Shown in pieces: positions 1-64,000 of a stretch of DNA of 64,000 bases. Each line of letters opens with the position of its first letter. Positions within the stretch are counted from its first letter, which is position 1. Under the pieces are notes generated by a model. That model had not been told where the DNA came from. It was given only the letters and a program-made list of their open reading frames with translations, and did not search any database. The position numbers and the translations under genes were made by a program. The stretch spans positions 1 to 64,000 of the forward strand of contig JAKSJO010000004.1 of assembly GCA_024398125.1 (NCBI GenBank), given 5' to 3'. This DNA is from Bacteroidales bacterium (lineage in GTDB: Bacteria; Bacteroidota; Bacteroidia; Bacteroidales; UBA932).

Positions 1-158
1 CTGCGGCGCTCTCCGTTGTTGAATGAACGGTGCTCTCCGTCGCGGTTGAATGAACGGTGCTCGCCTGAGCTCTGATGTTCTCCATAGCCGACCTTCTTGC
101 GAGGTCTAAGTCTTCTTCCTTCTGCGGAAAAGTTTCCGCCTTTCTTGAAATCTTCCAT
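1..158 (-). CDS. N-terminus of an Arg/Gly/His-rich protein (partial)
   Basis: An open frame starts at an ATG at 156-158 on the minus strand and runs off the left edge without a stop. The visible 52 residues are basic and low in complexity, beginning MEDFKKGGNF, with a heptad-like repeat GEHRSFN occurring twice followed by NNGERR. Bacteroidota 23S rRNA pseudouridine synthases of the RluB/RsuA type often carry such a long basic, disordered N-terminal extension, so that is my first guess, but no catalytic domain is inside the window. It lies 54 bp downstream of tonB on the same strand and might be read from the same transcript. Confidence 0.5.
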   Translation of the reverse strand, partial: MEDFKKGGNFSAEGRRLRPRKKVGYGEHQSSGEHRSFNRDGEHRSFNNGERR

Positions 159-212
159 TGAATTCTGCCTCTCGGCGTTTAATAAATGTGTTGTTGTATA
201 TGGCTCACGCCA

Positions 213-998
213 TTACTTGAGTTTGAAAATATAAGTGATTGTACCCTCCTGCAGCGCAGGAGCATCAGCTTTCTGGTTAAAATGTGACTCCATGGCAGCC
301 TTTCTGGCTGCATTCCAGAGTTCCTTGTCGGTTACGGTCGTGCCCTCGACTCCTGCCTGAGCCTTCTGGACATTTCCATACTGGTCCACCCAGATCTTGA
401 CGACTACGGTTCCGCTTGACTGGGTTCCGTATGATGGACGTGTGAGCGATCCGACTACGTTGCGTCCCTGGAGATGGGCGTTAGGTGATCCTTCAGCCTT
501 GCCGCTGTCGGTGTTGCCCTGTGGCTGACCGGCCTTGAATCCGGTAGATGCTGTTGTCGCGGTATGCGGTGCGGTCAGACTGGTATCCTTCTTTGCCATG
601 CCTGGGAATGCGGCACGTGGATCGAGCTTCGGCTCTTCCTTTCTTGGAGGCTCCGGAGTCTCGATGTCTCCATGAGTATCAGGTCTGGCCGCAGGTGTAA
701 GGTTCTGCTTTGTTTCGGCGACATGAGGAGACTCACTCTTCTGGATGAGCTCCACCGGTCTGCTGAGGTCTACCTCTTCCGCGCGTGGCGCCGAGCCGCG
801 ATAGTTCTGTACAACCGGCTCGATCTCCTCGGTGAAATCCATGAGGAAAGTGGACTCAGGCGGTGGTGGATAGAGGTACTTCATGCCGGTGAATGAGCAG
901 AACACCGCGCAGAGCACAGGAATTCCTACGGCAAGGACACCACCTATGATGTTGCCCTTCCTTTCCTGCTGTTCTCTTTCGCGTAGATACTGTTTCAT
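213..998 (-). CDS. TonB-family energy transducer
   Basis: 261 residues. One membrane segment lies near residues 16-38, followed by a Pro-rich periplasmic stretch (PPPPES, later TPEPPRKEEPK) and a C-terminal TonB-type domain from about residue 180 (VVVKIWVDQYGNV) ending in TYIFKLK. TonB proteins span the periplasm and pass proton-motive energy from ExbB/ExbD to outer-membrane receptors. It is the third gene of an exbB-exbD-tonB run with 5-6 bp gaps, which supports the assignment. A second TonB-like protein is encoded at 45.2 kb, so which receptors each one serves cannot be told from sequence. Confidence 0.88.
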   Translation of the reverse strand: MKQYLREREQQERKGNIIGGVLAVGIPVLCAVFCSFTGMKYLYPPPPESTFLMDFTEEIEPVVQNYRGSAPRAEEVDLSRPVELIQKSESPHVAETKQNLTPAARPDTHGDIETPEPPRKEEPKLDPRAAFPGMAKKDTSLTAPHTATTASTGFKAGQPQGNTDSGKAEGSPNAHLQGRNVVGSLTRPSYGTQSSGTVVVKIWVDQYGNVQKAQAGVEGTTVTDKELWNAARKAAMESHFNQKADAPALQEGTITYIFKLK

Positions 999-1004
999 CT
1001 CGAA

Positions 1005-1415
1005 TTATTCCGGCTGGGTAGCCAATATGACCTTGTAGTGATTGCGCTTTGCGATATTCATCATTCCGACAATCTCCTTCACTGGGACGGTCTCGTCGGA
1101 ATAAATGCTGAATGTAGGGTCCTCTTCGGCCTGGAGAAGCTCCACGATGGAATCTTCTACCTGCTCGTAGCTGACAGGCTGTGAGCTGCCGTTGACATGG
1201 TATGTATATGTGCCATCGCCCCAGTCCTTGATCGAGACGCTGACTGTAGCCTTTGCGGAAACCTGGCCCGTGCTCTTCGGAAGGAGAAGCTTCAACGCGT
1301 TCGGATTGACGAGTGTTGAGGTCACCAGGAAGAAAATGAGCAGCAGGAACACGATGTCGGTCATTGAAGACATCGCCATTTCCGAAAGCGGCTTGCTTGT
1401 TCTCTTGATTGCCAT
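1005..1415 (-). CDS. exbD: ExbD/TolR-family biopolymer transport protein
   Basis: 136 residues, the usual family length. A single N-terminal membrane helix (residues about 19-36) begins with the Asp of SSMTDIVFLLL (Asp20), the position of the proton-handling aspartate of ExbD/TolR. The rest is a small periplasmic domain. It acts with the ExbB-like protein encoded upstream as the proton channel that powers TonB. It sits 5 bp after exbB and 6 bp before tonB, so the three are surely co-transcribed. TolR is the alternative name; the adjacent TonB favours ExbD. Confidence 0.9.
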   Translation of the reverse strand: MAIKRTSKPLSEMAMSSMTDIVFLLLIFFLVTSTLVNPNALKLLLPKSTGQVSAKATVSVSIKDWGDGTYTYHVNGSSQPVSYEQVEDSIVELLQAEEDPTFSIYSDETVPVKEIVGMMNIAKRNHYKVILATQPE

Positions 1416-1420
1416 AGGAA

Positions 1421-2137
1421 TTACTCTTCAGTTGATTCAGGCTCGTTTACGAGATCCATGAGGTCCATGGTGGTGTTCTCCATCTTGAACACGAGGCTTG
1501 AGATCTGGCCGCTGAGGAAGTTGTATCCGAAGTAAGCGAGGATACCGACGATAAGGCCTCCCACGGTGGTCACCATTGCGGTGTAGATACCGCTTGAGAG
1601 GAGGGTGATGTCAATGTTGTTGCCGGCCTGGGACATGTTGAAGAATGCCTGGATCATACCGATTACGGTGCCGAGGAATCCGATCATAGGTGCGCCGCCG
1701 GCGGTGGTTGCGAGGAATGAGAGCCCCTTCTCGAGACGTGCGACCTCGATGTTGCCGGTGTTCTCTACACTTGCGCGGATCTCAGCCTGGGTATATCCCA
1801 TCTTTGAAAGACCTTTCTCCACGAGGCGTGCGATAGGAGAGTCGTATCTCTGGCACAGGGTGATGGCAGATTTGATCTTGCCGTCATGGATGTAGTCCCT
1901 GATATCGTTCATGAAGTTCTTGTCGATGACATTCGCCTGACGGATCATCCACCACTTCTTGCCGAAGATGAAGATGGCGACAATCGAGAGGATGAGAAGC
2001 ACGATCATGAGCGGGCCGCCCTTGGTAGCCATGCTGATGAGTGAAAGGTTCATCTCCTGCTGAACAGGAGCGGCTGCTGCATTGTTGATTGCTTCTGCGG
2101 CTGCCTGAAGCGAATCGAGGTTGGTTTGTAAAAGCAT
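1421..2137 (-). CDS. exbB: MotA/TolQ/ExbB proton channel family protein
   Basis: 238 residues with three membrane segments: near residues 40-60, at about 140-165 (TTAGGAPMIGFLGTVIGM, the conserved Gly-rich helix of the family) and near 178-205. A cytoplasmic loop lies between the first two. ExbB pentamers house the ExbD dimer and form the inner-membrane motor for TonB. It is the first gene of the module; a TAnnTTTG promoter element is visible 60 bp upstream. The Ala/Gln-rich residues 1-30 before the first helix are a little longer than in enterobacterial ExbB but common in Bacteroidota. Confidence 0.9.
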   Translation of the reverse strand: MLLQTNLDSLQAAAEAINNAAAAPVQQEMNLSLISMATKGGPLMIVLLILSIVAIFIFGKKWWMIRQANVIDKNFMNDIRDYIHDGKIKSAITLCQRYDSPIARLVEKGLSKMGYTQAEIRASVENTGNIEVARLEKGLSFLATTAGGAPMIGFLGTVIGMIQAFFNMSQAGNNIDITLLSSGIYTAMVTTVGGLIVGILAYFGYNFLSGQISSLVFKMENTTMDLMDLVNEPESTEE

Positions 2138-2196
2138 ATTTCTTTAAGTTTTCAATCGGATTCAACGTGTGTCTACTTAACACACTTCACAACTTG

Positions 2197-2204
2197 CAAA
2201 TATA
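2197..2204 (-). promoter_or_regulatory. Promoter -7 element of the exbB-exbD-tonB operon
   Basis: Reads TATATTTG on the minus strand, matching the Bacteroidota TAnnTTTG consensus. A T-rich stretch lies 19 bp upstream in place of a clear TTTG -33 box. It would give a leader of about 55 nt before exbB. Confidence 0.5.
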
Positions 2205-2255
2205 ATGCAAAAAAGTGACGATAAAAACTCCTGAAATGCTATTCCGAAGGAAAAC

Positions 2256-3077
2256 TCAATACTTTACAGCCGAAAGGAACAAGGCATATCCGGGAACTGA
2301 CTCCCCGGCGAGAGACCGCGCGGGAATCTGCGTCCCGGAGGTCTCGGAAGAGGTCTCGACCTCTCTTACAAGCTTGGCGAAATCCTCGACGCTGCGCTTG
2401 CCTCTGCCGACTTCGACAAGGGTGCCGACAAGAGCCCTGACCATGTTTCTGAGAAATCTGTCTGCGGATACGCGGAAATACCAGTACTGAGTGTCATCGC
2501 TTGCCGCATCGCCGCCCATGACGGCTTTTTCGGAAGGGATGTACTGCTCCCAGAAGGCTTCATAGACAGTGCATATCGGTGTCTTGGCATCGGATCCGAG
2601 CTTCTGAAAGCATGAAAAGTCGTGGGTGCCGGCAAGCAGTGCGGCGGCCTGGTTCATCTTGTCGAAATCAAGAGGAAAAGTGCAAAGCCAGGAATGATTT
2701 CTCGCGAATGGGTCCTTCTTAGTATGGAGAAAATATGTATATTCGCGTCTTGTAGCGCTGAAGCGCGCGTGGAGGTCTTCTCCCGCTTCGCGGATGCTGT
2801 GTACAACAATATCCTTGGGAAGCATGGCATTCAATTTGTAGCGGAACTGCTCCGCGCCAGAACCGGCGAGTGACGGATTGTCGGAATCGAAATGAGCGAC
2901 ATATCCGGAAGCGTTCACTCCGGTGTCCGTGCGGCCTGCGCCGGTAACGGCAGTCGGGCTTCCGAGCAGGGTCGAAACGGCATGCTCGATGCAGCCCTGT
3001 ACACTTGGAGCGTTAGGCTGGATCTGCCAGCCGTGAAAAGCCGATCCGTCGTAGGAGAGTGTGATGAAGTACCTCAT
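2256..3077 (-). CDS. truA: tRNA pseudouridine(38-40) synthase TruA
   Basis: 273 residues starting MRYFITLSYDGSAFHGWQ, the standard TruA opening. TruA isomerises uridines 38-40 in the anticodon arm of many tRNAs. The catalytic aspartate is Asp51 in the motif GAGRTDTGVNA, and the family FSCFQK-like segment (HDFSCFQKLGSD) and the RFLRNMVRALVGTLVEVG motif are both present. It is transcribed away from moxR with only 27 bp between the two start codons, and its likely -7 element (3085-3092) almost touches the start codon. I see nothing defective. Confidence 0.95.
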   Translation of the reverse strand: MRYFITLSYDGSAFHGWQIQPNAPSVQGCIEHAVSTLLGSPTAVTGAGRTDTGVNASGYVAHFDSDNPSLAGSGAEQFRYKLNAMLPKDIVVHSIREAGEDLHARFSATRREYTYFLHTKKDPFARNHSWLCTFPLDFDKMNQAAALLAGTHDFSCFQKLGSDAKTPICTVYEAFWEQYIPSEKAVMGGDAASDDTQYWYFRVSADRFLRNMVRALVGTLVEVGRGKRSVEDFAKLVREVETSSETSGTQIPARSLAGESVPGYALFLSAVKY

Positions 3078-3084
3078 TGTGATG

Positions 3085-3092
3085 CAAATTTA
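3085..3092 (-). promoter_or_regulatory. Possible -7 element for truA
   Basis: Reads TAAATTTG on the minus strand. It ends only 7 bp before the truA ATG, so a transcript from it would have almost no leader. It may be a chance match. Confidence 0.35.
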
Positions 3093-3104
3093 AGAAAATA
3101 ATAT

Positions 3105-4097
3105 ATGGAAAGCGTCAACATTAAAGAACTGAATGACAGAATCCAGAAGGAAAGCGCCTTCGTTGACCTCCTCAGCATGGAGATGTCGAAGGTAATCGTC
3201 GGCCAGAAGCAGCTTGTCGAGAACCTGCTGATAGGTCTCCTCGCAGACGGACACATCCTCCTGGAAGGTATGCCCGGTCTCGCAAAGACCTTGGCGATCA
3301 ACACTCTGTCCCGCGCCATCAACGCGGACTTCAGCCGTATCCAGTTCACCCCGGACCTTCTTCCTGCCGACGTGACAGGAACCCTCATCTACTCCCAGAA
3401 GCATGAGCGCTTCGAGGTCCACAAGGGTCCTATCTTTGCCAACTTCGTGCTCGCGGACGAAATCAACCGTTCACCTGCCAAGGTACAGTCGGCTCTCCTC
3501 GAGGCCATGCAGGAGCGTCAGGTCACCCTTGGCGACGAGACCTTCAAGCTCCCTGAGCCATTCCTCGTGATGGCGACCCAGAACCCTGTCGAGCAGGAGG
3601 GAACCTATCCGCTCCCGGAGGCTCAGGTGGACCGTTTCATGCTCAAGGTCATCGTAGACTATCCAAAGAAGGAAGAGGAGCGCATGATCATCCGCATGCA
3701 CAATGCCGGCGAGTTCCCCAAGGCCAGTGCAGTCGTAAGTCCGGAAGATATCATCCGCGCCCGCAAGCTCGTCAAGGAAGTCTACATGGACGAAAAGATC
3801 GAGCGCTATATAGTCGATATCGTCTACGCGACCCGTACACCGGAGGACTACGGTCTGGCCAATCTCAAGAACCTTATCTCTTACGGTGCTTCTCCACGTG
3901 CCAGCATCTCGCTCAGCATGGCTGCCAAGGCTTACGCTTTCATAAAGCGCCGCGGCTATGTCATCCCTGAGGATGTACGCGCGGTATGCAACGAAGTGCT
4001 CCGCCACCGTATCGGACTCAGCTACGAGGCAGAGGCAGAGAATGTGACCCCGGAAGAGATCATCTCACAGGTAATCAACGCAGTCATAGTTCCTTAA
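3105..4097 (+). CDS. MoxR-family AAA+ ATPase
   Basis: 330 residues. The Walker A motif is GMPGLAKT at residues 55-62, Walker B ends at Asp118-Glu119 in LADEINRSP, and sensor region ATQNPVEQEGTYPLPEAQ(VDRF) is intact. MoxR ATPases act as chaperone-like partners of von Willebrand factor A proteins. Here it opens a tight run with DUF58, BatA and BatB, the classic MoxR-Bat arrangement of Bacteroidota, linked to envelope stress or oxygen tolerance. No TAnnTTTG element is visible in the 27 bp before its start, so its promoter may lie inside truA. Confidence 0.93.
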   Translation: MESVNIKELNDRIQKESAFVDLLSMEMSKVIVGQKQLVENLLIGLLADGHILLEGMPGLAKTLAINTLSRAINADFSRIQFTPDLLPADVTGTLIYSQKHERFEVHKGPIFANFVLADEINRSPAKVQSALLEAMQERQVTLGDETFKLPEPFLVMATQNPVEQEGTYPLPEAQVDRFMLKVIVDYPKKEEERMIIRMHNAGEFPKASAVVSPEDIIRARKLVKEVYMDEKIERYIVDIVYATRTPEDYGLANLKNLISYGASPRASISLSMAAKAYAFIKRRGYVIPEDVRAVCNEVLRHRIGLSYEAEAENVTPEEIISQVINAVIVP

Positions 4098-4100
4098 GGA

Positions 4101-4991
4101 ATGGAATCCAATCGCGCCACAGACCTTCTCAAAAAGGTTAGGAAGATCGAGATACGCACCCGCGCACTCTCTCATCAGGTCTTCGCTGGAGAATACCACT
4201 CGGCTTACAAGGGTCGTGGTATGGCATTCAGCGAGGTAAGGGAGTATCAGTGGGGTGACGACGTCCGCAACATGGACTGGAACGTCACCGCACGCCTTCG
4301 CGCGCCGTATGTCAAGGTCTTCGAGGAAGAGCGTGAACTGACCGTTATGCTCATGATCGACGTGAGCCGCTCCGGACTGTTCGGAACGTCCAATATGACC
4401 AAGCGCGATGCCATAGCCGAGGTGGCGGCAATCCTCTCCTTCTCAGCGATAATCAACAACGACAAGGTCGGAGCCCTGTTCTTCAGCGACCACGTCGAAA
4501 AATTCATCCCTCCGAAGAAGGGACGCAGCCATCTGCTGCACATCATACGTGAGATAATCGAGCTTGAGCCGACATCGGACGGGACCGATATAGGCGCGGC
4601 GCTTGGCTTCCTGACCCGTGCAATGAAGAAAAAGTGCACGGTCTTCATGCTCAGCGACATGCTTGACGTGACCGAAGCCGGTGAGCCACGCTATGAGGAT
4701 GCCATAAAGGTTGCGGCCGGCCGTCATGACCTCAGTGTCCTCAAGATCTATGACCCTCGTGAGAGAGAGATTCCGAATGTCGGCCTGGTACATATAAAGG
4801 ATTCCGAGACAGGCAGGGCAGCATGGGTGAACACCGGCAGCCGCCGCGTCCGCGAATCATATTCGGCATGGTTCCGCACAGTCTGCGACAACGAGACCAG
4901 AATACTGAACAAGTACAGGATAGATACCGTCGACATCGGAACTGACCAGGATTTTGTAAAGAGGCTCATGGTATTTTTCAGCAAGAAGTAA
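4101..4991 (+). CDS. DUF58 domain protein (MoxR partner)
   Basis: 296 residues without a membrane segment. The DUF58 hallmark REYQWGDDVRNMDWNVTAR is at residues 48-65 and is followed by a VWA-like fold with an intact DxSxS metal site at Asp87-Ser89-Ser91. Such proteins are encoded next to MoxR ATPases and are thought to be their substrates or adaptors; the exact job is unknown. It begins 3 bp after moxR and its stop overlaps the next start by one base (TAATG), so translation is probably coupled. Confidence 0.88.
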   Translation: MESNRATDLLKKVRKIEIRTRALSHQVFAGEYHSAYKGRGMAFSEVREYQWGDDVRNMDWNVTARLRAPYVKVFEEERELTVMLMIDVSRSGLFGTSNMTKRDAIAEVAAILSFSAIINNDKVGALFFSDHVEKFIPPKKGRSHLLHIIREIIELEPTSDGTDIGAALGFLTRAMKKKCTVFMLSDMLDVTEAGEPRYEDAIKVAAGRHDLSVLKIYDPREREIPNVGLVHIKDSETGRAAWVNTGSRRVRESYSAWFRTVCDNETRILNKYRIDTVDIGTDQDFVKRLMVFFSKK

Positions 4992-5956
4992 TGCGAAAGA
5001 GACACATCATATCATTGATTGCAGGTCTGACTGCGCTGTGCGGCATTGCGGCCGCAGCCGGCGTGGACGGGCCTGGAAAGGCATTCCTACGTCCTCTCCA
5101 GCAGCGTGATTCGGTTCTGATTGCCGACCAGCTGCTGTACGGCTTCGAACTTCAGGGAGTCGAGGACGGTACCCAGCTCGGACTTCCTGATTTCTCAAAG
5201 GGCTTCAGGGACAGTGTCGAGGTGGTCCGCAGCTGGCAGGTCGATACCTTGTCCAAGCCAAAGAAGACTCCGCGCGACATAAGGGCATCCATAATCATCA
5301 CTTCATTCGAGGAAGGAACATACAGTCTCCCGGCTCTCGGAGTGGTAAGGATGACTCCTGACGGCAGGCTCGACACGCTTCATTTCGACCCGCAGGTGCT
5401 TGAAGTGAAGACAATGCCGGTGGATACCGCAACTTTCGAGATCCATGACATCAAGGGCCAGATCCGCTATCCGGTTACATTCAAGGAAATCCTGCCTTAC
5501 CTGATCGCATTCCTTGCACTTGCCGCAATCATCGCCCTCGTCGTATGGCTAATCCAGCGCCGCAGGCTTGCCAGCCATGATAGCGTCAGCAATGATCCGG
5601 CACATATCGTTGCGCTCAGGAAGCTTGACCGCTTCCGTGGCGACAAGTTCTGGGCACCTGAGAAGCAGAAGGTATATTATTCAGGTATAACTGACGCTCT
5701 ACGCTTCTATATGGCAGACCGTTTTGGAATCGATGCCATGGAGATGACCACGGCCGAGATTTTCGATGCCCTCAAGGGAAACCCTGACCTCGCCAAGGAT
5801 CTCTATTCCGAGGCCAAGGATCTCTTTGAGACAGCGGATTTCGTCAAGTTCGCAAAGCATACCGTCGATGATGACACCAATGCCAAGGCCCTTCCTGCGG
5901 CCGTGCGTTTCATCATGTCGACATATATTGAAGAAACAAAGGAGGAGGAGAAGTAG
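4991..5956 (+). CDS. Bat-operon membrane protein of unknown function
   Basis: 321 residues. A signal peptide covers residues 1-22, a periplasmic beta-rich domain follows, a single membrane helix lies at about 167-188 (ILPYLIAFLALAAIIALVVW), and the C-terminal 130 residues are cytoplasmic and helical. The order resembles a reduced BatD: outside domain, helix, then a cytoplasmic tail with MTTAEIFDAL, similar in style to the tail of the BatD part at 10.2-10.5 kb. Bacteroidota Bat operons usually carry such a gene between DUF58 and batA. Function is inferred only from its place in the operon. Confidence 0.75.
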   Translation: MRKRHIISLIAGLTALCGIAAAAGVDGPGKAFLRPLQQRDSVLIADQLLYGFELQGVEDGTQLGLPDFSKGFRDSVEVVRSWQVDTLSKPKKTPRDIRASIIITSFEEGTYSLPALGVVRMTPDGRLDTLHFDPQVLEVKTMPVDTATFEIHDIKGQIRYPVTFKEILPYLIAFLALAAIIALVVWLIQRRRLASHDSVSNDPAHIVALRKLDRFRGDKFWAPEKQKVYYSGITDALRFYMADRFGIDAMEMTTAEIFDALKGNPDLAKDLYSEAKDLFETADFVKFAKHTVDDDTNAKALPAAVRFIMSTYIEETKEEEK

Positions 5957-5959
5957 GCC

Positions 5960-6943
5960 ATGTTTTTCCAGTATCCCAAAATACTCTGGCTGCTTGCCGT
6001 TCCGGTTCTGCTCATCCTGCACTATATCTACAGGGAGATAACCGGACGCAGCCCGCATCTCCGCGTATCCACTTCCGCACCATGGAAACTCAATGGCTCC
6101 GGGATTTATGGCATGCTGCGCCATATCCCATTTGTGTTGAGAATCGCTGCCCTCTCGCTGATGGTTGTGGCGCTTGCCCGTCCACGCTCGTCTTCCGAGA
6201 TGGAAAGAATAGACACTGAGGGTATCGACATCACTTTCGCCATGGACGTATCGACCAGTATGCTCGCCCGCGACTTCACTCCAGACCGTATCAGCGCAGC
6301 AAAGGATATTGCCATCGAGTTCATCGCACAGCGTCCAAGCGACCGTATGGCGATAGTAGTCTTCGCAGGAGAGAGCTATACCCAGTGTCCGCTCACAACT
6401 GACCGTGCAACGCTCATCAACCTCATGAAGGAGGTTCAGACCGACCTGATCGAGGATGGAACAGCCATCGGCAACGGACTCGCTACGGCAGTGGCCCGTA
6501 TGGCTGATTCGGATGCCAAGAGCCGCGTCATCATCCTTCTAACCGATGGTGTGAACAACTCTGGAGAGATCGCTCCCGAGACTGCTGCCGAAATCGCCAA
6601 GACTTATGGCATCCGTGTCTATACCATCGGTGTGGGCGCTAACGGCGAGGCCCCGTATCCGGTCATGACTCCATGGGGAATAGAGGTCCAGAAGGTTCGC
6701 GTCGAGATCGACGAGGAGCTTCTCCAGAACATCGCCGAGACCACGGGAGGACGTTACTTCCGCGCTACCGACAATACCAAGCTTGCCGAGATATATTCCG
6801 AGATCAACCGTATGGAAAAGGCCCGTACGACCATCGACAGTTTCCCTATCTATAAGGAGCTTTTCCCTCGCTGGGGATTCGCCGCGCTGCTTTGCCTGCT
6901 GCTTGGAATCCTTGTCGGAGCACTTATTAAAAGAATGCCGTAA
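5960..6943 (+). CDS. batA: BatA: membrane-anchored VWA protein
   Basis: 327 residues. Membrane helices lie near 8-25, 56-75 and 303-322, and a von Willebrand A domain sits between the last two. The metal site starts with AMDVSTSM (Asp96, Ser98, Ser100), and LTDGVNNSG supplies the later MIDAS aspartate. BatA and BatB are thought to form an envelope complex worked on by the MoxR ATPase; the molecular role is unresolved. The next gene encodes a paralogue of the same layout, which is the usual batA-batB pair. The start is 3 bp after the preceding stop. Confidence 0.9.
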   Translation: MFFQYPKILWLLAVPVLLILHYIYREITGRSPHLRVSTSAPWKLNGSGIYGMLRHIPFVLRIAALSLMVVALARPRSSSEMERIDTEGIDITFAMDVSTSMLARDFTPDRISAAKDIAIEFIAQRPSDRMAIVVFAGESYTQCPLTTDRATLINLMKEVQTDLIEDGTAIGNGLATAVARMADSDAKSRVIILLTDGVNNSGEIAPETAAEIAKTYGIRVYTIGVGANGEAPYPVMTPWGIEVQKVRVEIDEELLQNIAETTGGRYFRATDNTKLAEIYSEINRMEKARTTIDSFPIYKELFPRWGFAALLCLLLGILVGALIKRMP

Positions 6944-6957
6944 ACGACTGTATAGAA

Positions 6958-7959
6958 ATGCTTTATTTTGCAAATACCATATATCTCCTGCTCATTCCAC
7001 TGGTGCTTCTCATACCTGTGGGATATGCTGTCATGAGAAGGTTGAGGCGTAAGCGTCTGAGCCGTTTCGGCGATGAGGAACTGGTGCGTCAGCTCATGCC
7101 GTCATACTCCGGCGCAAAGGGCTGGGTGAGGACGGTCCTGACTGCTCTTGCGCTGTTCTTCTTCCTCATCGGTCTTGCCCGTCCGCAGATCGGCGCGAAG
7201 CTCAGTGAGCACGAGGCACGTGGAGCCGAGATCATGATCTGTCTTGACGTATCCAATTCAATGCTGGCCGAGGATTACTCGCCGAACCGTCTTGACCGTG
7301 CGAAGCTTGCCATATCTCGTATCGTCGACAGACTTCAGGATGACCGCATAGGCCTCATCGTATTTGCGGGTTCGTCTTTCGTCCAGCTGCCTATCACTAC
7401 CGACTATGTATCGGCCAAGATGTTTCTCAATACGATCGATACCCAGTCGGTCCCTATCCAGGGAACAGCTATCGGCGATGCCATCTTCACTGCTCTCAAG
7501 AGCTTCAGTGCCCAGAGCGAGAAAAGCCGCGCCATGATTATCATCACTGACGGAGAGAACCATGAAGATGACGCTGTCGAAGCTGTCCGCCAGGCCGCCG
7601 AGATGGGTGTGAAGATATATACCATCGGTGTCGGCTCGCTTCAGGGTCAGCCTATCCCTGTCAATGGAGAGCTTCTCAAGGATCGTGAAGGAAACATAGT
7701 GGTGACCCGCCTTGACGAAGGGACTCTCCAGCAGATTGCCCAGGCCGGAGGCGGTGCATATGTCCATGCCGGCAATGAGGAATTCGGACTCAATCCTATC
7801 ATCGACGATATAAGGAAGATGGAGGACGAGGAGTTCAGCTCGGTGGTGTTCGAGGAGTATGACGAGCAGTATATGTACTTCTTCGCCATTGCTTTTGCGC
7901 TCCTTGTACTTGAAATGCTTATCGGTGACCGCCGATGGAAAAAACAGCTGTTTTCATGA
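6958..7959 (+). CDS. batB: BatB: membrane-anchored VWA protein
   Basis: 333 residues, paralogous to the preceding BatA: helices near 8-26 and 57-74, VWA domain with CLDVSNSM (Asp97, Ser99, Ser101) and ITDGENHED, and a final helix near 308-326. Its stop overlaps the batC start as ATGA. The order BatA then BatB is assigned from position in the operon; domain content alone does not separate them. Confidence 0.9.
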   Translation: MLYFANTIYLLLIPLVLLIPVGYAVMRRLRRKRLSRFGDEELVRQLMPSYSGAKGWVRTVLTALALFFFLIGLARPQIGAKLSEHEARGAEIMICLDVSNSMLAEDYSPNRLDRAKLAISRIVDRLQDDRIGLIVFAGSSFVQLPITTDYVSAKMFLNTIDTQSVPIQGTAIGDAIFTALKSFSAQSEKSRAMIIITDGENHEDDAVEAVRQAAEMGVKIYTIGVGSLQGQPIPVNGELLKDREGNIVVTRLDEGTLQQIAQAGGGAYVHAGNEEFGLNPIIDDIRKMEDEEFSSVVFEEYDEQYMYFFAIAFALLVLEMLIGDRRWKKQLFS

Positions 7960-8705
7960 GACTCAGATATTTACTGGTAATAATGACACTCTTCGTCTGC
8001 CTGGACCTAAGTGCTCAGGTGGATCGTCGCGAGGTCCGTGCCGGAAACCGCAGCTTCAAGAAGGAAGCATGGCGTGAGGCCGAAGTGGACTACCGCAAGG
8101 CTCAGCTCAAGGACAGCCTTTCGCTGGCGGCGGGATATAATCTTGCAAACGCGCTGTACCGTCAGGAAGACTATGAAGGTGCCGCCAAGGCTATGGAGCC
8201 CGTAAGGGAGATCGCAGCGGGCAGTTCAGACTATTTCTACAACCTTGGGGACGTTGCTCTCCAGAAGAAGGACTACCAGGCCGCTGTGGATGCATTCAAG
8301 CAGTCCCTTCTTCTCAATCCTGGAGACCTTGATGCCAAGGAAAACTACATCTACGCCAAGAAGATGCTTGAGAATCAGCAGAACGGCGGAGGCGGAGACA
8401 ACAACCAGAATCAAGACCAGAACAACGACCAGAAACAGGACAATCAGGATCAGAACAACGACCAGAACCAGGATAATCAGGATCAGAATAACGACGATAA
8501 CAAGGATAACAATAACGACAATAACCAGGACAATCAGGACCAGAACAACGACAACCAGTCGCAGCAGCAGGATCCAAAGATTTCTCCTCAGCAGGCACAG
8601 CAGATGCTGCAGGCCATCCAGGCAAAGGAGAAGGAGACTCAGGACAAGGTGAACAAGGAGAAGGCTGCCCTGCTTAAGTCCCGTCAGAAAGAAAAGAACT
8701 GGTAA
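7956..8705 (+). CDS. batC: BatC: TPR protein with Asn/Gln/Asp-rich tail
   Basis: 249 residues from the ATG that overlaps the batB stop; an upstream ATG at 7935 would put seven extra residues before an otherwise good signal peptide (MRLRYLLVIMTLFVCLDLSAQ). Two to three TPR helices-pairs follow (residues about 30-135). Residues about 145-210 are almost only Asn, Gln and Asp in short repeats of the kind NQDQNNDQ, ending in a charged helix with KEKETQDK. TPRs suggest a scaffold for the periplasmic side of the Bat complex. The polar tract is low complexity and may vary in length between strains. Confidence 0.87.
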   Translation: MRLRYLLVIMTLFVCLDLSAQVDRREVRAGNRSFKKEAWREAEVDYRKAQLKDSLSLAAGYNLANALYRQEDYEGAAKAMEPVREIAAGSSDYFYNLGDVALQKKDYQAAVDAFKQSLLLNPGDLDAKENYIYAKKMLENQQNGGGGDNNQNQDQNNDQKQDNQDQNNDQNQDNQDQNNDDNKDNNNDNNQDNQDQNNDNQSQQQDPKISPQQAQQMLQAIQAKEKETQDKVNKEKAALLKSRQKEKNW

Positions 8706-8706
8706 T

Positions 8707-11313
8707 ATGGGAAAGAAACTGATACTTGCATTGTTTGCGGCATTCGCATGCATCGTTGCCGCAGCCCAGAACACCATACGCGTAGAAGTCCCCGAGGTCG
8801 TAGCCGCGGACGAGCAGTTCAACGTCACCTTCATCATTGAGGGCGAGAACTCTCCATCCAACTTCTCATGGGAGCCAGGCAGCGATTTCCAGCTCGTCTG
8901 GGGCCCCCAGAAGGGCTCTTCTACATCCATATCGATAATAAACGGCAAGCGAACCAGATCGGCTCAGACGACATATACGTATGTCCTGATGCCTAAGAAG
9001 TCCGGAAGCTTCACGATTGCGGCAGCTCATGCCGACGTAAAGGGCAACTCGATATCCTCTTCTCCCAAGTCGGTCAACGTCGTAAGCGGGGGCAGTCGCA
9101 GTCAGTCATCGGGCAGCAGCTCGGCACAGAGCGGCAGCCGCAATGACCCTCGCCAGACTGGTGACATTCCTGCCGACGACCTGTTCATGAGACTGAGCCT
9201 CAGCAGAACCAATGTAGTCGTAGGCGAGCCTGTGACCGCGACCCTGAAGCTCTATCACCGTACCAACATCGCTGGATTCGAGGACGCTCATTTTCCAAGC
9301 TTCAACGGCTTCTGGAGCCAGGAGATCCAGGCTCCGCAGAACATCGAGTTCAAGCGTGAGAGCCTCAATGACATGATCTACAACTCTGCGGTACTCCGCA
9401 GCTGGACGCTCATACCTCAGCAGGCCGGAGACATCAAGATCGACCCTGCCGAGCTTATCTGCCTCGTAAATGTCCGTGCGCCATCCAGCGGAAACAGCAT
9501 CTTCGACAGTTTCTTCCAGGACGAGTATCGCACTATCCGCAAGAGAGTGTCATCGGGAGCTGCCACAGTACATGTCTCAAAGCTCCCTGCTGGAGCTCCG
9601 GATTCGTTCGGCGGCGGTGTCGGCAAGTTCAGCATCAGTGCATCGGTGAACCGTGACTCGCTTCAGGCTCATGATGCTGCATCGCTCTCAGTAACCATAA
9701 CAGGCAGCGGCAACCTTTCACTTCTTGAGGCTCCAAAGGTTAGTTTCCCATCAGATTTCGAAGTCTATGACGTCAAGGTTAACGACAGCGGCAGCAGCAA
9801 GAATTTTGAGTATCCGTTTATCCCGCGCAGCCATGGCGAGTTCACCATACCTGCCATTGAATACAGCTACTACGACATCAATGCCGGCAAATATGTCACT
9901 GTCAGCACCGATCCTATCGTGATCAAGGTGGCTCGTGGCAGCAATTCCGGCAGCGAGGCGGCAGGAAGCCTGAACCAGGTCGGCAATGGCGTCATCCGCA
10001 AGGATGTCCGCGACCTGGGCTCGGATATCCGCTATATCGCGACAAAGACACCGCATTTTTCGAAGAAGGGATCGTTCTTCGCAGGTTCACCGCTGTTCTT
10101 CGTTCTGCTTGTGCTAATTCTTGCAGCGGCAACGGCAGTCTGGTTCATAATGCGCAGCATGGCTGTCAGAAGGGCCGACGTTGTCGGTGCCCGCAACAGG
10201 GGAGCGGTCAAGATGGCGACCAAGCGCCTGACCCGTGCAGGAGACTATCTCAAGAACGGCCTTCCTACGGCATTCTATGAGGAACTTCATCGAACTCTCA
10301 TCGGATTTGTTTCGGACAAGCTTAACATTGACCTGGCCGACATGAGCCGCGACAACATCGCTCAGTCTCTTGTCAATGCCGGCGTAAGCCAGGAACTTGC
10401 TGAACAGTTCAACAGCCTTCTCGATGCTTGCGAGTTCGCGCGCTATGCTCCTGATTCGGGCAACGATTCCATGAATTCCCACTACGAGACAGCGCTCAGC
10501 GTCATCTCTTCAATCGATTCAAGCATGAAAGGAAAGAAAACAGGTTCAGGCAAGGCTTTGGGCGCAGTTCTCGCGCTTATGATGCTCATGCCATGGAACA
10601 TGCTTGCTGCAGACGCTTATGACGGCCTTTGGCAGGCTGGATGTGATGCTTACGCAACAGGTGATTGGGATACGGCACTCCAGAGCTGGGAGAGCATTTC
10701 AGCACAGGGCGTGGAGTCTCCTGAACTCTTTTACAATATAGGTAATGCCTGGTACAAGTCTGGCGACATCGCACATGCCATTCTTAATTATGAGCGCGCG
10801 CTTAAGCTTGATCCATCTTACGATGATGCCCGATTCAATCTCGAATACGCCAATGCAAGTATCCAGGACCGTATTGAAACTGTACCGGTGTTCTTCCTTA
10901 AGCAGTGGAGAAACGCACTTTCAAGGATGCTCTCGTCGAATGTGTGGACTGTCCTTTTCCTCCTTTTGCTCGCAGGAGCGCTTGCTGGACTTCTTACCTA
11001 CCTTCTGGCCTCTTCCACCGGCCGTCGTAAACTTGGATTCTTCGGGGGAATCGCTCTGGCGCTGCTGTCCATCGTCTGTATCGACTTCTCTCTCTCCCAG
11101 AAGAATGATTACCGCCGCGAAGATTCTGCTATCGTCATGCGTCCTGTGACCTCAGTCAAGAGCTCTCCAAGCGGTGATTCGGCAAAGGATCTGTTCATTC
11201 TCCACGAGGGAACCAAGGTCAAGGTACTCGAATCCGTGAGGGACTGGAACAATATCAGTCTTTCTGATGGAAGACAAGGTTGGATTCCGGCCCATGACAT
11301 TGAAATAATCTGA
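8707..11313 (+). CDS. BatD-BatE fusion protein
   Basis: 868 residues joining two genes usually separate. Residues 1-450 are a signal peptide and BatD-type beta domains, a helix lies near 458-480, and a cytoplasmic region ends near 610. Then a second signal-peptide-like stretch (KALGAVLALMMLMPWNMLAADA, split here as residues about 614-637) leads into a TPR unit (638-720), two helices (743-768, 775-797) and a C-terminal SH3-like domain (812-868, GWIPAHDIEII), which is the BatE layout. No stop or frameshift separates the halves, though an in-frame ATG near 10525 could start BatE alone. Confidence 0.88.
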   Translation: MGKKLILALFAAFACIVAAAQNTIRVEVPEVVAADEQFNVTFIIEGENSPSNFSWEPGSDFQLVWGPQKGSSTSISIINGKRTRSAQTTYTYVLMPKKSGSFTIAAAHADVKGNSISSSPKSVNVVSGGSRSQSSGSSSAQSGSRNDPRQTGDIPADDLFMRLSLSRTNVVVGEPVTATLKLYHRTNIAGFEDAHFPSFNGFWSQEIQAPQNIEFKRESLNDMIYNSAVLRSWTLIPQQAGDIKIDPAELICLVNVRAPSSGNSIFDSFFQDEYRTIRKRVSSGAATVHVSKLPAGAPDSFGGGVGKFSISASVNRDSLQAHDAASLSVTITGSGNLSLLEAPKVSFPSDFEVYDVKVNDSGSSKNFEYPFIPRSHGEFTIPAIEYSYYDINAGKYVTVSTDPIVIKVARGSNSGSEAAGSLNQVGNGVIRKDVRDLGSDIRYIATKTPHFSKKGSFFAGSPLFFVLLVLILAAATAVWFIMRSMAVRRADVVGARNRGAVKMATKRLTRAGDYLKNGLPTAFYEELHRTLIGFVSDKLNIDLADMSRDNIAQSLVNAGVSQELAEQFNSLLDACEFARYAPDSGNDSMNSHYETALSVISSIDSSMKGKKTGSGKALGAVLALMMLMPWNMLAADAYDGLWQAGCDAYATGDWDTALQSWESISAQGVESPELFYNIGNAWYKSGDIAHAILNYERALKLDPSYDDARFNLEYANASIQDRIETVPVFFLKQWRNALSRMLSSNVWTVLFLLLLAGALAGLLTYLLASSTGRRKLGFFGGIALALLSIVCIDFSLSQKNDYRREDSAIVMRPVTSVKSSPSGDSAKDLFILHEGTKVKVLESVRDWNNISLSDGRQGWIPAHDIEII

Positions 11314-11323
11314 CAACTGTCAA

Positions 11324-13198
11324 ATGAAGAAATATCTGTTCATGCCGCTGGTCTTCTTGATCTGCGGCATTTTCTGCGCTTCTGCCCAGTCGGAGCCTGT
11401 CCGCTTTGCCTTTATGACCGACCTGCACTGGTCGGCAAGTCTGACTTCGTCCCAGGCCGCACTTCGTGCCTGTGTCAACGATATCAATACCAGGAATGAC
11501 ATCGACTTTGTCGTGGTCGGCGGAGATCTTACCGACTTCGGTTCGGATTCCGAGATTGCGGATGTCAAGGCCGTCCTCGATGGACTTCGTCCACAGCTCT
11601 ATGTCGTGGCTGGAAACCATGATGCCAAGTGGTCCGAAAGCGGTTGCAATACCTTTGAAAAGGTTTTCGGCTATTCACATTTCGAGCTCGAGAAGGGTGG
11701 ATGGCGTTTTCTCGGTTGCAACAGCGGTCCTGATATGCGCATGGCGCCCGCACTTCTGCCACGAGAGAGCATGCTTTGGTTGGAAGGGCTGGAAGAGGGC
11801 AAGAAATCCATATTCTTCAACCATTATCCCCAGGACAGCTCTGTCCTGAACTATTTCGATGTTACGAAGACCCTGAAGAAAAAGGATGTCCGCTTCGAGA
11901 TAGGAGGCCACTGGCATGTGAACACAATTCTCAATTATGGCGGCATACCTGCAGTTCTTGGCCGTTCTACGCAGGCGACAGCTACTGCTGTTCCCGGATA
12001 TAATGTATTCACGCTCCAGGATGACCATATCTCTGTGTCCGAGGTCCGCATATACAGTGATATGTGCTCTGTTGAACTGTCTCCATGGTATGGTTGTGAT
12101 CTTGCGGCTGTCGAGGACAGGGTCATCTATGACGAACATGGCCTTCCCGATGATTATCCTTGGATGAGATATGACGTAAACGACAGGCATCCCGAGGTGC
12201 GTACTGTATGGTCATTCAGGGAAGACGCAAACATCGCAGTCGGCTTTGCGAAGAAGGGGAACTCGGCGTATTATGCGACTGCTGACGGTGTTGTCAAGGC
12301 TGTCTCTTTAAAGGACGGTTCCGAATCTTGGCATTCCAGGCTTCCTGGCAAGGTGTATTCGACTCCGGCCATATCCGGCAGGTATCTTGTGCTTGGATGT
12401 GCTGACGGGGCTGTATATGCCCTTGATTCAAGGAACGGAAAGCTGCTTTGGAAAAAGGAAACGGACAAGTCTGTGCTTGGTTCTCCTGTGATATATAAGG
12501 ATAAGGTATATGTTGGGGCTTCTGACGGCTGTTTCCGCGCTTTGAACCTTAAGGACGGTTCGTCCGTATGGACATTTACGGATGTGGCAGGATTCATCGA
12601 GTGCAGACCTTTTGTCGATGCTTCACAGGTGGTCTTTGGTTCCTGGGCGGGCAAGATGTATTCCTTAGACCCTGAGACCGGCCATCTTCAATGGACATGG
12701 TCTTGCGAAAAAAGTTCGCGAATGTATTCTCCAGCTGCCTGCTGGCCGGTAAAGGCTGGTGGCCGCATCTTCTTCGCCAATCCTGACCGGCTTGTCTATG
12801 CTCTTGATGCGTCGACGGGACGTGAGCTTGCCCGTTTTGAAGGAGCCCGTGAGTCTATTGGCCTTTCCGTGGATGGAAATACAGTCTATTCAAAGTCGAT
12901 GTTCCATCATTCGCTTGCTATCGACTCCGAGAGTCTTGAATTGAAATGGAACGTCGAGAACGGTATGGGCTATGATATCTCTCCGACTTCTATTGTCGAA
13001 GTTGATGGAATCGTTCTTTTTCCGACCGACAAGGGCAACATCATCGCGGTTTCCGCTGTTGACGGTTCTGTCTTATGGTCGCACAAGATCTCCATTGCGC
13101 TTGTCAATCCCTTAACCACCTGGATTGAACGGGATAGAATCTTTATCCTCGCCTCCACAATGGATGGCCGTGTCGAACTCTTGTCATTGGCACGATAG
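11324..13198 (+). CDS. Secreted metallophosphoesterase fused to a PQQ-like beta-propeller
   Basis: 624 residues with a signal peptide (1-22). Residues 26-220 are a calcineurin-like phosphoesterase: metal ligands in MTDLHW (Asp33, His35), GGDLTD (Asp68), AGNHD (His99-Asp100), NHYP and GGHWHVN. Residues about 300-624 repeat a pattern of the type L(D/N)xxxGxxxW every 35-45 residues, as in PQQ-like quinoprotein propellers. The substrate is unknown; a periplasmic or surface phosphodiesterase is likely. It starts 10 bp after the batD-batE stop and may be the last gene of that operon, although it has no known tie to the Bat complex. Confidence 0.85.
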   Translation: MKKYLFMPLVFLICGIFCASAQSEPVRFAFMTDLHWSASLTSSQAALRACVNDINTRNDIDFVVVGGDLTDFGSDSEIADVKAVLDGLRPQLYVVAGNHDAKWSESGCNTFEKVFGYSHFELEKGGWRFLGCNSGPDMRMAPALLPRESMLWLEGLEEGKKSIFFNHYPQDSSVLNYFDVTKTLKKKDVRFEIGGHWHVNTILNYGGIPAVLGRSTQATATAVPGYNVFTLQDDHISVSEVRIYSDMCSVELSPWYGCDLAAVEDRVIYDEHGLPDDYPWMRYDVNDRHPEVRTVWSFREDANIAVGFAKKGNSAYYATADGVVKAVSLKDGSESWHSRLPGKVYSTPAISGRYLVLGCADGAVYALDSRNGKLLWKKETDKSVLGSPVIYKDKVYVGASDGCFRALNLKDGSSVWTFTDVAGFIECRPFVDASQVVFGSWAGKMYSLDPETGHLQWTWSCEKSSRMYSPAACWPVKAGGRIFFANPDRLVYALDASTGRELARFEGARESIGLSVDGNTVYSKSMFHHSLAIDSESLELKWNVENGMGYDISPTSIVEVDGIVLFPTDKGNIIAVSAVDGSVLWSHKISIALVNPLTTWIERDRIFILASTMDGRVELLSLAR

Positions 13199-13267
13199 TT
13201 TGTTTTCTCTTGTCGATTTCTTACTTGAAGATACGTTTACTTGCCGCACCTTGCGGCCATGGAATAG

Positions 13268-13684
13268 TTTTACAAAAGTGTCGAGGAGTGCGAGACTTTC
13301 GAGGAAAAGCTATACTTTTGCATGCGGCACATGTTCAAGCTGGAGAGCCGTCCCGAGAATCTTAGGGGAGAATACTTCGACAATCTCTTCAAGGCGGCTG
13401 ATACCGCGAACATGACCGCAAAGGAACACGAAGCATACATATTAGCCATGGCATCAGAACGCGACATAAGAAACCAGATCAGGTACGGCCGTATTCAGGG
13501 TCACAGGGAAGGTTACAAGGAGGGCCTGGAAGAGGGTATCGAACAAGGTATTAAGCAGGGACTCGAGAAAGGGAAAGCCGAGCTAAAGCTTGAAACAGCA
13601 AAGAGGTTCAAGGCTGCTGGCGTTGATTTGACAATCATAGCCGAATGCACAGGACTTGATATTGAGACTATCACTGCTTTGTAA
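13268..13684 (+). pseudogene. Remnant of an Rpn-type nuclease/transposase (C-terminal part)
   Basis: The reading frame FYKSVEECETFEEKLYFCMR continues into RHMFKLESRPENL and a Gly/Glu/Lys-rich coiled region (REGYKEGLEEGIEQGIKQG), ending QTITAL-like. This is the C-terminal half of the PD-(D/E)XK Rpn family often annotated as recombination-promoting nuclease or putative transposase. In the same frame a TAG at 13265-13267 lies just upstream, and no N-terminal nuclease core with its PD-(D/E)XK residues is encoded before it. An ATG at 13322 leaves 120 residues. It is best read as a decayed fragment, followed by a good terminator. Confidence 0.75.
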
Positions 13685-13719
13685 GGGCTTTTATAAGTTA
13701 TATATTTTGAGCATTTGAA

Positions 13720-13766
13720 TAATCCCGGTTTCAGCGAACTAGCTGGCAACCGGGATTTCTTTTTTT
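13720..13766 (+). terminator. Intrinsic terminator after the Rpn remnant
   Basis: AATCCCGGTT pairs with AACCGGGATT (13748-13757), followed by a run of T broken by one C. It isolates the Bat operon side from the lipoprotein locus. Confidence 0.75.
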
Positions 13767-13781
13767 GTTGGATTGCATACG

Positions 13782-13813
13782 AAAAAAGAGGTCGTCCCGA
13801 AGGGCGACCTCTT
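13782..13813 (-). terminator. Terminator of the left lipoprotein gene
   Basis: Read on the minus strand: AGAGGTCGCCC, loop TTCG, GGACGACCTCT, then six T. It closely resembles the terminator of the right-hand lipoprotein gene at 21060-21087, so gene and terminator seem to have been duplicated together. Confidence 0.8.
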
Positions 13814-13838
13814 GAGAGTATTAAGATGGTAACTAAGA

Positions 13839-16808
13839 TTAGTTACGTGTCTTGACAGTGATAGGGAGCTTGATCTCTACATCGTGACCGAACATATCCT
13901 TAGCCTTGATAGTAAGGGTTGAAGGAACGTCAGCAACTGGGTTGGTAGAAGAAGATACAGTGGTGAAGCCGGTGATAGCACCAGATGCTACGGTAGGCTG
14001 CATGTACTCCTCGATACCGTTAGAGTTAGATGTAAGAGTTGCGCTAGAGATAGCGAGTGAGCTGTTGTAAGGTGCTTTGAGGTATGCGCTGTAGAGAGCG
14101 TCGCGTGAGCTTACACCCTTTACATAGATACCAAGGTTACCACCGATGATAGAGATAGGACCAGGAGTGGTTGAAGAACCACCGTAAACGATCTCATCGT
14201 ACTTAGGAAGTGCAGCAGTGTATCTGCCCTGGTAAGTAGCTTCGTAGTCTACACCGCCGATAGTTCCAAGGGCTTCACGTGCAGCAGCATCGTTGTCAGC
14301 AACCCAGCTCCAAGAGTAAGTGCTGTTGTAGATGCAGTTGTATACAGTCTCGAATGAGTCAACGTCAAGAGTGTAGTCAACGAATGCGCTGGTAACAGGG
14401 TGCTTACGCTCAGAAGAGATCTTACCGAAGTTGTAAACAACTGAGGTAGCGTGCTTGGTTGCGTTGTTGATGTACTTCTTGTCAACGTTGAGGGTAGCAG
14501 CACCATTTACGTTAACTGCAACATCACCGGTAGCAGGAGCGGCAGCTGGCTGAGACTCAGCGAAGCTGAAGTTATAGTTAGCAGCAAGACCTGCAGGGAA
14601 GTTGAATGCCTGAACAAGTGGCATGGTACCTGCGGTTGCAGTGCTAGCAGCCCATGAATCAGGAACGAGGTAGCAGTTGTATACACCGTTAACGATCTGG
14701 TTGGTCTTAGGAGAGTAACCAGCAGGAGTTGCGGTAGGGAGTACCTTGGTCATGCTAGCAGTCATGATAGCAACAACACGTGAAGCGTCGGTGAATACGA
14801 GCTTACCATTGTATGCCTTACCATCCTTGAATGAAGTCCACGCATCGGTAGAGTTCTTCTTAACAGTCTGAATAGCTACGACTGATGCAGGATCGAAGGT
14901 AGATGCAGAGAATGTAGCAACGAGAGCGCTAAGGTTAGCAGTAGTAGCAACTACAGTGTTGTTCTTATCGAGGAACTGAACATCGAAGATAGGCTGAGCA
15001 CCACCTGGAGTGAGAGCGTCGGTTGTCCAAGTTGCAGTAGCGGTAGAAGGAACGGCTCTAACAGTTGCAGCAACCTTAGCTGAAGGAGTTGTGTGGATAG
15101 TCTCGTGTGCAGGAGTGATAGTGGTAGCAAGTGAGTTCCACTCGTTAGCAGCAGCACCGATCTGTACATAGAATGCCTTTCCATCTGGGTCAACGAGAGT
15201 ACCATCCCAGTTAACAGCGTAAACGCGGAAACCGATGATATCGTTGATCTGATCATCACAGTTTACAGTGATGTCAAGCTCAGTACCCTCGATAGCGTTG
15301 TTAAGACCTTCGTAAGAGTAGTACTTCCATGCGCTGATCTCTGAGCTTGAAGACTCAACAGCGTTCTGGGTATCGAGTACTACATACATACCCTTAACAT
15401 CAGCTGCCTGGAAATATGGAGCTGCAGGGGCAGGAGGAGTAATGATAGAACCAAGGCTAACAGTGAATGGCTTGCCCTGAACTGCCTGATAAACAGGGAG
15501 ATCGTGACGATCGTCACCACCAGTTGAAGGAACGCCTGAATCAGCGACCCAGTTGTTCACAGTACCCTTCTTAGCCATTGCAACAGCAGGGGTAGGGAGA
15601 TCTGTGGTAGAAGCAGCCCATTTCTTCTCTACATAAGCGGTAGGAAGAGTTGCAGGAGCCTCAAGGATACTTGGGTTAGATGCATAGCTATAGCGGTTGT
15701 TGATCTGAGCAACAGGGGTCTCGTCTACGAGGAAGTCGAGTGCTGATGCAGGATTAACAGTACCAGCGGTAACAGTTACATCGTAACCTGAGATAGCGTC
15801 GCCAGCCTTTACAGCCCAAAGAACACTCTCCCATACAGGTGCGAGAGCAGTACCGTAGTTAACTCTTACAGCCTTCTTGAAAGCGTCCCAATCAGAGTTT
15901 GCCTTAAGGTTGAAGGTTACCTTGTAAAGACCGTTCTCGCCAGCCTTAGCCTGAGTCTGAGTCATGAGCTTGTCATAAGCAACAATCTTCTCGACAACTA
16001 CATTCTCGAGAGCCTCACCCTTTGTGTTGATGAGCTGGATCTTTGAAGGATCAAGCTTAGCGTTAGCAGGAGAAACGCGAACGAGGATTTCGGTACCACG
16101 GTTGAATGAAGCGCCCTCGGTGAAGGAAAGCTGGGTACCATTCTCAGGACCGAATACGTTAGCCTTTTCTGTTGCGTTAGCGATGTTTACAGGGATGTAG
16201 CCGCTTGCGTTTGCATGGTAATAAGCGTTATTATAAACATCACCTGCGAGAATTGACATGTAGCCAATCTCAACGTTGGTGCCGAGAACATAGCCATTCT
16301 CGAAGCCCTCTACGCCGTAGATAACGAGAGTGCCCTTCTCCTCATCCCAAACAGCGGTGATGCCGCTAGCAAGAGCAGCCTCTTCGCCGTCGATCATGAG
16401 CTTGCCGTCTACAACTGCTACGGTTGAACCCTTAGCGTAGTCGGTCTTCTCACCGTCACAGTACCAGAAACCATCCTCACCGATGGTCCATACTGAACCG
16501 TCCTTACCAGGAGCGCCGGCAGCACCGGCAGCACCAGCTGCACCAGGAGCACCGTCCTTTCCGTTGGTAATGTCATAAGTACCGTTAGTGGTAACGACCT
16601 GGATACCATTAGCGGTCTTGTTTACTGCAGTAAGGATTGCGCCGTTTGCAATCTGACCCTGGATAGCAGTGAGAGACTTCTCAGCTGCGTCCATTCTGGT
16701 GTTCAGGCTGTCAATGTCGGCTGAATAATCCTTAGTACAGCTGGTAAGCAATGCTGCACCGGCAACGGCGAGCATAGCAGCCATTCTAATGATTTTTTTC
16801 ATAAACAT
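13839..16808 (-). CDS. Left phase-variable surface lipoprotein (PL29/DUF4988 N-terminal domain), probably silent in this orientation
   Basis: 989 residues from ATG 16808, or 987 from the second ATG (16802) that gives a cleaner lipoprotein signal ending LLTSC. After the Cys come a short coiled coil (SLNTRMDAAEKSLTAIQGQI), a beta stretch, collagen-like Gly-X-Y triplets (GAPGAAGAAGAAGAPGKDG) and the SVWTIGEDGFWYCDGEKTDY motif of the PL29 N-terminal domain. From about residue 135 it diverges from the right-hand copy but keeps patches such as GFRVYAVNWDGTLVDPDG. No enzyme motif is seen. No TAnnTTTG lies upstream on its strand, unlike the right copy. Codon use is the strongly biased kind of abundant proteins. 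Confidence 0.85.
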   Translation of the reverse strand: MFMKKIIRMAAMLAVAGAALLTSCTKDYSADIDSLNTRMDAAEKSLTAIQGQIANGAILTAVNKTANGIQVVTTNGTYDITNGKDGAPGAAGAAGAAGAPGKDGSVWTIGEDGFWYCDGEKTDYAKGSTVAVVDGKLMIDGEEAALASGITAVWDEEKGTLVIYGVEGFENGYVLGTNVEIGYMSILAGDVYNNAYYHANASGYIPVNIANATEKANVFGPENGTQLSFTEGASFNRGTEILVRVSPANAKLDPSKIQLINTKGEALENVVVEKIVAYDKLMTQTQAKAGENGLYKVTFNLKANSDWDAFKKAVRVNYGTALAPVWESVLWAVKAGDAISGYDVTVTAGTVNPASALDFLVDETPVAQINNRYSYASNPSILEAPATLPTAYVEKKWAASTTDLPTPAVAMAKKGTVNNWVADSGVPSTGGDDRHDLPVYQAVQGKPFTVSLGSIITPPAPAAPYFQAADVKGMYVVLDTQNAVESSSSEISAWKYYSYEGLNNAIEGTELDITVNCDDQINDIIGFRVYAVNWDGTLVDPDGKAFYVQIGAAANEWNSLATTITPAHETIHTTPSAKVAATVRAVPSTATATWTTDALTPGGAQPIFDVQFLDKNNTVVATTANLSALVATFSASTFDPASVVAIQTVKKNSTDAWTSFKDGKAYNGKLVFTDASRVVAIMTASMTKVLPTATPAGYSPKTNQIVNGVYNCYLVPDSWAASTATAGTMPLVQAFNFPAGLAANYNFSFAESQPAAAPATGDVAVNVNGAATLNVDKKYINNATKHATSVVYNFGKISSERKHPVTSAFVDYTLDVDSFETVYNCIYNSTYSWSWVADNDAAAREALGTIGGVDYEATYQGRYTAALPKYDEIVYGGSSTTPGPISIIGGNLGIYVKGVSSRDALYSAYLKAPYNSSLAISSATLTSNSNGIEEYMQPTVASGAITGFTTVSSSTNPVADVPSTLTIKAKDMFGHDVEIKLPITVKTRN

Positions 16809-16862
16809 TAAAAATTAAAAAAGTAAAACTATTGTTGTTTTGTTGTTTGTTTCTTGCCGTAA
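16414..16862 (-). repeat. Left arm of the long inverted repeat
   Basis: The first 395 bases of the left lipoprotein gene (16808 down to 16414) match bases 18083-18477 of the right one base for base as I read them, in opposite orientation. The similarity extends outward from the gene starts through an AT-rich leader to a 13-bp motif TTACGGCAAGAAA (minus strand 16850-16862), after which it stops inside the intervening recombinase segment. Confidence 0.9.
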
Positions 16863-16910
16863 TAAGCGTAAAATGGGTATTTGACTTACCAATCATTACA
16901 CCTATTAATA

Positions 16911-17858
16911 ATGCTTATGATAAATCCATTTACCCGTCCTCGTATGCTCGATAGAGCGTTCGAGGTCAAGATGACCCGTTTATTATCCGAAGGAAAGATC
17001 AATTCGTACTATAGATACAGGTCCACCCTGCACGCAATCCAGTCTTTCGCGGGGAGTGAAATACGCGTAACGGATGTGGACTCTTGCTGGCTGAAAAGAT
17101 GCTCGCGCCAATGGGAGACAAGAGGTTTGTCCTCGACGACTATACGAATCTATATGTGTGCCCTTAAAAGCATCTGGCACGATCTTGAGCGCCAAGGACA
17201 GGTCCGCCGCGCCAGGAATCCCTTTGCCGACTATACGGTCCCGCCGCCAGTCAGGCGTCGAATGGCTCTCAGCCGCGATGCCGTCAGGCGTATTTCCGAG
17301 TGGAAAGGCAATGCCACAGTCGAGATGTACCGCGACCTATGGCTTTTCTCCTATATGTGCAACGGGATAAACTTCAGGGATCTGCTTTTCCTCAAATACA
17401 AGAACATCGTAGACGGAGAAATCGTGTTTGAGAGATCAAAGACAAAAGGAAAGATGAAGGAAACTCACCTGATTCATGCCGCGGTAAGCGATAGGATGAA
17501 AGATATAATCGAGAGGATAGGTAATAAAAGAATCACCTCCGATACATATATATTTAGATACGCGCGCGAAGGCATGACTCCGATGGAAATCTCATCTATG
17601 GTTCGAAAGACAATCTACCTATGCAACCGAAGCCTGAGGACAATAGCCGATGAACTCGGAATCGAGCATTTCACGACGTATTCGGCACGCCATTCCTTTG
17701 CGACCATTCTTAACAAAAGCGGGGTAGATATAAGCTTCATCTCCGAATCTCTGGGACACAACAGTTTAGAGACGACAAAGGTCTACCTGGCAGGGTTCGA
17801 CAGAGAGGAACGACGTAAAATTTCAAGTTTTTTAACAGATTTTTGCAACAAAGAGTAA
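16911..17858 (+). CDS. Tyrosine recombinase (putative DNA invertase of the flanking lipoprotein genes)
   Basis: 315 residues from ATG 16911 (ATG 16917 is also possible; a TTG at 16881 would add ten unlikely residues). A SAM-like core-binding domain covers about 15-110 and the catalytic domain the rest. Counting from 16911, visible catalytic residues are Arg156 (NGINFRDLL), Lys177/179 (SKTKGK), Arg260 (TTYSARHSFA), His283 (LGHNS) and the nucleophile Tyr292 (TTKVYLAGF). The usual box II His is Tyr257 here, a change common in Bacteroidota integrases. There is no arm-binding N-terminal domain. Its place between two inverted paralogues suggests it inverts them; other targets are possible. No promoter of its own is obvious. 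Confidence 0.9.
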   Translation: MLMINPFTRPRMLDRAFEVKMTRLLSEGKINSYYRYRSTLHAIQSFAGSEIRVTDVDSCWLKRCSRQWETRGLSSTTIRIYMCALKSIWHDLERQGQVRRARNPFADYTVPPPVRRRMALSRDAVRRISEWKGNATVEMYRDLWLFSYMCNGINFRDLLFLKYKNIVDGEIVFERSKTKGKMKETHLIHAAVSDRMKDIIERIGNKRITSDTYIFRYAREGMTPMEISSMVRKTIYLCNRSLRTIADELGIEHFTTYSARHSFATILNKSGVDISFISESLGHNSLETTKVYLAGFDREERRKISSFLTDFCNKE

Positions 17859-17884
17859 GTTTTTTTCATCTATCTCGTAATAAG

Positions 17885-17907
17885 ATTGCATTCTGCGCGT
17901 ATGCAAT
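17885..17907. repeat. Short inverted repeat ATTGCAT/ATGCAAT upstream of the ON promoter
   Basis: ATTGCAT (17885-17891) and ATGCAAT (17901-17907) form a perfect 7-bp inverted repeat with 9-bp spacing just after the recombinase gene. Further ATTGCAT- or ATGCAT-like words occur at 17930, 17949 and 17963, around the promoter. It may be an operator or a recombinase binding array. Confidence 0.45.
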
Positions 17908-17929
17908 GAGCATTTTATTGAGAAAATAT

Positions 17930-17961
17930 ATTGCATAAGTGCTTTTTGATGCATATCTTTG
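17930..17961 (+). promoter_or_regulatory. Promoter of the right lipoprotein gene
   Basis: A -33 box ATTG (17930-17933), 20 bp spacer and -7 box TATCTTTG (17954-17961) fit the Bacteroidota consensus TTTG-N19to21-TAnnTTTG. Transcription would begin near 17967, giving a leader of about 115 nt that contains the 13-bp motif shared with the other side. It lies inside the predicted invertible segment. Confidence 0.7.
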
Positions 17962-18033
17962 TGCATTGATTATTGTGCCCATACTGTGAGGTATTGTGTC
18001 CTAATGTGTATGATTGGCCTTAGTCGATGCTTG

Positions 18034-18477
18034 TTACGGCAAGAAATAAAACCAATATAGTTTAACTTTTTTTTAATTTTTAATGTTTATGAAAAAAATC
18101 ATTAGAATGGCTGCTATGCTCGCCGTTGCCGGTGCAGCATTGCTTACCAGCTGTACTAAGGATTATTCAGCCGACATTGACAGCCTGAACACCAGAATGG
18201 ACGCAGCTGAGAAGTCTCTCACTGCTATCCAGGGTCAGATTGCAAACGGCGCAATCCTTACTGCAGTAAACAAGACCGCTAATGGTATCCAGGTCGTTAC
18301 CACTAACGGTACTTATGACATTACCAACGGAAAGGACGGTGCTCCTGGTGCAGCTGGTGCTGCCGGTGCTGCCGGCGCTCCTGGTAAGGACGGTTCAGTA
18401 TGGACCATCGGTGAGGATGGTTTCTGGTACTGTGACGGTGAGAAGACCGACTACGCTAAGGGTTCAACCGTAGCAGT
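18034..18477 (+). repeat. Right arm of the long inverted repeat
   Basis: Mirror partner of 16414-16862. It begins with TTACGGCAAGAAA (18034-18046), continues through a partly conserved AT-rich leader and then 395 bases of identical coding sequence (18083-18477). Beyond 18477 the two genes keep only patchy similarity to about 18640 and then clearly diverge. Confidence 0.9.
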
Positions 18478-21034
18478 AGAGGACGGCAAGCTCATGATCG
18501 ACGGCAAAGAGGCTGGTACCATCAACGGTATCACCGCTGTTTGGGATGAGGAGAAGGGCACTCTCGTTATCTATGGCGTAGAGGGCTTCGAGAATGGTTA
18601 TGTTCTCGGCACCAACGTTGAGATCAGCTATATCGCTGAGTATGCTAACGACTACGGTTATACCTACACCAATTCACCAGCTTCACTTGGTCACTATGCT
18701 ATCAGCTTCAAAAAGTACACTGAGCTTGATAACGTATACCCTGCAAATGGTGATGTTAACGGCAAGAAGTACACCTTCGTTAAGAATAATACCGTTACCC
18801 ATGGTGATAAAGTGCTTATCCGCGTTTCTCCTACCAATGCAAAGGTAAACGCTGAGGATCTCTGCTTCATCAACGCTGCTGGCGAGGAGCTTTCTTATGT
18901 AAAGGTTGCTAAGGTTACTCCTTACGAGGAGGTTCTTACCAGAGCATCTTCAAAGTCAGGCCTCTACGAGCTCGACCTCGTAATGGAGGAGAATCTTCCT
19001 GCTGCTGATTGGAATGCTGCTACCACTGCAAAGGTTGGTACCGTAACCCGTCCTATCGCTTTCGCTGTTGCTGCTAAAAATGCTAACGATGGCAAGGCTA
19101 TCTCTGGTTATGTTTACACCTTCGCTACCGCTGATGGTTCACGCGCTAGCAATGAGATCTTCGTTAACGGCAAGAGCATCTCTACTATCCACAACCGTTT
19201 CTCAGCTGCTGAGGACGGTACTCTTACCAACGCTATCGAGGAACTCGTTTGGAAGTCTTATCCAACTGATGTAACCGGTCAGGATCCTAAGACTACCGTT
19301 ACCAAGGCTGGTGCAAAGGCTAACGTTAACAACGATAAGACAGGTACTGCTTCTGATAACCGTCAGACACAGGCTATCCTTGGTGTAATCAAGGGTGAGA
19401 AGATCACCATCGACATCGCTAACACACTCGCTCCATACGCTGCTGACGAGGTTAAGGGTTTCATCGTATCTCTTGACGAGACACACGCTGTTGAGTCTGT
19501 TCCTTCAGAGATCAACGCTTGGAAGTCTTACTCATACGAGAACCTCGGCGTTCTTCAGGATGGTAACAAGGGTTACATCACCGTTAACGACATGAACAAC
19601 GTTGCTGGTGACGTCATCGGTTTCCGCGTTATTGTTGTAAACATGGATGGTACTCTCGTTGACCCAGACGGCCGCGCATTCTATGTAATGGTTGGTGAGT
19701 CAGCTTCTGCTAACACCGTATCTGGTTCTATCGTTGCTACCGCTGCTCTTACAACCCTCAAGACTGACTTCATCCCAGTTTCAATGCCTATGGGTGTTAA
19801 TGCTGCACCTTCATGGACATGGGTAACTCCTGCAGCTCAGCTTGCAAACGGTACCGCTACTCCTTCACCTCTCTTCTCTGCAACCTTCTATAAGGAGGAC
19901 AAGACTTCAACTGTCGCTCTTACTGACTACACTAACTATGACAAGATCAAGTTCGTACAGTTCAGCACTAACGATATCGCCAAGTATGTTGATGGTAAGA
20001 CCTACACCCAGGAACTCAAGCTCCAGAAGACCTCTGGTTCTGCTACCTTCGATGTAATGACCCTTACCGCTAACATCACTAAGGTTCTCCCTACCGAGGC
20101 TAAGACTATCCAGTTCCGTCCTAAGCAGGAGGTTAATGCTGCTGGCGAGTCTGAGGATGGCACCAACATGTTCATCGCTTACATGGTTCCTGGTTCAAAT
20201 CCTCTCACCCCTGTTTACACCGTTGGCGCTACCCCTGCAACTCTCGCTTCTAAGAACCTTGATAACGTATTCTACGGCCTTGACGCTAACTACGTATTCA
20301 ACTTTGCAACTTCTAAGCTCAACGCTGCAGCTACCGCATACACCGAGGCTATGAAGTCAACTTACTCAACCTACCACAAGATTGAGGTTGATGCTAAGCT
20401 CGTTGGTGGTGATTGGCATGATGTAACCTATGGTTATAACTACGCTGGTGTATCTACCTATCAGAAGCCTGACAATACTTGGATGGTTGCTCAGGACTAC
20501 CTCCTCCCTGGTACTACTACCCTTAAGGCTAAGTACGCTTGCTGGGAGTCTGTATCAACCTTCGGTTGGTATAAGAGAGCTGCTTCTGGCTCAGGTGCTA
20601 CTGCACTCGCAGCTATTGATAGCACTCCTGCTCTCCAGTGGACTGCTACCGGTAACACTGTTAACAAGGACCTCAACGAGGTAACCAGCCACAATACCTA
20701 CAACAACGACTACTTCGGCAAGGATCTTAATGTTCTCATCAACACTAACAACTGGCTCAAGTATGTTGCAGGTAGCGCTAAGCTTACCGTTAACGGTCAG
20801 GTTAACCCTTACTTCACTGTAACTGTTAATCCTTCTATTACTGCTACATGGGCAGTAACTGGAAACACCATCACTCCTGCTGCTGGACAGATTGTCTTCA
20901 CCCAGGTTGGTACCCAGATTGACTCTGCTCCTGTTGCTGATCACGTTGAGAAGCTCGAAATGCAGTTCGAGGATGCATTCGGTCACAAGACAACTATCTC
21001 TGTTGACGTGAAGATTCTCGCTCCTTCTCATTAA
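18083..21034 (+). CDS. Right phase-variable surface lipoprotein (PL29/DUF4988 N-terminal domain), probably expressed in this orientation
   Basis: 983 residues from ATG 18083 (981 from ATG 18089). Its first 131 residues are identical to the left copy: lipoprotein signal with LLTSC, coiled coil, collagen-like triplets, and the GEDGFWYCDGEKTDY motif. GITAVWDEEKGTLVIYGVEG is also shared. The remaining 800 residues are a different beta-rich ectodomain with only islands in common (GDVIGFRVIVVNMDGTLVDP, KVLPTE). No catalytic residues or known carbohydrate-binding motif are seen. The 5' promoter, biased codons rich in GCT, AAC and GTT, and a strong terminator suggest high expression. A surface antigen or attachment role is inference. 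Confidence 0.88.
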   Translation: MFMKKIIRMAAMLAVAGAALLTSCTKDYSADIDSLNTRMDAAEKSLTAIQGQIANGAILTAVNKTANGIQVVTTNGTYDITNGKDGAPGAAGAAGAAGAPGKDGSVWTIGEDGFWYCDGEKTDYAKGSTVAVEDGKLMIDGKEAGTINGITAVWDEEKGTLVIYGVEGFENGYVLGTNVEISYIAEYANDYGYTYTNSPASLGHYAISFKKYTELDNVYPANGDVNGKKYTFVKNNTVTHGDKVLIRVSPTNAKVNAEDLCFINAAGEELSYVKVAKVTPYEEVLTRASSKSGLYELDLVMEENLPAADWNAATTAKVGTVTRPIAFAVAAKNANDGKAISGYVYTFATADGSRASNEIFVNGKSISTIHNRFSAAEDGTLTNAIEELVWKSYPTDVTGQDPKTTVTKAGAKANVNNDKTGTASDNRQTQAILGVIKGEKITIDIANTLAPYAADEVKGFIVSLDETHAVESVPSEINAWKSYSYENLGVLQDGNKGYITVNDMNNVAGDVIGFRVIVVNMDGTLVDPDGRAFYVMVGESASANTVSGSIVATAALTTLKTDFIPVSMPMGVNAAPSWTWVTPAAQLANGTATPSPLFSATFYKEDKTSTVALTDYTNYDKIKFVQFSTNDIAKYVDGKTYTQELKLQKTSGSATFDVMTLTANITKVLPTEAKTIQFRPKQEVNAAGESEDGTNMFIAYMVPGSNPLTPVYTVGATPATLASKNLDNVFYGLDANYVFNFATSKLNAAATAYTEAMKSTYSTYHKIEVDAKLVGGDWHDVTYGYNYAGVSTYQKPDNTWMVAQDYLLPGTTTLKAKYACWESVSTFGWYKRAASGSGATALAAIDSTPALQWTATGNTVNKDLNEVTSHNTYNNDYFGKDLNVLINTNNWLKYVAGSAKLTVNGQVNPYFTVTVNPSITATWAVTGNTITPAAGQIVFTQVGTQIDSAPVADHVEKLEMQFEDAFGHKTTISVDVKILAPSH

Positions 21035-21059
21035 TAGATAATCCTATTAATCAATAATT

Positions 21060-21087
21060 GAGGCCGCCCTTCGGGACGGCCTCTTTT
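21060..21087 (+). terminator. Terminator of the right lipoprotein gene
   Basis: GAGGCCGCCC, loop TTCG, GGACGGCCTC, then TTTT. It is a near copy of the left gene's terminator. Confidence 0.85.
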
Positions 21088-21127
21088 ATGTTCTAAAGTG
21101 CTTGAATGGTATTCAAAATGTAAAAAG

Positions 21128-21160
21128 TTTGCCGAGTATCTTGTTTTTTTGCTACCTTTG
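21128..21160 (+). promoter_or_regulatory. Promoter of the OmpA-family gene
   Basis: TTTG (21128-21131), 21 bp, then TACCTTTG (21153-21160): a full Bacteroidota consensus. The leader is about 47 nt and AT-rich. Confidence 0.7.
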
Positions 21161-21212
21161 TAACTTAGAGCAATTTTGCTAAATCATTAATCAAAAAAAT
21201 AACTTATTGAGT

Positions 21213-22286
21213 ATGAAAAAGATTTTTGCTACTATCGCACTCATCGCTCTTTCACTCAGTGCTTTCGCTCAGAAGAGCGACTTCGCTCCTAGCTGGTACG
21301 GCTATGTAAAGGGTGGTGTTGGTTACACCGTTGGTGAAACCACAGACAACAACCTTATCACTCCAGGTGCAGCGCTTGGTCTTGGTTACCAGATGTCTCC
21401 TGTATTCGGTCTTCGTGGTGATCTCTCTGGTCTTCAGGCAAAGGGTTACCTCCCAATGTACAGCGAGGGCTACTCATTCAACTATGGTCAGCTCGCTCTC
21501 GATGCTACTCTCGACATCCGCAACCTTCTTGGTGGTTACAAGCAGCGCGTTCTTAGCCCATACCTTCTCGCAGGTATCGGTGGAAACCTCCGTTTCAACA
21601 ACACTGAGGTAAATGCAGGTCACCTTCGCTCAAATGACTACTACTGGGATTCACCTGTAGTCAGCCCTGCTGGCCGCGCAGGTATCGGTCTCGACATCAA
21701 TGTTACCGAGAAACTCGCTATTGTAGCTGAGGTTTCAACCAACCTCCTCTCAGACAAGTTCAACTCTAAGAATGGTGGTGCTGACAGTAAGTTCGACCAT
21801 CACTACCAGGCACTCGTTGGTCTTAAGTTCTCTTTCGGCAAGAAGGCAGCTCCTGCACCAGAACCAGAGCCAGCTCCAGTTGTAGTTGAGCAGCCTAAGC
21901 CAGAACCAAAGCCAGTTGTAAAGGAGGAGCCTAAGCCAGAACCAGTAGTTGAGCCAGAGCCACTTTATGTTTCAGACAACATCCTCTTCCTCATCAACAA
22001 GTGGGATATCCGTCCTTCAGAGATGCCAAAGATCGACGAGATCGTAAAGGTTATGAACGAGTACCCTACTGCTAAGCTTTCTATCGTTGGTCACGCTGAC
22101 AAGGCAACCGGTACCGCTTCACGTAACCTCTTCCTTTCAGAGAAGCGTTCACAGGCTGTCCTCAACAAGCTCGTTGAGCTCGGTGTTGCCAAGGATCGTA
22201 TCACCACTGACTTCAAGGGTGACAAGGCTAACCAGTTTGCAACTCCTGAGGCTAACCGTGTAGCAGTTTGCGTTATTACTGAGTAA
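21213..22286 (+). CDS. OmpA-family outer-membrane protein
   Basis: 357 residues from ATG 21213; the TTG six bases earlier is less likely. A signal peptide (to ALSLSAFAQ) is followed by an eight-strand type beta-barrel (about 22-210), a Pro/Glu/Lys/Val linker (residues about 212-250, PEPEPAP and PKPEPVV units) and an OmpA C-terminal peptidoglycan-binding domain (about 253-357) with VGHADKATGTASRN and a late NRVAV. It anchors the outer membrane to the wall and is usually among the most abundant proteins; the biased codon use and perfect promoter agree. Confidence 0.93.
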   Translation: MKKIFATIALIALSLSAFAQKSDFAPSWYGYVKGGVGYTVGETTDNNLITPGAALGLGYQMSPVFGLRGDLSGLQAKGYLPMYSEGYSFNYGQLALDATLDIRNLLGGYKQRVLSPYLLAGIGGNLRFNNTEVNAGHLRSNDYYWDSPVVSPAGRAGIGLDINVTEKLAIVAEVSTNLLSDKFNSKNGGADSKFDHHYQALVGLKFSFGKKAAPAPEPEPAPVVVEQPKPEPKPVVKEEPKPEPVVEPEPLYVSDNILFLINKWDIRPSEMPKIDEIVKVMNEYPTAKLSIVGHADKATGTASRNLFLSEKRSQAVLNKLVELGVAKDRITTDFKGDKANQFATPEANRVAVCVITE

Positions 22287-22301
22287 TTTTTCGCAAAAAG
22301 T

Positions 22302-22332
22302 TTTGGAATATTAAAATTCCATCGTATATTTG
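22302..22332 (+). promoter_or_regulatory. Promoter of tRNA-Val
   Basis: TTTG (22302-22305), 19 bp, TATATTTG (22325-22332), directly upstream of the tRNA gene. Its start point falls inside the preceding gene's terminator hairpin. Confidence 0.6.
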
Positions 22333-22364
22333 CAGTCCCGTTCAGTGAGCGGGACTGTTCTTTT
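22333..22364 (+). terminator. Terminator of the OmpA-family gene
   Basis: CAGTCCCG (22333-22340) pairs perfectly with CGGGACTG (22350-22357) and TTCTTTT follows. It ends just before the tRNA and overlaps the start of the tRNA transcription unit. Confidence 0.65.
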
Positions 22365-22367
22365 AAC

Positions 22368-22442
22368 GGGAGCTTAGCTCAGTTGGTTTAGAGCATCTGC
22401 CTTACAAGCAGAGGGTCGGGGGTTCGACTCCCTCAGCTCCCA
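22368..22442 (+). tRNA. tRNA-Val (anticodon TAC)
   Basis: 75 nt with a seven-base acceptor stem GGGAGCT/AGCTCCC, D-loop AGTTGGTTTAGA, anticodon stem TCTGC/GCAGA enclosing CTTACAA (anticodon at 22403-22405) and T-loop GGTTCGACTCC. The discriminator is A and CCA is not encoded. It reads GUA and, by wobble, other valine codons. Confidence 0.97.
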
Positions 22443-22445
22443 CTA

Positions 22446-22482
22446 AAAAGCCGGAATATCAATCGATATCCCGGCTTTTTTA
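22446..22482 (+). terminator. Terminator after tRNA-Val
   Basis: AAAAGCCGGAATATC and GATATCCCGGCTTTT form a long stem with a short loop, followed by T residues. Confidence 0.85.
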
Positions 22483-22489
22483 TTCTTAG

Positions 22490-22738
22490 AGCTTTCTTAG
22501 CTTATTTCTCAAATAATCTTTCTTGATGGGGAAATATACATCTCACGGAGGGCGTGTCTACCCTCGGACACGTTAGAGGGGGGACCGCCACGCAGTGGTG
22601 GTGGGATGGAGCGAAGCGGAACCCTCCCGTGAGATGTATATTCCCACAGTCGAGCGATAGCGAGACGGTGTAGGAGAAGAACTACATCCAGACTAAGAAA
22701 GAAGTGGAACCCTCCCGTGAAATATATATTCCCACCAA
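22490..22738. repeat. Intergenic block with nested inverted and direct repeats
   Basis: The 300 bp between the tRNA and the next gene hold no credible gene. ATATACATCTCACGG (22535-22549 region) is mirrored by CCGTGAGATGTATATT (22628-22643), giving a large cruciform-like structure over about 75 bp that contains ACCGCCAC/GTGGTGGT. A direct near-copy of the right arm, CCCTCCCGTGAAATATATAT, follows at about 22710-22730. CTTTCTTAG (22492-22500) is mirrored by CTAAGAAAG (22692-22700). It looks like a dispersed non-coding repeat rather than a regulator. Confidence 0.65.
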
Positions 22739-22742
22739 GTTG

Positions 22743-25700
22743 CTAATTCGAACGAATAACCTTCATTGAAGCTGAATTAGCACGGTAATGAGGAGCGTAG
22801 ATTGACTCAACGGTTACGACAGGGGAGGTGAATGAACCAGCCTGTGTAACGAAGAACTCCTCCGAATAGATCAGATTCTCCTCAGGAAGAACATCCATAA
22901 GAAACTCGGTCGCCGACGCCCTCACAATGCGATAGCAACCCCAGTAATCCCAACGATAACCCGAAAGCTGATCTACAGGCCTCATGCAGGCAGGACGTCC
23001 GGCAATGATACGTCCAAAACTGCGATTCTCGTCATTATGGATACTGTACTCCGCAAGGATGCGCTCTCCAAGCTTCAACTCATCGCCGGAACGGAGCTCA
23101 ACCTTCTTGCCATTCACAAAGCGATAGTAAGTACGAGAAACCTTCATGCCGTTGCCGCTGGCCTTGATCTTCGAGAAAGGAATCTCGCTGCTGCATGAAA
23201 GAGAAATGACCGACATCCCGAGAGTCTCATCAGAACCCTTCATTACCGCCGCCAGAGCCTCTATGAAGCCAGGATCCTCACTCCACTTCTGATTCTCCTT
23301 CTGGACCATCAGCCACAGCCTGAGCCCCTCGGCAACTCCGGAATGGCCATGATTATCCAGTAATTCGCACAGAAGAGCATGGGCATGCGCCTCACTCTCC
23401 AGAAGACCGCGATAAGGCATCACGGCGTTAGGGAAATACATCCCGCCGCTCTTATGCTCTACGGCGTATTGCACGAGAGACTCGATATCCTTCTCCGAAG
23501 ACTTCTCAAGACGCGAAGACGTGTTGGACCTTATGCCCCAAGCCTTCGCCAGCGCGATGCCTTCATCGCTGCCGGTGAGATTGTCGAGAATGATTATCCT
23601 TCTTGCCTTTGCCAGAATCTCACCCTTTGTGCCACGATTCTTGGAAGGAGTAAGGAACTTTTCAGCCTCCTTGCGGAAATCCGAAAGCGCCTTCTTGCCT
23701 GCGTTGTCGGGATTGAACGCAATCTCGGGAACCAGCGAACGCACGTACATATACTGCTCCATGGACAATCTGCCACGCCAATAAGGTCGGCTGCTGTCAT
23801 TGAACTGCTGTTCGTCAAGGTATGATGCAGCTGCCATGACAGCATTCTCAAGAGCCTCGCTGAGTTCATGTCCTCGCGCGCGCACGGACGCGATCCTATA
23901 TATTACTGTGGCTGTCACGATAGGGGAGGCCTCCATTCCGGCAAACCAGGCGAAGCCGCCATCGGCACAGGTGCATTCAAGAAGCTTCGCAATCTCCTTG
24001 TCCATGATGGCCCTGTCCGCAGGAACGCCAAGTTCTTCGCAGAGCATTCTGGCATATAGTGAACGGCTCAGGCTGACAGCATCCGGACTGTAAGAATCGG
24101 ATGTCGCGTCAGCTATCTGACCTGGGACAGCCTCCTTGATAAGGTCAAGTATCGATACTTCGCGAAGCTCTGCATCCTTTCCGTTGCTGTTGACAAACTG
24201 CTTCCTCAGCGACTTGATGATGTCTTCGCGTGACATGCCGGGCATGAAGATGGCCGAATGGGCCTCTGTGATAGTCTGAGCGGCCTTGATTACAGGGATG
24301 TGGATCAGGATTGCATCGCCACCCTGGCTCCTGTCATCAGGTATGAAGCTGACCTTGATGTCCGAAATGCCGGCCTCGTCGAATCTCATTTCATGTGAAA
24401 GGAGAATCTCGCCTCCGGCAGGAACTGAAACCATCTCGCTGTAGACCTCGCCGCCTCTTTCGATGCGGAATGTGCCGCTTATGGACATCTCCTCGTTGCT
24501 GGACAGGCTGGCGCGCAGCTGCCATACATCGCCGGTGTATAGCAATTGAGGCTCTACAGTCGATACCTTGACAGGAACAGTCACGACCATTTCACGCCTC
24601 AGGGTGGCATTGTTCATGCTCTTGTCATGTGCAAAGAGAGAAATCACAAAGGTCGAAAGCTTGTCCTTATTGGTGAAGTCAAGACTTATCATGCCATGCT
24701 CATCAGTATGGAGGAATGGCTCGAAAGCAATGGTTGTCGAGAAATCCTCGCGCACATGCATGTCCTCGGCCATGCTCACGGCCTCTTCAGTTTCTACCGA
24801 ATTCATGTCGGCCTGGACAGCTGTGCTCTTCATCACAGGCGCTTCCATTATCCTGGCCTCGTCCATCACAGCCATGCTTTCTATCGCGGCGCTGTTGACA
24901 CTCATCATCCGTCGGCCGGCTCCCTTGTACAGGACGGGCCCCCATCCTGTCTCGTCCTTGCCGCAGATAACGCTGTAATAGATACCTGGAGCGTCGGAAT
25001 TCCAGTTCCAAACGCGGTCCCAGAAATTGCCGGCGATAGCCTCGCTGCTCTTGTCAAAGATCGCAGCCAGACACTCGATGCCGGCCTTGCTTCTTATCTG
25101 GAACGAATAGGACTTGCCCGGTGCGGTTCTGTCCTCGAAGCGGGTGAATTCGAGCGGAAGGCTGGTTGCCTTTTCGCTCCTGTCGAACAGATGGCTGTAC
25201 TCATGCTGCCTTCCGTTTCGGAAATAGAACGCCTTGAAGAGAACTTTGTCTGACCATTCCTCCTTGAAGTCGAAACGGATGATGTCCATGAAGGATTCGC
25301 CGTCCTTGCCGTAGTCAAGGAGCTTCGATACCAGAGGCTTGTTTCCCGTGCCGTATATCTCGACTATCATCCAGACAGGCCCACTCCCGGCGCCGAACTG
25401 AACGGCGATGTCATCTCCTTCAATCAGTCTGAACACATCGTCGATTTCCGCGTCGAGAACCTTGTCGCTGTCGCGAAGAAGGATGAATCTTGACATGGAG
25501 CTTGCCGTTATCTCCCTGCCGGAAGGAGTCCTTGTCACAAGCCTTGCCTTAAGCTCATATAAGCCAGACTCCTTTCCGCCCATGTCAAACTTGAGCTCGT
25601 CGCCAGGATTGGCACTGCCATCAAGGACGGTCCTGCCCCCTCGGGCAAGCTCCCAGCTGATGCTGAGATTCTCTCGCTGAGCATCCCTGCTGCTGCCTCC

Positions 25701-27830
25701 GCTTATGCCGATCCTGTAACGGACTTCATTTCCGCTGAAGATGTTGCCGGCCTTGCTGCATGAGCCGCTGGAACAGCCTTCAGCTTCAAGGAACAGGCTT
25801 ATATAGCTGGTCACGCTTATACCTCTGTCCCAATCCAGAGTTTCGCCGGTCGCGTCCGTCACGGCGATGTTGTAGCTGATATGCTGACTCGACGCATCAG
25901 GGTCAGTCTGGTACATTATGCTGAAGCTGCCATCAGTCTCCGGAGCGATCTCCCTGGTCTCGGTCTTGCCGTTGCAGCGTATTGTACATAGGATCTTCGC
26001 TGCCCCCAGACTATGTCCGCTGTAGCTTATCAGCCTTCCGCGCAGAGGAACCTCGTCACCTGGAAGGTACAGTCTTTCGTCTTCCTCGGTTTCCAGCTCG
26101 AAGCTTGGCAGGACGAATTCGTCCACGACCATGTCGGTAGAGGCAAGATGACGGCCTCCGCTCAGAATCTCGATGGAAAAGCGTCCGTTGCGCTCTGCTT
26201 CCAGCTTGAATGAACCGGAAACGGAACCGAACTCGTTGGTAAGAAGGTCGAGAGATGCGACCTCGTTGTATTCCGGATCGCGGAGAATCGCCTTTATTCT
26301 TGTTCCCTCGCCAACTGTCTTGAACTCGGAGCCGCTGTAATATGCAATAGCCTTGAACTGGACTTCCTCGCCAGGATGGAAGGCTGCTCTGTCCTTCATC
26401 ACGATTCCGTTCATGTAGCTTTCATGTCCGCCCTCTTGATAGGAACTGAGGCTAAGCTTTTCGCTGTTGAGCTCCCGGCCGTTTCTGCCGGTTCCGCGTC
26501 CGTAGACGTCATATCTCCAAGGTTCTTTGCTGTAGCGCCTGACCAGACTTTCCGGGAGATAGACGAATCCGTTGCTGAAGCTCTGGGCCTTGAGTGTGTT
26601 GCTTGACTTTCCGTTGCGGGCTGAAATGATGATGTCCGCTTTCTCCACAGGCTTGCCGCTCTTTGCGTCAGCGAGGAATACTGCGGTTCCCTTGCTGTCG
26701 CTTTTCATGGCGATGCTGTAGCTGTGACGGCTGTATTGAAGGGTCTGTTTTACCTTCCCGCTGCTGCATTCTATTCCGTACTCGCCGTCATCGATGGAAG
26801 GAATTGTCCAGCTGACGCTGTCTGCAACATGATAACTGTTCACGGCATTTGCAATCTTTCCGCTGTGGATGACCTTGTTGTCCTTGAGAATCTTTATTGT
26901 CATCTCGCTGATGTTGGTCAGCTCAGCCTTGAGGATACCGTCCCTGACGGAGAAACTGATGCTCTTGCCGTCCATGTTCTCGATCAGGGTCTTCGCAGTC
27001 GTGCAGCGCTCCGCGATCAGCTTCTCGTCTCCGCTGAAGGCCTTGCGACGCCGCTCGAATTCCTCGCAGCGCTTGCGGAAGCTGAGGTATTCCTCGCTGG
27101 AGGCATCATTCTGGCGCATTTTGTCGTAACGTTTGCTGAGAAGAATCTCCTCGGCCATCAGTGCCGCTGCCTTGCCGCTGTATCTGGCGATGAATCCGTC
27201 AAGGTCGCTTTCGACGAATGGTCGGGATATGCTTGAGTATTCGATAAAGGCAAGTTTTGGATAAGCGTCACCGCATTTTTCGCGGAGGAGCCCGGCGATG
27301 CGGCTGTTCATGCCTTCGTGGCCGACGATTGACCAAAGGGCATACTCATAATCGTCGACAGGCTTCACGGCATTGCCGTATTTGAGTGAAGGAATATATC
27401 TGTCCTTTGAATGGAATTCCTTATGGCATGCAGCCTCCAGCTCCTCCCTGTGCTCAACTGCGTACTGAAGCAGGTCGCGCTGGCAGGAATAGTTGCTGAG
27501 ATAGAAGAATCTGAGAACAGGGATGCCGGTCGCGTTCAGCTCGTTCTCGAAGTCGCTGTTTGCCTGCTGACGGTCCTTCCAGTTGATGTTCGCCCTTGTC
27601 TGGGCGGCCAGCTCGCCGGCATGATAGAAGTCGTAGAGGCGGTCGCCGTCCAGTGCCGCCTTCTTTATCTTCTCGAGTATTTCAAGCTGGGTCTTGGGAA
27701 GGTCGGCCTTGCTTGCCGCTTCATATTCCTTCCATAGTCTGTTCAGGTCGTTCTGTGGTGTAAATCCTTGGAGCATGATGCATATGATTGCCAGGGCTGC
27801 AACAGCCGCTGCTTTGGTAAGGTTTCTCAT
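22743..27830 (-). CDS. Alpha-2-macroglobulin family protein without thioester
   Basis: 1695 residues with a signal peptide (about 1-25). The N-terminal 280 residues are helical, followed by MG-type beta domains. The central A2M domain lies near residue 1030-1100 (PFLHTDEHGMISLDFTNKD), and the C-terminal alpha/alpha toroid contains CADGGFAWFAG. Bacterial A2Ms trap attacking proteases; many carry a CxEQ thioester, and I do not find that motif here. Bacteroidota commonly encode such large thioester-less forms, whose role is unclear. The start codon overlaps the folC stop (ATGA), so the two are translationally coupled. Confidence 0.87.
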   Translation of the reverse strand: MRNLTKAAAVAALAIICIMLQGFTPQNDLNRLWKEYEAASKADLPKTQLEILEKIKKAALDGDRLYDFYHAGELAAQTRANINWKDRQQANSDFENELNATGIPVLRFFYLSNYSCQRDLLQYAVEHREELEAACHKEFHSKDRYIPSLKYGNAVKPVDDYEYALWSIVGHEGMNSRIAGLLREKCGDAYPKLAFIEYSSISRPFVESDLDGFIARYSGKAAALMAEEILLSKRYDKMRQNDASSEEYLSFRKRCEEFERRRKAFSGDEKLIAERCTTAKTLIENMDGKSISFSVRDGILKAELTNISEMTIKILKDNKVIHSGKIANAVNSYHVADSVSWTIPSIDDGEYGIECSSGKVKQTLQYSRHSYSIAMKSDSKGTAVFLADAKSGKPVEKADIIISARNGKSSNTLKAQSFSNGFVYLPESLVRRYSKEPWRYDVYGRGTGRNGRELNSEKLSLSSYQEGGHESYMNGIVMKDRAAFHPGEEVQFKAIAYYSGSEFKTVGEGTRIKAILRDPEYNEVASLDLLTNEFGSVSGSFKLEAERNGRFSIEILSGGRHLASTDMVVDEFVLPSFELETEEDERLYLPGDEVPLRGRLISYSGHSLGAAKILCTIRCNGKTETREIAPETDGSFSIMYQTDPDASSQHISYNIAVTDATGETLDWDRGISVTSYISLFLEAEGCSSGSCSKAGNIFSGNEVRYRIGISGGSSRDAQRENLSISWELARGGRTVLDGSANPGDELKFDMGGKESGLYELKARLVTRTPSGREITASSMSRFILLRDSDKVLDAEIDDVFRLIEGDDIAVQFGAGSGPVWMIVEIYGTGNKPLVSKLLDYGKDGESFMDIIRFDFKEEWSDKVLFKAFYFRNGRQHEYSHLFDRSEKATSLPLEFTRFEDRTAPGKSYSFQIRSKAGIECLAAIFDKSSEAIAGNFWDRVWNWNSDAPGIYYSVICGKDETGWGPVLYKGAGRRMMSVNSAAIESMAVMDEARIMEAPVMKSTAVQADMNSVETEEAVSMAEDMHVREDFSTTIAFEPFLHTDEHGMISLDFTNKDKLSTFVISLFAHDKSMNNATLRREMVVTVPVKVSTVEPQLLYTGDVWQLRASLSSNEEMSISGTFRIERGGEVYSEMVSVPAGGEILLSHEMRFDEAGISDIKVSFIPDDRSQGGDAILIHIPVIKAAQTITEAHSAIFMPGMSREDIIKSLRKQFVNSNGKDAELREVSILDLIKEAVPGQIADATSDSYSPDAVSLSRSLYARMLCEELGVPADRAIMDKEIAKLLECTCADGGFAWFAGMEASPIVTATVIYRIASVRARGHELSEALENAVMAAASYLDEQQFNDSSRPYWRGRLSMEQYMYVRSLVPEIAFNPDNAGKKALSDFRKEAEKFLTPSKNRGTKGEILAKARRIIILDNLTGSDEGIALAKAWGIRSNTSSRLEKSSEKDIESLVQYAVEHKSGGMYFPNAVMPYRGLLESEAHAHALLCELLDNHGHSGVAEGLRLWLMVQKENQKWSEDPGFIEALAAVMKGSDETLGMSVISLSCSSEIPFSKIKASGNGMKVSRTYYRFVNGKKVELRSGDELKLGERILAEYSIHNDENRSFGRIIAGRPACMRPVDQLSGYRWDYWGCYRIVRASATEFLMDVLPEENLIYSEEFFVTQAGSFTSPVVTVESIYAPHYRANSASMKVIRSN

Positions 27831-29116
27831 AGTCTTTCGAAATATGTGACAGCCTCGGATACTACAAAAGTGCTGCCACCTATGTAAATGACGGTATTTT
27901 CAGGATCTTTCTTGCTGATATCCATCGCTCTGGTGATTCCATCGGCGACGCCCCCGCAGTTCTCCAGACGGTCTTCCGGCAGCCCTTCAAGACAGCGCTG
28001 ATAGAGCTCGTCTGCAGACATGGCACGTGCGGTCCCGGGGCTGACAAGAATGTAATGCGCCTCGCGCGGCATTAGCGGAAGGATGCCCGACAGGTCTTTG
28101 TCCTTCATGATTCCATAGACGATTAGCAGTCTCCGGCCGCTGTCGATCAGGCGTTGGAGCTGGGCGAAATTCTTCTTAAGGGCAGGCGGGTTGTGGCCGA
28201 TGTCGCAGATGACGTCAGGACGGCTGTACAGCTTCTCCCAGCGCCCGTGGAAGTCCATCCTTGCCGCAGTGTGCGCTATCGCGTCCAGTATGACGCCGTC
28301 AGCGGAATAGCCCAGGATTTCGAGCGCTCTAAGGGCTGTGCGCAGATTTTCTCCCTGGTACTCTCCCTGGAGATCGAGCATTTCAGTGGATGGTATGGGC
28401 GAATCGTCGGCAAAGACAAGCCGGCAGCCGACTTCGGATGCCTTTGCCTTGAAGACTTCGGCGACGGATGGATCGGCGGCTCCGGCCAAGGCAGGCACAC
28501 CGCACTTGAAGATGCCGGCTTTTTCTCCGGCAATAGCCTCCACGGTGTCGCCAAGCATGGCACAGTGATCCAGTCCGATGCTCGTCACTATGCTGAGTTC
28601 GGGGATGAGTATGTTGGTACTGTCAAGCCGTCCGCCAAGCCCGGCTTCGATGACGGCGAAATCCACCTCTTTTGCCGCGAACCAGTCGAAGGCCAAGCCG
28701 GTCGTTATCTCGAAGAAGCTCAGATCGAGTGCGTCGAAATCCTTCTCATGGCTGCAGATGAAGTCCCAGACTTCCGCTTCGCTGACAAGCTCAGCCTTGC
28801 AGGCGCCATTGCGTCCGTCGATGATGCGCATGCGCTCGCGGAAATCGATGATGTGCGGAGATGTGTATAGTCCGACGCGGAGCCCTTGGGCGGCCAGTGC
28901 GCTTGCGATCATGTTGGACACGGATCCCTTGCCGTTGGTTCCGGCGACATGTATGCTGCGGAACTTTCCGGACGGCTTTCCGAGCAGCCCGTCAAAGTCG
29001 TACATGTGTTGGAGCCCCGGCTTGTATGCTTCGTTGAATCCTGTGTTCTGGACCGATGGGAAGCGGACGAACAGCGCCTCGAGCTTTTCCTGATATGCTT
29101 TTCTGGTGAATTCCAT
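27827..29116 (-). CDS. folC: Folylpolyglutamate synthase / dihydrofolate synthase
   Basis: 429 residues from ATG 29116. An ATG at 29146 lies within a likely -7 box, so the later start is preferred. The ATP-binding loop is HVAGTNGKGSVSNM at residues 56-69, with the family features YTSPHI, FEITTGLAFDWFA and GLDHCAMLGDTVEAIAGEKAGIFK. FolC adds glutamate to dihydropteroate and extends the glutamate tail of folates in the cytoplasm. It is followed by the A2M gene with a 4-bp overlap, a pairing with no evident metabolic reason. Confidence 0.94.
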   Translation of the reverse strand: MEFTRKAYQEKLEALFVRFPSVQNTGFNEAYKPGLQHMYDFDGLLGKPSGKFRSIHVAGTNGKGSVSNMIASALAAQGLRVGLYTSPHIIDFRERMRIIDGRNGACKAELVSEAEVWDFICSHEKDFDALDLSFFEITTGLAFDWFAAKEVDFAVIEAGLGGRLDSTNILIPELSIVTSIGLDHCAMLGDTVEAIAGEKAGIFKCGVPALAGAADPSVAEVFKAKASEVGCRLVFADDSPIPSTEMLDLQGEYQGENLRTALRALEILGYSADGVILDAIAHTAARMDFHGRWEKLYSRPDVICDIGHNPPALKKNFAQLQRLIDSGRRLLIVYGIMKDKDLSGILPLMPREAHYILVSPGTARAMSADELYQRCLEGLPEDRLENCGGVADGITRAMDISKKDPENTVIYIGGSTFVVSEAVTYFERL

Positions 29117-29143
29117 TTTTTCTCCGATTATTGCTTCTGTTTT

Positions 29144-29151
29144 CAAATTTA
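29144..29151 (-). promoter_or_regulatory. Promoter -7 element of folC
   Basis: TAAATTTG on the minus strand, 27 bp upstream of ATG 29116. It overlaps the alternative start at 29146 and so helps decide the folC start. Confidence 0.55.
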
Positions 29152-29180
29152 ACTATTTTTACTGCATTATTGATACTGAT

Positions 29181-30335
29181 ATGGACGGAAACAGGTCGGC
29201 TTTAGACTCCACTTACATCATTGACGGAATCTCCCGGGAACTGACCCCGGCGCAGATTCTGGATGCCTGCCTGGCCGAACCGGGCTCGATCGTGCATGAC
29301 TGTGCAAAGACTGAACCTATCATCGACGAGGCTCTCGACACGTCCATCAAGGCCTGCGATACTTCCACTTCGAGAATAGGGGAGTATCTCGACAAGGTCA
29401 TGCGCCTTCGCTATTCCCGCAAGAACTTCCTGAACCCATTCCCTGAAAGCTATGCGAAGGGACGGGTGGCCGCGGCTCTGATCGATGCCATCTGGCGTCG
29501 TGGACATTTCCGTCTTGGCAACCTTACGCTGGATGCGGCATGGAAGTGGGACAGCGCCCCTCTGGGCAACATGGCGGCATTCTATTCTTCCGTGGAAGCG
29601 GCCTGCGACTATATCGATGCGCTCGGTCTGCGCATACATGAATATCATTTCGAGGAAGTGCCCGGTGCCTCTTCGGTTCTGTTCCGTCCGCATATCCTTC
29701 CGACCGAGGGAGTGGACGAGGAAAGCGACGCCGAGGCTTACAGCGAGCGTGCCGGAGTGGACAATCCGTCCCTGGGCGCGCGAAGAAAGCATCCTGCAAG
29801 CTTCCGGCCTGATCCAAAGAGCTGGATAATCTATGTGCCTTTCGAGGTCTGCAGCCACAGGCTTGGCGGTTCGTTGCTGAGCCGTGTTCAGGGCGCTACC
29901 GGTGAATTGCCGCCGGCGATACTCGATGCCGACTACTTCATGGACTGCTACGAGGTGGTACGCGAGCTTGTCGAGGACAACATCATTCTGTCGGGCATGA
30001 CCGTCAGTGGAGGTGGACTGCTGACTGCCTTGAAGACCATGGCGGCGGATGACATCGGTGCCGAGATAGACCTGTCCGGACTTATTGCCGCAACCGGAGA
30101 AAGCAATCTTGTGAGACTGCTGTTCTCGGAAGTGCCCGGAGTGGTCTTCCAGATTGCAGACATTGACTATGACTACATAGATGCGGAACTGCTTCTCCAG
30201 GACGTTGCATTCTATCCTCTGGGCCATCCTGTGGCCGGAACGACCGAGGTGACGATATGCATGTCTGAGAAGAGCGGAATCCAGAATATCCTCGAATCGA
30301 TCATAAGGAGCCAGAGCTCCGAAGGAGAAGACTAA
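29181..30335 (+). CDS. AIR-synthase-related protein of unknown role
   Basis: 384 residues from ATG 29181; an upstream ATG at 29106 would run back through the folC promoter and is rejected. The C-terminal part (MTVSGGGLLTALKTMA, then LLFSEVPGVVFQI) resembles the C-terminal domain of the PurM/PurL family, in which (D/S)xGGL and FSE(S/V)PG motifs bind nucleotide. The N-terminal half has no motif I recognise. It could be a stand-alone relative of phosphoribosylformylglycinamidine synthase kept in Bacteroidota, but it is far too short for PurL and no other pur gene is nearby. Function is unknown. Confidence 0.7.
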   Translation: MDGNRSALDSTYIIDGISRELTPAQILDACLAEPGSIVHDCAKTEPIIDEALDTSIKACDTSTSRIGEYLDKVMRLRYSRKNFLNPFPESYAKGRVAAALIDAIWRRGHFRLGNLTLDAAWKWDSAPLGNMAAFYSSVEAACDYIDALGLRIHEYHFEEVPGASSVLFRPHILPTEGVDEESDAEAYSERAGVDNPSLGARRKHPASFRPDPKSWIIYVPFEVCSHRLGGSLLSRVQGATGELPPAILDADYFMDCYEVVRELVEDNIILSGMTVSGGGLLTALKTMAADDIGAEIDLSGLIAATGESNLVRLLFSEVPGVVFQIADIDYDYIDAELLLQDVAFYPLGHPVAGTTEVTICMSEKSGIQNILESIIRSQSSEGED

Positions 30336-30347
30336 CCACATATAGAC

Positions 30348-31727
30348 ATGGCTGAATATGCAAACAAGCCGGCTTCGAAGAGGCCAGGCAAGCCAAAGAT
30401 ATTCGTGCTGGATACAAACATAATCCTGCACGACCATAAATGTATACGCAAGTTCCAGGAAAACAACCTTGTGATTCCAATGGCGGTCATCGAGGAACTG
30501 GACAAGTTCAAGAAGGGAAATGATGCGCTTGCATTCAATGCACGCGGCTTCGTACGCGAAGTGGACAGGCTGAGCGATGGCCGTACCTTCGCCCAGAGCG
30601 GCATCAGCCTCGGACGCAATCTTGGCTGGCTCAAGGTCGAGCCGAATCATCCTTTCTCGGAAGAGTTCAAGGACCTTTTCAAGGATGACATCCAGGATCA
30701 TCGCATCCTTGCCACTGCCATGTGGGTGCGCGATAACAATCCTGGTACCTTCGTGGCTCTCGTGACCAAGGATATCAACCTGCGCATGAAAGCCAAGGCT
30801 GCGGGAATGGTGGTCCAGGACTACCTTACCGACAAGGTTGAGGATGCAAAGGTCGAGGGCTCCCAGAAAGAGATCATCTCCGATGCAGTGGATCCCGACC
30901 TGCTCCAGAAGCTCGCATACGGACCGGAGTCTTCGCTGCCTTGGCAGGAGCTGTTCAAGAAGGAACCGAAGGCTAACCAGCTTTACCGATTCTCGTGGAA
31001 GGGAGCTGCGGACAAGGAACGGATATGTGCCCGCTATGACGAGGAGTCGGGACGCGTCAAGCTGGTGAAGACACGCGAGGCTTACGGTATCCGTCCGCGC
31101 AATGATGAACAGAAACTGGCCCTGGATGCATGCCTGAACAAGGATGTGAAGCTTGTGGCGCTGACCGGAGGCGCCGGAACGGGAAAGACTCTGCTGGCCC
31201 TCGCCGCGGCTCTTGAGCAGGAGAAGGACTATGACCAGATTATCCTTACCCGTCCGACCATCACGCTTGGCAACCAGGATATCGGCTATCTGCCCGGTGA
31301 CCAGAAGACCAAGATGAGCCCGTATCTCATGCCGATGATGGACAATCTCAATGTAATCAAGGCCCAGTTCCGTCCTTCGTCGAAGGAGGCTCTCAAGATA
31401 GAGTCGATGCTCAAGGAGGAAAAGCTGCTCATAAGCCCGCTCGCGTACATTCGTGGACGCAGTCTCGGCAAGGTCTACTTCATCGTCGATGAGGCCCAGA
31501 ACCTCACTCCGCACGAAGTCAAGACCATCATCACCCGCTCCGGAGAGGGAACAAAGATGGTTTTCACCGGAGATATTTTCCAGATAGACCAGCCTTACCT
31601 CGACCAGTGGTCAAACGGTCTTACCCATCTTGGCGAGAAGATGGCCGGCCAGAAACTGTTCGAGCATATCTTCCTCAGGAAGGGCGAGAGAAGTGAATTG
31701 TCGGAAATCGCTGCGAAACTGTTGTAA
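30348..31727 (+). CDS. PhoH-family ATPase with PIN domain
   Basis: 459 residues. An N-terminal PIN RNase domain (about 17-150) starts FVLDTNIILHD and has the acidic residues of VIEELDKFKKG and TKDINLRMKA. The C-terminal PhoH ATPase (about 235-459) has Walker A GGAGTGKT near residue 273-280 and Walker B YFIVDEAQNLTPHE near 380. PIN-PhoH proteins (YlaK/PhoH2 type) couple ATP-driven unwinding to RNA cleavage. It lies 12 bp after the previous gene and may share its transcript. Confidence 0.92.
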   Translation: MAEYANKPASKRPGKPKIFVLDTNIILHDHKCIRKFQENNLVIPMAVIEELDKFKKGNDALAFNARGFVREVDRLSDGRTFAQSGISLGRNLGWLKVEPNHPFSEEFKDLFKDDIQDHRILATAMWVRDNNPGTFVALVTKDINLRMKAKAAGMVVQDYLTDKVEDAKVEGSQKEIISDAVDPDLLQKLAYGPESSLPWQELFKKEPKANQLYRFSWKGAADKERICARYDEESGRVKLVKTREAYGIRPRNDEQKLALDACLNKDVKLVALTGGAGTGKTLLALAAALEQEKDYDQIILTRPTITLGNQDIGYLPGDQKTKMSPYLMPMMDNLNVIKAQFRPSSKEALKIESMLKEEKLLISPLAYIRGRSLGKVYFIVDEAQNLTPHEVKTIITRSGEGTKMVFTGDIFQIDQPYLDQWSNGLTHLGEKMAGQKLFEHIFLRKGERSELSEIAAKLL

Positions 31728-31775
31728 AATCCAGAACCTTTGTTCTATTGTACAAGAGTATTCGGCTTTTTTGTG

Positions 31776-31783
31776 TAAATTTG
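31776..31783 (+). promoter_or_regulatory. Promoter -7 element of ppdK
   Basis: TAAATTTG, 41 bp before the start codon; no convincing -33 TTTG at the right spacing. Confidence 0.5.
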
Positions 31784-31824
31784 CAGTTTGAAACTGAAGA
31801 AATTTAATAAATACAGAATTTTAT

Positions 31825-34551
31825 ATGCAAGACGTTAAGAAAAGAGTATATCGCTTCGGTGGAAAGACCGCTGAGGGCGATGGTACCATGAGGGAGCTCC
31901 TTGGTGGAAAGGGAGCAAACCTTGCCGAGATGTGCAAGCTCGAGATTCCTGTTCCAGCAGGATTCACCATCACTACCGAGTGCTGTACCGAGTATTATGA
32001 GCTCGGTGGCGGCTATACTGATGGCCTCAAGGCAGAGGTTCACCTCGCTCTCAAGGCTACCGAGAAGATCATGGGCATGAAGTTCGGCGATCCTAAGAAT
32101 CCGCTTCTTGTAAGCTGCCGTTCAGGCGCACGCAGCTCAATGCCAGGTATGATGGATACAATCCTCAACATCGGTCTCTGCTCGGCTACCATTCCTGGAA
32201 TGATCGAGAAGACCGGCAATCCTCGTTTCGTATACGATGCATACCGCCGTCTGATCATGATGTACTCTGACGTCGTTATGGAGAAGGCAGAGGGCATCGA
32301 GCCAGAGGATGGCAAGGCTATCCGCCAGCAGCTTGACAAGATGATGGAGGACCTCAAGGAGGCTAAGGGCTACAAGTCAGATACCGAGATTACCGCAGAG
32401 GAGCTCAAGGAGCTTGCCGAGGCATTCAAGGTACGTATCAAGGAAGTTCTCGGTGTAGAGTTCCCTGACAGCGCAGAGGCTCAGCTCTGGGGCTCTATCG
32501 GTGGTGTGTTCAAGTCTTGGAACGGAAAGCGCGCCATCAAGTATCGTCAGATCGAGGGAATTCCTGATGACTGGGGTACTGCAGTAAACGTCCAGTCAAT
32601 GGTGTTCGGTAACATGGGCGAGACTTCAGCTACCGGTGTAGCTTTCTCACGCAACCCTGCAAACGGTGACAACAAGTTCTACGGTGAGTGGCTTATCAAT
32701 GCTCAGGGTGAGGACGTGGTTGCCGGTATCCGTACTCCTAATCCGCTCAATATCGCAACCAAGAGCGCACAGAACGCTCACCTCGCATCACTCGAGGAGG
32801 CTATGCCTGAGGTATATGCTGAACTTGATGCTATCCGTCTCCATCTCGAGGAGCACTTCAACGATATGCAGGACATCGAGTTCACCATCCAGGAGGGCAA
32901 GCTCTGGATGCTTCAGTGCCGTATCGGCAAGAGAACCGGTCTCGCTGCTCTCAACATGGCAATGGACATGCTCGAGGAGGGTATGATCGATGAGAAGACT
33001 GCTGTGACCAGAGTTTCTCCTGCACAGCTCGATGAGATTCTTCACCCAATCCTTGACCCTGCTTCTGCAAAGAAGGCAAAGCCTGTTGCATACGGTCTTC
33101 CTGCATCTCCAGGCGGTGCTGTAGGTACCATCGTGTTCACCAACGCTGACGCGGTTGCAGCTGCAGCTGAGAAGAAGAACGTCATCCTTGTCCGCGAGGA
33201 GACCTCTCCAGAGGACGTTGAGGGTATGCGTGCAGCTGCCGGTATCCTTACCATGAAGGGCGGTATGACCTCTCACGCTGCACTCGTTGCACGTGGATGG
33301 GGCAAGTGCTGTATCGTAGGCTGCGAGGATATGAAGATCGACCTCGAGAACAAGTGCGTATGGTTCAAGGGCGCCGAGGACAAGAAGTACTATGAGGGAG
33401 ACAGCTTCTCGCTCAACGGTGCAAAGGGTGCCGTATACGCTGAGGCTATCGAGACCATGGATGCATCCGATAACCCACGTTTCGTGAAGTTCATGTCGAT
33501 TGCTGACAAGTTCCGCACCATGGGTGTCCGCACCAACGCTGATACTCCAGAGGATGCTGCCCGCGCACTTTCATTCGGCGCAGAGGGTATCGGCCTCTTC
33601 CGTATCGAGCACATGTTCTATGGAAAGAACTCAGAGACTCCGCTCAGCAAGCTTCGCAAGATGATTCTCTCCAAGACTGATGAGGAGCGCCGTGCTGCCC
33701 TCGCAGAGCTTGAGCCATTCATGAAGGCTGCTGTAAAGGGTACCATGAAGGTTATGGACGGCAAGTCAGTTACCTTCCGTCTCCTCGACCCACCTCTCCA
33801 TGAGTTCGTTCCTCAGACCGAGGACAAGAAGGCTGAGCTTGCAAACGAGCTCCATATCGATGCAATCGATGTAGAGAAGCGTGGTGAGGCTCTCCATGAG
33901 GTAAACCCTATGATGGGTCACCGTGGAGTACGTCTCCATATCACCTATCCTATGATTTCCGAGACCCAGTTCCGCGCAATCTTCACTGCTGCGGCTGAGC
34001 TCAAGAAGGAGGGATTCAACCCTATGCCTGAGATCATGGTTCCTGTGACCGTTTCAGAGCGTGAGATCCGCTTCCAGAAGGCTATCTGCGAGAAGATCAA
34101 GGTTGAGGTTGAGGCTAAGTATGCAATCCTTCTCGACTATAAGTTCGGTACCATGATCGAGATCCCACGCGCAGCTCTTACCGCTGACCGCATGGCTCGT
34201 ACCGCAGAGTTCTTCTCATTCGGTACCAACGACCTTACCCAGATGACCTTCGGCTTCTCTCGTGACGACGTAGGTACCTTCATGGGTGACTACCTCGGAA
34301 ACAAGATCATCGACGCTGACCCATTCAAGACCATCGATACCAAGGCTGTAGGTAAGCTCGTTGAGATCGGTATCCAGGGTGGCCGCTCCCAGAGAGCACA
34401 CCTCAAGTGCGGTATCTGTGGTGAGCACGGTGGCGATCCAGAGTCAATCAAGTTCTTCAACAAGATCGGTGTTGACTATGTTTCATGCTCTCCATTCCGT
34501 GTTCCAATCGCACGTCTTGCAGCAGCACAGGCAGCAATCAGCCAGAAGTAA
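31825..34551 (+). CDS. ppdK: Pyruvate, phosphate dikinase
   Basis: 908 residues, the typical PPDK length. The N-terminal ATP-grasp domain begins with RFGGKTAEGDGTMRELLGGK, the swivelling phosphohistidine domain carries GGMTSHAALVARGWGKCC (catalytic His near residue 483), and the C-terminal PEP/pyruvate domain ends with the catalytic Cys of CGICGEHGGDP. It interconverts pyruvate, ATP and phosphate with PEP, AMP and pyrophosphate, feeding glycolysis or gluconeogenesis. Codons are strongly biased, as in highly expressed genes. It has its own promoter and terminator. Confidence 0.97.
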   Translation: MQDVKKRVYRFGGKTAEGDGTMRELLGGKGANLAEMCKLEIPVPAGFTITTECCTEYYELGGGYTDGLKAEVHLALKATEKIMGMKFGDPKNPLLVSCRSGARSSMPGMMDTILNIGLCSATIPGMIEKTGNPRFVYDAYRRLIMMYSDVVMEKAEGIEPEDGKAIRQQLDKMMEDLKEAKGYKSDTEITAEELKELAEAFKVRIKEVLGVEFPDSAEAQLWGSIGGVFKSWNGKRAIKYRQIEGIPDDWGTAVNVQSMVFGNMGETSATGVAFSRNPANGDNKFYGEWLINAQGEDVVAGIRTPNPLNIATKSAQNAHLASLEEAMPEVYAELDAIRLHLEEHFNDMQDIEFTIQEGKLWMLQCRIGKRTGLAALNMAMDMLEEGMIDEKTAVTRVSPAQLDEILHPILDPASAKKAKPVAYGLPASPGGAVGTIVFTNADAVAAAAEKKNVILVREETSPEDVEGMRAAAGILTMKGGMTSHAALVARGWGKCCIVGCEDMKIDLENKCVWFKGAEDKKYYEGDSFSLNGAKGAVYAEAIETMDASDNPRFVKFMSIADKFRTMGVRTNADTPEDAARALSFGAEGIGLFRIEHMFYGKNSETPLSKLRKMILSKTDEERRAALAELEPFMKAAVKGTMKVMDGKSVTFRLLDPPLHEFVPQTEDKKAELANELHIDAIDVEKRGEALHEVNPMMGHRGVRLHITYPMISETQFRAIFTAAAELKKEGFNPMPEIMVPVTVSEREIRFQKAICEKIKVEVEAKYAILLDYKFGTMIEIPRAALTADRMARTAEFFSFGTNDLTQMTFGFSRDDVGTFMGDYLGNKIIDADPFKTIDTKAVGKLVEIGIQGGRSQRAHLKCGICGEHGGDPESIKFFNKIGVDYVSCSPFRVPIARLAAAQAAISQK

Positions 34552-34571
34552 TTTCTAAAAATACCATAAGA

Positions 34572-34607
34572 AGGAAGGATGTCCGCTTGGGGCGTCCTTC
34601 TTTTTTT
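34572..34607 (+). terminator. Terminator of ppdK
   Basis: GAAGGATGTCC and GGCGTCCTTC form a stem with one imperfection, followed by seven T. Confidence 0.8.
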
Positions 34608-34618
34608 GTTTATTTTGT

Positions 34619-34626
34619 TATATTTG
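34619..34626 (+). promoter_or_regulatory. Promoter -7 element of the DPP11 operon
   Basis: TATATTTG between the ppdK terminator and the peptidase gene, 46 bp before ATG 34673. Confidence 0.55.
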
Positions 34627-34672
34627 CTGATTGGTGGATAAATATGCTGAAGCAACCACTATCTTGTTTGAT

Positions 34673-36706
34673 ATGAAGAAAACCATCGCAATACTGGCAT
34701 CGTTCCTGATTTCTGTTTCTGCGTTTGCAGATGAGGGAATGTGGCTGCCGTCACTGATTTCACAGCGTATCGCTGACATGCAGGCAAAGGGATTCAAGCT
34801 CGGAGCCGAGGACATCTACAGCATCAACCAGGCATCATTGAAGGATGCCGTGGTACTGTTCGGAGGTGGCTGTACCGGAGAGCTCGTCTCTGCCGAAGGC
34901 CTCCTGTTCACAAACCACCACTGTGGCTACAGCTCGATCCAGAAGCTCAGCAGTGTAGAGCATGACTATCTCCGTGACGGTTTCTGGGCTATGAACCGTA
35001 GCCAGGAACTCCATGCCGAGGGATTGAATGTACGCTTCCTAGAACGTATGGAGGATGTGACCGGCAAGATACTTGACGGATATGTACCGGGCATGACGGA
35101 AAGCGAGAGAACTGAGCTTGTTGCAAGGAACTCCGAGGCTGTCCGCAAGGCCGCTGTCGCCGATGGCAAGGGCCTGCGCGCTTCTGTCGAGGCTCTGTAC
35201 TATGGAAATCAGTATTTCCTGTTCGTGTATCGTCAGTATGACGATGTCCGTCTTGTGGGCGCTCCGCCTTCATCGATAGGAAAGTTTGGCGGCGATACCG
35301 ACAACTGGATGTGGCCACGTCATACCGGAGATTTCTCTATCTTCCGTATCTATGCCGGCAAGGATAACATGCCTGCCGAGTATAGTGAGGACAATGTGCC
35401 GTATTGCCCCAAGAAGTATTTCAAGGTATCACTCGGTGGCGTCAAGGAAGGCGATTTCACCTTCATCTATGGCTTCCCTGGAAGCACACGCGAATACATC
35501 ATGTCCGAAGGAGTCCGCTATATCTCCGAGATTTCCGATCCCGCAAAGATCGATTTGAGGACCAAGCGTCTGGATATCCTGAAACGCTATATGGACAGCA
35601 GCCAGAAGATCCGTATCCAGTATTCATCCAAGTATGCCAGCATCTCGAATGCCTGGAAGAAGTGGCAGGGAGAGGCGAAGGGTATAGACAAGATGAACAC
35701 CGTGGCTGAGAAGCAGGCCTTCGAGAAGCGATTTATCCAGTGGGCCAAGGGTGGTCAGTATGAGGGTCTCGTCGAGCGTATCGGCGGACTTTATGAGCGT
35801 CTGGTCCCTTATGATTTCGCGCGGGAGTATTACACAGAGACCGTACGGGCAGTAGAGCTGCTCAGCTTCGCTTCGGCATGGCCAAGGACAAGTGCTGATG
35901 CTTTCTTCAAGGATTATCACATGGCGGCCGACAAGGAGTGCTTCGTGGCCCTCCTCAATGCCTTCAAGGATAACGTTCCGGATCAGTTCCAGCCTGAGTA
36001 TTTCAAGAATGGTCTTGCTTCGCGTGGAAGCGTTGAGGCTTGGGCAGATGAGATTTACGGCAAGTCTGTGTTCGCTGATGAAAAGGCTGTGGCTTCTCTT
36101 TCCGAGAATGCGGATCTGGAGTCGGATCCTGCCAGGGAATTTGCGAAGGAGTTTGCAAAGTGGTATTCCGAGAAGATCGTCCCTGTCGTTTCAGTGATCA
36201 ATTCCGAGCTTGACCTGGCTTATCGTGACTATATGCGCGGCCAGATGGAGTTCCAGAAGGACAAGACCTTCTATCCGGATGCGAACCTCACTTTGAGAGT
36301 CGCATACGGACATATCGCCGGCTATTCTCCTTCCGATGGAGTCTATTATCATCCGTCATCTACCGTGAAGGGAATCATGGAGAAGGATGATCCGAACATT
36401 TTTGACTATAACATCCCGCAGCGTCTCCGTGATATCTACGCGGAGGGTGGACATGAGGATCAGCCTGTGTGCTTCATTGCAACCAACCACACATCCGGCG
36501 GCAATTCCGGCAGCCCTGTGATCAATGAGAATGGAGATCTCATCGGCCTGAATTTTGACCGTGTATGGGAGGGAACGATGAGCGATATCGTATTCGATCC
36601 TGATTTCTGCAGGAATATCTGTCTCGATGTACGTTATCTTGTATTTGTAGTCCGTGAGATCGGTGGCGCCGGCCACATTCTCGATGAAGTTGAATTCACC
36701 AATTAA
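34673..36706 (+). CDS. S46 dipeptidyl-peptidase, DPP11 type
   Basis: 677 residues from ATG 34673, which starts a signal peptide (MKKTIAILASFLISVSAFA); an earlier ATG at 34631 would precede it with polar residues. The catalytic triad is visible: His in FTNHHCGY (near residue 81-82), Asp in the GGDTDNWMWPRHTGDFS region, and Ser612 in GGNSGSPV. Arg630, 18 residues after the Ser (NFDRVWEG), corresponds to the Arg that gives DPP11 its preference for Asp/Glu at P1, whereas DPP7 has Gly. It releases acidic dipeptides in the periplasm. It heads a six-gene run with small gaps. Confidence 0.92.
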   Translation: MKKTIAILASFLISVSAFADEGMWLPSLISQRIADMQAKGFKLGAEDIYSINQASLKDAVVLFGGGCTGELVSAEGLLFTNHHCGYSSIQKLSSVEHDYLRDGFWAMNRSQELHAEGLNVRFLERMEDVTGKILDGYVPGMTESERTELVARNSEAVRKAAVADGKGLRASVEALYYGNQYFLFVYRQYDDVRLVGAPPSSIGKFGGDTDNWMWPRHTGDFSIFRIYAGKDNMPAEYSEDNVPYCPKKYFKVSLGGVKEGDFTFIYGFPGSTREYIMSEGVRYISEISDPAKIDLRTKRLDILKRYMDSSQKIRIQYSSKYASISNAWKKWQGEAKGIDKMNTVAEKQAFEKRFIQWAKGGQYEGLVERIGGLYERLVPYDFAREYYTETVRAVELLSFASAWPRTSADAFFKDYHMAADKECFVALLNAFKDNVPDQFQPEYFKNGLASRGSVEAWADEIYGKSVFADEKAVASLSENADLESDPAREFAKEFAKWYSEKIVPVVSVINSELDLAYRDYMRGQMEFQKDKTFYPDANLTLRVAYGHIAGYSPSDGVYYHPSSTVKGIMEKDDPNIFDYNIPQRLRDIYAEGGHEDQPVCFIATNHTSGGNSGSPVINENGDLIGLNFDRVWEGTMSDIVFDPDFCRNICLDVRYLVFVVREIGGAGHILDEVEFTN

Positions 36707-36714
36707 TAAATACC

Positions 36715-37281
36715 ATGAAGAAGATCATTTCAATTGCAATATCAATCGCATCCGTGGCTCTCGTTCAGTCCTGCGCTACCATGAGTCAATCGGGTTCTAC
36801 TCCGCAGAGCCAGAGTGATCTCGGTTTCGAGAACTTCAACCCTGACAAGCAGACATATTCAGTTTCCGAGATCAAGCCGGACCAGACGGTTTCCAGCTAT
36901 ACCGACATCTGGGATTATATCCGTGGAAAGGTGCCAGGAGTACAGGTCGGCCCATCAAGCCCAGGATCGGTACCGAACATCGTCATCAGAGGCGTCGGAA
37001 CCAACAGCGGCAACAGCCAGCCTCTTTTCATCGTGGATGGAATGGAGACCGAAAATGTGAATGCGCTCAATCCTAACGACATCGCTTCTGTCGAGGTCCT
37101 CAAGGATGCTTCATCATCGATTTATGGCGTACGTGGCGGCAATGGTGTGATACTGTTCAGAACCAAGACCGCTGAAGCTGCCGCACGTCAGGCTGCCGAG
37201 CAGGCCATGGCCGAGAGAGAGGCGGCTAAGGAGGCACGCAAGGAGGCCAAGGCTGCAAAGGCTGCCAAGAAAAGCAAGTAA
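36715..37281 (+). CDS. Orphan SusC-type TonB plug-domain lipoprotein
   Basis: 188 residues. A lipoprotein signal ends at Cys20 (LVQSC). Residues about 45-155 match the plug of SusC-like receptors: IRGKVPGVQV, VIRGVGT, PLFIVDGMETENVNALNPND and ASVEVLKDASSSIYGVRGGNGV. The 22-strand barrel is missing; instead the protein ends in an Ala/Lys/Glu-rich helix (about 158-188). Without a barrel it cannot be a transporter; a soluble or lipid-anchored plug could bind TonB or cap another barrel. It starts 8 bp after the peptidase gene and overlaps the next gene by one base. Confidence 0.85.
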   Translation: MKKIISIAISIASVALVQSCATMSQSGSTPQSQSDLGFENFNPDKQTYSVSEIKPDQTVSSYTDIWDYIRGKVPGVQVGPSSPGSVPNIVIRGVGTNSGNSQPLFIVDGMETENVNALNPNDIASVEVLKDASSSIYGVRGGNGVILFRTKTAEAAARQAAEQAMAEREAAKEARKEAKAAKAAKKSK

Positions 37282-39482
37282 TGAAAGGTAAGACGCTGAT
37301 TGCATACATACTGATCGCGGTATTGCTTATCGCGGGCATCATCTTTGGCGTTGCTGAACTGTTCTCCGATGGAAAGAAGGGAGATGACGGCTCAGTCAAG
37401 GATGTCCAGACCCTTATCAGCCGCAATCCCGTCCTTCGGGCCGTTCCTTCCGACGCTGTAGCCGTACTGAGCTTCGAGAGTTTCGGAGTGGAAATGAATG
37501 TGCTTGGAGACAGGACCAAGGTGTTCGGCGCTCTGGTTGGTGCAGTCGATGGAAACAAGACGGCGGCGTTCATCGAGTCATGCTCTGCCTTGGCCGAGTC
37601 CGATCCGAAACTGAAGTCGGCCCGTGCGCTGGTTTCGCTGCATTACAGCGGCGGACTGGTGCCTGTGTTCTCGATTGAGTCGGCACGCTGCGACACTACG
37701 ATTCTTGCGTCGCTCGCGGGAGTCGCCCAAGAGGCGGGAATGAGCTGCCGCAAGGCAGAGGGTTTCATGGTCATGTCCATTTCGGACGCCCTTGCCCTGT
37801 CTGCGGAAAGACATCTCAAGACCGGTGTATCCATCGCATCCAACGAGGATTTTGCCTCATGTATGTTCCAGTCTTCGTCCAGGAATACCGTTGTATTTTC
37901 GAATGAATCGGCCGGCAAGCTGCTTCCGGCGTATCTGGACCGTTCGCTCACCAGGTATTCTTCATTCCTCAAGTCATATTCATCATGGACCCTGATGTCT
38001 ATTGATGAGCTCAAGGATGACAGGCTCAGGATGGGCATTCAGCCGTCCAATCCTTCTGCCACCCGTTTTTACTCCCAGGTCTTCAAGGGGGTGAAGCCAG
38101 GCAGCATGCAGTTTGCCAAGGTCATCCCTTCTTCTACCGTATGGGCTCTTTCTCTGTCCCTCCAGGACCGTGAGCGCCTTGCGGAGAACCACCTGTCTTT
38201 CCTGGATGCCCAGTCGCGACTTGCAGTTGCAACAAGGGAGAGCCAGTCTCTTACCAAGGCAGCCGGCATCAGTCCCGAGGACTGGACGAAAGTCATCGGC
38301 GCAATGGAGATAGTACGTCTGGCCTGGCGTCCTGATCCAGAGGCGGATCCCGTCACCGCTGTGATGGTGCGTGTAGGAAACGGCAAGTCATCCCATCTCC
38401 CTTCTTCCGAGGATGGAATCGTGGAGTTCTCGTATGCGGGTTTCATATCCAACCTGTACGGCAGCATCTTCCACATGGATGATGAGTCATCGTGCTTCAA
38501 TAATGATGGGTGGCTGGCTTATGGCAGTCGTGCGGCGCTGGAGAACCTCCTTGAGCGTATCCTTGGTGGAGACAGCCTTGGAGCGCTTCTCAGCGATGCA
38601 TCTGCTTCATCCATCCTTCCGGGACATGCTGTGTTCACTGCATATTTCAGTCCTTCCATGTGCAAGATGGACGCGACTTTCGCTACTGGAATGAAGAAGG
38701 CCGTCGATGCTACCTTTGATGGCGCAGCCTTCGAACCTTGTGTGCTTACACTCGATGCTTCAGGCATGAATCTGGAGGTCCGCAGGTCTGCCGCTTTCGA
38801 GAACATGAAGACCCCGGCTCTCGTATCGGACGCACAGCTGCTCGTTCCTTCAGGCCCGTTCGAGGTAGCGACTCCTGATGGAGGTAAGAATCTTCTTCAG
38901 CAGCAGTCAAACAATTACATCAGCCTCAAGGAGGCAAGCGGCAAGGGTATCTGGAGCATTCCTTTCAGCGCCCCGATCTGCGGAGCGGTCGAGAGCATCG
39001 ACTATTATGGCAACGGCAAGATCCAGTATGTTTTCTGTGCCGGAGACAGCTTCTATCTGCTCGACCGTCTTGGCCGATTCGTCAATGGTTTCCCTGCTTC
39101 GACTGGCAAGGACATCCTTCTTGGACCGAAGGTCTATGACTTTACAGGAGCCCGCGGCTACAGGGCGATGGTGCTCCACAAGGATAACACGATAGCTTTA
39201 TATAACCTGCATGGCCAGCTTGCGGAAGGCTGGAGCAACATTGTCTGCGAGGACAGTGTAATCTCTCTTCCGGAGCTTCTGGAAGTGTCAGGAAAGAAAT
39301 ACTGGATTGTGCGTACTGCGCGTGAGGCTCTTCTCTTCGGATTCAACGGAGGCGAGGCTGTCAAGCGCGAGACAGGCCCGAAATCCGTCCGCCGCGACAG
39401 CGAGTTCGAGATAGTGGACAAGGGACTTAGGGTTACGTGCAACGACGGAAAGCAAAGAATCATAAAACTGAGCGACAAATAG
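37281..39482 (+). CDS. Conserved membrane-anchored protein of unknown function
   Basis: 733 residues. One N-terminal membrane helix (about 7-28), then an entirely extracytoplasmic body. The first 500 residues recall DUF3352-like proteins that occur across Bacteroidota (opening with an AVPSDAVAVLSFES motif), and residues about 560-690 contain propeller-like turns (NGKIQYVFCAGDSFYLLDRL, VYDFTGARGYRAMVLHKDN). No active-site motif is seen. It is coupled to the orphan plug gene by a one-base overlap (TAATG), which suggests the two act together at the envelope. Confidence 0.65.
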   Translation: MKGKTLIAYILIAVLLIAGIIFGVAELFSDGKKGDDGSVKDVQTLISRNPVLRAVPSDAVAVLSFESFGVEMNVLGDRTKVFGALVGAVDGNKTAAFIESCSALAESDPKLKSARALVSLHYSGGLVPVFSIESARCDTTILASLAGVAQEAGMSCRKAEGFMVMSISDALALSAERHLKTGVSIASNEDFASCMFQSSSRNTVVFSNESAGKLLPAYLDRSLTRYSSFLKSYSSWTLMSIDELKDDRLRMGIQPSNPSATRFYSQVFKGVKPGSMQFAKVIPSSTVWALSLSLQDRERLAENHLSFLDAQSRLAVATRESQSLTKAAGISPEDWTKVIGAMEIVRLAWRPDPEADPVTAVMVRVGNGKSSHLPSSEDGIVEFSYAGFISNLYGSIFHMDDESSCFNNDGWLAYGSRAALENLLERILGGDSLGALLSDASASSILPGHAVFTAYFSPSMCKMDATFATGMKKAVDATFDGAAFEPCVLTLDASGMNLEVRRSAAFENMKTPALVSDAQLLVPSGPFEVATPDGGKNLLQQQSNNYISLKEASGKGIWSIPFSAPICGAVESIDYYGNGKIQYVFCAGDSFYLLDRLGRFVNGFPASTGKDILLGPKVYDFTGARGYRAMVLHKDNTIALYNLHGQLAEGWSNIVCEDSVISLPELLEVSGKKYWIVRTAREALLFGFNGGEAVKRETGPKSVRRDSEFEIVDKGLRVTCNDGKQRIIKLSDK

Positions 39483-39490
39483 TATTATTC

Positions 39491-41146
39491 ATGGAATTCA
39501 AATCGGTAAACAAGCTGCTCGAGAAGAGCTTCAAGGACAACTGGGAGCGTCCCGCTCTCTCCAACTACCAGGGTGCGACCCTTTCATACGCAGACGTGGC
39601 AACCCGCATCCGTCAGCTTCACATGATGTTTGAGAAGTGTGGACTCCAGAAGGGTGACAAGGTCGCTCTCTGCGCCCGTAACCAGGCGCACTGGGGGGTC
39701 TGCTTCATGGCAGCCACCACTTACGGAGCCGTTCCCGTTCCGCTTCTTCACGAGTTCAAGCCAGGAAACATACATTATCTTGTGAACCACTCGGAGGCAA
39801 AGGTCTTCTTTGTCGATGAATCAATCTGGGAGGGCCTCTCGGAGACCGAGATGCCTGGTCTTTCAGTTGTAGTCCAGATGAATACCATGAAGTTCATCTA
39901 CTCGCGCAACGAGGAGATGTCTGATTATCGTGAGAGTCTCATGGACGATTTCGCGAAGCTCTATCCAAACGGCTTCACCAAGGACGATATCGACTACTAT
40001 GAGGATACTGCCGAGGAGCTCGCGCTCATAAACTATACCTCAGGTACTTCCGGCTTCAGCAAGGGTGTAATGCTCCCTTATCGCGCTTTGTACTGCAATA
40101 TCTACAATGCACGTGTGAACTGCGAGCCGCAGATGACCTGCGAGTCGGAGGTTGTTTCCATGCTTCCTTGTGCCCACATGTACGGCATGATGTTCGAATT
40201 CCTGTTCGAGATGACCATCGGTGCCCATGTGCACTTCCTTTCCAAGGTGCCTAGCCCTAAGATCATCATGAAGGCTCTCGGTGAGATCAAGCCGGACATC
40301 GTGATCGCCGTACCTCTCGTCATCGAGAAGATCTACAAGTCACAGCTCAAGCCTGTTCTCGACAAGAACTCCACCTTCCTCAAGATTCCTATCCTCAATG
40401 TCATCATCGAGAAGAAGATCCGCAATACTCTCATCGAGTCGTTCGGAGGACGTTTCGAGGAAGTCATCCTTGGAGGTGCGGCATTCAACCCGGAGGTTGA
40501 GCGTTTCTTCCATAAGATTCATTTCCCATACACGGTAGGATACGGCATGACCGAGTGCGCTCCGCTCCTTACTTATGCCAAGTGGTACAAGGCAAAGGTC
40601 GGCTCATGTGGAAAACCTATCGAAGGATGCGAGATAAAGATCAACTCCGAGGATCCGAAGAACATTCCTGGAGAGCTTCTCGTAAAGGGTATGAATGTAT
40701 TCCTTGGCTACTATAAGAACGATGAGGCGACAGCAGCATCATTCACTGAGGATGGATGGTTCCGTACCGGCGACATGGGTGTCATTGACAACGAGGGCTT
40801 CGTGTTCCTCCGCGGACGTTCGAAGTGCATGATTCTCGGCCCTTCGGGACAGAACATCTATCCGGAGGAGATCGAGGCTGTGATCAACAACGTCTCATAT
40901 GTCGTGGATTCACTCGCCATCGAGGATGAGGGCGGCATCACTGCGCTCATCTACCCTGACTACCACCAGGCAGAACTCGACGGCATAAGCCGTGAGCAGC
41001 TCATGGAGCGAATCAATGCATCACTTCCTGAGATCAACAAGGAGATTCCTAACTATGCCCGCATACGCAAGATCGAATTCATGCCGGAGGACTTCGAGCG
41101 CACACCTAAGAAGAGCATCAAGAGATATCTCTACCAAAGAGCATAA
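39491..41146 (+). CDS. AMP-forming acyl-CoA synthetase (long-chain fatty acid type)
   Basis: 551 residues from ATG 39491, 8 bp after the previous stop; an upstream in-frame ATG inside the previous gene is not credible. The phosphate loop YTSGTSGFSKG lies near residue 182-192, followed by GYGMTECAP and the hinge region with TGDMGVIDNEGFVFLRGRSK. Such enzymes activate a fatty or aromatic acid through an acyl-AMP to a CoA thioester. The context gives no specific substrate; a role in recycling membrane fatty acids is plausible. Confidence 0.88.
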   Translation: MEFKSVNKLLEKSFKDNWERPALSNYQGATLSYADVATRIRQLHMMFEKCGLQKGDKVALCARNQAHWGVCFMAATTYGAVPVPLLHEFKPGNIHYLVNHSEAKVFFVDESIWEGLSETEMPGLSVVVQMNTMKFIYSRNEEMSDYRESLMDDFAKLYPNGFTKDDIDYYEDTAEELALINYTSGTSGFSKGVMLPYRALYCNIYNARVNCEPQMTCESEVVSMLPCAHMYGMMFEFLFEMTIGAHVHFLSKVPSPKIIMKALGEIKPDIVIAVPLVIEKIYKSQLKPVLDKNSTFLKIPILNVIIEKKIRNTLIESFGGRFEEVILGGAAFNPEVERFFHKIHFPYTVGYGMTECAPLLTYAKWYKAKVGSCGKPIEGCEIKINSEDPKNIPGELLVKGMNVFLGYYKNDEATAASFTEDGWFRTGDMGVIDNEGFVFLRGRSKCMILGPSGQNIYPEEIEAVINNVSYVVDSLAIEDEGGITALIYPDYHQAELDGISREQLMERINASLPEINKEIPNYARIRKIEFMPEDFERTPKKSIKRYLYQRA

Positions 41147-41148
41147 TC

Positions 41149-41559
41149 ATGGAGAAATTCGATTCCAGATATATTGAAATGGCCGCTATCTGGGCCAAGA
41201 ACTCATATTGCCGCCGTCGTCAGGTCGGAGCTCTTCTTGTCAAGGACAAGATGATCATCTCTGATGGCTACAACGGTACCCCTGCCGGTTTCGAGAACGT
41301 CTGTGAGGACGAGAACGGTGTGACCAAGCCATACGTGCTCCATGCAGAGGCAAATGCAATCTCAAAGATTGCGAAGTCCGGAAACAATTCGGACGGTGCG
41401 ACCCTGTATGTCACTGCCTCGCCATGCATCGAGTGTTCGAAGCTGATCATCCAGGCCGGTATCAGGCGCGTGGTCTACCGCGATGAGTACAGGCTTACCG
41501 ATGGTGTCGACCTTCTCCGAAAGGCTGGAATCGAAGTTGAAAAAATCGATGTTGAATGA
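41149..41559 (+). CDS. dCMP deaminase family protein
   Basis: 136 residues. Zinc ligands are His65 and catalytic Glu67 (HAEANAI) and Cys93/Cys96 in SPCIECSK. The sequence fits the deoxycytidylate deaminase (ComEB) group, which makes dUMP from dCMP for thymidylate synthesis. It begins 2 bp after the acyl-CoA ligase gene and its stop overlaps the next start (ATGA). Confidence 0.9.
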   Translation: MEKFDSRYIEMAAIWAKNSYCRRRQVGALLVKDKMIISDGYNGTPAGFENVCEDENGVTKPYVLHAEANAISKIAKSGNNSDGATLYVTASPCIECSKLIIQAGIRRVVYRDEYRLTDGVDLLRKAGIEVEKIDVE

Positions 41560-43142
41560 ATCGTAGACCTCTGATTATTGCCCTTCTGGGCATGGCTATC
41601 GGCGCTCTGGGCGTGCTGACCATCCAGAATCTTGCTCCCAGGAAGAAACTGGATGTCAGTGGTGCCAGCTGGCGTAAGTTGAACCTGGTCCTGGAGGAGG
41701 TTGAGAAGCGGTACGTAGATACCATAGACCGCAAGGCGATGACAGATGCCGCCGTGATCGCGGCTCTGAAGGAGCTGGATCCGCATACGGTTTACATGCC
41801 GCCTGTCGAGCTTGAGGAATCGGAGACTGAGCTTGCCGGAAATTTCGATGGAATCGGAATACAGTTCAATGTTCCGAACGACACGGCTATCGTCATCGAC
41901 GCTATCCCCGGAGGCCCGGCTGCAAAGGTGGGAATGAGGCAGGGTGACCGTCTGCTCAAGGTTGACGACATCAATATCGCCGGTGTGAAGTATCCCCAGG
42001 ACAGCATGGTCCGCCGCATGAAGGGACCTGCAGGAACAAAGGTTGTCGTCACGGTCGGCCGCGGTTCCGAGGTGATTCCGTTCGAGATCACCCGCGGCAA
42101 GATTCCTGTGCATTGCGTGGAAGCTTCTTTCATGCTCAACGACACTACCGGATATATCAGACTTGCCAAATTTTCACGTACAACCGCCCAGGAAGTGACA
42201 TTGGCGGCTCTGGAGCTGCTTGACAAAAAGATGGCCGAGCTCATACTCGACCTTCGTGGAAACACCGGAGGCTATATGGACCAGGCTCTGATCCTTTCAA
42301 ACATGTTCCTTGGCAAGGGCGATATGATCGTGTATATGGAAGGACTTCACCAGGCGCGTGAGGAGTATAAGGCTGACGGAAAGGGACTGCTTTCCGATGT
42401 GCGTCTCAAGGTCCTCATCGATGAGTCATCCGCTTCGTCCAGCGAGATCTTCGCCGGTGCGATTCAGGATAACGACCGTGGCCTTATTATCGGCCGCAGG
42501 TCATTTGGAAAGGGTCTGGTTCAGGAGCCTCTGTATTTTACAGATGGCTCAGGCGTGAGAATCACGATTGCCCGTTTCTACACTCCTTCGGGCCGCTGCA
42601 TCCAGAAACCATATTCCGATGACTACGACTATGACATAGTCAAGCGTTACAATGACGGCGAGATGCTCGATGCCGACAGCATAAAGGTTGACAAGTCGGA
42701 GATATTCAAGACAGTCGGTGGCCGTACAGTATATGGCGGAGGCGGCATCGTTCCGGATGTCTTCGTCCCTGTGGACACCACCAAGGTGACGGCATTCTAC
42801 CTGAACTGCAACAGGAAGGCGACAGCAATGCGCTTCGCTTCTGATTTCTTTGACAGGAACAGTGCAAGGCTTTCCGAAATCGACAGTTTCGGAGATCTGA
42901 TGACCTTCCTCGACAGGGCCGGTCTTGAGGAGAAGTTCCTCGACTTTGCCCGAAAGAAGGACAATCTCGTACCTGCAGCGGGAGAGTGGGCGCTCAACCG
43001 TCCGTACATGATGTCTCAGGTAAGGGCGCTGGTGGGACGCTATTCGAAGCTTGGTGACAATGCTTTCTATCATCTCTACCTGGATATCGACGAGACGGTG
43101 GCGGAGGCTATGAGACCACATGCCTTAGTCTTGCCTGAATAG
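41556..43142 (+). CDS. S41-family carboxy-terminal processing protease
   Basis: 528 residues. An N-terminal signal anchor (about 5-24), a PDZ domain (about 85-165, GGPAAKVGMRQGDRLLKV) and the S41 protease core are present. The catalytic Ser sits in SASSSEIF (residues 292-299) and the general-base Lys in SFGKGLVQ near residue 318. CtpA/Prc enzymes cleave periplasmic proteins from their C-termini. The start overlaps the dCMP deaminase stop, so it ends the operon that starts with the S46 peptidase. Confidence 0.92.
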   Translation: MNRRPLIIALLGMAIGALGVLTIQNLAPRKKLDVSGASWRKLNLVLEEVEKRYVDTIDRKAMTDAAVIAALKELDPHTVYMPPVELEESETELAGNFDGIGIQFNVPNDTAIVIDAIPGGPAAKVGMRQGDRLLKVDDINIAGVKYPQDSMVRRMKGPAGTKVVVTVGRGSEVIPFEITRGKIPVHCVEASFMLNDTTGYIRLAKFSRTTAQEVTLAALELLDKKMAELILDLRGNTGGYMDQALILSNMFLGKGDMIVYMEGLHQAREEYKADGKGLLSDVRLKVLIDESSASSSEIFAGAIQDNDRGLIIGRRSFGKGLVQEPLYFTDGSGVRITIARFYTPSGRCIQKPYSDDYDYDIVKRYNDGEMLDADSIKVDKSEIFKTVGGRTVYGGGGIVPDVFVPVDTTKVTAFYLNCNRKATAMRFASDFFDRNSARLSEIDSFGDLMTFLDRAGLEEKFLDFARKKDNLVPAAGEWALNRPYMMSQVRALVGRYSKLGDNAFYHLYLDIDETVAEAMRPHALVLPE

Positions 43143-43144
43143 GA

Positions 43145-43175
43145 TTTGGGATTAGTCGGAGATTTGTTAAATTTG
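43145..43175 (+). promoter_or_regulatory. Promoter of asnS
   Basis: TTTG (43145-43148), 19 bp, TAAATTTG (43168-43175); a full consensus immediately after the S41 protease gene. Confidence 0.7.
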
Positions 43176-43206
43176 CGGAATCTATTGACGGATATCATAT
43201 AAAACA

Positions 43207-44610
43207 ATGGAACAGATAAAGAGAACAAAGGTTAAGGACCTGCTCAAGTGCGAGCCTGGTATCGAAGTCCTCGCCAAAGGTTGGGTAAGGACAAAAAGAG
43301 GAAACAAGAACGTTGCTTTCATCGCACTCAATGACGGTTCGACCATCAACAATATCCAGATCGTAGTCGACAAGACTGCGGTAGAGGAGAGCCTTCTCCA
43401 GAAGATCACAACAGGAGCCTGCATCGGTGTTGCCGGAAAGCTCGTCGAGTCGGTCGGAGGTGGCCAGGCTGTAGAGATCCAGGCCAGCTCGATCGAGGTT
43501 TATGGCGAGTGTGACCCTATGCGTTACCCTCTCCAGAAGAAAGACACCTCTTTCGAGTACCTCAGAACAGTTGCTCACATGCGTCCTAGGACCAACACCT
43601 TCGGTGCAATCCTCCGCGTGCGCAACCAGATGGCCTTCGCCATCCATGAGTACTTCCACAGCAAGGGTTTCGTATATCTCAATACCCCTCTCATCACCGC
43701 ATCGGACTGCGAGGGTGCAGGACAGATGTTCCAGGTTACCACACTCGACCTGAACAACGTGCCTAAGAACAAGAAGGGCCAGCCTGACTTCACCAAGGAT
43801 TTCTTCGGAAAGCAGACCAGCCTTACCGTGAGCGGTCAGCTCGAAGGTGAGCTTGGTGCCACCGCTCTTGGTGAGATCTACACCTTCGGTCCAACCTTCC
43901 GTGCTGAGAATTCCAATACTCCTCGCCACCTTGCAGAGTTCTGGATGGTGGAGCCTGAGATGGCATTCTATGACATCAAGGACAACATGGACCTTGCCGA
44001 GGACTTCATCAAGCATCTTGTAAAGTATGCCCTCGATAACTGCCGTGATGACATCCAGTTCCTCAATGACCGTTATGACAATGAGCTTATCGCACGTCTC
44101 GAGAGCGTCGCTGACACAGAGTTCGTCCGTCTCCCATATACCGAGGGTATCAAGATTCTCGAAGAGGCTATCGCAAACGGTCACGAGTTCGAGTATCCTG
44201 TAAGCTGGGGTACCGACCTCCAGAGCGAGCACGAGCGTTTCCTCGTTGAACAGCATTTCAAGAAGCCTGTGATCCTTACAGACTATCCTAAGGAGATCAA
44301 GGCATTCTACATGAAGCAGAATGAGGATGGCAAGACCGTACGTGCAATGGACGTACTCTTCCCTAAGATCGGTGAGATCATCGGAGGTTCTGAGCGTGAG
44401 GCTTCTCTTGCAAAGATCGAGGAGCGTGTCGACGCTCTTGGAATGAGCCGTACAAACCTCGAGTGGTACATCGATACCCGCCGTTTCGGTTCATGCCCTC
44501 ACAGCGGCTTCGGTCTCGGTTTCGAGCGCCTGCTGCTCTTCGTTACCGGTATGAGCAACATCCGCGACGTGATCCCATTCCCAAGAACTCCAAAGAACGC
44601 AGAATACTAG
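43207..44610 (+). CDS. asnS: Asparaginyl-tRNA synthetase
   Basis: 467 residues. An OB-fold anticodon domain (about 15-105) precedes the class II catalytic core. Motif 2 is seen in [21 protein letters not shown]-type sequence (split around residue 232-252) and motif 3 in [12 protein letters not shown] near the end, followed by [12 protein letters not shown]. The SNTPRH and the HxxFWMVE pattern favour AsnRS over AspRS. It charges tRNA-Asn. Own promoter; udk follows after 3 bp. Confidence 0.97.
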
Positions 44611-44613
44611 TAT

Positions 44614-45228
44614 ATGTTGGTCATAGGCATAGCAGGCGGCTCGGGCAGCGGCAAGACAACGGTTGTAAAGGCCATCACCGAACGCATCGGCAAGAGGGCT
44701 GTGGTCATTCCACAGGACAGTTACTACCGTGATTGCAGCGATCTTCCGGAAGAAGAGAAGAGAGTTCATAACTTCGACCATCCGGATGCAATCGAGTGGG
44801 AGCTCCTCTGTGAGCATCTCAAGGCGCTCAAGCGTGGAGAAAGCATTGAACAGCCTGTCTATTCCTATCTGACTTGCGGCCGTACCGAGGAGACAGTGAA
44901 AGTCGAGCCTGCCGATGTCGTGATCATCGAAGGCATTCTCATCTTTACCTGCAAGGAGCTTATGGACCAGATGGACATCAAGCTCTTTGTGGATGCGGAT
45001 GACGATGACCGTCTCATGCGTGTCATGGCCCGCGACATTGCCGAGCGAGGCAAGGATGTCTACTGGGTCATCGAGCGCTATTCGCGTACAGTGAAGCCAA
45101 TGTATCTCCAGTTCATCAACCCCAGCAAGAGATACGCAGACATAATCATCCCGCAGGGTGGACACAACAAGGTTGCAGTCGATGTGATCATCGCGACCAT
45201 AGAAAAAGCGCTCCAGAACAATTCCTAA
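44614..45228 (+). CDS. udk: Uridine kinase
   Basis: 204 residues, the usual length. The P-loop GGSGSGKTT is at residues 8-16, followed by PQDSYYRD and the NFDHPDAIEW motif that binds the nucleoside, and a lid with RDIAERGKDV. It phosphorylates uridine and cytidine for pyrimidine salvage. It is squeezed between asnS and a TonB-like gene with 3-bp gaps, so all three are probably one transcript. Confidence 0.95.
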   Translation: MLVIGIAGGSGSGKTTVVKAITERIGKRAVVIPQDSYYRDCSDLPEEEKRVHNFDHPDAIEWELLCEHLKALKRGESIEQPVYSYLTCGRTEETVKVEPADVVIIEGILIFTCKELMDQMDIKLFVDADDDDRLMRVMARDIAERGKDVYWVIERYSRTVKPMYLQFINPSKRYADIIIPQGGHNKVAVDVIIATIEKALQNNS

Positions 45229-45231
45229 TCC

Positions 45232-45945
45232 ATGAGAAGAGAGGACAGAGCAGGACTTTATATCACCGTGATAGTACATCTCACGGTGATTATCGTTTTG
45301 CTTATCAGCCAGATCGGCTTTGCCCTCCAGAGTGAGAATTCCTTCGTGCTCGACTTCTCGAAACAGGAGCAGATCGAAGAACTCAAGAAGGAATTGGATT
45401 TCAAGGAAGAAGTCAGCCGCCGTATCGATGAGCTCATCGCTGCCCAGGGTGTCAGCATCCCCTCCAATGTCCGCAATGTGGCCGTTGACCGAGGTGCTCT
45501 CAGGGATGACAGAGGCACGGATGCCGATCAGCTCTACAAGGATGCCGAGCGCCTCCAGCAGGACCTTATGAACGGTCACAGTCTCCCGGATGAGCCTGAT
45601 GATGATTACGTAAGGACTCCATCGAAGAATGACAGCAAGAAAGAAGAGAAGAAGGCTGTATACTCAGGCCCTTCAGTCGTGTCATATCAGCTTGACGGCC
45701 GAAAGGCAAGCCGACTGCCAATTCCGGCATATCGCTGTATGGGTGCAGGCGAGGTGACTGTCATAATCAAGGTCGACAACGCAGGAAACGTAACGTTTGC
45801 GAAGGTCGACGATGATGTCTCTTCAACCGACAAGTGTCTGCGCGATTTCGCTGTTCGCGCAGCCCGTGGAGCGAAGTTTTCATCTTCACCTACAGCTCCG
45901 GCCAATCAGCTTGGCAACATTGTCTACGCTTTCGTCGCTCAGTGA
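45232..45945 (+). CDS. TonB-like envelope protein
   Basis: 237 residues. One membrane helix (about 9-30), a charged, coiled-coil-prone region (about 38-75), a Lys/Asp-rich linker, and a C-terminal domain (about 150-237) of the TonB/TolA kind: VSYQLDGRKASRLPIPAYRC then GEVTVIIKVDNAGNV. No ExbB/ExbD gene is adjacent, unlike the copy at 0.2-1 kb, so partner and substrate are unknown. Its stop overlaps the convergent ABC transporter gene by seven bases. Confidence 0.75.
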   Translation: MRREDRAGLYITVIVHLTVIIVLLISQIGFALQSENSFVLDFSKQEQIEELKKELDFKEEVSRRIDELIAAQGVSIPSNVRNVAVDRGALRDDRGTDADQLYKDAERLQQDLMNGHSLPDEPDDDYVRTPSKNDSKKEEKKAVYSGPSVVSYQLDGRKASRLPIPAYRCMGAGEVTVIIKVDNAGNVTFAKVDDDVSSTDKCLRDFAVRAARGAKFSSSPTAPANQLGNIVYAFVAQ

Positions 45946-47579
45946 TTTTCTATTCTGAGAATGCTTCCCGCGAATTGTGTTACTGCTTCGCGGTGGGTTA
46001 CCCATATTATTGTCTTGTTCCCCGAGAAATGAGCGCTCAGACGCTCTATGAGGGTATGTTCGGTAGCTGAATCAAGTGCGGATGTCGCCTCGTCCAGAAT
46101 GAGGATTCCGCCGTCCTGGAGCAGTGCCCTTGCAATTGCGATACGCTGAGCCTGGCCTTCGCTGAGTCCGCTGCCTTTTTCCGAACATTTTGTATCCATA
46201 CCATCGGGAAGGTCGAGGACGAAGTCCGCCACGGCCAGATGAAGCGCTTCGCGCAGCTTTTCCTCACTCGCATCAGGGGCCGCCATCATAAGGTTCTCGC
46301 GGATGCTGCCGCTCATGAGACTGTTACCCTGGGGTACATACATGAAGTTGCAGCGTGTATCGGCGCAGACAGGGACGCTCCTTTTGTTGTCGTAGATTTC
46401 GATGCTGCCTCCGTTTGGCTTGAGCAGGGCCAGAATCAGGCGGGTGAGAGTGCTCTTGCCTGAGCCTGTGGCTCCCATTATTGCAGTGACGCTGCCTGGC
46501 TCGAATGTATGCGAGAAATCCGTGAAGACAGGGCCCTTCTGCTCAGGATATCTGAAATCCAGACCGGTGACGCGTATGCCTGGCACGCCGTCCATCCTTA
46601 TCGCTCCACTTTCCTTCTCGAGAGGCTGGTCTTCCAGCTCCATAAGTCGCTCGACGGATGTCAGGCTGTGGATGAACGCCGGGATGTGGCGGCTGATGTC
46701 TGCAATAGGTCTTTGGATCTGTCCGACCAGCTGCAGGAATGCTGTCATCGTTCCGAATGTGATTGCTCCTGACCTGATGCCGAAAATTCCCCAGAGAAAG
46801 GCAGCGCAATAGCCTGCGTTGAATCCGAATCCCATGAAGCCGCGTGCCGCGGCATTATAGTTCATTCGCTCGACTGTATTGGAGAATATGTCTGCCTGGA
46901 GCGATGCCATGCGGTCCATGACCCTTTCCATGCCGGCCATTGTCTTTATGAGGATGCGGTTCTGGAGGTTCTCCTGCATGTGTCCCTGTAACTCGCTGTC
47001 AAGCGCTCTGATCCTGGAGGTGAGCCTGCGAATTGTCTTGAAGAACATCTTGCTGCCGATCACGGCGACAGGCATGAGGATCACCAGTACCCAAAGCAGG
47101 GCAGGCTGCAGGCTGAACATGTAGATGGCTGCGGCTGCGAACTGACAGACCGTGATCACGACTGCGGGGACGCGTGAGCATACAAGGTCGTTCACGACGC
47201 GTATGTCTTCTTCGAGACGGTTGACTGTATCGGCAGAGTGAAAGCTCTCGCGGCCGGTCCATTCGGATCGCATGACGTGGCTGAAGTACTGTCTGCGCAT
47301 CTGGATGGCAGATTTGGTGGTGAACCAGTTTTCCCACCAGTTTGCACCGAGACGTCCGACCAGCTGGACCATCATGATTCCTATCATCAGCATCACGTGA
47401 GTGCCGAGATTCTTGTCGCTGACGCCGCTGGCTATGTCGACAAGGGCCTTGCTGACCCATACGAAAGCCATCGATGCGGCAATCTGGATCGCTCCGATGG
47501 CGCAGCTGACCACAATCGGACCTATCGCAGGAATGAGCATTCCCGACAAGCCTTTCATACATGTTCTAACATCTTTCAT
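45939..47579 (-). CDS. ABC exporter (fused membrane and ATPase domains)
   Basis: 546 residues. Five to six membrane helices occupy about 10-290 (exporter type I fold), and the nucleotide-binding domain about 330-546 has Walker A GATGSGKST, signature LSEGQAQR, Walker B ILILDEATSALD and a switch His in WVTHRE. It exports an unknown compound. The gene overlaps by 4 bp with the preceding peptidase gene, as in peptide or lipopeptide export cassettes. There is no N-terminal C39 peptidase domain, so a separate peptidase would be needed for leader removal. Confidence 0.9.
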   Translation of the reverse strand: MKDVRTCMKGLSGMLIPAIGPIVVSCAIGAIQIAASMAFVWVSKALVDIASGVSDKNLGTHVMLMIGIMMVQLVGRLGANWWENWFTTKSAIQMRRQYFSHVMRSEWTGRESFHSADTVNRLEEDIRVVNDLVCSRVPAVVITVCQFAAAAIYMFSLQPALLWVLVILMPVAVIGSKMFFKTIRRLTSRIRALDSELQGHMQENLQNRILIKTMAGMERVMDRMASLQADIFSNTVERMNYNAAARGFMGFGFNAGYCAAFLWGIFGIRSGAITFGTMTAFLQLVGQIQRPIADISRHIPAFIHSLTSVERLMELEDQPLEKESGAIRMDGVPGIRVTGLDFRYPEQKGPVFTDFSHTFEPGSVTAIMGATGSGKSTLTRLILALLKPNGGSIEIYDNKRSVPVCADTRCNFMYVPQGNSLMSGSIRENLMMAAPDASEEKLREALHLAVADFVLDLPDGMDTKCSEKGSGLSEGQAQRIAIARALLQDGGILILDEATSALDSATEHTLIERLSAHFSGNKTIIWVTHREAVTQFAGSILRIENH

Positions 47580-48022
47580 ATCAGTCTGCGATATATGCCA
47601 AGGATGATTCTTCTTAGTGGCAGCAGTTTCCTCCAGATGGCTGCGCGTCTCTTATGGGATTTGGAAAAGGGGTCTACGGTTTTCCCGGACGGTTTGTTGA
47701 TGCTTGTTACGGTGCCATGCAGATCCTCTATCCTGCATGTCTCTTTTCCGCGCAGATTTCCATCGCCCATCAATGTCACTCTGGAGCCGTCCATCGCCCA
47801 TATCCTGTGCAGGATATATGCTCCACCGATGCGTGCAAGCACGATGTCTCCGACTGCATAACCTTCCATATTGCGGAGTGTTACCGTGTCCTTCTCGCCA
47901 TGGATGAACGGCAGCATGCTGTTCCCTTTGGTAGGGATCACGACATCCTTCCCGTTCTCAAGCATCTGAACGGCTTCTCCGAGCAGTACGGAGTTGGAAA
48001 CAATCAGTTTTTTTGGCTCCAT
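47576..48022 (-). CDS. S24/S26 peptidase, signal peptidase of the Ser-His (SipW/ER) type
   Basis: 148 residues from ATG 48022. The nucleophile is Ser35 in TKGNSMLPF, and where Lys stands in bacterial signal peptidase I there is His72 in YILHRIW, followed by Asp87 in LMGDGN: the Ser-His-Asp pattern of archaeal/ER/SipW-type signal peptidases. No membrane helix is seen. In Bacteroidota such proteins accompany ABC exporters and PqqD-like proteins in putative peptide maturation loci; no PqqD gene is found here. It overlaps the exporter gene by 4 bp. Confidence 0.78.
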   Translation of the reverse strand: MEPKKLIVSNSVLLGEAVQMLENGKDVVIPTKGNSMLPFIHGEKDTVTLRNMEGYAVGDIVLARIGGAYILHRIWAMDGSRVTLMGDGNLRGKETCRIEDLHGTVTSINKPSGKTVDPFSKSHKRRAAIWRKLLPLRRIILGIYRRLI

Positions 48023-48083
48023 ATTCCGCGAAGTTAGCCATAAAAACAATCTCCTACAAGTGGCGTAGAATCTTCAAAAGTGC

Positions 48084-48091
48084 TATCTTTG
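48084..48091 (+). promoter_or_regulatory. Promoter -7 element of the DUF4290-ftsK operon
   Basis: TATCTTTG, 21 bp before ATG 48113, in the divergent region facing the peptidase gene. Confidence 0.5.
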
Positions 48092-48112
48092 TAATTGACA
48101 AACTATGCATAT

Positions 48113-48799
48113 ATGGAACTGATAGACAAGAGCGTTCTGGATTACAATACCGAGAGAGAAAAGCTTGCCATGCCCGAGTATGGCAGGAATGTGCTGAAGA
48201 TGGTGGAGCAGCTTAAGGCCATAGAGGACCGCGATAAGCGCAGTCAGCAGGCGAAGGCTGTCGTAAAGGTCATGGATCTTCTCAATCCTCTGGCCCGCCA
48301 TCAGGAAAATTACGAACAGAAGCTCTGGGACCACCTGTACATGATGGCAGGTCTGGATCTGGATATAGACGCTCCATATCCTGCTCCTGTTGTTGAGGAG
48401 CTTAATAGCCGTCCCCAGGTGATTCCTCTTAAGAAGAAGCCTATAAAGGCATATCACTATGGAAGGAACATCGAGAGCATCATCGATCTTATCGCCGAAG
48501 AGCCAGAGGGAGAGGTGCGCACTTCGATGATACGCTCTCTCGCTGTCTACATGCGTCAGCAGTACCTTATCTGGAACAAGGACAGCGTAGCAGACAGGAC
48601 AATCTTCGATGATATCGAAAAGATGTCCGAAGGACGTATCGTCGTGCCTGAGGATCTGAGTCTCAACAGGATTTCCGACCATGCGAACTTCTCGCGCCCT
48701 ATGATGTCCATAAATGTCGGTCAGGGCCAGGGAAACGGCAGCAATGGCAACAGGCAGTGGCAGAGAAACAACAGAAGAAACGGACAGAGGAGAAAGTAG
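48113..48799 (+). CDS. DUF4290 family protein
   Basis: 228 residues from ATG 48113; the TTG six codons earlier is unlikely and lies close to the -7 box. It begins MELIDKSVLDYNTEREKL with the conserved PEYGRNVLKMVEQ segment of DUF4290, is mostly helical, and ends in a disordered Gly/Asn/Gln/Arg tail (QGNGSNGNRQWQRNNRRN). The family is confined to Bacteroidota and has no known role. It is followed after 3 bp by ftsK. Confidence 0.85.
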   Translation: MELIDKSVLDYNTEREKLAMPEYGRNVLKMVEQLKAIEDRDKRSQQAKAVVKVMDLLNPLARHQENYEQKLWDHLYMMAGLDLDIDAPYPAPVVEELNSRPQVIPLKKKPIKAYHYGRNIESIIDLIAEEPEGEVRTSMIRSLAVYMRQQYLIWNKDSVADRTIFDDIEKMSEGRIVVPEDLSLNRISDHANFSRPMMSINVGQGQGNGSNGNRQWQRNNRRNGQRRK

Positions 48800-48802
48800 C
48801 CG

Positions 48803-51349
48803 ATGGCAAAGAAGGAAAAGAAGGTCAAGAAACAGAAAAGACAGAGACCGGATCTTTTTGCATTCTGGAAGAACTGGGATGATGGTCAGAAGACCGGTTT
48901 CATAAGAATTACAGGAATCGCGCTTGCGATATTCGCAATCTTCGCCCTCGTTTCGATGGCGTCGTACATGATGACCTGGAGGCAGGACCAGAGCCTGCTC
49001 CGCGATCCTGCCATGATGGATTCCGCACACGATGTGGCCAATCTCGGCGGCAAGCTTGGACTCAAGCTGGCCGACCGCTTCATATGCCGCTGGTTCGGAG
49101 TCGGCAGCTTCGCGCTGCTGATCCTGGTTGCAGCAGCTGCGCGTCGTCTTGTTACAGGTACCCGCAGACGTTCCCTCCTCAGACTTGCTCTTTCAACCAT
49201 GACGGGAGCATTCATCCTGTCGCTTGTAGCTGCTTTTGTGGGAAAGATCTTCGGTCTCCAGACAGCAATGGGCAGCGGTCTTGGCGGTCAGACCGGCGCA
49301 TACGTGCTTGATTGGTCCGCCAACCTGATGGGCTCAATATCAAGTGTGCTCCTGATCGCTCTTCTCTCAATAGGCTGGCTGTTTTTCAACAGCAGACGTT
49401 TCGCCGACTGGTTCAACGGACTTGGAGGCGAGCCTCGTCCAAAAAAGACTCCAGTCGAGGAACCCGATACTGAAGTGGACGGTGATGACGAAGGCGACGA
49501 AGATTGTGACGAAGAAGGTGAAGTGGAACCTGAGCTGGTTGACGTTCCGGAACCGGTCAGATTCAATCATACCCCTCTTGCTCCGAGACCGGATGCTCCA
49601 AAGCCGGTAGTCGCTCCTGCTCCAATTGAACCGAAACCTGAGGTTGCAGCCCAACCTGTCCAGCCTGCGCAGCCGGTTCAGCCCGCTCAGCCTGTGGCTC
49701 AGCCGAAACCTCTTCAGGAACCGGCCCCAGATGCCGGTGGTTTCGAAGTCGAGCAGGGAGGAGATATTTCCACCGATGTCGATAAGGAGCTTCCACGCAT
49801 CAACATGAGGGATGAACTTCCTGACTATTCATTTCCTCCGCTCGACCTTCTCGGCAGTTATGAAGACTCCAAGAAGGAGGTGTCCCAGGAGGAACTCAAC
49901 CGAAACAACAACAAGATCCGCGCAACTCTTGCCAACTATAAGATTGATGTCGTTGACGTGAAGGCTGTAGTTGGCCCTACCGTGACACTGTACAAGATTT
50001 ATCCGGCTCCGGGTGTCCGCATCGCGAACATCCGCCAGCGCCAGGAGGATATTGCCCTGTCGCTCAATGCCAAGGGTGTCCGTATCTTCAACCAGGACGA
50101 TTTCGTCGGTATCGAGGTCGCCAATGACAAGCCGTCGATGGTTCCTTTGAGGGGACTTCTCAATTCCGATGAGTTCCGCAACACCAAGGCAGAACTTCCG
50201 GTTGCCATCGGCTGCAATATCCAGAAAAAGGTCCGTGTGTTCGACCTGGCGGACGCTCCGCATCTTCTCGTCGCAGGTGCTACAAAACAGGGTAAGTCGG
50301 TCGGTCTTAATGTCCTTATCGCATCCCTGCTGTATGCAAAGCACCCTTCGGAGATGAAGATGGTGTTCATTGATCCAAAAATGGTGGAATTCTCCGGTTA
50401 TGCGAAGCTCCTGAAGCATTATCTGGCAGTCCTTCCGACAAGCCATGACGACCAGGAGGAGTATGACAACGCAATTGTCACCCAGCCAAAGGATGCCGAC
50501 AAGATACTTGGATCGCTTGCGAAAGAAATGGATGACCGTTTCCTTCTCATGAAGAAGGCTCTTGTGAACAACGTCAAGCTGTATAACAACAAATATCAGG
50601 ACCGTCATCTTCTTCCTACGGAAGGACATCATTACCTCCCATATATCGTCGTGATCATCGATGAGTATGCAGACCTTATCATGTCGGGCGGTAGCGGCGG
50701 CGAGGCTCGCAAGACCGCGAAGAGCATCATGGACAATATCATCCGTCTTGCCCAGAAGGGACGTGCGGCCGGTATCCATGTGGTGCTTGCTACCCAGAGA
50801 CCTTCAGTCGATGTCGTGACCGGTCTCATCAAGTCCAACTTCCCTACACGAATTGCGTTCCGAACCACTACCCGAGTCGATTCTACGACCATTCTCGACA
50901 GTACCGGTGCGGAGAGACTCATCGGCAAGGGAGATATGCTGTATTACGCAGGAGTCGATACCGAGCGTATCCAGTGCGGTTTCATAAGCAATGACGAGAT
51001 CAATTCGCTTGCCGAGTTTGTCGGAAGCCAGAAGGGCTACAAGAAGAGCTACAATACGCCATATTATCTTCCAATGCCTGAGACCGAAGGCGGTGAGGTC
51101 GGCATGATAGACATGACAGACCTTGACGAGCGCTTCGAAGAGGCCGCAAGGATGGTCGTTATGACACAAAAGGGCTCGACTTCCGACCTTCAGCGCAAGC
51201 TTGGCATGGGTTATGCGAAGGCAGGTAGGGTAATGGATCAGCTCGAAGCGGCGGGAATCGTCGGACCTCAGGAAGGCTCAAAGCCAAGACAGGTTCTCGT
51301 TGGAGATTTCGATCAGCTCCAGACCATACTTGATACCTATCTGAAATGA
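48803..51349 (+). CDS. ftsK: FtsK/SpoIIIE-type DNA translocase
   Basis: 848 residues. Four membrane helices lie in residues about 33-195, an acidic and then Pro/Gln/Val-rich linker (PVQPAQPVQPAQPVAQ) in about 215-310, the RecA-like motor from about 350 with Walker A GATKQGKS (492-499) and the YIVVIIDEYADL Walker B, and a winged-helix gamma domain at the end (ADLQRKLGMGY-like, about 785-848). It pumps chromosome ends through the division septum and helps XerCD resolve dimers. The overlap with the next start (ATGATGA) points to coupling. Confidence 0.96.
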   Translation: MAKKEKKVKKQKRQRPDLFAFWKNWDDGQKTGFIRITGIALAIFAIFALVSMASYMMTWRQDQSLLRDPAMMDSAHDVANLGGKLGLKLADRFICRWFGVGSFALLILVAAAARRLVTGTRRRSLLRLALSTMTGAFILSLVAAFVGKIFGLQTAMGSGLGGQTGAYVLDWSANLMGSISSVLLIALLSIGWLFFNSRRFADWFNGLGGEPRPKKTPVEEPDTEVDGDDEGDEDCDEEGEVEPELVDVPEPVRFNHTPLAPRPDAPKPVVAPAPIEPKPEVAAQPVQPAQPVQPAQPVAQPKPLQEPAPDAGGFEVEQGGDISTDVDKELPRINMRDELPDYSFPPLDLLGSYEDSKKEVSQEELNRNNNKIRATLANYKIDVVDVKAVVGPTVTLYKIYPAPGVRIANIRQRQEDIALSLNAKGVRIFNQDDFVGIEVANDKPSMVPLRGLLNSDEFRNTKAELPVAIGCNIQKKVRVFDLADAPHLLVAGATKQGKSVGLNVLIASLLYAKHPSEMKMVFIDPKMVEFSGYAKLLKHYLAVLPTSHDDQEEYDNAIVTQPKDADKILGSLAKEMDDRFLLMKKALVNNVKLYNNKYQDRHLLPTEGHHYLPYIVVIIDEYADLIMSGGSGGEARKTAKSIMDNIIRLAQKGRAAGIHVVLATQRPSVDVVTGLIKSNFPTRIAFRTTTRVDSTTILDSTGAERLIGKGDMLYYAGVDTERIQCGFISNDEINSLAEFVGSQKGYKKSYNTPYYLPMPETEGGEVGMIDMTDLDERFEEAARMVVMTQKGSTSDLQRKLGMGYAKAGRVMDQLEAAGIVGPQEGSKPRQVLVGDFDQLQTILDTYLK

Positions 51350-51975
51350 TGAAAAGACTCCTTGTGGCAGGAGCTCTTGCCCTTGCCTCACTTATGCCTT
51401 TAAAGGCTCAGAATCCTGCAGCGGCTCTGTCTTCAGTGCTGTCCGAGAACGGCCTTCAGTTCGATTATTCCTATGCGTATGATGCAAAGGGCATGAAGAT
51501 CAACGGTACAGGCCATATCACAGCCCAGAATGACGCTTTCCGAATGACCGGAAACGGCCTTCTTCTTGTGTGTGACGGCAAGACGCGCTGGACCGTGGAT
51601 GAAGCTGCGATGGAATGCTATATAGAGACTGTCGATGCTTCGGATCCAGACCTTATGGCTAATCCTGCACTTCTGGTCCTTGGCATGGATCGCTATTGCA
51701 GGAATACAGGAAGTTCGCGCAGGACATTCAAGGGACGCAGCCTGATGGCATACGACTATGAGGCTTCCAGAAAGGGAGTCCCTTTTAAAACGGCCGAGTT
51801 CTTCTTCGATGGTTCAACTCCGGCAGGTGTAAGGCTCAAGCTTGCGGATGGATCTGTCCTGGAACTTGAAATAAAGGGATACAAGAAAGCCGGACCCCTT
51901 TCAATAGATCCGGCCTTGTTTACCGTGAATACCGATTCTCTCGGTTCAGAATATATGATAACCGACCTTAGATAG
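51346..51975 (+). CDS. LolA-like outer-membrane lipoprotein carrier protein
   Basis: 209 residues with a signal peptide ending LMPLKAQ (about 21). The rest is beta-rich with the LolA-type strands FRMTGNGLLLVCDGKTRW and FFFDGSTPAGVRLKLADGS. LolA ferries lipoproteins across the periplasm; Bacteroidota often encode a LolA-like protein right after ftsK. Its start overlaps the ftsK stop, and its stop codon lies inside a terminator hairpin. Confidence 0.8.
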   Translation: MMKRLLVAGALALASLMPLKAQNPAAALSSVLSENGLQFDYSYAYDAKGMKINGTGHITAQNDAFRMTGNGLLLVCDGKTRWTVDEAAMECYIETVDASDPDLMANPALLVLGMDRYCRNTGSSRRTFKGRSLMAYDYEASRKGVPFKTAEFFFDGSTPAGVRLKLADGSVLELEIKGYKKAGPLSIDPALFTVNTDSLGSEYMITDLR

Positions 51976-51987
51976 GTCGGTTTTTTT
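51961..51987 (+). terminator. Terminator overlapping the LolA-like stop codon
   Basis: ACCGACCT, loop TAGAT, AGGTCGGT, then seven T. The stop codon TAG is part of the hairpin and the T run reaches the stop of the convergent gene. Confidence 0.8.
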
Positions 51988-53005
51988 ATTCAGCATCGCG
52001 TACGCAGCGTACCGATGCGTAGAAGCCTTCCTTGCTGGCAGAACCGGTGAGGAGATCCGGATCCGCTACGTAGATGTATCTGAACAAACCCTGTTCTTCG
52101 TCGTACTCGTTTGAGGTCCAGAATGAGGCATACTCATTGACACCGGAGAATTCAACGTCGCCGCTGCGGCCAACGAGGCTGTATCCCATAGGGATTGCGC
52201 TGAATCCGATCTTATCGGTAATCTTCACTGCCGGCCAGAACTCCCACATCCTCTCATTGTTGAACATGGCGTTAAGCATGAATCCGCCGCTCATACCCTC
52301 GAATGTTCCATCGGCTTCGAATGCTTCTGCGTCACCGGCGCAGACTCTTGCAGCTGCGAGCCAGTCCTCCTGGCTAGGAAGACGCCATCCATCGGGACAT
52401 GCGACAGTCGCCTCGTTCCAGTTGTAGTAGCAGCCGAATACCTTTGCAAATACGGCTGAGTTCTCGTATGACTTTCCGTATCCCTCGTACGCGAGGTTCT
52501 CTCGGAACCATTCCTTGTCGCCGATCTTTCCGATGTAGTAGTCCTTGCCGTCGCGTGGGTCGATGAAGATGCTGTCGCCTTCGCGGAGATTCATTCCCTT
52601 GAGACTGGTGCCGCGCTCAGGGTTCACGATCATGGCAGTCTTGTTTGCCGATGTGCCTGTAAAGCCCTCGGCGAATGCATAGGCGTATACAGTGAACGAA
52701 CAAAGGGTGTCCGGCACTGTGAATACATAGTCAATAGACTTTGAAAGAGGTTCTTTTTCGGTGCGGATGGTGTCGGCCTTGCTCATGAACGGAGTAATCT
52801 TCCATGAGAATCCGTAGGACTCTCCATCCTCTCTGGTGACTGCCTTCGGGTGGAGCTTGATCACGTCGCCTGGGGAGACGTAGCTCTGGAGTTCGAAGCT
52901 TGGCGAGCCGCTGAAGGATTCGTATACCTTTGTGTCATCCTTCTTGCATCCGGCCAGGCCGATTGCGGCAATTGCGCCTATGGTAAGTATGTGTCTGAAT
53001 TTCAT
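51986..53005 (-). CDS. FISUMP-domain lipoprotein
   Basis: 339 residues with a lipobox ending at Cys20 (IGLAGC). A PKD-like beta domain (about 35-135) precedes a FISUMP domain (about 140-339) with DGKDYYIGKIGDKEWFRENL, NWNEATVACPDGWRLPSQEDW and SFWTSNEYD...ASVRCVRD. FISUMP domains are found in surface lipoproteins of Bacteroidota and Fibrobacter; the function is unknown. It stands alone on the minus strand. Confidence 0.85.
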   Translation of the reverse strand: MKFRHILTIGAIAAIGLAGCKKDDTKVYESFSGSPSFELQSYVSPGDVIKLHPKAVTREDGESYGFSWKITPFMSKADTIRTEKEPLSKSIDYVFTVPDTLCSFTVYAYAFAEGFTGTSANKTAMIVNPERGTSLKGMNLREGDSIFIDPRDGKDYYIGKIGDKEWFRENLAYEGYGKSYENSAVFAKVFGCYYNWNEATVACPDGWRLPSQEDWLAAARVCAGDAEAFEADGTFEGMSGGFMLNAMFNNERMWEFWPAVKITDKIGFSAIPMGYSLVGRSGDVEFSGVNEYASFWTSNEYDEEQGLFRYIYVADPDLLTGSASKEGFYASVRCVRDAE

Positions 53006-53063
53006 TTTCAGTCTTATAATCTAACAACCTGCAAATTTCGTCATTTTTGACGCAAAAATCAAT

Positions 53064-53071
53064 TACATTTG
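53064..53071 (+). promoter_or_regulatory. Promoter -7 element of apbE
   Basis: TACATTTG, 20 bp before ATG 53092. A TTTG occurs upstream but at too short a spacing. Confidence 0.45.
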
Positions 53072-53091
53072 TGCAAATACTTTGCCGAATC

Positions 53092-54123
53092 ATGAAAATC
53101 AAGCCAATTGCGGTCGCTGTCGCCATTCTTTCTCTAGTATCATGCTCAAAAGGAGACAGATATGTGAGCTATTCGGGCTATGCCCAGGGAGGAACATGGA
53201 AGGTTACGATAAACCGTAATGGCGTTTCTTTAAAGGATGAAGTCATAAAGGCCGCGCTGGACTCGATACTCGTAGAGATAGACAACACGTTTTCCGGTTA
53301 CAACAAGTCTTCCCTGGTGAGCCGCCTCAATGCCGGTGAAACCATTGAACCAAATGCCATGCTGAGAGATCTGTATGCCCGTTCCTATGAATGGTATGAG
53401 CTTTCGGAAGGGGCTGTGGACATAGCGGCAGGGCCTCTTTTTGACATCTGGGGCTTCGGATTCAAGGAAGGACGTTTCCCAAGCGACAGCCTTGTAGAGG
53501 CGACTATGGCTTCATGCGGCTTCAAGACTCTCAAGCCGGAGATGCCGGAGGGAAGCATAAACGCCTTTGACCTTCTTCAGGAAGCAAGTGACGTGCGTCC
53601 GGTTCTGAACTTCAACGCGGTAGCTCAGGGCTATACTTCGGACGTCGTGGCTGCATATCTTCATTCCCTTGGAATACATGACATGCTTGTCGACATAGGC
53701 GAGATATTCTGTGAGGGTCTCAATCCACGTCGCGTTCAGTGGAGCATCGGCGTTGACCGTCCGGTTGATGGCAATGATACCCCAGGCGCCGATATGCAGG
53801 CTATCCATGTCTGTACCACGGCACCCCAGGGAGTCGTGACATCAGGCAACTATCGTAAGTTCTATGTCGTGGACGGTCGTAAATATGCTCATACCGTGGA
53901 TACGCGAACCGGCCGTCCGGTATCGCATAACCTTCTCAGCGCCACCATTATCGCTCCTGATTCAGCGACCGCCGATGCAGCTGCGACCTGGTGTATGGTG
54001 GTAGGCCTTGACGCTGCCCGGGAAATCGTTGCACGTGAGGGATACGAAGCTTATCTCATCTACGAGGAAGACGGTGAGATGCGGGAATGGCATTCCGACG
54101 GATTTGAGTTACGTCAGCTGTAA
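53092..54123 (+). CDS. apbE: FAD:protein FMN transferase
   Basis: 343 residues from ATG 53092, which opens a lipoprotein signal with Cys18 (LSLVSC). The ApbE core is visible: FSGYNKSSLVSRLNAG, the FAD-binding VLNFNAVAQGYTSDVV, and AHTVDTRTGRPV with the late DSATADAAAT metal-binding region. It attaches FMN to Ser/Thr of periplasmic flavoproteins such as the Na+-pumping NADH-quinone reductase. The usual GGE of this family reads IGE here (VDIGEIF). It converges on the ComEC-like gene with 3 bp between stops. Confidence 0.92.
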   Translation: MKIKPIAVAVAILSLVSCSKGDRYVSYSGYAQGGTWKVTINRNGVSLKDEVIKAALDSILVEIDNTFSGYNKSSLVSRLNAGETIEPNAMLRDLYARSYEWYELSEGAVDIAAGPLFDIWGFGFKEGRFPSDSLVEATMASCGFKTLKPEMPEGSINAFDLLQEASDVRPVLNFNAVAQGYTSDVVAAYLHSLGIHDMLVDIGEIFCEGLNPRRVQWSIGVDRPVDGNDTPGADMQAIHVCTTAPQGVVTSGNYRKFYVVDGRKYAHTVDTRTGRPVSHNLLSATIIAPDSATADAAATWCMVVGLDAAREIVAREGYEAYLIYEEDGEMREWHSDGFELRQL

Positions 54124-54126
54124 TGA

Positions 54127-55200
54127 TCAAGAGAGCGAAGCCAGCACTTCGAGGACATACAGTAGCATATTGACGCACTGCCCGCAGGCCTTCAAGGCTA
54201 TTCCCGGACAGTGCGTTCCTGTAACAAGGCAGAATACGGCAGTCGCGATGGACAGTGTCGTAAGAGGCATCGCTGCAAGGTTGGTGACCAGGAAAAACTT
54301 CGGGAACGTCCTGAAACGCAGCCATACCAGCGGAGCCGTAAGACACTGGCAGCTGATGCTGAGTGCGCATAGGTCCCAGATCTTTTTCATCGGATTGAAC
54401 GTGCCGTCGTCGGGGAACCAGGAACTGATCTTCGGCATGATCCAGACTATTCCCGAGACCGCAAGGTAAGACAGCTGGAACCCCAGGCTGCCTATGACTG
54501 CCGGACTGACCGCAAGCTGGATCACCAGTGCCGTCTGGAGTATCCTGGCGGGGTCGCGTACCCGGCCAGGAAGGTTGCGGCAGAGTTCGGAAAGGAGAAT
54601 GAAAAGGAATGCACGCACCATGGAGGGACTTGCACCTGTCATGATTGTATAGAAGGCTGCGGCCAGAACAAGGATAAGGCTGCGTAGCCGCATTGCCGGG
54701 ATGCTGTTCCCCAAGAACGACAGCAAGCCTGCCAGCAGGGTATAGATGATTCCTATATGGAGGCCGCTGAGGGCCAGGATATGCGAGGCGCCTGCCGCCC
54801 TGAATGTCGATGTCACTTCTTCCGGAAGGCCGTTCCTGTCTCCGGTCAGGAGAGCTTTCAGCATTTCGTTGCGGACATGGTCTCCGATTTCCAGGCTGTC
54901 GATTGCGGACCTGAGGGTGTCACAGGCATCGGCGGCCAAGGACGTGATCAGATTGCCTTCGCCGCCCGCCATATTTCCAGAGAGGGTGGATGTGGCATGG
55001 CAGAATATACCGGCGGCAAAGAAACTCGCGGCATAGATGAAACCATGCTGTGTTTCCTTGCGGACAGTCGCTGTAATGATGATGAATGCGAGCGCCAGTG
55101 CCGAGATGGCGATGCCTGCGCTGTATGAATGACCGTATGCCTCAGACAGCAGTGCCGAGATGGCTGCACCCGCTGTGAACGGGATGGAAATCCTCTCCAT
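54127..55200 (-). CDS. Short ComEC/Rec2-type membrane protein
   Basis: 357 residues from ATG 55200 (ATG 55215 would add five). Eight or more membrane helices surround the ComEC signature HILALSGLHIGIIYTLL, followed by GASPSMVRAFLFILL. ComEC moves single-stranded DNA through the inner membrane during natural transformation. Full ComEC proteins also carry an N-terminal OB domain and often a C-terminal metallo-beta-lactamase domain; neither is evident here, so it is a reduced form or has another role. Confidence 0.82.
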   Translation of the reverse strand: MERISIPFTAGAAISALLSEAYGHSYSAGIAISALALAFIIITATVRKETQHGFIYAASFFAAGIFCHATSTLSGNMAGGEGNLITSLAADACDTLRSAIDSLEIGDHVRNEMLKALLTGDRNGLPEEVTSTFRAAGASHILALSGLHIGIIYTLLAGLLSFLGNSIPAMRLRSLILVLAAAFYTIMTGASPSMVRAFLFILLSELCRNLPGRVRDPARILQTALVIQLAVSPAVIGSLGFQLSYLAVSGIVWIMPKISSWFPDDGTFNPMKKIWDLCALSISCQCLTAPLVWLRFRTFPKFFLVTNLAAMPLTTLSIATAVFCLVTGTHCPGIALKACGQCVNMLLYVLEVLASLS

Positions 55201-55226
55201 ATCTCTCTCCTCCAAGCTTGTTTCCT

Positions 55227-55258
55227 TTTGCTAAAATACTGAATATTTCATAACTTTG
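55227..55258 (+). promoter_or_regulatory. Promoter of ackA-pduL
   Basis: TTTG (55227-55230), 20 bp, TAACTTTG (55251-55258). The AT-rich leader to ATG 55296 is about 32 nt. Confidence 0.72.
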
Positions 55259-55295
55259 ACGTCTGTTTGAATGATAATTATTAATATTTTGAAAT

Positions 55296-56507
55296 ATGAT
55301 CATCCTGGTTATCAACTGCGGCAGCTCATCTATCAAGTATCAGCTGCTCGATATGAAGAGCGACAAGGTCTATGACCTTCTTGCAAAGGGTCTCGTAGAG
55401 AAGATCGGCCTTCCTATGGGCGGCCTTACCCACAAGCCTACAGGCAAGGATCCTGTAAGCAGGGAAGTGGTCGTTCCTGACCATAAGGTGGGTATGAAGA
55501 TGGTGCTCGATGAGCTCGTCAATCCTGTAAGCGGTGTGCTCAAGTCTTTCGAGGATATCGAGGCTGTCGGCCACAGAGTGGTGCAGGGCGCAGACTTCTT
55601 CTCTTCAAGCGTTCTCGTCAATGATGACGTTATCGAGAAGATCAGATTCTGCTGCGACTTCGCTCCTCTCCACAATCCTGCACATATCCTCGGAATCCAG
55701 GCTGTAAAGGAAGTACTTCCTTCAGTGCCTCAGGCTGTCACCTTCGATACCGCATATCACCAGACCATGCCGGACTATGCATACATGTATGCACTTCCAT
55801 ACGAGTACTACGAGAAGTATCGCGTACGTCGTTACGGTGCTCACGGAACCAGCCATCAGTATGTAGCTGCAAAGGGTGCGGAGTTCTGCGGTCTCGATCT
55901 CAACAACTCGAAGATCATCACCTGCCATATCGGTAACGGAAGCTCTATCTCCGCTGTTGTAAACGGCAAGGTTGTAGATACCTCAATGGGCTTTACCCCA
56001 CTCGAGGGTATGATCATGGGTACCCGTTGCGGAAACATCGATCCTAACGTAGTTACCTACATCATGAAGAAGGAAGGTCTCACCCCTGACCAGATGACCG
56101 ACATCATGAACAAGAAGAGTGGTTTCGCAGGACTCTCAGGCATCTCATCCGATGCACGTGACCTTGATGCTGCTGCAAATGCAGGCAATGAGAGAGCCAA
56201 GCTTGTCCTCAAGAAGCTTGCATACGACATCATCAAGCTTATCGGTCAGTATGCTGCTGTCATGGATGGTGTTGACCTCATCGTGTTCACTGCAGGTATC
56301 GGCGAGAATAACAGCCGCCTCCGCCGCAGAGTATGCGAGAACCTTTCATACCTCGGTCTCAAGTTCGATTTCGAGGCAAATGCAGTCACCGGCAAGGATA
56401 CACTTCTCTCATGCCCTGATTCCAAGGTTAAGGTTGCCCTCATTACCACAGACGAGGAGCTCATGATCGCTCGCGACACCATGCATCTCGTTGCTGACAA
56501 GGACTAA
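55296..56507 (+). CDS. ackA: Acetate kinase
   Basis: 403 residues. It opens ILVINCGSSSIKYQLL (the substrate Asn and phosphate loop), has GHRVVQGAD, the DTAYHQTMP motif, YGAHGTSHQY and CHIGNGSSISAV, and ends with TDEELMIARDT. It makes ATP and acetate from acetyl phosphate in the cytoplasm. The next gene is pduL in place of a classical pta, so the pair turns acetyl-CoA into acetate plus ATP. Codon use suggests strong expression. Confidence 0.97.
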   Translation: MIILVINCGSSSIKYQLLDMKSDKVYDLLAKGLVEKIGLPMGGLTHKPTGKDPVSREVVVPDHKVGMKMVLDELVNPVSGVLKSFEDIEAVGHRVVQGADFFSSSVLVNDDVIEKIRFCCDFAPLHNPAHILGIQAVKEVLPSVPQAVTFDTAYHQTMPDYAYMYALPYEYYEKYRVRRYGAHGTSHQYVAAKGAEFCGLDLNNSKIITCHIGNGSSISAVVNGKVVDTSMGFTPLEGMIMGTRCGNIDPNVVTYIMKKEGLTPDQMTDIMNKKSGFAGLSGISSDARDLDAAANAGNERAKLVLKKLAYDIIKLIGQYAAVMDGVDLIVFTAGIGENNSRLRRRVCENLSYLGLKFDFEANAVTGKDTLLSCPDSKVKVALITTDEELMIARDTMHLVADKD

Positions 56508-56524
56508 TAACACATATTGATATC

Positions 56525-57097
56525 ATGAACAATTTCGTAATCGAAACATCTGCACGTCACCTGCACGTTACCCAGGAGACTCTTGAGATCCTTTTCGGCA
56601 AGGGCTTTGAGCTTGAGGTAAAGAAGCCTCTCTCGCAGCCAGGCCAGTTCGCAACCAACCAGAAGGTTGAGGTTGTAGGTCCAAAGTCAAGCCTCAAGTG
56701 CTCTATCCTTGGACCGGTACGTCCAGAGGATCAGGTTGAGCTTTCTTTCACTGACGCACGCACCATCGGTGTTGTCGCTCCTATCCGTGAGAGCGGTGAT
56801 GTGAAGGGTTCTGCTCCTTGCAAGCTCGTCGGCCCATGCGGTGAGGTTGAGCTCGCTGAGGGCGTGATCATCGCAAAGAGACACGTACACATGACTCCAG
56901 AGGATGCTGAGAAGTTCGGCGTTACCAATGGACAGATTGTAAGGGTTGAGGTTGAGCAGGAGACTGGCCGCAAGACCATCTTCGGTGATACCGTCATCCG
57001 TGTATCTCCTAAGTATGCACTTGCAATGCATATCGACACCGACGAGGCCAACGCAGCTTGCTGCGCAGGTGAGATCACCGGTGTAATCGTGGGCTAA
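56525..57097 (+). CDS. pduL: Phosphate acyltransferase PduL
   Basis: 190 residues covering two PduL beta-barrel repeats. The zinc-binding histidines are visible in SARHLHVT (residues 9-16) and AKRHVHMTPEDA, and the GPVR(P) and GGP/VGPCG turns are present. PduL converts acyl-CoA and phosphate to acyl phosphate and CoA. In microcompartment operons it carries an encapsulation peptide; here the domain starts within eight residues and no shell genes are near, so it should work free in the cytosol with AckA as the Pta step. Confidence 0.93.
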   Translation: MNNFVIETSARHLHVTQETLEILFGKGFELEVKKPLSQPGQFATNQKVEVVGPKSSLKCSILGPVRPEDQVELSFTDARTIGVVAPIRESGDVKGSAPCKLVGPCGEVELAEGVIIAKRHVHMTPEDAEKFGVTNGQIVRVEVEQETGRKTIFGDTVIRVSPKYALAMHIDTDEANAACCAGEITGVIVG

Positions 57098-57106
57098 GAT
57101 ATCAGA

Positions 57107-58387
57107 TTATTCTCCTTCACCGGAAACGGTGAAGAAGTCTCTTGAAGGCAGCAGGGCAGAGTATCTCGCCCTGCTGTTTCTGAATAATTCAGCAGTGTGG
57201 TTCGCAAAGCGTGGACCGCGCCAGGTTCCGGTGTTGCTGACAAAGATCCAGCACTCACCGTCGGGGTAGTATTTGATAAGAGCACTGGTACCTGAGAATG
57301 TGCCGGTTCTTGTCCATTCGCCGCTTTCCTTGGTGTCATTCCATCCAAGTGAATAAGTTGCTTCGTCGATGTAACGTGTCATCTCTCTGACACTCTCTAT
57401 GCTGAGAATGTCCGGTACTTCAGGCCTGCCATCGATTGATGCCACGAAGCGGCACAGCTCGGCAGTGGATGCCACCCATGCTCCTGCTCCGGAGAGTGCG
57501 CGTATGTCGTTGCCGCCGTAGCAGCGCTCTACGAATGTGCGGCTGCCATTATATTCCTCTACGAGCTCATCGTTCTCCTGCATGTGATAACGGGTCTCGT
57601 TAGGATACTTTTCTTCGTAGTAATTATATGCGAGATGCATGTCGAAACAGCCGGCAGGTATGAGCACATTCGTGTTCATCCAGTTTTCATAATCCTCTCC
57701 GGTAATCTTTTCGATGACCATCGAAAGAAGGAGGAATCCAAAGTTGGAGTAGCTCTGGGAAGTGCCGGGGTCGAATCCAAGCCTTCTTGTGATTTCGTTC
57801 TTGACCAAAGTCTCATGGCTTGGCGGACTTTTCAGTCTGTAGCGCTGCATGACGGTGCTGGTAGAGAACATAGGGTCGCCGGCATTGGTCGTGAAGCCGC
57901 CCTGGTGTCTAAGAAGATGCTCGACAGTGATGTTGTAGTATCTCTTGTCCTTGATGGCACTGGTAAAAGTCGAGTCGTTGAGGATGCCGTTTTCACCGAA
58001 AACCTTGTCTGACAGGCTGAGCTGGCCTCGCTCCTGGAGCATCATGATTCCTGCGGCTGTGACAAGCTTGGATACGGATGCAAGTCGCAGGATCGTTCCT
58101 GGACTCATCCTTACATCGTTTTTCTTGTCTGCCCATCCATATCCCTTGGAGTATACAAGCGAGTCGTTCCGCATGATCGAAAGGGATACTCCCTGAAGGT
58201 TCCATTCCTGCATGTAGCGTTCCATGTCCCTGTCCAGCCGGGCAAGGTCGGAGGTGTCGCTCATTTCGTTTGTAAGGGTCTCGTTGAGTCTTGGGAGCTG
58301 GCGAGGTCCTTCCTCCTTTCCGGAACATGCGAAAAGCATTATTCCGCCGAGGAGAGCCAGGCAAAGGATGGATGGTTTGAATCTCAT
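57107..58387 (-). CDS. Serine hydrolase of the beta-lactamase/DD-peptidase (class C-like) family, lipoprotein
   Basis: 426 residues from ATG 58387, which starts a lipoprotein signal with Cys21 (MLFAC). The active-site SxxK is Ser104-Val-Ser-Lys107 and the second motif is YSN in SQSYSNFGFLLL; the third motif near the C-terminus is not clear-cut. Such proteins range from peptidoglycan DD-peptidases to esterases; a resistance role is not implied. It is the last gene of a minus-strand operon, 16 bp after the MATE gene. Confidence 0.85.
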   Translation of the reverse strand: MRFKPSILCLALLGGIMLFACSGKEEGPRQLPRLNETLTNEMSDTSDLARLDRDMERYMQEWNLQGVSLSIMRNDSLVYSKGYGWADKKNDVRMSPGTILRLASVSKLVTAAGIMMLQERGQLSLSDKVFGENGILNDSTFTSAIKDKRYYNITVEHLLRHQGGFTTNAGDPMFSTSTVMQRYRLKSPPSHETLVKNEITRRLGFDPGTSQSYSNFGFLLLSMVIEKITGEDYENWMNTNVLIPAGCFDMHLAYNYYEEKYPNETRYHMQENDELVEEYNGSRTFVERCYGGNDIRALSGAGAWVASTAELCRFVASIDGRPEVPDILSIESVREMTRYIDEATYSLGWNDTKESGEWTRTGTFSGTSALIKYYPDGECWIFVSNTGTWRGPRFANHTAELFRNSRARYSALLPSRDFFTVSGEGE

Positions 58388-58403
58388 TCTGCGATTGTCT
58401 GTA

Positions 58404-59798
58404 CTAAAGGTTGCTTCCAAGGATGGTCGGATCTTCGCCGTCCTGGAGCTTGTTGAGTTTCTTGAACAGTCTAAAGATGAAGAATGCTGCAAAGAGCAGC
58501 GAGAAAGTGTCGGAGATAGGGAAACTGATCCAGACTCCGGTCTCCTGGAGAATCAGCGGAAGACTGTAGATGAGAGGCACGAGGAACAGAAGCTGGCGGC
58601 TGAGTGACAGGAAGATTGATATCTTCACCATTCCAAGGCACTGGAAGAAGTTTCCGGCAACGATAGAAAAGCCTACGAACGCAACCATGGCATTCATGAC
58701 TCTCATGCCGTGTGCTGCCATGCGGATAAGCTGCTCGTCATTCGTGAAAAGCCTGCAGACCACGTCTGGAAGGAATTCCGAAACAATGAAGCAGGCGGTC
58801 GTTATGATCAAGGCGAAGAATGCCGTCAGCTTGAATACCTCGCGGACGCGGCTGTACTGGCGTGCACCGTAGTTGTATCCGGCGATTGGCTGCATTCCCT
58901 GGTTGAGGCCCATGACGATCATGATGAACAGCATGGTGACGCGGTTGATTATTCCGTAGGCACCGATGGCCATGTCTCCGCCATACTTGCGGAGCTGCTG
59001 GTTGATGAACAGTGCGACGATGCAGGCTGCGCTGTTCATGAGGAACGGTCCCATGCCGATGGCCATGGACTGTCCTGCGATATGCCCATTGACCTGGAAG
59101 AACGGCTTAGGGAAGTGGAGTATCCTTTCCTTGTTGAAGAAGAACTTCATGGTGTATACGAGTGACATCGCCTGACAGATCACGGTTGCGATGGCAGCGC
59201 CGCGGATTCCCATGCCTAAGCCGAAGATGAAGATCGGGTCAAGGATGGCGTTGGCGATGACCGTGAACAGCGTCAGTCCCATGGCCGTTTTCGGATTTCC
59301 GCAGGATCTGATGACTCCGTTGAGCCCGAAGTACAGATGGGTGATGATATTTCCCAGGAGGATGATGAACATATAGCTCCTGGCGTAGGGCAGTGTGTTC
59401 TCACTTGCTCCGAAGAAGTACAGTATCCTGTCGAGGAAAGGTATGGTGATGACGGTGAAGATGAATCCGATTATGGTATTGAGAGATACCACGTTCGCAA
59501 GGACCTTGTTCGCGTTGTCGTAATTCTTCTGACCAAGCATTACTGAGATCATCGTCATTGCTCCGACTCCGACAAGAGTGCCGAGAGCGGTGGACAGGTT
59601 CATCAGCGGGAATGTGACCGCCAGGCCGGAGATAGCAGCTGCTCCCACGCCCTTGATATGGCCGATGTAGATGCTGTCTATCATGTTGTACAAAGAAGAC
59701 GCAGTCATGGCAATGATGCCTGGGACTGCGTACATCTTCAGCAATCTGCTGATCTTGAGTGTGCCGAGCTCAGTCGGCGCGTTTGTATTTCCTGCCAT
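58404..59798 (-). CDS. MATE-family efflux transporter
   Basis: 464 residues and about 12 membrane helices in two related halves. Family features include AAAISGLAVTFPLMNL near the start, the loop GNPKTAMG, and GLNQGMQPIAGYNYGA at the start of the second half. MATE proteins expel cationic drugs or metabolites using Na+ or H+ gradients. The start codon overlaps the stop of the FKBP gene by one base (TGATG), indicating coupled translation. Confidence 0.93.
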   Translation of the reverse strand: MAGNTNAPTELGTLKISRLLKMYAVPGIIAMTASSLYNMIDSIYIGHIKGVGAAAISGLAVTFPLMNLSTALGTLVGVGAMTMISVMLGQKNYDNANKVLANVVSLNTIIGFIFTVITIPFLDRILYFFGASENTLPYARSYMFIILLGNIITHLYFGLNGVIRSCGNPKTAMGLTLFTVIANAILDPIFIFGLGMGIRGAAIATVICQAMSLVYTMKFFFNKERILHFPKPFFQVNGHIAGQSMAIGMGPFLMNSAACIVALFINQQLRKYGGDMAIGAYGIINRVTMLFIMIVMGLNQGMQPIAGYNYGARQYSRVREVFKLTAFFALIITTACFIVSEFLPDVVCRLFTNDEQLIRMAAHGMRVMNAMVAFVGFSIVAGNFFQCLGMVKISIFLSLSRQLLFLVPLIYSLPLILQETGVWISFPISDTFSLLFAAFFIFRLFKKLNKLQDGEDPTILGSNL

Positions 59799-60826
59799 CA
59801 GTCTTCTGATTTTCCGATGAGCTCAAGCTCGAAGATGAGTGGGCTGAAGCTAGGAATCTTGTCTCCGCTGCCCTTTGTTCCATAGCCAAGCTCGGAATGG
59901 AAGATGACGATTCCCTTTTCACCGGTCCTCATCTTGGATACGGCGTAAGCGAATCCCTGAATCATGTTGCCTTCGTCGCTGGACGAACTTCCTGTGCCCA
60001 TGTAGTACTTCTTCCATTCATCCTTTACGGTGATGGTCGACGGTCCGTATGTGCGGCTTGAGGAATATACATTCCATACCTTGGCCGTGTCTGCGTTGCT
60101 GGTGTCGAATACTCTTCCGTTGAGGAGTCGGCCTGTGTAGTTTACAAGAATCTTGGTGTCGGCCTTGAATCCTGTGGTGTCCTTTGGCGCCTGGGTCTGG
60201 ATGTAGTAAAGTCCGCCCTTGAGCGAGTCAAGACCTGGCTTGATGGAATGAACGTACTTCTCGAGCGAGTCTGTCTCCCACTTTACGATATCCTTGATGA
60301 CGTCCACGACCTTCACGGTGTAGATGCCGTTGTCTCCGGTGACGTTCTTGAGGTATTCCTCCTCGGTCTTGTATCTCTTGTAGGTGTTGAGCCATCCAGG
60401 GATGACAGCGGTACGTGTGCCGCCAACCTTCATTCCGTCGAACATGGCTTCTATTCCGGCGATTATGCCGTTCTCGTTTCTGGAAAGAATGCTTGGACCG
60501 TAGAACTTGGTCTCGTCGTAAGTTCCAAGCTGCTTTGCAATCTCCGGATCGCAATAATCCTTGTAGTTCCCGTCAAGGTCGGTCGACTGGTATTCGAAGC
60601 GGATATAAGGATACTCTTCATAGCTTTCCACGCTCTTTCCCGTGCCTGGAACGTCATTGAGGATATAGATTCCCGGGTCGGTCTTCTTTACCGATGGGTG
60701 ATGGTTCTGCATCCAAATTTCAAGATGCCTTTTTGCTGCGTCGTTCTTTGTTGTGGACACCTCCTTCGCACATCCTGTCGAAAGGACTGCGACTGCCGCA
60801 GCGAGTATGATGAATCTGACTTTCAT
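59798..60826 (-). CDS. Tandem FKBP-type peptidyl-prolyl isomerase lipoprotein
   Basis: 342 residues, lipobox Cys19 (LSTGC). Two FKBP-like regions can be traced: about 75-195 (YPYIRFEYQSTDLDG, GIEAMFDGMKVGGTRTAVIP) and about 215-342 (ILVNYTGRLLNGRVFDTS, GFAYAVSKMRTGEKGIVIFHSELGYG). The second keeps the usual motifs, the first is diverged. It should speed proline isomerisation in proteins folding in the periplasm. Its neighbour upstream is another, shorter FKBP lipoprotein. Confidence 0.88.
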   Translation of the reverse strand: MKVRFIILAAAVAVLSTGCAKEVSTTKNDAAKRHLEIWMQNHHPSVKKTDPGIYILNDVPGTGKSVESYEEYPYIRFEYQSTDLDGNYKDYCDPEIAKQLGTYDETKFYGPSILSRNENGIIAGIEAMFDGMKVGGTRTAVIPGWLNTYKRYKTEEEYLKNVTGDNGIYTVKVVDVIKDIVKWETDSLEKYVHSIKPGLDSLKGGLYYIQTQAPKDTTGFKADTKILVNYTGRLLNGRVFDTSNADTAKVWNVYSSSRTYGPSTITVKDEWKKYYMGTGSSSSDEGNMIQGFAYAVSKMRTGEKGIVIFHSELGYGTKGSGDKIPSFSPLIFELELIGKSED

Positions 60827-60834
60827 ATCGTCTT

Positions 60835-61383
60835 TTAATTATCCAAATCTTCAATAATAACCTGGTAGGCGAGTGGAGCATCAGCAGGAATCATGCCGAG
60901 TCCGTGCTTGCCGAAACCATATTTTCCGGAAAAGAGTATAATCGCTTCTTCTCCTTTCCTCATGCCTTCCAGTCCCGTCGCCAGCCCGGGAACAATGCTC
61001 CTGTCGGCAAGAGATATATGCATGGGCTTCCAGGCATCCGGATCCGTGAGAACCCATCCAGTGCTCTGGGCGAGATTCCAGTCGTTCGTGGCGAACATCG
61101 TACTGGCTCCGATATTGCCGTCGGAGAAATCGTAGCCGGCGTAGATGATGGTGGCGCTGCCTCTCGCACTCAGCTCGACTCCTTCTCCTTCCGAAAGAAC
61201 TATTCTCACCACGCCTTTCTGGTAGACAACCCTTGCTTCGGGAAACTTGGCTGTCTGCTGCTTGACGAATCTCTCTATGGATTCCTCCTGCTTTCCATAC
61301 TTTGTCTCCTGAGCCTGTTTGGTGCAGGCACCGGAAATGAGCGTGCAGCAGATTGCCGCAATGATCAGTCTTGCAGCCTTCAT
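60835..61383 (-). CDS. Short FKBP-like lipoprotein
   Basis: 182 residues with lipobox Cys20 (ISGAC). A single FKBP-like domain (about 65-182) shows VELSARGSATIIYAGYDFSDG, GLATGLEGMRKGEEAIILFSGKYGFGKHG and the final PLAYQVIIEDL. It resembles GldI/FKBP lipoproteins of Bacteroidota. The start overlaps the DHH phosphoesterase stop by 4 bp, and the tandem FKBP gene follows after 8 bp. Confidence 0.85.
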   Translation of the reverse strand: MKAARLIIAAICCTLISGACTKQAQETKYGKQEESIERFVKQQTAKFPEARVVYQKGVVRIVLSEGEGVELSARGSATIIYAGYDFSDGNIGASTMFATNDWNLAQSTGWVLTDPDAWKPMHISLADRSIVPGLATGLEGMRKGEEAIILFSGKYGFGKHGLGMIPADAPLAYQVIIEDLDN

Positions 61384-62423
61384 GATTCGGAGATGATTCT
61401 TTCAAGATAGCCGGGAAGTTCCGAACTGTCGGCAATGTCCTTCCCGATATAAAGCCTTCCGCCGGCGGCCTGCTCGTGCCCTCCGCCATTGAAATACCTG
61501 ATCGCCATGTTGTTGGCTGACCATCCCCGCTTCGAGCGGACGGAAACGCGGTATCTGTCTCCGTCTTCGGTCAGCATTATGCTTATATTGACACTCTTGA
61601 TGCCGAGAGGCATGTTGACAATACCCTCAGTCTCTCCTTCGCGAAGGTCGAAACGGTCGCGGGTCGCCTGGTCGACGATGATGTATGCAATTCCCTTGTC
61701 GGAAATGACAAGACGTTCCGAGAGGAGGAATCCCATGGCCCTGAAACGGTTTTCCCTGTACTCGTTGTAGATGTGGCCGAGAATCTCGTCCCGGTCGGTT
61801 CCCGAAGCGATCAGCTCGGAAGCCATCCTGAGAGTCGTAGGGTGTACCGAGTTTGCAAAATTGTTCGTGTCAGTCGTCATTCCAGCCATCATTGAGCGTC
61901 GCGCGGCTTCAGGAATCCTTGCTGCATCCCCGTCGATCTGAGGAGTCGCCAGCAGGATATAGTAGAGAAGCTCAGATGCTGAGGATACGCAGTCCGACTC
62001 GGAGAAGACGAGGTCGAACTGATCTGTATCGGGATTCAGGTGATGATCGATCAGGACCTTTTCAGCCTTTGAAGAGATTGCATAGTCTCCAAGCTCGTCG
62101 CAGCGTCCGAGGTTTGCACAGTCAAGACAGATGACCAGGTCGGCTGTTCTCATGACGTCGATGGCTTTTCCGTTGTCACCATCCCATGTCAGTGTAGAGG
62201 CTTTGTCGTCTTCTGATGGTATGAAAAGGAGGCTTTCGGGAATCCCGCTGGAAAGGATCACGGTACTGTCATGACGGCAGACATCCTTAAGGAAGGTTCT
62301 CAATGCGAATGTGCTTCCAAGAGCGTCGCCGTCCGGACGGAAATGAGTAATCAGCACGATGGACTCCGACTTGGAGACCATCGTGAGAAATGCCTTTATT
62401 TTCTCTTCCGTGACAGTAATCAT
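61380..62423 (-). CDS. DHH-family phosphoesterase (NrnA-like)
   Basis: 347 residues. The DHH domain shows HFRPDGDALGST (metal site I), ICLDCANLGRCD, and the namesake LIDHHLNPD; the DHHA1 domain ends with NGGGHEQAAGGRL. NrnA-type enzymes degrade nano-RNAs and dephosphorylate pAp in the cytoplasm. It heads the operon of two FKBP lipoproteins, a MATE pump and a serine hydrolase, apparently a mixed housekeeping group. Confidence 0.92.
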   Translation of the reverse strand: MITVTEEKIKAFLTMVSKSESIVLITHFRPDGDALGSTFALRTFLKDVCRHDSTVILSSGIPESLLFIPSEDDKASTLTWDGDNGKAIDVMRTADLVICLDCANLGRCDELGDYAISSKAEKVLIDHHLNPDTDQFDLVFSESDCVSSASELLYYILLATPQIDGDAARIPEAARRSMMAGMTTDTNNFANSVHPTTLRMASELIASGTDRDEILGHIYNEYRENRFRAMGFLLSERLVISDKGIAYIIVDQATRDRFDLREGETEGIVNMPLGIKSVNISIMLTEDGDRYRVSVRSKRGWSANNMAIRYFNGGGHEQAAGGRLYIGKDIADSSELPGYLERIISES

Positions 62424-62443
62424 CAGCTGATGTTTTTCAAGCG

Positions 62444-62451
62444 CAAATTTA
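62444..62451 (-). promoter_or_regulatory. Promoter -7 element of the DHH-FKBP-MATE operon
   Basis: TAAATTTG on the minus strand, 20 bp upstream of ATG 62423. Confidence 0.5.
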
Positions 62452-62460
62452 CAAAGAATA

Positions 62461-62492
62461 ATTGCATTTCATAAATCAATTTCATAACTTTG
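62461..62492 (+). promoter_or_regulatory. Promoter of the gene at 62561
   Basis: ATTG (62461-62464), 20 bp, TAACTTTG (62485-62492), leaving a leader of about 60 nt. Confidence 0.62.
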
Positions 62493-62560
62493 TCCGCGTT
62501 ATGCCAGGATTGCATACAAACCAAACCCCGGACCGCATATAAAGTAAAAAACAAATAACA

Positions 62561-63256
62561 ATGAACGGAATTCTTAAAAAGTTATTGACTCTCATCGTAT
62601 TGCCAGTGGCAATCGTAGGTCTCGTGTATGTCATTGTAGACAGCATCATGCAGCCTGTTGAGTTCAACAAGCAGAAGGACTACCGCGAGAGCGTAGCCGT
62701 ACAGCGTCTCAAGGACATCCGTACCCTCCAGGTCGCATTCAAGGGTGTCAACAACAGATTCTCTCCAACCGTAGATTCGCTCATCGACTTCTACAACACC
62801 GGCAACATGGCAGTGGTGATGCAGATCGGTTCTACCGATGACTCTCTTGCAGTTGCACACACTTCGGCTATCAAGAAGGCCAACAAGAAGATCACCTCAG
62901 AGGAGCTCTATCAGCGTTATCTTGCAGGTGACAAGGATCTCGTATTCTCTATCGAGCACAAGATTCCTGTAAAGGACACCCTCTTCAAGGGTCGTGACGA
63001 TTTCAACGCAGCTGACCTCAAGTACATCCCATTCAGCGACGGCGAGCTCGTTCAGATGGAGTCTATCATCAAGCAGGTATCAGGTGTGCCAGTTCCTCTC
63101 TTCGAGGCTAGAATGCCTTACAAGCTCCTCCTCAAGGGTCTTGACAACCAGCTTAGAATCAATCTCGACGCTGAGAGACGTGCTCAGAACCGTTTCGAGG
63201 GTCTCCAGGTCGGCAGCATCTCTGCTCCTAACAACAACGCAGGTAACTGGGAGTAG
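62561..63256 (+). CDS. Conserved Bacteroidota membrane-anchored protein of unknown function
   Basis: 231 residues. One N-terminal membrane helix (about 8-28, LIVLPVAIVGLVYVIVDSIM), then a polar periplasmic domain (KDYRESVAVQRLKDIRTLQVAFK) and an acidic-neutral tail ending in Asn-rich APNNNAGNWE. I recognise no domain. Biased codons and a strong promoter suggest an abundant protein. A hairpin that could end its transcript lies inside the following gene. Confidence 0.75.
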   Translation: MNGILKKLLTLIVLPVAIVGLVYVIVDSIMQPVEFNKQKDYRESVAVQRLKDIRTLQVAFKGVNNRFSPTVDSLIDFYNTGNMAVVMQIGSTDDSLAVAHTSAIKKANKKITSEELYQRYLAGDKDLVFSIEHKIPVKDTLFKGRDDFNAADLKYIPFSDGELVQMESIIKQVSGVPVPLFEARMPYKLLLKGLDNQLRINLDAERRAQNRFEGLQVGSISAPNNNAGNWE

Positions 63257-63261
63257 TTTTG

Positions 63262-63945
63262 ATGATACATACATCGAAAGAAAGAATATCCATTCAAGTT
63301 ACCTTGAGTGGATATTCTTTTAAAATATATACCGCGGACGAACAGCACTCTTCTGGCTGGCTGGGAGCTGAACGTGTGTTTACGACACCTGAGTTCATGA
63401 AGCGCTACGAAAGTGTTGAACTAAGTCTCCTTACACCGAAGTGCGCACTCATTCCTGATCAGTTCTTCAAGGCTGACAGGGCTGCTGCCCTTCTTGCCGA
63501 CACTGTCCGTATACGCCCTCAGGACAAGGTCGACTATGTGCCTGTTCCTGAATATGGCGCGGTTCTGGTTTTCTCGAACTCCATAGATGAGTCGCTCTCC
63601 AAGGTGATTGCCCAGAACGTCCTCACTGAGGCGGGCGAGAGCCCAAAGGCATTGCCGGAACTCTACTACATACTTGTCAACCTCCAGAGCTGTGGCGAGT
63701 ATAACCGGATCTTGGCTTCATACCGTGACGGATATCTGCATCTGGCTATTTCGCAGGGCAGAAGCCTGCTTCTTGCAAACGTATACGAAGCAGTTGACTT
63801 TACAACCGCCGAGTATCATATTTTCTCGGCGTTGAAGGCCCTCCAGATGAATCCAGAGGTCAGTACGATATGTTTCCGCACTCCTCTTGATCCTGAACAG
63901 GAGATGTCTCTTTATCGCTATTTCAAATCAGTTGAACAGATATGA
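63262..63945 (+). CDS. DUF3822 family protein
   Basis: 227 residues from ATG 63262, 5 bp after the preceding stop. The family typically has two actin-like halves: here ISIQVTLSGYSFKIY near the start, a middle ALIPDQFFK and a second half with EYNRILASYRDGYLHLAIS. Function is unknown. In Bacteroidota it commonly precedes rsmD, as here, where the stop overlaps the rsmD start (ATGA). Codons 7-20 carry an 18-bp hairpin. Confidence 0.82.
   Translation: MIHTSKERISIQVTLSGYSFKIYTADEQHSSGWLGAERVFTTPEFMKRYESVELSLLTPKCALIPDQFFKADRAAALLADTVRIRPQDKVDYVPVPEYGAVLVFSNSIDESLSKVIAQNVLTEAGESPKALPELYYILVNLQSCGEYNRILASYRDGYLHLAISQGRSLLLANVYEAVDFTTAEYHIFSALKALQMNPEVSTICFRTPLDPEQEMSLYRYFKSVEQI
63281..63321 (+). terminator. 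Hairpin inside the DUF3822 coding start, terminator-like
   Basis: AAAGAATATCCATTCAAG (63281-63298), loop TTAC, CTTGAGTGGATATTCTTT (63303-63320): 18 pairs with one G-U, followed by T. It may stop part of the transcription from the upstream gene even though it is within a coding region. Confidence 0.5.
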
Positions 63946-64000
63946 GAATCATAGGAGGAAGGCTCAAGGGCAAGATGATCATGCCGCCTATGGGATACAA
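63942..64000 (+). CDS. rsmD: 16S rRNA (guanine966-N2)-methyltransferase, N-terminus (partial)
   Basis: The gene runs off the right edge. The visible MRIIGGRLKGKMIMPPMGYK fits the RsmD opening (MRIIxGxxKGxxL). RsmD methylates G966 of 16S rRNA. Translational overlap with the DUF3822 gene supports the call; the SAM-binding domain lies outside the window. Confidence 0.75.
   Translation, partial: MRIIGGRLKGKMIMPPMGY

Follow-up and report, generated by a model that had tools for sequence, protein, structure and literature searches.

Two large surface lipoprotein genes lie head to head around a single tyrosine recombinase gene in the 64,000-nucleotide stretch of Bacteroidales DNA analysed here (the window), which raises the question of whether the locus chooses between them, and by what means. 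An earlier note proposed that inversion of the 16.4-18.5 kb segment swaps the ectodomain that is expressed. The ORF calls agree with its description of the two opposite genes as nearly equal in length: gene L (13839-16808, minus strand) encodes 989 residues and gene R (18083-21034, plus strand), which faces the promoter described below, encodes 983, sizes in keeping with a surface lipoprotein of about 100 kDa. The locus is probably a switch with two states, in which inversion of a promoter selects between alternative surface lipoproteins of S-layer type, a judgement made after weighing related loci with no repeat pairs and the dependence of the 22-bp repeat on the duplicated 5' ends.

The leader, signal peptide and stalk of the two genes form a long inverted repeat of 565 nt (97% identity), the left arm of which lies at 16258-16822 (minus strand) and the right arm at 18069-18633 (plus strand). 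Its inner 390 bp (16433-16822 and 18069-18458) are free of mismatches, close to the roughly 395 bp of identity previously noted. Within the coding sequences, the two genes have identical DNA (100%) for the first 360 nt; identity is 95, 83 and 97% in the following 60-nt intervals, and past about 540 nt it drops sharply to 30-77%. Past residue 200, the proteins are 33% identical, or 30% when three sequences are aligned. Among the 49 contigs of the genome, the shared 5' end is present in these two copies only. Both N-termini are lipoprotein-like and contain LLTSC, which we take to be the lipobox. Terminator-like hairpins follow both genes, at 13784-13811 (minus strand) and 21060-21087 (plus strand); they pair with one another as inverted copies of 28 nt (93% identity) and are accompanied by a T run.

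Matches to DUF4988 and collagen models, weak ones in L, lie below the Pfam cut-offs, and the search against solved structures returned one weak match, of R to a collagen-like phage fibre. The PL29 label formerly attached to the ectodomains was rejected, as the hyaluronate lyase model NF058554 matches residues 3-122 of L only, scoring 16.8 bits where the cut-off is 1100, and R has no NCBIfam match. Among 101 proteins of at least 600 residues from the loci gathered before that of relative G211, the best ectodomain match had an E value of 0.0088; the R ectodomain matches the G211 protein at 1.3e-115. Adjoining L, a 120-residue frame (13322-13684) has a single Pfam match, Yae1_N, below cut-off; it presumably resembles the tail of an Rpn-type nuclease/transposase.

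The recombinase gene (16881-17858, plus strand) starts at a TTG, with in-frame ATGs at 16911 and 16917. Its product has SAM-like and phage-integrase domains, matching PF13102 and PF00589 above cut-off, and no Arm domain was found in the domain search. The catalytic residues R151, K187, R270, H271, H293 and Y302 are invariant in all eight aligned sequences. Within the 49 contigs, no other full-length relative was found, and there were two matches of about 40 residues. Near the gene end, TTTTTGCAACAAA (17840-17852) also occurs at the matching place in G211, which has no recombinase there, and is perhaps an insertion junction.

Inverted copies of a 22-bp repeat, GCTT(A/G)TTACGGCAAGAAA(C/T)AAA, lie outside the recombinase gene and directly upstream of both leaders, at 16846-16867 (minus strand) and 18029-18050 (plus strand). 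They are the proposed recombination sites and, like the paired hairpins, go unlisted in the earlier note. The pattern has two matches, compared with none in 100 shuffles, and the pair scores 16, compared with 13 for the best of 100 shuffles. The 13-bp core is less rare, with four perfect copies in the genome, two of them at the locus and two elsewhere, and four more with one mismatch; the reversed pattern has two. The viral contigs searched contain neither a recombinase relative nor a copy of the 22-bp site. The homology between L and R runs from the start codon to the 22-bp repeat, which abuts the duplicated 5' end, and stops there: past the repeat, the flanks inside the segment score 9, and the 95th percentile of shuffles is 10.

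Between the recombinase gene and the right repeat lies a promoter, TTG-N20-TATCTTTG (17931-17961, plus strand), that faces R. It is the one full promoter in the scanned segment flanks and points outward (shuffle chance 0.024). It is conserved in G030, G081, G117, G130 and G211, five relatives that lack a recombinase at this position. No TTG-N17-23-TAnnTTTG match is present within 300 bp upstream of L, which would be silent in the assembled orientation. The two-box scan found no promoter for the recombinase itself. When the region was scanned for sigma-70 promoters, nothing faced R and one site turned up on the opposite strand. TAnnTTTG is reported as the Bacteroides -7 consensus (PMC4747536). 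Taken by itself, the -7 element is at least as frequent around the locus as expected by chance, and the case for the promoter rests on the presence of both boxes with their spacing, together with conservation.

The proposed invertible segment is thus the 1.16 kb between the 22-bp repeats (16868-18028). Because it holds the promoter and the recombinase gene and no coding sequence of L or R, the locus is best described as a promoter switch. The enclosed recombinase would recombine the two repeats and flip the segment, which carries its own gene and the sole promoter found. As assembled, the promoter would drive R and leave L silent; a flip would reverse this. The two sides resemble each other in leader, signal peptide, stalk and terminator, so mainly the ectodomain would change. 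The segment is smaller than the one first suggested, and choice of ectodomain by flipping is still the reading with the best support; the proteins made would not depend on where in the identical 5' ends the breakpoints fall, so in function the result agrees with the original proposal. Exchange of coding segments was not retained as the main mechanism, given the identity of the 5' ends and the position of the only promoter found, inside the segment.

Downstream of R and its hairpin, an OmpA-type outer-membrane protein with barrel and OmpA domains (PF13505 and PF00691, both above cut-off) is encoded at about 21207/21213-22286 (plus strand). The two-box scan assigns it a separate promoter, TTG-N21-TACCTTTG (21129-21160, plus strand). 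By analogy with BT1926 of Bacteroides thetaiotaomicron, the protein is the proposed partner of both L and R, and a promoter of its own would fit supply in both states of the switch. The window gene is the only one of 13 OmpA genes with complete upstream sequence at recombinase loci to have such a promoter, and none of three OmpA genes at fixed loci has one. Seven of the other 12 lie 3' of a lipoprotein gene, as in the window. Further downstream, past a tRNA-Val gene, a short repeated element is present in direct and inverted copies (22527-22735).

Loci without a recombinase indicate how the arrangement may have arisen. In G030, G081, G117 and G130, a single lipoprotein gene follows the conserved promoter, a BatD-like gene lies upstream and no recombinase is found between them; an OmpA gene lies downstream in the three of these loci where it is listed. 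The flanks of the G211 locus are syntenic with the window (80% over 7.1 kb upstream and 88% over 1.3 kb that include the OmpA gene). At the promoter, this near relative has a single lipoprotein gene of comparable size, with a 677-residue relative behind it and no such recombinase. Since the four more distant fixed loci likewise lack L and the recombinase, a gain by the window of about 4.8 kb carrying both is more likely than a loss in G211.

The G211 leader matches the right 22-bp repeat at 20 of 22 positions. The right site would thus have arisen from ordinary leader sequence, and the left one as the edge of a duplicated 5' end. For this reason, the 22-bp repeat carries less weight as separate evidence and is not independent proof of a recombination site; the weight of the argument falls on the missing promoter of L, the exact edge of homology and the other loci that enclose a recombinase. 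Over the N-terminal 180 codons, dS is 0.057 between L and R and 0.44 in comparison with G211, whereas the L and R ectodomains are far apart (dS about 1.6), which indicates homogenisation of the 5' ends since the lineages of the window and G211 parted. Compared with the G211 gene, the ectodomains have the look of a mosaic: that gene is nearer to L at alignment columns 200-300 (56 vs 35%) and mostly nearer to R from column 400. A BLAST result had suggested that L is a simple orthologue of the G211 gene; the alignment ruled this out.

To survey the genus, a profile of eight recombinases was run against 400 genomes, of which 33 matched at E <= 1e-50. The loci of the 25 closest matches were opened, 24 at 398 bits or more (the window included) plus G075 at 238 bits, and weaker matches were left out of the counts. 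Eight of the weaker-match loci were inspected by eye, and in none of them is the recombinase directly flanked by a stalk-type lipoprotein or OmpA gene. Of the 25 loci, 17 have the recombinase next to a large lipoprotein or OmpA gene. In five (G379, G377, G325, G110 and G271) the contig breaks off less than 620 bp from the recombinase, and in three (G338, G392 and G139) neither gene was seen, G139 having smaller lipoproteins. In the recombinase tree, G392 and G139 cluster with mobile-element integrases, and G204 and G021 are sisters (100/100). The window, G368, G137 and G330 are placed near G204 and G021 in no resolved order, the window and G330 on long branches.

Across the order, recombinase matches were found in 47 of 393 genomes, the one under study included. 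In 12 loci from 11 of these genomes, no OmpA gene was present in the stretch inspected, and the neighbours, judged by eye, look like mobile elements. Three named records carry the recombinase; the two close ones (about 50%) are from uncultured Bacteroidales, one of them from water-buffalo colon. At G053 (L043 1-2119), the OmpA gene lies tail to tail with a recombinase that lacks most of the N-terminal Arm region, and the contig stops inside the OmpA gene.

In four of the 25 loci, the recombinase is enclosed by inverted repeats whose scores exceed that of the best shuffle: 22 bp in the window, 31 bp in G204, 24 bp in G021 and 18 bp in G368. All four have one full outward promoter and none inward in the scanned stretch, the shuffle chance of one outward promoter being 0.032 in G204, 0.019 in G021 and 0.018 in G368, beside 0.024 in the window. 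The promoter reads the same way as the recombinase gene in the window and the opposite way in the other three. Surface genes flank both sides in the window and G204. In G021 and G368, a surface gene or operon is present on one side only, and the promoter points away from it. The two-sided layout recurs in G204, which has an OmpA-lipoprotein operon on each side, and thus two OmpA copies instead of one shared gene; the OmpA copies are 81% identical and the lipoproteins 27%, and no promoter was found in the 210-225 nt outside the repeats. As G021, the sister of G204, is one-sided, the window and G204 may have become two-sided independently.

Among the other 21 loci, six have a promoter segment between the recombinase and the surface gene, flanked by inverted repeats. 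The repeats exceed the best of 40 shuffles in G075, G386, G158 and G137 and equal it in G041 and G114, and GTTACACATTGTAAC or a close form is present as the site in several of these loci. The promoter, in each case a consensus match, faces the gene in G075, G041 and G114 and points away in G386, G158 and G137, so both promoter orientations exist across species. Neither kind of repeat pair was found at the level used in 15 of the 25 loci. Comparison of orientations among relatives, suggested earlier as a check, thus gave both states between species of the genus, but the opposite one was not seen in the organism itself, the assembly of which holds a single orientation. The G075 recombinase (L048 7518-8558) lacks two stretches, one of them catalytic, and looks degenerate; with its promoter segment facing the gene, that switch is perhaps locked on.

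Inversion might instead proceed by homologous recombination between the 5' arms, the recombinase being a bystander or acting elsewhere. In its favour are the inverted, mismatch-free arms of 390 bp, homogenised after the split from G211, and the two perfect 13-bp cores elsewhere in the genome. However, the recombinase gene is intact and lies inside the segment, and in G021 and G368, where just one side has a surface gene, short repeats enclose the recombinase; we consider this route unlikely. There is likewise only a small chance that the arrangement is fixed, with L a silent or separately expressed duplicate and the recombinase a relic or one that serves another locus. The single orientation seen, the 22-bp repeat explicable as a duplication edge and the degenerate look of the recombinase neighbouring the G075 surface gene would all fit a fixed locus, but L is an intact frame with a terminator, its 5' end has been kept identical to that of R, the homology ends at the edge of the promoter segment and comparable loci elsewhere show both promoter orientations.

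That the order or orientation around the repeats was misassembled is very improbable. The assembly comprises 49 contigs, the identical arms exceed the usual short read, and contigs break near the recombinase in five of the 25 related loci; yet outside the identical core each copy has differences of its own, the contig extends over 97 kb with both flanks syntenic with G211, and the layout recurs in G204. The sequence itself shows the anatomy of the locus, the single outward promoter with its conservation, and the comparative series; from there we infer that the recombinase acts on the 22-bp sites, that the promoter segment flips and that the products form a surface layer.

Known switches share parts of this layout. 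At the sapA locus of Campylobacter fetus, S-layer genes with shared 5' ends flank an invertible promoter. The window resembles it in having two-sided surface-layer genes with shared 5' ends but differs in that the proteins are unrelated and the recombination machinery is another; we know of no recombinase gene inside the sapA invertible segment. In the hin switch of Salmonella, an outward promoter lies on the segment and control is exerted via a repressor. As in this flagellar switch, Hin/fljBA, the recombinase gene of the window lies inside the invertible segment (PMC5903667, PMC11868660), although Hin is a serine recombinase and the window enzyme a tyrosine recombinase (PF00589). In the Tsr19/BF2766 promoter inversions of Bacteroides fragilis, a tyrosine recombinase is likewise encoded near a promoter that it inverts; unlike in the window, its gene is not within the segment, two loci are acted on and the outcome is on/off control (PMC4747536).

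The closest likeness is to BT1927 of B. thetaiotaomicron, reported as a 100-kDa phase-variable S-layer lipoprotein with BT1926 as a putative beta-barrel anchor (PMC12578637) and a promoter that inverts between repeats (PMC12548429). Seven other upregulated loci of that species are described as having an integrase, an S-layer protein, an OmpA gene and a shared repeat (PMC12118408). The window likewise combines lipoproteins of about 100 kDa, a beta-barrel/OmpA partner, an adjacent tyrosine recombinase and a promoter flanked by inverted repeats. It differs in that one promoter serves two alternative lipoprotein genes rather than turning one operon on and off, the recombinase lies inside the segment and the OmpA gene has its own promoter. 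The locus, which the earlier note did not recognise as a described system, is best regarded as a two-sided BT1927-type variant with an enclosed recombinase, a fit judged on layout. In the titles and abstracts of the literature consulted, no description of this particular layout was found. The BT1927 coat is reported to bear on phage and complement resistance (PMC12548429), and by that precedent coat identity in gut Bacteroidales bears on both.

If the promoter-switch reading is true, the genus offers a readable series. It would run from a fixed promoter with one gene (G211, G030, G081, G117 and G130) to a promoter segment beside a recombinase (G386, G158, G075 and others), then to an enclosed recombinase with a one-sided surface gene (G021 and G368) and finally to the choice between two coats (the window and G204). 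Related bacteria apparently have the simpler on/off version, whereas a flip in the window would choose the coat, and the series would allow a test of how antigen choice evolved out of on/off control. More tentatively, and with rather less than even confidence, we suggest that the switch governs surface-layer identity, the cell always bearing one of two coats on a constitutively supplied OmpA anchor rather than alternating between coated and naked. Such switches would have arisen more than once in the genus from on/off promoter switches (in the window species, in G204 with its two OmpA copies and possibly in G363 with a serine recombinase), and homogenised 5' ends would help to mix in new ectodomains.

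At G363 (L176 885-14514), a serine recombinase (Resolvase, PF00239) lies beside two convergent OmpA-lipoprotein operons, the 5' parts of which form a 1286-nt inverted repeat (90% identity); this is possibly a two-coat switch built on another type of recombinase. G242 (L177 and L178) has three lipoprotein genes with near-identical N-termini, two of which converge on a 7.3-kb contig, with each 5' end at an end of the contig; a 132-nt inverted repeat (96% identity) accompanies them.
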